Shown here in pieces: positions 1 through 24,308 of a DNA stretch of 24,308 nucleotides. A model generated the notes under the pieces. The model did not search any database and was not told the DNA's origin. It saw nothing but the letters and a program-made list of their open reading frames with translations. The DNA comes from a virus. Positions within the stretch are counted from its first letter, which is position 1. Each line of letters opens with the position of its first letter. Position numbers and translations under genes: made by a program. The stretch lies in IMG/VR virus record IMGVR_UViG_3300032285_000098, positions 1 through 24,308 of that record; one strand, written 5' to 3'.

Positions 1-1566
1 CTCGGCCTGCTCTCGTGTTTTAAACACGCCAACCTGTTTGTTGTCGGGACCCAAGAGCTTGAACTGGCTGTTTACACGCTCTACCTCGCCAAACGGGGTA
101 ACAGACAGAGGCTTGGACAGGGCTTCAATTTTGTCGTATGTGCCTTTGATCTTCTGCGCCGACTCATCCATCATGGTCGGCAACTGCGCCTTCAGGTTCC
201 TGTACTCGTCCGTGTCGGTCTGCTCGGTCGCCTCCAGACGCTCCAGATTTGCTTGTGCCTTCTGGACCTCGGAGTTGATCTTCTCTTCTTCCTTGAGAAG
301 TTTTTCCCGCTCTTCCGCCCTGATCTTGGTCAGGGACTCAAGCTTTGCGTTGGCCTCTTCTTCGGTATCAACAGACGACAGGGGCTGCTCACGGCCCTCG
401 GCCATGATGTTGTAGCCCTGCGGGCCTATCTCACGGCCAAGCTCTTCCTGCTCAATCTTGAAACCGCCGGGCAAAGTTTCGGGGAAACGCTGGGCAAGTT
501 CTTCCTCGGAGACCGCCAGACGGGCGGCCTCTTCCTGCTGGATTTTGTCAAGCTCAGCCCGGGATGGAGAATGTCCGCTGGCAATGGCAATCGGGGCTGA
601 TCCAAGAAGTCCCATCAAGCCTTCTTGCGTGGCCTGACCTGCAACGCCTTGGAATGTTGGAGTGTCGTACCCCAAGCGCTGGAGCGCAAGGTTAGATGCT
701 AGTTGCTCTTGTCCACCTTGGAAGGCTTCAGTCGGCATGTCAGCAGCGGCAGCCAACGTAACACGGCCAAGCGCCGAGCGCTCTGCGGCATTAACAATCC
801 CGGGTCGCAGAAGACTCTCAGCACCATACTTTCCAGCAACAAAACCAGCAGCACCGCCAAGGAGAATTTGGTCGATGTTCTGTCCGAAGTACCCCTGAGC
901 AGAGGATGCCTTTGCCCGGGCCTCTTCTTCAGAAAGACCGTCTTTACGTTCCGCTGCATAGACGCTGTCATAAATGGCGCTTTTTACAGCACCCAAACCC
1001 TGCGCAGTACCGATAGCTTTAGGGGCAGCGGCAGCGGCGCGAGCAACAGCAGTGGCGGCGGCGGTGCCTCTAGCAGTAAGACCAAGGCCAGCCGCAACGG
1101 GGCCAAGGAACATCGTGGGAAGGAGAGGAACAAACGAACCCAACGCTTGCGCAGCAGACTGCAATGGAGCCTCTGCCACACTTTGAAGGCCAGCCTTAAC
1201 CTCCTCCCAAGTGCTGCCAGACTCAGCAGCCTTCTTTGCCCGCTCTTCTTGTCTCTGAAGCTCTGCTTGACGCGCAGCAGAAAGAATGCCTTGCAGTGAA
1301 GTAGCGGCGCTTTCTAGTTTCTGGGAAAGAGCATTGTCCGCACCAGCAACATCGGTTAGCGATTTTGTGCCGCCAATAGCGCCCTGACCAAAGGAGGTCA
1401 GGATGTCGCCAAGGGAAAACCCTGCGCTTTCGGTAGATGGTGCTGCGGGAGTTTGTTGCCCTATCTTGGCTTGGATCGCGTCAATGACTTGTTCGCGGGT
1501 AGCCCCTTCGGGGCCTTCAATCTGATAGGTGTTACCGTCAGGGCCCTTGATGCTGTACAGCGGCAT
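1..1566 (-). CDS. N-terminal part of a large phage polyvalent / ejection-type virion protein (partial)
   Basis: The frame stays open from the ATG at 1566 to the left edge (522 codons seen), so the C-terminus is missing. A GAGG ribosome site lies just upstream. Residues 3-35 form a short domain with the pattern GPDGNTYQIEGPEGATREQV, seen at the N-terminus of many phage internal proteins. Residues about 143-190 are an Ala/Gly-rich hydrophobic stretch able to enter a membrane. Residues 277-325 carry a motif (MPTEAFQGGQEQLASN, then GV...A..GL.GLLGSAP) that I know from giant phage polyvalent proteins. Residues about 395-455 are a charged coiled coil. In related phages such proteins are thousands of residues long and are packaged and ejected with the DNA, sometimes with enzymatic domains further on. 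The family is from memory; the role is inferred. No enzymatic domain is visible here. Confidence 0.8.
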   Translation of the reverse strand, partial: MPLYSIKGPDGNTYQIEGPEGATREQVIDAIQAKIGQQTPAAPSTESAGFSLGDILTSFGQGAIGGTKSLTDVAGADNALSQKLESAATSLQGILSAARQAELQRQEERAKKAAESGSTWEEVKAGLQSVAEAPLQSAAQALGSFVPLLPTMFLGPVAAGLGLTARGTAAATAVARAAAAAPKAIGTAQGLGAVKSAIYDSVYAAERKDGLSEEEARAKASSAQGYFGQNIDQILLGGAAGFVAGKYGAESLLRPGIVNAAERSALGRVTLAAAADMPTEAFQGGQEQLASNLALQRLGYDTPTFQGVAGQATQEGLMGLLGSAPIAIASGHSPSRAELDKIQQEEAARLAVSEEELAQRFPETLPGGFKIEQEELGREIGPQGYNIMAEGREQPLSSVDTEEEANAKLESLTKIRAEEREKLLKEEEKINSEVQKAQANLERLEATEQTDTDEYRNLKAQLPTMMDESAQKIKGTYDKIEALSKPLSVTPFGEVERVNSQFKLLGPDNKQVGVFKTREQAE

Positions 1567-1579
1567 GTTTTACCTCTAC

Positions 1580-3784
1580 TTAAGGGCCAACTTTTTTGAC
1601 GGCTCCCCATTGCGAATAGTCTACAGCACCACCGGCGGGAGCGCCAATGCCATACCGCGCCCTAACTTCTCTTTCCGCAGTATCCATCTCTTGTTGATAC
1701 TTAGCCCTTTCTTGCGGCGTTTTTGCTGCATCTCTAGCAATCTTGGAAAGTTTCTGTGCTGCTGCAATCTCTGCATTTGCTTTTTCCAGAAGCCTTGCAT
1801 CGTTGCGAAGGTCAACCCCATTGATAAGGCCAGATGCCGCACGCATAGCATCCATCTTGGAGCCTTTAAACGTCGGGTCAGCCATGATCTCTTCGGCAAT
1901 CTGAGAAATAGCAGGGGCCTTATTAGCTTGTGCCGCCATCACCCCAAGGTGCTTGCGGTTGTAATCAGCCTGCTCCGCCAGCTTCCTCTCTTCCAGACGA
2001 TCACGCATGATGTTCTGCGCGGTGGTCAGGGAGGTGCGCATGTTCTCTCCGCTGCCGGTCAACTCAGAGCGAAGCTGTTCAATCTGCGACTTGTTGAATG
2101 CATCCTGCGCGGCATTCACAGCCTTCTGGTTTTCATCCATAGTTCTAGAGATTTCAGGTGCAGCTTTGCTGGCGCTCTCAAGGAACCTAGCGCCGGGTTT
2201 AGATGCAGCGGCAGCCATGGTGAAGCCAAAGTTCATCAGGGCATCGGATAGACCGCGACCCTTGATCTCTTCCGCCCGGCCAGCCTGCTGCGCAATCAGA
2301 GCGTTTAACTTGTCCAGTTCAGGCTTACGCATGCCCTGCATCTTGTCGTACAGAGCCATAGCTTCATCAGTCAGGGTCTTCTCAGGAACACCTGAATTGG
2401 CAGCAACCTCCTTTACAGCAGCAACCACTTCCTTCTTTGCCTTGGGAGCTTCTTTCTTGGCGGGCGCTTCTTCTGCTTTGGCAACAGGAGCAGGAGCTTT
2501 AGCCGCAGGTTTTGCTGCTGCTGCCTTAGCTTCCCGAGCCTCAACCTCATATTGAGGGGTTTGGAGATAGCGATCAATCCATCTACCCACGGCGCTTGTT
2601 TCATTGCCTGTGCGGGGTGTTTCGCTTATCTCTGATGCCCCGGTGCCCATGGGGTCGCCATAGCTGGCAGGAGGTTCAACAAGACCTCGGTCAGCAAAGG
2701 CCACGATCCCGCCGTGGGCCATGCCCTCTTCCATGTTGTTGGCGAACTCATCGGTGATGCCTGCGCCAATGCCTTTGCGCATGGAGGCGCGTTGGGCAAT
2801 CTCATCAGAGATAGCTTGTAACTCCTCTTGATCACCACGGGCTGCGGCAGCCTTCTGGGCTTCTTGTAGCTGTTGGTCGGAAAGCTTGCTGACAATACTC
2901 TTGATGTTGTTTACATCAGTTACACCGCCCTCGGCGTAGGAATCAACCATGCCGCCTTCTGCCTTGCCAAACAACCCGGACAGACCGGCACCAAGGCCAG
3001 CAATCTGACCTGAAATGCTACCCGGGGAGGCGTACATCGAACTGGCAGCGCCCATGGGGGTGCCACGCAAGATGTTCGACATGAACTCAAGCTGTTGATA
3101 CGGGTAGCGCTGTTCATTCAAGAAGTTCTGATACTTGGTGTCCAGCATGTTCTGAATAACACCTTGCTGCTGAGTACCAAACTGCGCCTGCTGCTGACCA
3201 ATCGCCAAGTTCTGCTGGACGCCCTGACGGAACTGATCAGAAGCGCGGTCATAAGCTGCTTGAGAACCACGGGTCTGGATGTCTTGCATCTGGGAGCGGA
3301 GGCCCCGCTCACGCTCTGCGCGTTGGATGCCTTCCCTGTAGCCACCGAAAGCACCCGCCTGAGTCGCTTGAGTCTGCTGTTGCTGACCAAGCATCTGGGA
3401 GGTACGAGCAGCCTCCATCTTCTCCCGGTCAATGACGTTCTGCTGGTACGGCGACATGTACGTACCAATGTTTTTTGAGAACGCCTCCGGGCCAGCGTCC
3501 ATGTTGTACGCATTGTTATATGCCTGCTGCTGAAGCGGTGTAAATTGTGCAGTGCGCTCGCCCGTGTATTGTTGATACGGGTGTGTAGGCTTGCCTTCCT
3601 TATCCACTCCCAAGGTCAGTGCAGATGTTTGACCAAGAAGCTTCTGCGCAGTTGGCTTTGCCCAATCCGGGAGATCGGTGACTTGGGTCTGAGTAGAGCC
3701 TCCTCCGCCGCTGTCATACACCCGACGAGTGGAGGTAAGGCGTCCGCCTTCGCCGTAACCGCTATGCTTGCTCGGGATGATCAT
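1580..3784 (-). CDS. Large internal virion structural protein, Gln-rich with coiled coil
   Basis: 734 residues. The ATG overlaps the stop of the GNAT-like gene upstream (ATGA). The N-terminal third is rich in Gln/Tyr and holds a helical stretch with AFGGYREGIQRAERERG and repeated Q-x-Q-A-x-F-G-x-Q elements (residues about 110-215), typical of structural proteins in environmental podovirus genomes. Residues about 255-280 are Gly/Ser/Met-rich, followed by AEGGMVDSYAEGG near 276-288 and HGGIVAFADRG near 358-368. Residues about 418-462 are a TolA-like Ala/Pro/Lys linker, and the C-terminal third is predicted long helix. There is no enzymatic motif. Placed between the GNAT-like gene and the giant polyvalent gene, it is probably a core or ejected protein; this is inferred from order and composition. 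It could instead be a scaffold or tail component. Confidence 0.8.
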   Translation of the reverse strand: MIIPSKHSGYGEGGRLTSTRRVYDSGGGGSTQTQVTDLPDWAKPTAQKLLGQTSALTLGVDKEGKPTHPYQQYTGERTAQFTPLQQQAYNNAYNMDAGPEAFSKNIGTYMSPYQQNVIDREKMEAARTSQMLGQQQQTQATQAGAFGGYREGIQRAERERGLRSQMQDIQTRGSQAAYDRASDQFRQGVQQNLAIGQQQAQFGTQQQGVIQNMLDTKYQNFLNEQRYPYQQLEFMSNILRGTPMGAASSMYASPGSISGQIAGLGAGLSGLFGKAEGGMVDSYAEGGVTDVNNIKSIVSKLSDQQLQEAQKAAAARGDQEELQAISDEIAQRASMRKGIGAGITDEFANNMEEGMAHGGIVAFADRGLVEPPASYGDPMGTGASEISETPRTGNETSAVGRWIDRYLQTPQYEVEAREAKAAAAKPAAKAPAPVAKAEEAPAKKEAPKAKKEVVAAVKEVAANSGVPEKTLTDEAMALYDKMQGMRKPELDKLNALIAQQAGRAEEIKGRGLSDALMNFGFTMAAAASKPGARFLESASKAAPEISRTMDENQKAVNAAQDAFNKSQIEQLRSELTGSGENMRTSLTTAQNIMRDRLEERKLAEQADYNRKHLGVMAAQANKAPAISQIAEEIMADPTFKGSKMDAMRAASGLINGVDLRNDARLLEKANAEIAAAQKLSKIARDAAKTPQERAKYQQEMDTAEREVRARYGIGAPAGGAVDYSQWGAVKKVGP

Positions 3785-4209
3785 TTAAACACCTCAAAAA
3801 ACTTTTGGTATGTGACGCTCTGCACTTCGTAGCCATGCTTCTCCGCAGACTTCTTCCAACCGGGGCGGCCAACGAACTCTATGCCCGCAGCCCCCGCTTC
3901 CTTGGCTAGATTGTCCAACAGAGCGTACATTTCGTCTTCAATAAATTGCATGTGGTTTGGCTCCCCGGCGCAGTACTGAACAGTCAGCATCTTGCACTGA
4001 GGGTAGGACTTGACCTCACAAATCACATGCCCGTATACCGTACCCTTATCGTGTACGACTAGCAGCAGCATCTGCCCATTGAGCAGAAAGCGAAAGATGT
4101 CCTCCGTGATAGCCCGTCCCCGCGTCCATCTGGCAGACTCCTCCAGATAAGGCATCAGCGCCGGAAGGGCGCTGAGCAGTTGGCTTACGGGAACAATTTC
4201 TATCTTCAT
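3781..4209 (-). CDS. GNAT-fold protein, phage T7 gp13-like
   Basis: 142 residues, overlapping both neighbours by ATGA. Order and spacing fit a compact GNAT acetyltransferase-like fold: helices over residues 8-46, strands at 47-54 and 58-68 (VYGHVICEVK), a strand ending in YCAGE at 75-83, a long helix 85-107 and the segment GIEFVGRPGWKK at 109-120, ending in YQKFFEVF. It resembles the phage family of T7 gp13 (described as GNAT-like, putative anti-restriction, and involved in assembly of the T7 internal core). The usual acetyl-CoA loop R/Q-x-x-G-x-G/A is not evident after the fourth strand; the sequence there is AGEPNHMQ. Catalysis is therefore doubtful and a structural or assembly role is as likely. 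The position between two large internal proteins matches the T7 arrangement. Confidence 0.75.
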   Translation of the reverse strand: MKIEIVPVSQLLSALPALMPYLEESARWTRGRAITEDIFRFLLNGQMLLLVVHDKGTVYGHVICEVKSYPQCKMLTVQYCAGEPNHMQFIEDEMYALLDNLAKEAGAAGIEFVGRPGWKKSAEKHGYEVQSVTYQKFFEVFK

Positions 4210-6764
4210 GCAGGCAGGTATTTGTCCGAGCGGCTGTTAACCGCCACCCTGCCTTTGCCGGTAGTCTTTGCGCGGCCTTGCTGGACACGGTCCATCATGG
4301 CATAGAGTTTCCGTGCACCAGCTTCGGTAGAGCCATTACCCAACTCAGACACGATCCGGGCAGGGACAACAAACTCACCATCAGCCAGCCGGGCAGGGCG
4401 CTTGTCTGCAATCGAAGCAGGGATGGAATCACTCACGCCATCGCCGGGGCCACGCAGGAGTCTGCCGCCATCGGAGTAGTCCCCGAGGTTGTAACCGCCG
4501 TTGGCAAAGGCAGCAGAGATGCCACCTCTCTTTAGGCTGTCAGGATTAGAGGAGTTGGCTGCCGCATCCGCCGCCGCCGCTGCATCGCCTATTGCAGCAT
4601 CATCGTTATCTGCGCCGACTGCGTTTGCGGTGGCGTTAGCATTTAAAGAGGCATTTACCTCATCATTAGCTTGAGAAGAAGCAGCGGCTGTTTGAGCGGC
4701 TGAGTTGGCAATGGCGGCATTCAACGAAGCATTCATTTCATCGTTGGCTTGAGAAGAAGCAAGAGAACTTTGGGAAATGATTGCACCCGGGAGAGCTGCT
4801 GCAAAGCCTGCTTGCCCCGGCTGCGGAATACCGGAACCTTGTCCTCCAAGGGCTTGATTAAGCGAGTTGTTTAGGTCAATCATATTTTGACCCTGCACAG
4901 CATTACTAATCGCGGCCCCCAAAAGGCCAAGAGAAGGGTTTGCCAAAACAGGGAAATTCTGACCAAGAGAAGCCAAGGCTGACGCTAGAAGGTTAAGTTG
5001 CCCATCTTCCGTAAACATATTGTCAGGGTTAGCGGGCTCTGGAAGCTCTCCACCATCTTGACCTATAGTTTTAGCGTTAAGTCCAGCGTAATGCGTCGCA
5101 AGCTCATCCGGGGTCAGCCTTGAAAGAGACTGCTCATACAAAGAAGGCTTATACCCCTGTGCAAAATTTGCAGCCGGTGCTTTAGACATCAGCGAGGGGT
5201 CTGACGGGTCCATGTAGGCGGGGTAAGCGGACATTCCCATCAGATAACGGTAGTAATCATCAGACGGTGTGGCTGCGCCACCTTCGGCAAAAGCCATCAG
5301 ACCCCCGCGCTTAGCATTAGCAGTGTCTCCATTTTCACCGTTACCACTGTTGGGGTCACCAGCGCTTCCGTTGACGCCCGTACCTCCACCGCCACCTCCG
5401 GGAGTGCCGGGAGGGCCAGAAGAAGAATCAGAATCTAAGGTGGCCTGCGAAGATATAGCCGCATTGATGCCCTGCCCTAAGCCAACATCGTCATTGTCTG
5501 CGCCATTGGGGGCGCTAGGTCCCCCTTGCCCGGGAGATTGCATCATCTGCCTGCTTGCATCCAAGTATGCGTAGTGCGTTCCAAGCTCTGCCGGAGTTAG
5601 TCGAGCAAGGGATTTCTCATACAAGGACGGCTTGTACCCTTCCGCGAAATTAGCCTCTGGCGCTCTAGACATCAGTGATGGGTCTGACGCATCCATGTAA
5701 GAAGGATACGGAGACATGCCCATCAGATAGTTGTAATAGGCATCAGATGATTTAGGTGCAACTTTACTTGCGGCGCTTGCGGCGGGAGCAGTTGGTGCAG
5801 CAACGGTATAAGAAGAAGAGGGAGACAGACCCATCAGATAGCGATAGTACTCATCCGACTGCCCCGTCATGCCGGTACCCCCGCCATCAGCATAAGTTTC
5901 TCCGCCATCGGCTTTACGGAGAACATAACGCGGGTCAAAGTACCGAGTACCACCGTTTACATCGGTATAAGGGCCTTTGTAACCCGGGGTGAAATCGTAC
6001 TCATACGGATTGCTGCCGCCGCCCGCAGATGGAGGACGAGCGCCTTGACCAGACTGAGACAGCATCATGGGCAGGGCTGCGGCGTAGCCTGATTTAAACA
6101 GCCCCTTAGCCCCGCCAATTTGTTTCATGAACTCATCACGGCCAGCTTCATTCCCAAGCCCTTTGACGCCTGAGACCATGTTGTCAAAGGAAGATGTAAA
6201 TGATGGCTTAACAAGCGCTGCCTGCGCGGCTGGAGTCATTTGGTTAGAGCCAAACTCGCGAGCGCTTAGGGCAACTTCTTCTGGGCTAAAGCCTTTTCCC
6301 AAAGCTTGGTACTTCGCCATCATGTTGGCATCTGCCAATTGTCTTGCAGCTTCTGCTTGTCCTGCCGCAGTAGCTTCAGCACTTGCTGCGGCAAGACCTT
6401 GAGTTGCGCCAGCAGTTGCAAGTGACCCGCCAATCCCAGCACCGCCATAAGCGCCAAGACCTGCCATCAAGCCTTTACCAAGGCTTCCGGTAGCCAACGC
6501 CGTTCCGCCGCCAACAAGACCAGCGGCCATCAAGGGACCAACACCGGGGATCATTGACAGCCCAACGCCTGCAATTGTTGGCAGGATGGACGACAGAAAG
6601 CCTGCTTCAGGCAGGCCGGTATCAGGGTTAACCGTCAGCGATCCGCCATGAGCTTTAGCTACCGCTTGGAGGGCTTTCACCTCGCTCGGGGCCATGTGGA
6701 CAAGCGTTGAATCCGGCCCGCGTCCCCGGGCAGCAAGATGTTGGGCAGCGAGTTGCAGGCTCAT
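4206..6764 (-). CDS. Large internal / tail-associated virion protein with glycine-zipper segment and internal repeats
   Basis: 852 residues; the ATG is preceded by GAGG at good spacing. The N-terminus (residues 1-55, containing LVHMAPSEVKALQ and NPDTGLPEAGFL) and the following Gly/Ala-rich hydrophobic segment (55-125, with SMIPGVGPLMAAGLVGGG) are typical of a widespread phage virion family; the segment could insert into a membrane during ejection. A 64-residue unit opening SD[AD]YY[NR]YLMGMS occurs at 340-403 and 501-564, with a short third copy at 303. A 14-residue SSQANDE-type unit occurs at 670 and 696. The C-terminal domain (768-832) has DGVSDSIPASIADKRPARL, then ADGEFVVP and LGNGSTEAGARKLYAMMDRV, which I recognise as conserved in phage tail/internal proteins. 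Function is inferred; the location suggests packaging or ejection with the DNA. Confidence 0.85.
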   Translation of the reverse strand: MSLQLAAQHLAARGRGPDSTLVHMAPSEVKALQAVAKAHGGSLTVNPDTGLPEAGFLSSILPTIAGVGLSMIPGVGPLMAAGLVGGGTALATGSLGKGLMAGLGAYGGAGIGGSLATAGATQGLAAASAEATAAGQAEAARQLADANMMAKYQALGKGFSPEEVALSAREFGSNQMTPAAQAALVKPSFTSSFDNMVSGVKGLGNEAGRDEFMKQIGGAKGLFKSGYAAALPMMLSQSGQGARPPSAGGGSNPYEYDFTPGYKGPYTDVNGGTRYFDPRYVLRKADGGETYADGGGTGMTGQSDEYYRYLMGLSPSSSYTVAAPTAPAASAASKVAPKSSDAYYNYLMGMSPYPSYMDASDPSLMSRAPEANFAEGYKPSLYEKSLARLTPAELGTHYAYLDASRQMMQSPGQGGPSAPNGADNDDVGLGQGINAAISSQATLDSDSSSGPPGTPGGGGGGTGVNGSAGDPNSGNGENGDTANAKRGGLMAFAEGGAATPSDDYYRYLMGMSAYPAYMDPSDPSLMSKAPAANFAQGYKPSLYEQSLSRLTPDELATHYAGLNAKTIGQDGGELPEPANPDNMFTEDGQLNLLASALASLGQNFPVLANPSLGLLGAAISNAVQGQNMIDLNNSLNQALGGQGSGIPQPGQAGFAAALPGAIISQSSLASSQANDEMNASLNAAIANSAAQTAAASSQANDEVNASLNANATANAVGADNDDAAIGDAAAAADAAANSSNPDSLKRGGISAAFANGGYNLGDYSDGGRLLRGPGDGVSDSIPASIADKRPARLADGEFVVPARIVSELGNGSTEAGARKLYAMMDRVQQGRAKTTGKGRVAVNSRSDKYLPA
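4638..4757 (-). repeat. Short tandem coding repeat (SSQANDE unit, two copies)
   Basis: SSQANDE[MV]NASLNA is encoded at residues 670-683 and 696-709 of the 852-residue protein, 26 residues apart, in an Ala/Asn-rich region. The two DNA copies are close to identical over about 30 bases, so this duplication looks younger than the 64-residue one. Confidence 0.8.
5073..5264 (-). repeat. 64-residue internal repeat, copy 2 (coding)
   Basis: It encodes residues 501-564 of the same protein (YLMGMSAYPAYMDPSDPSL through SLSRLTPDELATHYA). Both full copies carry NFA[EQ]GYKPSLYE[KQ]SL. The two are separated by a low-complexity Gly/Ser/Asp/Asn-rich spacer. Confidence 0.85.
5556..5747 (-). repeat. 64-residue internal repeat, copy 1 (coding)
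   Basis: It encodes residues 340-403 of the 852-residue virion protein (YLMGMSPYPSYMDASDPSL through SLARLTPAELGTHYA). It matches copy 2 at 5073-5264 in most positions, and the first ~20 residues also occur at residue 303. This is an old duplication inside the gene; the DNA copies have diverged mainly at third codon positions. Confidence 0.85.
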
Positions 6765-6798
6765 TGGGGCCTCACGGAATAAGGGTTATTAGATAGTA

Positions 6799-7911
6799 TC
6801 ATGGGAAGAGTGCCGAGACAAACCCGATAGTGGTGACGACAGAGGCCGTCGCCGGGTAGGCTGGACTGGTGTTTTTGGGGTACGTTTTGACGGTCACGTC
6901 GGTGGCGTTTGATGTCAGCCAGAACAGTTCCACATAGTCCCCGGCATTCAGGTTGATGTAGTAATTCCAGCCTACAATCATGTCGTTGGCAACACCGGCA
7001 CTTTTGCGTGACAACAGCCCAATGTGCCCGGTAGAGCCAGCCAAGTCAACTCCGTTGATCCTGATCCAGACATACACCGTTTCAGAGGCGTTGCTCAGGC
7101 TTGAGAACTGCCCGGACCACTGGATGTTGTACGTGCCTGCAACGGTAGCGGTAATCTTGGAAGTGACGCGGCCCTGAAGGGTCGCACTGGCAATCGTTCC
7201 AGATGTGCTGACCGAGTAAGTTCCAACCCCGCCAGCGGTGCCAGTAAGCTGGTCTTTTATATTGGTTCCGTACGCCGTGATGGTCGTGGATGCAAGGGTG
7301 ACGGCTGAGTTATCGGGCACATTGATCAGATAAGTGCCTGTGCTACCTGTGCCAGAGATGAGTTGCGCGATCCGAGCGCCCGTTACCAAACCCACACCAT
7401 CTACAAGATACTGCCCCACCGCCAAAGTGCCCGAGGACACTGCGGTCACCGTCATTACATTGTCTGTGCCAGACACCGTGCCGATACTTGCCGTGAATAC
7501 AGCGCTTGCCCAACCGGGGCCAGTGATATGCATGCCGGGGTAGATGTACCCGGAAGAAAGCGCAGAAACTGTTAGGGTGCTGCCCGAACGCGAGCCAGTG
7601 AAGTTGGCAATCTGGTCGCCCAATGTAAACGCATTGGCGTAGTCAATCTGGGTATATGACAGCGGTGATTGGTACGTTACTGAGCCTGACTGACTTGTGT
7701 TGTCCTGAAGGGACATGCTCGGGAACTGAAGCAGCGACCCACCTGTATTGGTCGAGAACAACTGCATGAAGTTTTTGAGCCGGTTGAAGTACAAGCGCAG
7801 GATGTCATTGGACTGGTCCTGATATGTGGCTTCATACTCAAGAGGCGCTGTTGGAAGGCGCGGGGGTTCCGGCGCAATAAGCGGTTGACTGCGGAAAGTT
7901 GGGAGCGGCAC
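6799..7911 (-). CDS. Tail-associated protein with C-terminal C1q-like jelly-roll domain
   Basis: 370 residues, GTG start at 7911, chosen because CGGAG lies 6 bases upstream and it begins 2 bases after the nozzle gene's stop. The N-terminal region (residues 22-75, with QDQSNDILRLYFNRLKN and FPSMSLQDNT) is a helix-plus-strand anchor I know from environmental phage tail proteins. Residues 105-245 hold three divergent beta repeats of the type TVTAVSSGTLAVGQYL / GTGSTGTYLI. Residues 248-370 form a C1q/TNF-like beta sandwich (AGTYNIQWSGQFSS, VYVWIRINGVD, GWNYYINLNAGDYVELFW). C1q-like ends of phage proteins are usually trimeric and surface-exposed, so it may bind a receptor or decorate the tail. It follows the nozzle gene directly. 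Confidence 0.8.
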   Translation of the reverse strand: MPLPTFRSQPLIAPEPPRLPTAPLEYEATYQDQSNDILRLYFNRLKNFMQLFSTNTGGSLLQFPSMSLQDNTSQSGSVTYQSPLSYTQIDYANAFTLGDQIANFTGSRSGSTLTVSALSSGYIYPGMHITGPGWASAVFTASIGTVSGTDNVMTVTAVSSGTLAVGQYLVDGVGLVTGARIAQLISGTGSTGTYLINVPDNSAVTLASTTITAYGTNIKDQLTGTAGGVGTYSVSTSGTIASATLQGRVTSKITATVAGTYNIQWSGQFSSLSNASETVYVWIRINGVDLAGSTGHIGLLSRKSAGVANDMIVGWNYYINLNAGDYVELFWLTSNATDVTVKTYPKNTSPAYPATASVVTTIGFVSALFP

Positions 7912-7913
7912 GT

Positions 7914-9887
7914 TTATCTCCGACCGTCAGGGCGCATGTCGATGGAAGGAACGCCAAGCTGCCAATTTATCCCGATCCCGGTAGAACTAACCCGGAACGC
8001 CATTTGCCTACCACGCACCCGGGTATAAATTATCTGAGTGAATTCCTGCACAAGATAATTGCGCTGCGCTTGGTAGTTCTGGGTGCTAACCACACTAGCA
8101 TCAGCGGAGGTCGAGTAGTTAGAGCCCGGGTTCTGCCGGGGCTTCAAGGTAAACGTCACGGAGGGGTTGTTGATGTTGGAGCCGTCAAACGTGATGTCAG
8201 GGACCATCCTCCACACATAACCGTAGTTGTGCCCGTCGCCAATGTTGAAGTCGGCAGACTGCACATATGAATCCATTGCGGTTGGTGGGTTAGTGGAACC
8301 ATCATCCACTCCGCTCTCATGGTAGACAAGGATGTTTCCGTATGTAGCTGCCGTTGGGTTGTCCCGTAGGGGAGTATCCACCCAAGCCGTCCGCCCCATG
8401 TTGCCGTACGCCCATGTCTGCTCTAGGTAGTTATAGATGACATAGCGGTCAATCATGTCGGAGCCCGCCGAGCAGTAGAAATACCAGATTTCGTTGAAGT
8501 TCTCGTTGGTGGTCGAGAAGAACTGATAGCGCTGGGACAGGTTGATGTCGCCAAAAATGTATTGACGCAGCGGGCAGTAGAGCGTTTCCACACGGCCTGA
8601 GTACCTGTAGAACTTGTCGGTGCCCATCCAATAGGTGATGTTGGTCGCCGTAGAGATGGCGTTTGGCCCCATGATGGAGATGTTGTCCCCAAGAATCTGG
8701 AGGTTCCACACATACGGTGGGCCAAGGTACTGCATGGAGTACAAGGCTGCGTCAGTCCAGACAAGAATTTCCTGCCGGGATTGCAGTTGAGCAACGATGG
8801 ATGAGCCGATGTTGAGTCGGAACCCACCCGCTTGGTTGGTGGACGAAGGTGCCCAGACAGCGTAGTTTTCTTGATCTGACCAGCGGATCAACAACGGGTC
8901 CTGCGTACTCGACCCAATATCGTTGCAGCCAAACGCAATCACAAACCGGGACGTATCAGAGGTTGCCACAATGTTGGCGACCGTGGGGCAGCTTGAATCC
9001 GTGAGGAAGTACTGAACACCATCCTGCGTGTTGGTGTTAGTGGGCGACAGAATCTGCGCCCGGTAGTAGGTAGAGGGATTTGCCCCGGGCACCCACAGGT
9101 AGAGAGCTCCGCCACGGGGGTTCATCACAAGGTAGTCGCCAAAGTTGTCTTGGCTCCACAGGCGAAGCTGATTACCGATGCCGACACCAGAAGCCGCCGG
9201 GCTACCCCATCCAGTATCCGTGTAACCTGTCGTCACACCGCCCCAGCCACCAGCGCCCCAGCCCACACCCACCGTGTAAACATCACCACCCGTGGTGAGT
9301 TGGTAAGTGAATGTCGCGGACCCAGTAGTCCCAGAGGATGTGGCGGCAGTCGCCACAACGATGGTGTAGGCGTTGTTACTGACGATGGAGACAATCTGAA
9401 ACTCTTTATTCAGGTCCGCCGCCGGGATGCCGTTTACGGCACTTGCTACCCCGGAGATAGTGACGAAGTCACCAGCCTGAGCACCATGAGCCGCGTCGTT
9501 GACTTGAACCGTGGTGGTCCCGTTTGTGGTGAAGGCGTTGGAGGCAACCGTTTCAGTTGCCCGGATCGGCGTGACATCGTAGTAAGTGCCGTTGGCCGTC
9601 TGCTGGATGTAGTATTTGAGGTTGGTGCCAACCGCCATCAGGTTAAAACCTGCGATGGTGACCCAGTTAAACAGCGCCCGGCAGACGCCCCAGAACGAAC
9701 CAAACGGAGGGGCCAGAACGCCCGTACCTGTGTTGGCCGAGCCAGTATCGCGCACCCACCCTCCCAGCTTCTCCGGGTAGCCAGAACGAAACCGAACCTT
9801 GTCCATCTCAAACCAAGTGCCCTCGTTGGCAAGCGAGGTTGATTCACGGTTTACACCGGGCTTGAACTGGAGTTTTTGCAGCGGCAT
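7914..9887 (-). CDS. Tail nozzle / hub protein, P22 gp10-like beta-propeller family
   Basis: 657 residues from the ATG at 9887 (TAACCATG junction with the endolysin stop). A GTG at 9908 would add seven residues and overlap the endolysin, but the family usually begins MPLQKLQF, so the ATG is preferred. The start motif KPGVNREST, then DKVRFRSGYPEKLGGW, is characteristic of environmental podovirus tail proteins related to the P22 gp10 stabilisation / T7 gp12 nozzle class. Further blades with repeated aromatic strands (NQLRLWSQDNFGDYL, DPLLIRWSDQENYAVW, DKFYRYSGRVETLYCPL) suit a propeller. Residues about 124-196 look like an inserted small beta barrel (AAHGAQAGDFVTISG). The protein would form the distal tail tube below the adaptor. 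The fold is inferred from pattern, not computed. Confidence 0.8.
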   Translation of the reverse strand: MPLQKLQFKPGVNRESTSLANEGTWFEMDKVRFRSGYPEKLGGWVRDTGSANTGTGVLAPPFGSFWGVCRALFNWVTIAGFNLMAVGTNLKYYIQQTANGTYYDVTPIRATETVASNAFTTNGTTTVQVNDAAHGAQAGDFVTISGVASAVNGIPAADLNKEFQIVSIVSNNAYTIVVATAATSSGTTGSATFTYQLTTGGDVYTVGVGWGAGGWGGVTTGYTDTGWGSPAASGVGIGNQLRLWSQDNFGDYLVMNPRGGALYLWVPGANPSTYYRAQILSPTNTNTQDGVQYFLTDSSCPTVANIVATSDTSRFVIAFGCNDIGSSTQDPLLIRWSDQENYAVWAPSSTNQAGGFRLNIGSSIVAQLQSRQEILVWTDAALYSMQYLGPPYVWNLQILGDNISIMGPNAISTATNITYWMGTDKFYRYSGRVETLYCPLRQYIFGDINLSQRYQFFSTTNENFNEIWYFYCSAGSDMIDRYVIYNYLEQTWAYGNMGRTAWVDTPLRDNPTAATYGNILVYHESGVDDGSTNPPTAMDSYVQSADFNIGDGHNYGYVWRMVPDITFDGSNINNPSVTFTLKPRQNPGSNYSTSADASVVSTQNYQAQRNYLVQEFTQIIYTRVRGRQMAFRVSSTGIGINWQLGVPSIDMRPDGRR

Positions 9888-9889
9888 GG

Positions 9890-10333
9890 TTATCCAATCA
9901 GTGCGCACTCGGCGGTGCGCCGTTTAACTAGGCCGGGCAGCACCTTGCCACCTCCCCGCGTCCAGAGCATCAGTTGCTCCTTTGCGCCTTCCCAGTCTTG
10001 AGCGTTGATTTTCCTGCGCAGCGTGCTAGTCTGCAAGCGCCCGATACCGAGGTTGTAAACGAAGTCCACAATCGCGTTAAACACGGGCTCGTTAGCTACC
10101 AGCCCCGGGCACAGGCGCATGACCCCCGGAGCATAGGTGTGTTCAAGCTCCACCATCAGCAAGGCTCGCGCTTCGGGCTCAGACATGGGCGCGTCGGTCA
10201 GTTGGACCTTCCGACCGTCAGAGTAGTACGTAGACCCATACCCGATGGTAGGGACACCAGCCGGGCACAGATAGGGCTTCGACCTGAAGCCCTCAAACCT
10301 ACGACACAACTCTGCGGCAGCTTCCAAGTTCAT
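9890..10333 (-). CDS. Endolysin, GH24 (T4/P22-type) lysozyme
   Basis: 147 residues. The ATG overlaps the holin stop (ATGA), indicating translational coupling. It hydrolyses the beta-1,4 MurNAc-GlcNAc bond of peptidoglycan. The family catalytic pattern E-8-[DC]-5-T is intact: Glu14 in RFEGF, Cys23 in the Asp/Cys position, Thr29 in PTIGYG. The region FNAIVDFVYNLGIG (residues 85-98) and the WTRGGGKVLPGLVKRRTAE segment near the C-terminus are standard for the family, and the length is typical. There is no N-terminal signal or signal-anchor segment, so release to the periplasm should need the holin encoded just upstream. Confidence 0.93.
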   Translation of the reverse strand: MNLEAAAELCRRFEGFRSKPYLCPAGVPTIGYGSTYYSDGRKVQLTDAPMSEPEARALLMVELEHTYAPGVMRLCPGLVANEPVFNAIVDFVYNLGIGRLQTSTLRRKINAQDWEGAKEQLMLWTRGGGKVLPGLVKRRTAECALIG

Positions 10334-10824
10334 AGGCCACGCTGCTTCAGCGTTCTGTCGAGGAACCAGTAGTTGATGGTGCCAGACAGCAGCGCTGCAA
10401 AGTCCGCAGTCATCATGGTCTTATACACGGTCTCAGGGGACATGCCCGCTGTCCACGCGTTCCAAGCAAACCAGACATGGACAAATGACCAGATGAGTAA
10501 GACCCAGTACGTCACCACAGGACGAACAGATGCGGAGAGCGCAGCAGCCCAACCACCAGCAGCTTTAGCCATCTCAGCCTGTTGGCTGATCGCGGCATTG
10601 AAGGCGTCCATCGCCCCCACGTCAAGAGTTGCGTCGCGCTGCGCTCCGATCTCAGCAAGTTTCTGCTGCCCTCGGATTTTCTCCAGATCGCACTGGTGCT
10701 CAAACATCGCCAACTCGTGGCTGCGCTCATTCTTCTTGTCGAAGAACTTTAGGACCTCTGGGGCAAGCCGGAAGATGCCGCCGAACACGCCACCCAGAAT
10801 GCCGCCGCTGAATAGTTCAAGCAT
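10330..10824 (-). CDS. Holin, 3-transmembrane (GTA holin-like)
   Basis: 164 residues with a strong AAGGAG site before the ATG. Residues 5-20 are a Gly-rich hydrophobic segment (GGILGGVFGGIF). Residues 25-95 form a charged helical, coiled-coil-like region, and two clear membrane segments lie at about 101-123 (RPVVTYWVLLIWSFVHVWFA) and 135-155. The SVRPVVTYW motif followed by a Trp-rich helix fits the holin family found in gene-transfer agents and many tailed phages. Overlap with the endolysin gene supports the holin role: it would open the inner membrane at lysis time. No dual start or antiholin is obvious. Confidence 0.82.
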   Translation of the reverse strand: MLELFSGGILGGVFGGIFRLAPEVLKFFDKKNERSHELAMFEHQCDLEKIRGQQKLAEIGAQRDATLDVGAMDAFNAAISQQAEMAKAAGGWAAALSASVRPVVTYWVLLIWSFVHVWFAWNAWTAGMSPETVYKTMMTADFAALLSGTINYWFLDRTLKQRGL

Positions 10825-10833
10825 GTGTGCTCC

Positions 10834-11580
10834 TTAACTGATGGACCCAAGGCGGGTTCCAGTTGCAATCCAAGTGATGTTGCTGTTGCCGGAGACTGCG
10901 TAGCCACCAGCACCCCCCGACCCTCCCGGAGCATCTAAAGTTTGACCGTTTGATCCAGCCGAACCCCATCCACCGCCAGCACCCCCTGCAATTGCGAGGC
11001 CAGCGCCTCCAGCGCCTCCAGTACCAGCAACAGATACCGTGCCAGCACTACCGGCTCCTCCGCTACCACTGCCCCCACTGCCTCCGCTGCCGCCAGAAGA
11101 ATTAGCTGCGTTAGAGCTTCGACCGCCACCGCCACCGCCACCGCCATATTCAGCGCCTGCATCAGTGACACTGCTACCGCCACCGCCACCTCCGCCACCC
11201 CCGGCAATCGTGCTGGCATTGTTGATACTGACGGCGACTGAGACAGAAAGAGCCCCGCCTCCACTAGCCCCCGCTCCTCCGGCGCTGGTAGTTATTCCGT
11301 TAGCGCCAGAACCCCCCGCTCCCCCCATCCCAACAATGATTCCGCTGTTAGTAAGCGTTACGCCGCTTGGGAATGAACCGTTGATGGTCAGCGCGGGGGT
11401 CGCAGTTGAGTTGCTGCTGATGTAAACGCCGGAATCAATCGTGGCTTCTACAGCGGTGTTTCCATCCCAGCCAGCGGCAATTGCCAGAGTACGCAGATTA
11501 GCGGTTGTCTGGTTTGTGGAGATGTTGAAAGAAAACGGCTTTCCAGATGCCCCCGCGAGCACGTTATGAATGGCTGCCAT
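10834..11580 (-). CDS. Polyglycine-rich tail adhesin (receptor-binding candidate)
   Basis: 248 residues; the ATG overlaps the previous stop by one base (TAATG). Residues 1-85 form a beta-rich N-terminal domain (FSFNISTNQTTANLRTL, GWDG, VYISSNSTATPALTING). Residues 85-230 are dominated by runs of Gly with Ser/Ala, including two blocks of eight or more consecutive Gly. The end (SGNSNITWIATGTRLGSIS) is a conserved closing strand I know from this phage family. The composition resembles adhesins in which glycine-rich loops pack as polyglycine-II helices (the T-even phage gp38 class), although no homology to gp38 is claimed. It sits at the end of the fibre block, as receptor-binding tips often do. 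Function is inferred. Confidence 0.78.
   Translation of the reverse strand: MAAIHNVLAGASGKPFSFNISTNQTTANLRTLAIAAGWDGNTAVEATIDSGVYISSNSTATPALTINGSFPSGVTLTNSGIIVGMGGAGGSGANGITTSAGGAGASGGGALSVSVAVSINNASTIAGGGGGGGGGSSVTDAGAEYGGGGGGGGRSSNAANSSGGSGGSGGSGSGGAGSAGTVSVAGTGGAGGAGLAIAGGAGGGWGSAGSNGQTLDAPGGSGGAGGYAVSGNSNITWIATGTRLGSIS
11123..11146. repeat. Perfect hexanucleotide repeat, 4 x CCGCCA (plus strand)
   Basis: Four exact copies of CCGCCA encode consecutive glycines in the polyglycine adhesin. A second, imperfect run of the same type lies at about 11176-11200. Changes in copy number would keep the frame and change loop length. Confidence 0.9.
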
Positions 11581-12407
11581 TAGGATAGGCCCCCGCCCGA
11601 GATCACAGCCTCCGTTGCGGAGATGAACACAACCGTGGCAAGACCTCGCTGAAGCAACGTGCGGTTTCCTGTACTGGCAGTGCCCACTAGGCGCAGAGTC
11701 AGACTTGTGCCCTGCGTAATGGTGATGCTAGAGGCGCTGTTGTTGTAAATGGTCACCACGTCTTGCGCGGCAAACACACTGGCAGGCACCGTCACCCCAG
11801 CCGTCACAGACACTAGAGAGCCACGATCCCCGACAACAAGGGTACCACCGCTAGAGGTCGTAGTGGGAGTAACTAGAGACCGCAGGCGGTCCACAAACGC
11901 CGTGGTAGCCACGGTGGTGTCGGATGTTTTCTCTACCTGCGTTGTTGCGGTGGTGGCTGACGTGATGGTGCCTGCCAAAGTGCCAATCAAATAGTCGGTC
12001 TGGACAGAGAAGTCAGTACCATTCGACCAAACCGCTATTTTTTTACCCGCAGGGATTGCAACCCCGGCACCCGCCGCCGTCGTGTTGCCGGAGATACTTG
12101 AGTTGTAGATCGTGGCCGTATACGCGCTGTCATTGAAGATGACGTACGTCTTGGAGTAGGGAACCGCATACACCGCGAAGGCTGCGGTTGTAGTCGTCGT
12201 CAACCGGATCATGGCGTTACGCGCTTGGTCCGCCGCACCGTCAATCGCAGTGAACGCCTGAGCCGCCGAGGTGACGCTGACCGTGATGTACCCGGCAATC
12301 GCATCCTCTAGGATGGTGCCAAGGTTGGTGTTGGTGGTCGTGCCCCACGTACCGGCTTGGTCGCCGGTAGCGATGAGGGTGAGTCGGAGATTGTCGGAAT
12401 AGGCCAT
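11580..12407 (-). CDS. Tail fibre protein
   Basis: 275 residues with an AAGGAT site before the ATG. The N-terminus (YSDNLRLTLIATGDQAGTWG, then TTTNTNLGTILEDAI) is the hallmark start of a widespread environmental phage tail-fibre family and is thought to attach to the tail. The middle has the motif TSDTTVATTAFVDRL (residues about 164-178), common in fibre shaft repeats. The C-terminal part (VVTIYNNSASSITITQG, LLQRGLATVVF, VISGGGLS) is a short beta-stranded end domain. It lies between the giant adhesin and the polyglycine adhesin and probably works with them in host recognition. Confidence 0.85.
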   Translation of the reverse strand: MAYSDNLRLTLIATGDQAGTWGTTTNTNLGTILEDAIAGYITVSVTSAAQAFTAIDGAADQARNAMIRLTTTTTAAFAVYAVPYSKTYVIFNDSAYTATIYNSSISGNTTAAGAGVAIPAGKKIAVWSNGTDFSVQTDYLIGTLAGTITSATTATTQVEKTSDTTVATTAFVDRLRSLVTPTTTSSGGTLVVGDRGSLVSVTAGVTVPASVFAAQDVVTIYNNSASSITITQGTSLTLRLVGTASTGNRTLLQRGLATVVFISATEAVISGGGLS

Positions 12408-12429
12408 TCGATATCCTTTTTTGGATTCG

Positions 12430-15400
12430 TTAGAAGAATACTAGGAAGTTTCCATTGTAAGCAACCGTTGCGCCGCTAAAGTACCAGCCCAGCGATCCGC
12501 CATTGGTGGAGTTGTTCCCCGCGTACCATGATGTCGCTAGTGGATACGCGCGGACGTTGGAGATGGAGAGGTAATCAACGTTGGCTGCGGTACCAGCGCC
12601 AGAGTAGATAAGCGTTCCCGGGGAGGAAACAGAGGTTCCGCTAACAGTCAAAACCCGGGTTGCTGCGCCCGTGGCAGTCCAAGGGTTCGTCAGGGTCTGA
12701 GTGGTATCGACCAGTAAAATTGACGTTGCGCCCGTGGCACTGTAGGTGTTGGTGATTGTCTTGAACGTGTTGTTGCCGCTGATGGTCAGCGCGCCCGCAC
12801 CGCCTTGGTCCAGTGTGACCCCAGAATAGGAAAGGCTGCCGCCTTGAAAAGATTTAGCTGTTGCAGCGGTCAAGCTGATAGTGCCTGACCCAGTAATGGT
12901 TGCTGTACTTGTTGAAGCATTCCATCCGCTTGTCCCGGCAATTGACCAAGTACCCGATCCAATTCCCAACGTCCCAGTGAAGTTTGCAGTTACCCCAGAT
13001 GCAGCACCAGAAAGCGTAACATTATATGTTACAGCATTAAATGTTCCTTGAACAATTTGAAGCGCAGTTGAGGCAGATTGGCTGGATATAAAAGAATCCT
13101 GCAAAGTAACAGAGCCACCAGCAGTATTAATTGTTATTGGTTGAGTAAAGGTTCTTCCGGCACTTGTAATTGTTTGACTTCCTCTGCCAATAAATATAAT
13201 TGTCCCGGTGCCGCTTGGTGTTGTGCCTGTGCCATTTATCCAATCACCATAGACCGCCGGTGAAGTCGTGCCCGTTGCCAGTGTGATTAAGGCCGTCGGA
13301 CTACTTACCGTGCGGGCCGACATATCAATCGTACCGATGTTGTAGTTAGCGTTGACAGTGACAGTGCTTCCACTGGTCGGCGTGGTAGATGAGAAGTAGG
13401 CAGTGTCTTGGGGAAGGGGGAACTGATCGTTGGCGGCGCTACCACCGGAGGTAGCAGACCAAGAGCCTGCACCTGTTGCCCCCCAGTTGGCGGTGTTTAC
13501 TGCCCAATAGACCGTCTTGGCCACCGGGAAAGTTATTCCAGAGTTACCCTTAGCATCGCCAAGCCGCGTTCCGCTGGCAGGGGCCGCTGCTCCAGCAATA
13601 GTGATTTCTCGAAAATCAACATCAGTAAAAGATACAGCCGCGCACGTAAGTGTTTTGATTCCGTTACCGTCAGACCGAAGAAAGTTTCTATATGCAGAGG
13701 CCGTGCCTGCGCTAACAGTCAATGTGCCACTTATTGTTTGACTTGCATTAAATTGAACAATACCTATGCCAACAGTTGTACGCCCCGCAAAAGATAAATT
13801 ATTAAATGTATTTGAGCCATCTATTTGATTAACTGATCCGGGCAATACACTTGTAAAACTGACGTTATAAAAAGTTTGACCGCCACCAGCAAATGTGGCG
13901 CCGCTCAAGTTTGTAGAAATATTTGATGCGCCAGCATTAAATGTTAAATTTGTTGCTGTAGCAAAAGTAACAGTCCCAGAAAGCGTTAGCGTGCTGTTAT
14001 TTAAATTAATTGTTCTAATATTGGTATTGCTGGATGAAATCGTTGCCCCAGTAATTGAATAATTACTAGCGGATGTGCTAAATGATCCATATGTAACTGT
14101 TATGGTAGATATGCCAATGTTTAGGTTATTGGCAAGAGTCCATGTTGAACCAACGCCGTTAACAGTTATTGATGATGAAAATGTCAACGAACTAGGGTCA
14201 AAAGTGTAGCTGCCATTACCTGCAAAGTTTATTAAACTTGAGAACGTCCGGGTGATGCCGGTGGCAGCAAAACTGACGCTGCCGTGGAAGGCAATTGGCG
14301 TAGTTCCGGCAAAGGTCACGTTTCCCGATGCGGGGCCAGCCATAGTGAACGATGCACAGCGGGCAATTGCCACACCCGCATCAAGGGTGACGGTATAAGC
14401 GGTGGCGTTGGAAGCGGAGTTAAACGTAACCGTGTCTGCCGACGTCGGAATGGGGGCTGGGCCTGCACCGCCTGATGTTGTTGCCCACTTGGTAGTGTCT
14501 GACCAGTTGCCGGTGCCGCCGCGCCAAAACAAATTCCTTGTCGCAGGTGCTGCTGTCAGGATCACGCCCGCTCCAGTACCAGTCGAGTTAGCCCCAGCAT
14601 AGAACTCACCCGGGCTTGTGGTGCTAAAGCCAAGGGTGCCCATCGCCAAGTAGTCAACTCCAGAGACTCGCGGCCCGGCAATAACGTTTGTGGTGCTCGT
14701 GCCCGTTACCGTGACTACGTTACCAACCGTCCCAGTAACAGACCACTTGCCAAATGTCTGCACCCCCGTGCCAATAGCAATCGTGTGCGCTACGGTTTTT
14801 GTGGAAGCAAGCTCACCAAACGTATTGGAGCCAACAATTGTCAGTGTGGATGTGCCTGTTGTGCCGCCAATCGTCAACTTGTTGTAGTAGGCAGTGCCCC
14901 CGTCAAAAGTCCTTGCTGATGTTGACGTATCGGAGAGAACAATATTAGATGTTCCAACTGTCAACGTCAGGCCCGTGTTGTTTTGTACGTTCCAAACTGA
15001 TCCAGTACCTGAAGCCGTCCATGTGCCGGACCCCATTTTTATGGTTCTAGTCGCTGTACCAGAAAGCGTAAATAAACCCGCCGTCACGTTGTAAGTGACG
15101 GCGTCAAACGTCCCTGTGGTGACAGTCAGTGCGCGGGTTGCGCTTAAAGACAATGCATCTGCAAGCTGTACGGTGCCCGATGGATTGTTAACCGTAACAG
15201 GGCAGGTAAACGTAACAGCGTTGCTGGTAATTGTCTGGGTGCCATTTTTTTGAAAGCTGAGAACCGCAGACCCACCCGGAAATGTCACCCCCGTACCAAA
15301 TTTCCAATCGCCATAAACCGATGTGCCAATGGTACTGGTATCAAACGTCATGGCACTTGTACGGCCTGATGCGTCAAATGTCCCAATATTCCACGCGACG

Positions 15401-17016
15401 TCAAGAGTTACTGTTCCTGCGGACCCGGTGTTATCAAACACCGCAGTATCTTGGGCTAGTGGAAAGTTATTAATCGCCGGAGAGCCTCCAGAAGAAGTTG
15501 CCCACCCTGTTGCACTCCAGTTCTGTGCGCCAGCAAGGTTCCAGTAAACCGTTTTTGTACTGAACGTGATGCCGGAGTTGCCCCCACAGTTTCCTGCCCG
15601 GGTAGGAGTTGCGCCTGACGCAGCCCCGGTAATAGCAATGTCTCGGAAGTCGCAGTCAGCGGCAGAGATGCTACTGACTTGCAGAGTGCGCTGAGTTCCA
15701 AGGGTGTTGGAGCGCAGGGACATGCGCTGGGTTGGAGTAGCTCCTGCGCAGGTCAAAGTGCCATTTATAGTTTGGGCGCCCGAAAATAATACAGTGGTAA
15801 TTCCAGTGGAAGATGGAGCAGCAAACGACAGATTATTAAATGTGTTTGGCCCCTGAATTGTAAACGACGTTGCAAACGTTGTTGTAAATGAAACATTATA
15901 AAAGGTTAGTCCCGTAGCATTTATTGCATGCGATATGCCAGTAAATGTTATTGTTGATGTTCCGGCATCAAATATAAGATTGGTGGATGTTATTAAATAT
16001 GACCCACCGGGATTTGTATTGCTTATGTTGCTTGCGCCAAGTTTAATAGTCCTGACGTTTGTATTTGACGATGACAAAATTCCAGCGGTAACATCATACC
16101 CTTTGGTATCAAAAGTTCCGTTTGTAACAGTTATTGCTTGTGAACCAATGTTCCATGGATCAGCAAGCTGCACCGTGCCGCCGTAGGTATCAATCGTGAA
16201 CGGGGATGGAAATGTTTTGCTTGCGCTGGTAATGGTTTGGGTGTTGCCGCCGGAAAAAGTAAGGGTTGAACTCCCTGTGAAGGATGTTCCAGAACCATTT
16301 TTCCAGTCCCCATAGACAATGGTTGCGTTTGAAATCCCCAACGTCATGGCCGTTGTGCGACCCGACATGTCTACGGTTGGAACGTAGCCAATCGCCGTAT
16401 CCAGCGTAATAGTGCCCGTCACAGAGCCCGCGTCAGTGAACTTGGCTATGTCTTGCGGAAGGGGAAAATAGATTGTGTTTGGCGACCCAGCAGACGTGTC
16501 TGACCACCCGTTTGCGCTCCAGTTCTGTGCGCTCGCCAAGTTCCAGTACACCGTTTTCTGTGTGCTGAACGTGATGTTCCTATTTTCGCCACGGTTACCA
16601 ATTCGTGTGCCGCTGATGGGGGCGGAGGTGCCCCTAACGTAAATGCCTCGAAAATCACAGTCAGAAATGCTGACTGTACCGTTGACAATGAAATCAACGG
16701 CAATCCCATACGTTGTGCTGGTGAAGAAAATGCGGTTATTGCCAGCAGTGCCTGTTGTTGTCAGGTTCCCTGTAGTCAGCGACGCTGTGAGGGAGATTGT
16801 CTGCGTCCCAACTACTGCGCTGGGGGTAATAGTCAGGGAGTTGACTGACTGCGCGGTATCTACCGTGGCAGTAAATTTGCCGCCGGAGTTTGCGTCAAAG
16901 ATGGCGTCATCTGCCGACGTTGGGACAGATGCGCCCGAAGCCCCGCCGGATGACGTAGACCATTTGGTGGTGCTTGACCAGTTGCCCGCTCCACCAACCC
17001 AATACCTGTTAGCCAT
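12430..17016 (-). CDS. Giant modular beta-solenoid adhesin / tail fibre
   Basis: 1528 residues; its ATG directly abuts the stop of the upstream small gene (TAA then ATG). It is built from Ser/Thr/Gly-rich beta repeats. Five Trp-marked modules begin at W6 (NRYWVGGAGNWSS), W158 (KTVYWNLASAQNW), W492 (KTVYWNLAGAQNW), W831 (NLFWRGGTGNWSD) and W1171 (KTVYWAVNTANW); the last four are spaced 334-340 residues apart. The closing motif VDYL...YAG occurs at 788 and again at 1481. This architecture is typical of long secreted or virion-attached adhesins; here the phage context makes it a tail fibre or tailspike-like receptor binder. No enzymatic (lyase or hydrolase) motif was recognised. Two stretches are clearly AT-rich compared with the rest of the gene. 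Confidence 0.85.
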   Translation of the reverse strand: MANRYWVGGAGNWSSTTKWSTSSGGASGASVPTSADDAIFDANSGGKFTATVDTAQSVNSLTITPSAVVGTQTISLTASLTTGNLTTTGTAGNNRIFFTSTTYGIAVDFIVNGTVSISDCDFRGIYVRGTSAPISGTRIGNRGENRNITFSTQKTVYWNLASAQNWSANGWSDTSAGSPNTIYFPLPQDIAKFTDAGSVTGTITLDTAIGYVPTVDMSGRTTAMTLGISNATIVYGDWKNGSGTSFTGSSTLTFSGGNTQTITSASKTFPSPFTIDTYGGTVQLADPWNIGSQAITVTNGTFDTKGYDVTAGILSSSNTNVRTIKLGASNISNTNPGGSYLITSTNLIFDAGTSTITFTGISHAINATGLTFYNVSFTTTFATSFTIQGPNTFNNLSFAAPSSTGITTVLFSGAQTINGTLTCAGATPTQRMSLRSNTLGTQRTLQVSSISAADCDFRDIAITGAASGATPTRAGNCGGNSGITFSTKTVYWNLAGAQNWSATGWATSSGGSPAINNFPLAQDTAVFDNTGSAGTVTLDVAWNIGTFDASGRTSAMTFDTSTIGTSVYGDWKFGTGVTFPGGSAVLSFQKNGTQTITSNAVTFTCPVTVNNPSGTVQLADALSLSATRALTVTTGTFDAVTYNVTAGLFTLSGTATRTIKMGSGTWTASGTGSVWNVQNNTGLTLTVGTSNIVLSDTSTSARTFDGGTAYYNKLTIGGTTGTSTLTIVGSNTFGELASTKTVAHTIAIGTGVQTFGKWSVTGTVGNVVTVTGTSTTNVIAGPRVSGVDYLAMGTLGFSTTSPGEFYAGANSTGTGAGVILTAAPATRNLFWRGGTGNWSDTTKWATTSGGAGPAPIPTSADTVTFNSASNATAYTVTLDAGVAIARCASFTMAGPASGNVTFAGTTPIAFHGSVSFAATGITRTFSSLINFAGNGSYTFDPSSLTFSSSITVNGVGSTWTLANNLNIGISTITVTYGSFSTSASNYSITGATISSSNTNIRTINLNNSTLTLSGTVTFATATNLTFNAGASNISTNLSGATFAGGGQTFYNVSFTSVLPGSVNQIDGSNTFNNLSFAGRTTVGIGIVQFNASQTISGTLTVSAGTASAYRNFLRSDGNGIKTLTCAAVSFTDVDFREITIAGAAAPASGTRLGDAKGNSGITFPVAKTVYWAVNTANWGATGAGSWSATSGGSAANDQFPLPQDTAYFSSTTPTSGSTVTVNANYNIGTIDMSARTVSSPTALITLATGTTSPAVYGDWINGTGTTPSGTGTIIFIGRGSQTITSAGRTFTQPITINTAGGSVTLQDSFISSQSASTALQIVQGTFNAVTYNVTLSGAASGVTANFTGTLGIGSGTWSIAGTSGWNASTSTATITGSGTISLTAATAKSFQGGSLSYSGVTLDQGGAGALTISGNNTFKTITNTYSATGATSILLVDTTQTLTNPWTATGAATRVLTVSGTSVSSPGTLIYSGAGTAANVDYLSISNVRAYPLATSWYAGNNSTNGGSLGWYFSGATVAYNGNFLVFF
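12433..14532 (-). repeat. Adhesin duplication unit B (~700 residues, coding)
   Basis: It covers residues 829-1528 and repeats the order of unit A: Trp module, SSSNTNIRTI (near 994), FYNVSFT / NTFNNLSF, Trp module, FNAVTYNVT (near 1328), VDYL (1481), ending the protein. The copies are diverged, so the duplication is not recent. Confidence 0.7.
14533..16560 (-). repeat. Adhesin duplication unit A (~676 residues, coding)
   Basis: It covers residues 153-828 of the giant adhesin. In order it has a Trp module, SSSNTNVRTI (near 314), FYNVSFT / NTFNNLSF (near 365-395), a second Trp module, FDAVTYNVT (near 640) and VDYL (788). Unit B repeats these landmarks in the same order about 680-690 residues later. 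Confidence 0.7.
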
Positions 17017-17214
17017 TTACACCCCCGGTTCAGGGGGCGATTCTACCGGAGGCAGTTCTTCTGGGGGTGCGGTTACGATAGCGATCCAGTTATCCAAGCG
17101 CTTCTGTTTGAGCGCTTGGATTTCTTCGTCACTCAGCCCGTGATCATCTGGCAAATGAAGGGCGTCACCAAAGACGCCGTACGGCGAGTCGAACTGGAAG
17201 TCGATTTTTATCAT
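17017..17214 (-). CDS. Small conserved phage protein between two fibre genes
   Basis: 65 residues from the ATG at 17214, two bases after the stop of the upstream fibre gene (TAACCATG). Longer in-frame extension to 17277 would lie within that fibre gene and has a Cys/His-rich composition unlike the rest, so the shorter form is chosen. The sequence opens MIKIDFQFDSPYGVFGDAL, has a helical centre (DEEIQALKQKRLDNWIAIV) and a Pro/Glu-rich acidic tail. I recall similar small proteins beside tail-fibre genes in environmental phages, but know no function. A fibre chaperone or assembly partner is possible; this is only a guess from position. Confidence 0.7.
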   Translation of the reverse strand: MIKIDFQFDSPYGVFGDALHLPDDHGLSDEEIQALKQKRLDNWIAIVTAPPEELPPVESPPEPGV

Positions 17215-17216
17215 GG

Positions 17217-17999
17217 TTAAGCCTGCGTGGTTACAGCAATAACATCCCAGCGGGTGTTGGCGGCATTGTAAATGCACCCGACATAGGTCATTTTATTAAC
17301 GGTAGTAGAAGTCGGCAAAGTCACCCCAATCACAGTGTAAGTCGCGTTCCATGTCAACGTCTGCGAAGTGCCGTTGTCCAAGATGCGGAAGATCAACTTG
17401 TTGCCGTTTACAGGAGTGCCGGTGGGTGCGTTGATTGTCAAAGCCGCTGCCTGAGCCGTCACCGCATACTGGTCAAACGAACTGATGTCGGGAGTGATAG
17501 ACGCCGTCGAAGTGGTGCTGCTAACACGAGGGTCAATCCGCTTGTTGGTTAGTGTCTCGGCCCCAGTGTAAGTAGCGATAGATGCGCCAGCTAGTGTGGA
17601 TGCCCCCGTTCCACCATAGGCAATGGCAATAGTCGATCCCTGCCATGTACCAGACGCAATCGTGCCTAGCGCAGAGACGTTGCCACTCGCATCAAGGTTG
17701 ACCGACCGCCCCGATGGGTACGTGACAAAAACAGTGACTGTGCCAGAGAAAGTTACCGCGCTTCCAGAGTTGCTGGAGGCGTATATCGTTGTCCTAGTCA
17801 GTGTAGGGCCGGTGGTCGAGTACGTGCCAAGGCCCACCTCCCAGTTACCCGGCGTATCAGTAGCCGCGTAGAAAGTGGTGTTCGTGTTGCCGATGACGGC
17901 AAACGATTGGAATCCCGTCACCGCTCCCGCAAGTGTGAAACTTACGGTGGTGTTTGCCGTGCCAGTTTCCTGTACACGGTTGGCTAGAACAAGCGCCAT
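17217..17999 (-). CDS. Tail fibre protein
   Basis: 260 residues. The N-terminus (VLANRVQETGTANTTVSF, TLAGAVTGFQSF) and the following WEVGLGTYSTTGPTLTRTT (residues about 52-70) belong to a common environmental phage fibre family whose N-terminus is thought to attach to the virion. The motif IAYGGTGAST (residues about 126-135) is a typical shaft element, followed by YTGAETLTNKRIDPRV. The C-terminal domain (NGNKLIFRILDNGTSQTL, YVGCIYNAANTRWDVIAV) is a beta-sandwich type end seen in many such fibres. Upstream is a weak AGGA site; a 5-base linker to the preceding repeat gene suggests coupling. Confidence 0.85.
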   Translation of the reverse strand: MALVLANRVQETGTANTTVSFTLAGAVTGFQSFAVIGNTNTTFYAATDTPGNWEVGLGTYSTTGPTLTRTTIYASSNSGSAVTFSGTVTVFVTYPSGRSVNLDASGNVSALGTIASGTWQGSTIAIAYGGTGASTLAGASIATYTGAETLTNKRIDPRVSSTTSTASITPDISSFDQYAVTAQAAALTINAPTGTPVNGNKLIFRILDNGTSQTLTWNATYTVIGVTLPTSTTVNKMTYVGCIYNAANTRWDVIAVTTQA

Positions 18000-18007
18000 C
18001 GTCAGTC

Positions 18008-20056
18008 CTAAGTTGTGTCAATCAACTCCCAAGAATTCTCTTGGGCAGTATCGACCGTGGCCCACGTAGTGCCGGTAGCATTATTTATGTTCTGCCAGCC
18101 TGAAGTCTGGGCAGTGCCTATTGGAGTCCAGCTAGCACCGGAGGCAGTGTTCACATTTTGCCAGCTAACGCTCTGGCTGTCATCAATCAAGGCCCACTGC
18201 ACCCCGACGTTGCCAACCACACCCTGAGCGATAACCCCCAGAATCTGATTGGTTCTTTCAACCCCGAAGCTCCCGACTTGGCCCGTTGCCGTCACATTGG
18301 ATAGCGCGGGAGCAATCACGTTGGCTACATTGCCAACAGCGCCAGTGGCTGATACCCCGGTGATTGCTCGGCTAAAGTCCGCGCCTATATCTCCAACCTG
18401 CCCCGCCCCAGAAACTCCAGTCAGAGCAACGGTGACGCTCTTTCCCACTGAGCCAACTGCGCCCGTAGCTTCCACCCCGGTAAGCGGAGTCGTACGGAAC
18501 GGTGTACCGACTTCACCCGTGGCAAAAACACCAGTGATGGCAATAGACAGCGCAGCAACGCTGAGAGTACCAACATCCCCAACAGCCGTTGCGCCAGTCA
18601 GAGCAATAGACAGGTTTGCGCCGACCGAGCCGACTTGGCCTATTGCGGCAAGACCCGATATGGCAAACGAACGCGCAGCGTCAGCAACAGACCCGGCCTG
18701 CCCTGTCGCAGACACCCCAGTGAGGGCAACAGACAGCCCTGAAAAAGTGACTGTCCCCACGGACCCCGTGGCTTGAACTCCAGACAGGGCCTTGCTGCGG
18801 TCCGAAGTTACTGTTCCAACTTGCCCGGTGAGGGAGACATTGGTAAGCGCAATCGACCGCGTAGCAGTGATGTTGCCCACGGAGCCCGTGGCCTGAACTC
18901 CGGTCAACTCCTGAGGAGGAGTAACAGTGCCAGCACTGCCGGTAGCTGCAACTCCTGTGAGGGCTACGGTGCGTGAGGTAGTAACAGAACCAACCCCACC
19001 CGTGGCAGCGTTACCCGTGATCCCCTGACCAGCCAAGACATCGCCAACCTGCCCCGTCGCTTCGTTACCAGTAATCGCTACGGTAGTAGAGGGCGTGAGG
19101 GTGCCGACCGCCCCTGTTGAACGAACGCCGGTAAGCTCTTGGGTGCTAGTTCCTGAGGGGCTTACATACCCCACCTGACCCGTAGCAGCCTCTCCTGTCA
19201 GGGCAAATGAGCGATCACCAACAGTAACAGACCCCACAGCCCCAGTAGCCGCTACGCCCGTGATCCCTACGTCAGTAGACGGTGTGAGGCTTCCTACCGC
19301 CCCACTAGCAGAGGTCCCCGTAATCGCAACGGAGGATGTGACCGCCAAACTACCAACCGCGCCAGTAGCTTCAACGCCGGTAACAGCGACCGATGGTGCG
19401 ACACTGACCGAGCCTACTGCGCCGGTAGCCGCAACGCCCGTTATGGCGAGCGTCTTGTCTCTAGCATCAACAGAACCAACTTCGCCGGTAGCTTCAACTC
19501 CCGTGAGGGAAACCGTAGGAGCCGCGCCAACCGAGCCAACCAATCCAGTGGATTCAAGTCCAGTTATGCCAACCGAAGTGGCCGCGCTGACATCACCAAC
19601 AGCTCCCGTGGCTGCAAGACCGGTAATGGCGACCGAGGAGGTAACACTGACACTACCAACAGCGCCGGTAGCCGCGACCCCTGTGAGAGCAACTGACAGG
19701 CTAACACCGACACTGCCAGCCGATCCAGTTGCGGATACCCCGGTAATGCCAACCGAAGTAACGGGAGAAATGGAGCCAACCGCGCCCGTGGCGGTAACGC
19801 CCGTGAGAGCGACAGAAGTAGAAACGCCAACAGTGCCAACTGCGCCCGTGGCGGCGACGCCTGTAATCGCCTGTCCGGCTAGAACCGATCCAACGGCCCC
19901 CGTTGCCGCAACGCCCGTAATTGCTACTGAAGTAGAGGGCGTGACGGTGCCAACTGCACCCGTGGCAGATACGCCAGTAAGGGCAACAGTTACATTACCG
20001 CCCCCCGCTGGTAGCGAGCTAAAGGGGACGGCTGAAAACGGGGCGTTGCTAAACAT
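18008..20056 (-). CDS. Repeat-built virion or fibre protein with thirty ~20-residue repeats
   Basis: 682 residues. After a 26-residue leader (MFSNAPFSAVPFSSLPAGGG), thirty tandem units of consensus TGVxATGAVGSVxxxxSVAI fill residues 27-620, each 15-22 residues, mostly 20. Residues 621-682 then switch to a second repeat of 11 residues starting with Trp (WQNVNTASGAS, WTPIGTAQTSG and others). The alternating hydrophobic and Gly pattern suggests a long beta-stranded fibre or solenoid, with the Trp repeat as a C-terminal cap or binding tip. I recognise the unit from environmental phage genomes but know no characterised member. No Shine-Dalgarno sequence is visible before the ATG, where a hairpin lies instead. 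The fibre cluster context suggests a virion role (inference). Confidence 0.8.
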   Translation of the reverse strand: MFSNAPFSAVPFSSLPAGGGNVTVALTGVSATGAVGTVTPSTSVAITGVAATGAVGSVLAGQAITGVAATGAVGTVGVSTSVALTGVTATGAVGSISPVTSVGITGVSATGSAGSVGVSLSVALTGVAATGAVGSVSVTSSVAITGLAATGAVGDVSAATSVGITGLESTGLVGSVGAAPTVSLTGVEATGEVGSVDARDKTLAITGVAATGAVGSVSVAPSVAVTGVEATGAVGSLAVTSSVAITGTSASGAVGSLTPSTDVGITGVAATGAVGSVTVGDRSFALTGEAATGQVGYVSPSGTSTQELTGVRSTGAVGTLTPSTTVAITGNEATGQVGDVLAGQGITGNAATGGVGSVTTSRTVALTGVAATGSAGTVTPPQELTGVQATGSVGNITATRSIALTNVSLTGQVGTVTSDRSKALSGVQATGSVGTVTFSGLSVALTGVSATGQAGSVADAARSFAISGLAAIGQVGSVGANLSIALTGATAVGDVGTLSVAALSIAITGVFATGEVGTPFRTTPLTGVEATGAVGSVGKSVTVALTGVSGAGQVGDIGADFSRAITGVSATGAVGNVANVIAPALSNVTATGQVGSFGVERTNQILGVIAQGVVGNVGVQWALIDDSQSVSWQNVNTASGASWTPIGTAQTSGWQNINNATGTTWATVDTAQENSWELIDTT
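18011..18196 (-). repeat. Eleven-residue Trp repeats, five full plus one partial
   Basis: Encodes residues 621-682. Each unit begins with Trp, followed by a pattern W-x-x-[IV]-[DNG]-x-[AS] and a polar end. The spacing of the Trp residues is exactly 11 throughout. Confidence 0.92.
18197..19978 (-). repeat. Thirty tandem ~60-bp coding repeats
   Basis: About 1.78 kb encoding residues 27-620 of the repeat protein. Units differ mainly at synonymous positions and in the variable half (residues 12-18 of each unit), while TG-x-x-ATG-x-VG is nearly fixed. Several units are shorter (for example the LAGQ-containing ones, 18 residues) and a few are 21 or 22. Confidence 0.95.
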
Positions 20057-20062
20057 ACGCTA

Positions 20063-20080
20063 CACGGGGGTTACCCCGTG
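20063..20080. promoter_or_regulatory. Perfect hairpin before the repeat-protein start codon
   Basis: CACGGGG and CCCCGTG form a 7-bp GC-rich stem around a 4-base loop. It sits between the stop of the gene ending at 20087 and the ATG at 20056, leaving 6 bases before the start. No T-run follows on the minus strand, so a classic terminator is unlikely. It could set translation of the repeat protein or mark RNA processing. Confidence 0.5.
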
Positions 20081-20086
20081 CCCCCG

Positions 20087-20551
20087 TTACGCGAGCCGAA
20101 TCAGTGCTTGCGTCGAATCGTTAGTCGGCATGGTCAGAGTGAACGTACCAGCGGTCACAGTCTGATCGCCGAAGGTGTGTACGCTCACAGCGCGGCCGCC
20201 TTGAGTGCTGTTGTAGACCAGAACACAGTTGAACGCAACGGTCAGCGTCACACTGGTGTACACGAAGCTGGCGGTGGGCGTGGTGTAGGCGGTCGTGCCC
20301 GAAGTACCCGGGGCGTTCCAGCTACTAATGGTGATGCCGCCAGCAGTGTAGTTCGTGCCAGACGATGACACTTCGCCCGTGGTGCTGTACGCGGTTGTAG
20401 AAGCATTCAGCGTAGCCGAACTAAGGTACAGCGCGGCTTTAAACGTGTCCGCCGTGTTGATGGTACGAGCCGGGTTGGTCGCGCTGAAGTTGTGGTACGC
20501 GTTAAGCAACTCGCCTTTAAACGACGTTGCCATTGCTTGGGTGTTTGCCAT
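20087..20551 (-). CDS. Small beta-rich structural protein, paralogue A
   Basis: 154 residues with an AAGGAG site before the ATG. The core TFKAALYLSSATLNASTTAY, then STTGEVSSSGTNYTAGG, matches the protein at 20774-21196 in order and spacing, and both end with a Thr-rich strand and [AI][LI]IR[LI]A. This family is common in environmental phages; many members have an early strand reading FK.ALY or KV.LYT, then TTAY.TTGE and GY.AGG. They are thought to be minor virion proteins such as capsid decoration, head fibre or tail parts. No experimental role is known to me. The placement between adaptor and fibre genes supports a virion component. Confidence 0.75.
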   Translation of the reverse strand: MANTQAMATSFKGELLNAYHNFSATNPARTINTADTFKAALYLSSATLNASTTAYSTTGEVSSSGTNYTAGGITISSWNAPGTSGTTAYTTPTASFVYTSVTLTVAFNCVLVYNSTQGGRAVSVHTFGDQTVTAGTFTLTMPTNDSTQALIRLA

Positions 20552-20569
20552 GATAGGGCTCCTTGTGGG

Positions 20570-20764
20570 TTAAGCAAGCATTGCAGCGACGCCGTCTGCA
20601 AAGACATTTTTCTTGAGCGTCACATGAACGGAGCGGTGAACCAACTCACCTTCGTGCCAATACTCCACCCACGTTGTGGTTTCATTCTCATTATCCAAGG
20701 AGCCTTCCCTTTTTTCAAGGAGAGACTCTTCCATTTCGCCTTTGGTGGTCGTTACTAGAGACAT
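20570..20764 (-). CDS. Small conserved phage protein
   Basis: 64 residues with a good AAGGAG site before the ATG. The N-terminal half is acidic and helical (TTKGEMEESLLEKREG), followed by TTWVEYWHEGELVHRSVHVT, which looks like two beta strands. It is a family I recall beside this type of structural gene in environmental phages, with no known function. It lies exactly between the two paralogous structural genes and may have been part of the unit that was duplicated or may act with them. Confidence 0.72.
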   Translation of the reverse strand: MSLVTTTKGEMEESLLEKREGSLDNENETTTWVEYWHEGELVHRSVHVTLKKNVFADGVAAMLA

Positions 20765-20773
20765 GGGTGCTCC

Positions 20774-21196
20774 TTATGCGATGCGAATGATTGCAGAGGT
20801 ATTGGTGGCAGCGGGAAACTGCACCGTGAAAGTTGTCGTGGAGGTTTTGTCGCTTCCGAAGTCCAGCACGCATACAGCCCCGTTATCCCCGGGCTTATAA
20901 ATCAATGCACCACGCGCTGTAAACGCGCCTGTCCACGACACGTTGGAAAACGAAACATAGGACACCGTGCCCGAACCGCCCGTCGTGGGGGTCACAGTAA
21001 TCGTCAACGGCAGACCCCCGGCGGTGTAACCGGTTGCAACTACTTCACCCGTCGTGGTGTAGGCCGTGGTCGAGTAGTCCAGCGTGGCTGCGTTGGTGTA
21101 CAGCGCGATGTAGAACGTGCCTGAACTGAAGTTAAACGTGCCGCTCATCAGGCCCGTTTTAAACGTGTTGCAAGTGACGTTACCTGTGAAGGCCAT
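20774..21196 (-). CDS. Small beta-rich structural protein, paralogue B
   Basis: 140 residues; the ATG overlaps the preceding stop by one base (TGATG). It shares with the 154-residue protein the order TFK...L, FYIALYTNAATLDYSTTAY, TTTGEVVATGYTAGG, a serine/threonine-rich strand region and the end SAIIRIA. Overall it is beta-rich with no enzymatic motif. Probably a minor virion protein of the same kind as its paralogue, either forming a hetero-oligomer or decorating a different site. The function is inferred from context. Confidence 0.75.
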   Translation of the reverse strand: MAFTGNVTCNTFKTGLMSGTFNFSSGTFYIALYTNAATLDYSTTAYTTTGEVVATGYTAGGLPLTITVTPTTGGSGTVSYVSFSNVSWTGAFTARGALIYKPGDNGAVCVLDFGSDKTSTTTFTVQFPAATNTSAIIRIA

Positions 21197-21906
21197 CAGG
21201 CAACTCCGTTATTCTGCGGCAGCGGGGCCAGACGCGCCTGACCACTGCGGTACGCATCGCTGCGCTCCAGACCATCACCCAGACGCTTGGCTTGAGACAG
21301 CGCTTCGCTGTACCGCTGAGAGTACAGGGCCATCATGTCTGCTTCACCCTTCATGTAGGTGTATGCCTCAACAAGTGATCCGTACAACAGAACGGTATCG
21401 AAGTTATCACTTAGCCACGTAGTGCCGCTTGAAGCAACCGTGATAGACGTCGGGTAGTAATAGTAATGAAGCTCAACCGAGTACGCCGCATCAGGTGTGG
21501 GGCCAAGGATGAAGCTCAGTTCATTGGTTGGCGTGGGGGGAGAGCCTGAGGTGGTCGTGGGACCAAACAGCGCGTAGTACTTGGGGGCACCGACGCTTGT
21601 CGTGGGGTTGGGGTACGCCTGACGGATGAAGCTCACGTCTTTGTTCAGCAGGTACTCATAGTTCCCAGACGCATCAATCACCGCCATCGAATAGACGGAT
21701 AGAAAATCTTCTGGGCAGGACAAGTACTTGTTTGACGTGGTAACCGCACCCGTCACGTTCTTACGCAACGAGGGAAACTGCACCGTGTTGTAAATGCGCT
21801 GCTCAGCCTGAGTGATAAACGTGTTGATGATCGACGGCGTGGTCGAGTAATCGAACGTGTTCTCAGTGTAGTTCTGAATGTCAGCGACCAACGAGGTGTA
21901 GTTCAT
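21196..21906 (-). CDS. Head-tail adaptor-like protein (T7 gp11 / SU10 adaptor type)
   Basis: 236 residues with GAGGA before the ATG. It opens with NYTSLVADIQNYTEN and continues TPSIINTFITQAEQRIYN (residues about 22-40), a helical pair characteristic of ring-forming adaptors below the portal. This is followed by a central beta region beginning PEDFLSVYSM (residues about 65-74), then GAPKYYALFG and LHYYYYP, and a closing helical part (YGSLVEAYTYMKGEADMMALYSQRYSEAL). Such proteins join portal and nozzle in short-tailed phages. The genome also carries a separate P22 gp4-like adaptor at 22771-23469, so this may be a second ring. Family placement is by pattern only. Confidence 0.75.
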   Translation of the reverse strand: MNYTSLVADIQNYTENTFDYSTTPSIINTFITQAEQRIYNTVQFPSLRKNVTGAVTTSNKYLSCPEDFLSVYSMAVIDASGNYEYLLNKDVSFIRQAYPNPTTSVGAPKYYALFGPTTTSGSPPTPTNELSFILGPTPDAAYSVELHYYYYPTSITVASSGTTWLSDNFDTVLLYGSLVEAYTYMKGEADMMALYSQRYSEALSQAKRLGDGLERSDAYRSGQARLAPLPQNNGVA

Positions 21907-21913
21907 GTCGTCC

Positions 21914-22171
21914 TCAGCCCATAGGCCCTCTAGCCATCACGCCCTTGGTAGCTGCGCCGGTACCACGAATCTTGATGCCCGAGGTCTTCACGCCGGGGTA
22001 CTCATTCGAACGCTGGTTGGCGATAGAGACGTTCTGCTTGAGTGCCTCTTTGACCGGCATGGTACCAGCCTCTTTGATGTTCAGCGGTTTGCCGGACATG
22101 GTGTGGGGCTGAGCGTAGACGCTGGCATCGCCAATTTCTTTGCCGTCAACTTTCTTGCTGAATTTAGCCAT
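21914..22171 (-). CDS. Small basic conserved phage protein
   Basis: 85 residues with GGAGG before the ATG. It is polar and Lys/Gly-rich, ending TSGIKIRGTGAATKGVMARG, a motif I recognise from small proteins in environmental podovirus neck regions. No membrane segment or enzymatic motif is present. Its position between adaptor genes suggests a minor virion or assembly role, but no function is known to me. Confidence 0.72.
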   Translation of the reverse strand: MAKFSKKVDGKEIGDASVYAQPHTMSGKPLNIKEAGTMPVKEALKQNVSIANQRSNEYPGVKTSGIKIRGTGAATKGVMARGPMG

Positions 22172-22172
22172 C

Positions 22173-22370
22173 TTAGCCTCCGCGACCAGAGCTACGCTGG
22201 TTCATGACCTTGGCCATATTGCGCCCGTACTTGAGCATGTCGGCGTTGGTCTTGCCACCGGCCCGCAGCTTCAAAGCGGTGCCTTTGCCGCCCTTGTGCT
22301 CTTGAGCATCGTGCTGCTTGAAAGCCTTCTTGATGAGGGCTTTGTCCTGCTTCAGGTCTTCTTTGTCCAT
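22173..22370 (-). CDS. Small Lys-rich conserved phage protein
   Basis: 65 residues. The ATG at 22370 is chosen over the longer form from 22394 because AAGGAG lies 6 bases before it. The sequence has a charged helical start (KEDLKQDKALIKKAFKQHD) and ends with KTNADMLKYGRNMAKVMNQR, a motif I know from this small phage family. It is strongly basic, and its start overlaps no coding but its SD lies within the end of the zinc-ribbon gene (stop 22381). Possible DNA or RNA binding is only inferred from charge. Confidence 0.75.
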   Translation of the reverse strand: MDKEDLKQDKALIKKAFKQHDAQEHKGGKGTALKLRAGGKTNADMLKYGRNMAKVMNQRSSGRGG

Positions 22371-22380
22371 CTTCGACTCC

Positions 22381-22770
22381 TTACGTCGTTGCAACCGTTA
22401 CCGTGCCAATTTGTACCGACAACACTAGGTTATTAGGTGTCAGCGCCGCATCAAAGAACGATGATCCACCTACAGGATTCCACCCCCACTGAATAACCCG
22501 GCTACCACCCGTAGTGTACCCATCCGGCCCCGTACCGGCAATCTGATACGTACTGTCCGGACGGGGGTTTTTAAGCCCCTGCGGGTCATCCACAGGGTAC
22601 ATGCCCAACTGAAGCTGCGGGTGGTCAGGGTCCCAACATTCGCGGCAGACCAGCAGTTGGTACAGTTTGGTCTTGATGACCTCTGTCTTTAGCTGCGTCA
22701 GTTTAAACCGCTGACCGCAGCGATCACATATGGCAATTGCATTCTTGCCAGATGCAAACCTGTTAGCCAT
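22381..22770 (-). CDS. Zinc-ribbon phage protein
   Basis: 129 residues; the ATG abuts the upstream stop (TAA then ATG). Two CxxC pairs, C15-C18 (CDRCG) and C42-C45 (CRECW), separated by 23 residues, form a probable zinc ribbon. Then comes DPDHPQLQLGMYPVDDPQGL, a motif I recall as conserved in environmental phages between adaptor and tail genes. The C-terminal half is beta-rich and Gly/Thr-rich. It lies between two adaptor-like genes, so it may be part of the neck or help assemble it. No enzyme activity is suggested. Confidence 0.8.
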   Translation of the reverse strand: MANRFASGKNAIAICDRCGQRFKLTQLKTEVIKTKLYQLLVCRECWDPDHPQLQLGMYPVDDPQGLKNPRPDSTYQIAGTGPDGYTTGGSRVIQWGWNPVGGSSFFDAALTPNNLVLSVQIGTVTVATT

Positions 22771-23469
22771 TTAGGTGCCGCCCCCGATATATGCCCGGCG
22801 GGGCACAAACCTTACGGCAGCCTTTTCACGGTCTTCATCAGAAGCCAGAGCCCATGCTTCATCGTACTGCGCTTTGAGCATCTGCATCCGCTCGGCGGCA
22901 CCCGGAACCTTCATCGACAGATAGTAGGCCAGCCCCGCCACCATGCACGGGATGAAGCGGAACGGCATGTCCATGGTGTTGGTGCCGTTGCCCGCGTCTT
23001 GGATGCGGCGCAGCCGCCAGTAAATAAGCTGATAAGTCTGTGAACTGTCCGGCACAGGCCAGACAGTAAACTGCGGGGTATTCAAGCGCTCAATCCAAAT
23101 CTGGATAGGCCGGGCTTGCTGTAGCTTGTTCGGGATCGTGGCGTAGGTCGAGACGCTGATCCGGGTGATGGTCAGGTCTGCCTGTGTGGAGGAATTCCCC
23201 GCGCCCGTGCGAATAACATGCTCCAGAAGGTCAACCGTGTCGGCAGGCAGGGTGTAGGTTGCCACCCCCGGAGTCAGGGTCTGCGTACCTTGCTCAAACG
23301 TCCACATGTTGACGCCTCGGTTGGCCCAGTCAGCGAACATCAGGTTCAGAGACCGACGGGCAGTCTTCAGGTCATAGCCCGTACGCAACTCTGAGCCGCA
23401 ACGCTCAAACGCCTCCTCAACGATCTCGGAGAGGTCGAGATTAAAGCTTGAGGTTCCGGAGGTAGTCAT
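22771..23469 (-). CDS. Head-tail adaptor, P22 gp4-like
   Basis: 232 residues; its ATG overlaps the preceding stop (ATGA). The start FNLDLSEIVEEAFERCGSEL and TGYDLKTARRSLNLMFADWA (residues about 31-50) is the helical signature of the P22 gp4-type adaptor found in many short-tailed phages. A beta region follows (GVATYTLPADTVDLLEHVI, PIQIWIERL, FTVWPVPDSSQTYQLIYW), then a helical C-terminal part. The adaptor forms a ring under the portal and receives the nozzle. The length is a little above P22 gp4. Confidence in the family is good, but the role in this phage is inferred. Confidence 0.83.
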   Translation of the reverse strand: MTTSGTSSFNLDLSEIVEEAFERCGSELRTGYDLKTARRSLNLMFADWANRGVNMWTFEQGTQTLTPGVATYTLPADTVDLLEHVIRTGAGNSSTQADLTITRISVSTYATIPNKLQQARPIQIWIERLNTPQFTVWPVPDSSQTYQLIYWRLRRIQDAGNGTNTMDMPFRFIPCMVAGLAYYLSMKVPGAAERMQMLKAQYDEAWALASDEDREKAAVRFVPRRAYIGGGT

Positions 23470-23735
23470 TTCTTCACCATCTTCTCGCGCTCTTCAAGCA
23501 TCTGCACTTTGACTTGCAGCGCGTGGATGTCAGTGTAAATCTGCTCTTTGAGCTTGTGACGGGCCTCGGCGGAAATCGGAGAATCCGTAGGGATACCTTC
23601 TTTGGTGATCAAAACAGGCATCTGCCCTTCAATTTTGACCAGCCTTTCAGAAAACGAATTGACTTGACCTAGCAGCCAAGCCAACGACATCACCACAATT
23701 GGGATAACCGCCTTGAGTGTGTCTGCCCAGTTCAT
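23466..23735 (-). CDS. Small membrane-anchored coiled-coil protein
   Basis: 89 residues; GGAAGAAG precedes the ATG, which abuts the previous stop. Residues 6-23 (TLKAVIPIVVMSLAWLLG) form a single membrane segment; residues about 28-89 are mostly helix with a coiled-coil C-terminus (HALQVKVQMLEEREKMVKK). It resembles small phage proteins of unknown function near neck genes. The layout also resembles an inner-membrane spanin, but there is no nested Rz1-like lipoprotein and the lysis genes lie 13 kb away, so that is only an alternative. Confidence 0.7.
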   Translation of the reverse strand: MNWADTLKAVIPIVVMSLAWLLGQVNSFSERLVKIEGQMPVLITKEGIPTDSPISAEARHKLKEQIYTDIHALQVKVQMLEEREKMVKK

Positions 23736-24026
23736 TTACTTCTTCCGTAGGCCCTTGAGAGTCTCAGCCAGACGAGCGCGCTGCCCCATTTTGCCGGGAG
23801 CCTTGGCAGCCGCAGAAAGCTTCTTGGCGGGGATGGTCTTGCCTTCTTTGACGCCAAGTGCAGAGCGCAAAGCACCGGGTTTCTTGACTGCGTCTTGAAT
23901 CCATTTGCCGCCAGAAGAACCGCCCTTGGCTAGCTGAAAAGAAACCGAAGGCTCGCCTCGGGCTTTCGCACCCTTGACCGCCGCGTTGGCATCTTTATAC
24001 ACATCGGCTTTTTTCTTGCCCATCAT
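23736..24026 (-). CDS. Small basic phage protein
   Basis: 96 residues; the ATG at 24026 overlaps the upstream stop by one base (TAATG), with GAGG 9 bases before it. A second Met follows directly. Lys/Arg/Ala-rich, with the motif GGKWIQDAVKKPGALRSALG (residues about 40-59) and KEGKTIPAKKL, then APGKMGQRARLAETLKGL. I recognise this small family from many environmental phage genomes; it has no assigned function. The strong positive charge suggests contact with DNA or RNA or a packaging role, which is inference only. Confidence 0.8.
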   Translation of the reverse strand: MMGKKKADVYKDANAAVKGAKARGEPSVSFQLAKGGSSGGKWIQDAVKKPGALRSALGVKEGKTIPAKKLSAAAKAPGKMGQRARLAETLKGLRKK

Positions 24027-24250
24027 TATCGGTACCTCGCTGTTTTTGCCGCCACCTTGGGCGGCTGTTTCACGAATTGCTTTCCGGCGGCTTTGCCCGC
24101 TCTTTTGGCCCGGGTTGTAGCAGCGTATTCAGACGGAGTGAGGCTTTTAATAGCAGCCTCCGGAAGGTATCGCTCACCAGTTTTACTAGACGGTTTGCCA
24201 CTTTTGGTTCTCCACTTCTGGTCGCCCCAAGTCTTCAATGACTGCTGCAT
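24026..24250 (-). CDS. Small basic phage protein (QKWRTKSGKPS family)
   Basis: 74 residues from the ATG at 24250. A TTG at 24259 would add three residues but is less likely. It contains QKWRTKSGKPSSKTGERYLP and EAAIKSLTPSEYAATTRAKR, both conserved in a small basic family common in environmental phages, and ends in a Lys/Arg-rich tail. Its first 65 bases overlap, in another frame, the end of the upstream gene at 24186-24308. No function is known. High charge suggests nucleic-acid binding. Confidence 0.8.
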   Translation of the reverse strand: MQQSLKTWGDQKWRTKSGKPSSKTGERYLPEAAIKSLTPSEYAATTRAKRAGKAAGKQFVKQPPKVAAKTARYR

Positions 24251-24308
24251 CGCTTTCAATCTCGGTAACCCCCGCCTGCTGCCTTATGAACTTGCCAAAG
24301 GCTGCGCC
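24186..24308 (-). CDS. C-terminal end of an upstream gene (partial)
   Basis: An open frame enters from the right edge and stops at TAG (24186-24188), giving 40 residues such as FGKFIRQQAGVTEIESDAAV and then IEDLGRPEVENQKWQTV. The composition is protein-like and soluble. The gene before a neck cluster is often a portal or other head gene, but nothing here proves that. It overlaps the next gene by 65 bases, longer than any other overlap here, so one of the two boundaries may be slightly different. Confidence 0.45.
   Translation of the reverse strand, partial: GAAFGKFIRQQAGVTEIESDAAVIEDLGRPEVENQKWQTV

What the first reader, a model, noticed from the sequence alone, without database searches (positions are those of the whole stretch)
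18197..19978. Protein built from thirty tandem ~20-residue TGVxATGAVGSV repeats
Nearly 90% of a 682-residue phage protein is one repeated beta-type unit. The first half of each unit is almost fixed while the second half varies, and unit lengths differ (15-22). Copy number could change by recombination and set fibre length. I know of no characterised member of this repeat family, so its fold and role are open.
Basis: partly seen in the sequence, partly recalled or inferred. Interest (0 to 1): 0.7.

Follow-up and report, generated by a model that had tools for sequence, protein, structure and literature searches.

The report
Swappable repeat rod in phage appendage
A freshwater phage makes a protein that is mostly thirty copies of one 20-residue unit held between two short conserved ends, and related phages keep the ends but change the number of units or replace the whole array with an unrelated 20-residue repeat, which suggests an interchangeable rod in an undescribed virus appendage.

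Summary
Window 18008-20056 (minus strand) encodes 682 aa; residues 26-619 are 30 units (four of 18 aa, nineteen of 20, five of 21, one of 22, a last one of 15). Shuffles never give more than 4. Between units, four-fold degenerate sites agree no more than codon use predicts, so this is an old array kept by selection on the protein, with no recent duplication. No Pfam, NCBIfam or PDB family matches; the one PHROG match is not significant.

It sits in the fibre gene cluster of short-tailed phages, next to a cognate gene. In relatives the copy number runs from about 4 to 47 and changes in whole units. Most adaptor-matched relatives keep the caps around a different array, mostly an unrelated 20-residue repeat (SETATATDSxSA...). 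The switch happened at least 6-11 times, exchanging the neighbouring gene too.

Best reading: a virion fibre with an exchangeable, length-variable beta shaft. Virion location, fold and oligomer state are inferred; AlphaFold2's solenoid is weak (pLDDT 62) and AF2 over-predicts solenoids for repeats. SAR11 isolates HTVC023P and HTVC027P carry members, making it testable.

The parts
19982..20056 (-). N-cap, aa 1-25 (MFSNAPFSAVPFSSLPAGGGNVTVA), shared with proteins that carry unrelated arrays
   Evidence: 96% DNA identity to L004 against 66% in the array; N-cap profile finds non-TGV proteins at E down to 8e-9, shuffled controls at E 1.3 or worse
18200..19981 (-). Array of 30 TGV units, aa 26-619, consensus [LI]TGVxATGxVGxVxxxxxVA
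18011..18199 (-). C-cap, aa 620-682, Trp repeats of type WxxI(D/N)xxQxxxW
   Evidence: profile from TGV-protein C-caps matches 43 proteins with other arrays at E 1e-19 to 5e-6; no shuffled copy reached E 0.1
18008..20056 (-). Complete 682-aa gene including stop
20087..20551 (-). Second phrog_644 paralogue (154 aa), cognate partner gene found with the TGV type of cassette
   Evidence: co-occurrence 8/1/0/49, Fisher 5e-9
20570..20764 (-). Conserved 64-aa ORF that travels with the partner gene and the TGV gene
   Evidence: homologues at 66-86% identity in L121, L123, L128, L134, L152, L158
20774..21196 (-). First phrog_644 protein (140 aa), present in both cassette types
21196..21906 (-). Head-tail adaptor-like protein (236 aa), fixed point for the comparison
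   Evidence: phrog_2941 E 1e-23, phrog_10775 tail protein; 'adaptor protein' in DSL-LC04
17217..17999 (-). phrog_3030 protein (260 aa), downstream fibre-like gene in both cassette types

Best explanation
The protein is one subunit type of a fibre-like appendage on the virion of a short-tailed phage. The N-cap docks it to the particle, probably through the cognate phrog_644 paralogue encoded just upstream. The 30 units form a regular beta-rich shaft whose length scales with copy number. The Trp-repeat C-cap is a conserved tip or joint. Evolution acts on the shaft: units are gained and lost in whole numbers, and the whole shaft plus its partner gene is exchanged between phages for an unrelated 20-residue array. 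This would tune reach or surface chemistry during adsorption while both attachment ends stay constant. Shown here: the repeat, the three-part architecture, whole-unit copy-number change in relatives, array exchange, linkage to the partner gene, position in the structural cluster. Inferred: virion location, docking by the N-cap, beta shaft, oligomer state, role in adsorption.
For: Conserved order adaptor - phrog_644 - TGV - fibre genes - holin - endolysin - stabilization protein in dozens of IMG/VR loci and in annotated DSL-LC04; members in the SAR11 isolates HTVC023P (gp68) and HTVC027P (gp68). The array diverges faster than its surroundings except the fibre gene: 66% DNA identity to L004 against 96% N-cap, 79% C-cap, 85-92% for head-side neighbours, 64% for the fibre gene w260. 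Whole-unit indels of 41, 44, 60, 66 and 132 aa. Same caps around a different 20-aa array. At least 6 (best tree 11) switches of array type on the adaptor tree, with the partner gene switching in step in 5.9 of 6 independent pairs. Among the listed residues of 356 unit cores, charged residues do not appear in columns 1, 3, 6-8, 10, 11 and 13 and are frequent at 5, 9 and 12: position-specific constraint, as in a folded unit.
Against: No virion proteomics for any member. AF2 is only moderate (window pLDDT 61.9, pTM 0.43; relative L052 67.0, 0.60), the best PDB matches for L052 are insignificant left-handed helices (E > 0.1), and AF2 makes unrealistic solenoids from 20-residue repeats (PMC11795689). 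Receptor-binding fibres usually have a variable tip, whereas here the tip is the conserved part. A membrane or secreted role during infection is not excluded.
Confidence: 0.57

Rival explanations
1. The array itself is the receptor-binding surface: many weak identical sites (avidity) on a repetitive host polymer, with copy number tuning avidity and array type choosing the ligand.
For: Array type and copy number are what varies and is exchanged; positions 5, 9, 12 and 14-20 are free to vary.
Against: No known glycan-binding family match; the Trp-rich C-cap is an equally good candidate ligand site.
Confidence: 0.2
2. Capsid or neck decoration rather than a tail appendage: a surface fibre that coats the head.
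For: The gene stands beside adaptor-like genes; no direct localisation evidence exists for either site.
Against: Immediate downstream genes are fibre-type (w260/phrog_3030, w275, w248 with GP38-like match), and whole-cassette exchange is typical of adsorption modules.
Confidence: 0.12
3. Not a virion protein: exported to the cell surface late in infection, for example to block superinfection or aggregate cells.
For: Repeat adhesin-like composition; no virion data; HTVC023P-type pelagiphages do carry curli-like secretion genes (PMC9599517).
Against: No signal or anchor family found in the window protein; the N-cap is a short PFxxxPF motif; fixed position inside the structural cluster.
Confidence: 0.08
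4. Low-complexity disordered linker kept only for length.
For: Very rich in G, A, V, T, S; modest AF2 confidence.
Against: Invariant Gly and hydrophobic columns with charge kept out of fixed positions across 356 units, while synonymous sites are saturated; a disordered spacer does not need this register.
Confidence: 0.08

Closest known systems
HTVC023P-type pelagiphage gp68 and HTVC027P gp68 (both annotated hypothetical)
   Same: Same three-part architecture (hydrophobic or WG N-cap, TG-repeat array, W C-cap), next to a w275-like putative tail protein
   Different: Shorter (226 and 321 aa), more degenerate units; function also unknown
Phage DSL-LC04 WJZ48131.1 (hypothetical protein)
   Same: 43% identity over 92% of relative L056; same gene neighbourhood with adaptor, holin, stabilization protein
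   Different: WG-type caps, 22-residue unit, fewer copies
Repeat-containing tail fibre proteins gp34/gp36 of haloarchaeal virus phiCh1
   Same: Tail fibre with a tandem repeat array and exchanged ends; matches the alternative (SETATATD) array at E 1e-6, 33%; the only characterised adhesin in this company (PMC4284463)
   Different: 10-residue DSQTAMDAVS repeat, so probably similar composition rather than common descent; variation by inversion of the 3' end; no match to TGV units
Adenovirus-type triple beta-spiral and YadA-type head repeats (from general knowledge)
   Same: Short beta repeats of about 14-16 residues with Gly turns that build elongated trimeric shafts
   Different: Unit is 20-22 residues, no sequence match; resemblance is a lead only
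P22/LUZ24-like short tail machines
   Same: Adaptor and stabilization-protein homologues (phrog_3287 E 3e-50)
   Different: Those phages carry tailspikes or other fibres; no TGV protein was found in them

Membership tests
Any described repeat family in Pfam, NCBIfam or PHROGs | Score above the curated cut-off or a significant E-value for the 682-aa protein | tested here: not met
   0 Pfam families at E up to 1, 0 NCBIfam families, best PHROG E 0.13
Modular phage tail fibre (kind, not family) | Encoded inside the structural/adsorption gene cluster | tested here: met
Modular phage tail fibre (kind, not family) | Exchange of modules between otherwise similar phages | tested here: met
Modular phage tail fibre (kind, not family) | Presence in the virion and role in adsorption | not testable with these tools
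   needs virion mass spectrometry and adsorption assays
Beta-solenoid | Confident coil-per-unit fold with significant structural neighbours | tested here: inconclusive
   pLDDT 62-67; PDB matches E > 0.1 for L052; VIA Z up to 18 to unrelated beta-helices for the window model; AF2 bias for repeats
phiCh1 repeat tail fibres | Homologous repeat unit | tested here: not met
   phiCh1 unit has 10 residues; no phiCh1 match with the TGV protein itself
TGV and SETATATD arrays as one repeat family | Detectable profile similarity of two-unit windows | tested here: not met
   hhalign probability 0.1%
Partner proteins w154 (phrog_644) and the ~192-aa protein (phrog_8123) as one family | Profile-profile similarity | tested here: inconclusive
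   hhalign probability 0.3%; weak hmmsearch 0.006 in one direction only

The most novel reading that the evidence does not exclude
An appendage system in which two constant caps are joined by an interchangeable rod: unrelated repeat families of the same 20-residue period can replace each other, each coming with its own partner protein, so that shaft chemistry and length evolve independently of both ends.
Probability: 0.5. Interest if true: 0.72.

Novelty: new variant of a known kind. Interest (0 to 1): 0.56.

Why it matters
The family is common in environmental short-tailed phages (333 confirmed loci from one scan of IMG/VR; two SAR11 isolates), yet it is unnamed in every library searched. If it is an appendage, it offers a natural series of rods with constant ends, about 4 to 47 units long and of at least two repeat chemistries. 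That makes a direct test possible of whether fibre length is set by repeat copy number and what selects for it.

Tried and rejected
Recent tandem expansion in the window gene: rejected by saturated synonymous sites. Common origin of TGV and SETATATD arrays: no profile signal. Homology of the two partner proteins: not supported. Closeness to PDB sequences: only chance matches. BFVD search with the low-confidence window model gave long, poor superpositions of repeat proteins, not used. Cellular genomes: no relative by tblastn in 84,980 species, so no prophage copies at that sensitivity. tblastn against phages with the C-cap alone found nothing, possibly because of the low-complexity filter. The first copy-number alignments with cheap gaps were fragmented and were redone with costly gaps. 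A first pass seemed to show L004 without w154; it was missed by ORF picking and is there at 85% DNA identity. Literature searches for the repeat or for copy-number-dependent fibre length found no matching paper; the library holds open-access papers only. No tRNA or Rfam match in the window.

Full report
Observation. The ORF runs from 20056 to 18008 on the minus strand (682 aa). Thirty units occupy aa 26-619 (window 18200-19981), with lengths 18-22 and a last one of 15. Shuffling the protein 1000 times never gives more than 4 units. The amino-acid core is strongly conserved between units while four-fold degenerate third bases agree only as codon use predicts (0.300 against 0.298). The array is therefore old and kept in register by selection on the protein; it is not a young DNA tandem repeat, and Tandem Repeats Finder does not report it.

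Setting. All confident genes of the window lie on the minus strand. Reading downstream: small proteins, a 232-aa and a 129-aa protein, a 236-aa adaptor-like protein (phrog_2941/phrog_10775), two phrog_644 proteins with a 64-aa ORF between them, the repeat gene, a phrog_3030 protein, a 1528-aa protein, a 275-aa and a 248-aa protein (the latter with a weak GP38 adhesin match), a putative holin (164 aa), an endolysin, and a 664-aa virion structural protein (phrog_3287, E 3e-50) called stabilization protein in relatives. This is the layout of short-tailed phages of the P22/LUZ24/HTVC023P type. The record is a 24.3-kb virus fragment with no close DNA match among public phages.

Family. One scan of IMG/VR gave 333 confirmed relatives. 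Full-length members have three parts: an N-cap, either PFxxxPFxxL or WGxxxWGxxxWG; an array with a 20- or 22-residue unit; and a Trp-repeat C-cap. The annotated phage DSL-LC04 and the SAR11 phages HTVC023P and HTVC027P carry members, all named hypothetical. Pfam, NCBIfam and PDB sequences have no match and the only PHROG match is not significant. No relative was found in 84,980 bacterial and archaeal genomes.

Copy number. The window has 30 units; L004, whose adaptor is 95% identical in protein, has 542 aa and at least 22 units; L001 has 1029 aa and 47 units. Between closer pairs, indels inside the array are whole units: 44 aa (2 x 22) and about 86 in L007/L008; 66, 132 and 66 (3, 6 and 3 x 22) in L021/L029, whose upstream DNA is 95% identical; 66 and 66 in L013/L024; 41 and 60 in L015/L026. 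L001 also holds multi-unit block repeats (369 and 123 nt spacing). Against L004, the window array has 66% DNA identity while the N-cap has 96%, the C-cap 79% and the head-side neighbours 85-92%; only the downstream fibre gene w260 is as diverged, at 64%.

Array exchange. A set of 80 loci chosen only by similarity of the adaptor is unbiased with respect to the array. Where more than 2.5 kb follow, 8 loci have the TGV gene together with a second phrog_644 protein, one (L134) has that protein without a full TGV gene, none has TGV without it, and 49 have neither (Fisher 5e-9). In the others the slot holds a ~192-aa protein (phrog_8123) and, in most, a protein of similar size with a period-20 array of a different sequence, SETATATDSxSAxxTFxxxV. 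A profile built from TGV-protein C-caps finds these at E 1e-19 to 5e-6, an independent N-cap profile finds largely the same ones, and shuffled copies do not score. A few are hybrids with the 1528-aa type of sequence (L131, L134, L146). The two repeat types share no profile similarity. On the adaptor tree the array type changes 11 times at the least cost, 6 times on strongly supported branches; L137 and L142 differ in array although their adaptors are sisters separated by 0.04 changes per site. The 192-aa gene is missing from all 56 TGV rows and present in 41 of 42 others, and in independent pairs it switches with the array in 5.9 of 6 cases (sign test p 0.03). The tree is a FastTree tree, so the count is approximate.

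Fold. AF2 on the window protein (20 sequences) gives mean pLDDT 61.9 and pTM 0.43, with the same short-strand pattern in each unit and roughly 70-85 in the first 280 residues of the array; the 249-aa relative L052 gives 67.0 and 0.60. Foldseek's best PDB matches for L052 are left-handed beta-helices at E 0.13 and worse; the second look for the window model lists assorted beta-helices and leucine-rich repeats. AF2 is documented to fold 20-residue repeats into unrealistic solenoids (PMC11795689). I therefore treat 'beta-rich regular unit' as likely and 'solenoid' as open. The exclusion of charge from fixed core columns in 356 units speaks for a folded unit.

Interpretation. Constant ends, a variable and exchangeable middle, and a partner gene that is exchanged with it are best explained by a rod in a virion appendage whose ends dock to constant parts. 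The phiCh1 tail fibres, which the alternative array resembles in composition, show that repeat-array fibres can be adhesins (PMC4284463), but they are not shown to be homologous. What remains undecided is whether the protein is in the particle, where, and whether length, avidity or surface chemistry is what selection acts on.

Noticed in passing
window 20057-20080 (minus strand), and L001, L004, L005, L014, L026, L033, L037: A 6-8 bp hairpin with a short loop lies a few bases before the start codon of the repeat gene; in several lineages its sequence differs but the stem is kept (z about -1.3 to -4.5), and no clear Shine-Dalgarno is seen in the window gene.
   Followed up: partly
window 12430-17016 and L074, L131, L134, L146: The 1528-aa protein has GNWSxTTKW-type modules and is itself mosaic: L134 and L131 fuse its type of N-terminus to TGV or SETATATD units plus the C-cap, and the N-terminus of the L074 TGV protein resembles its C-terminal motif WYAGxNSTNxGSxGW.
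   Followed up: partly
window 17017-17277; L091, L144, L146: A small 86-aa protein stands directly before the 1528-aa type of gene in several phages, perhaps a dedicated chaperone or connector.
   Followed up: no
L148, L150, L118, L103: A third array type (ENSNLNDxxTIxAQFAQSI, period 20) with the same caps, encoded several kb further downstream.
   Followed up: partly
L001:2409-5498: Higher-order repeats: blocks of about 6 units (369 nt) and 2 units (123 nt) recur at 60-79% identity, so arrays also grow by multi-unit blocks.
   Followed up: partly
window 1580-3784 and 4206-6764: The 734-aa and 852-aa proteins both contain recurring GG-x-AEGG/ADGG motifs (for example KRGGLMAFAEGG, KAEGGMVDSYAEGG); only a weak PHROG match (E 0.005) for the first and none for the second.
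   Followed up: no
L082, L084, L085, L087: 2OG-Fe(II) oxygenase genes sit inside the fibre cluster of DSL-LC04, HTVC023P, HTVC027P and 023Pt_psg01.
   Followed up: no
window 3781-4209: A 142-aa ORF that looks like a GNAT acetyltransferase by eye lies between two large structural-cluster genes.
   Followed up: no
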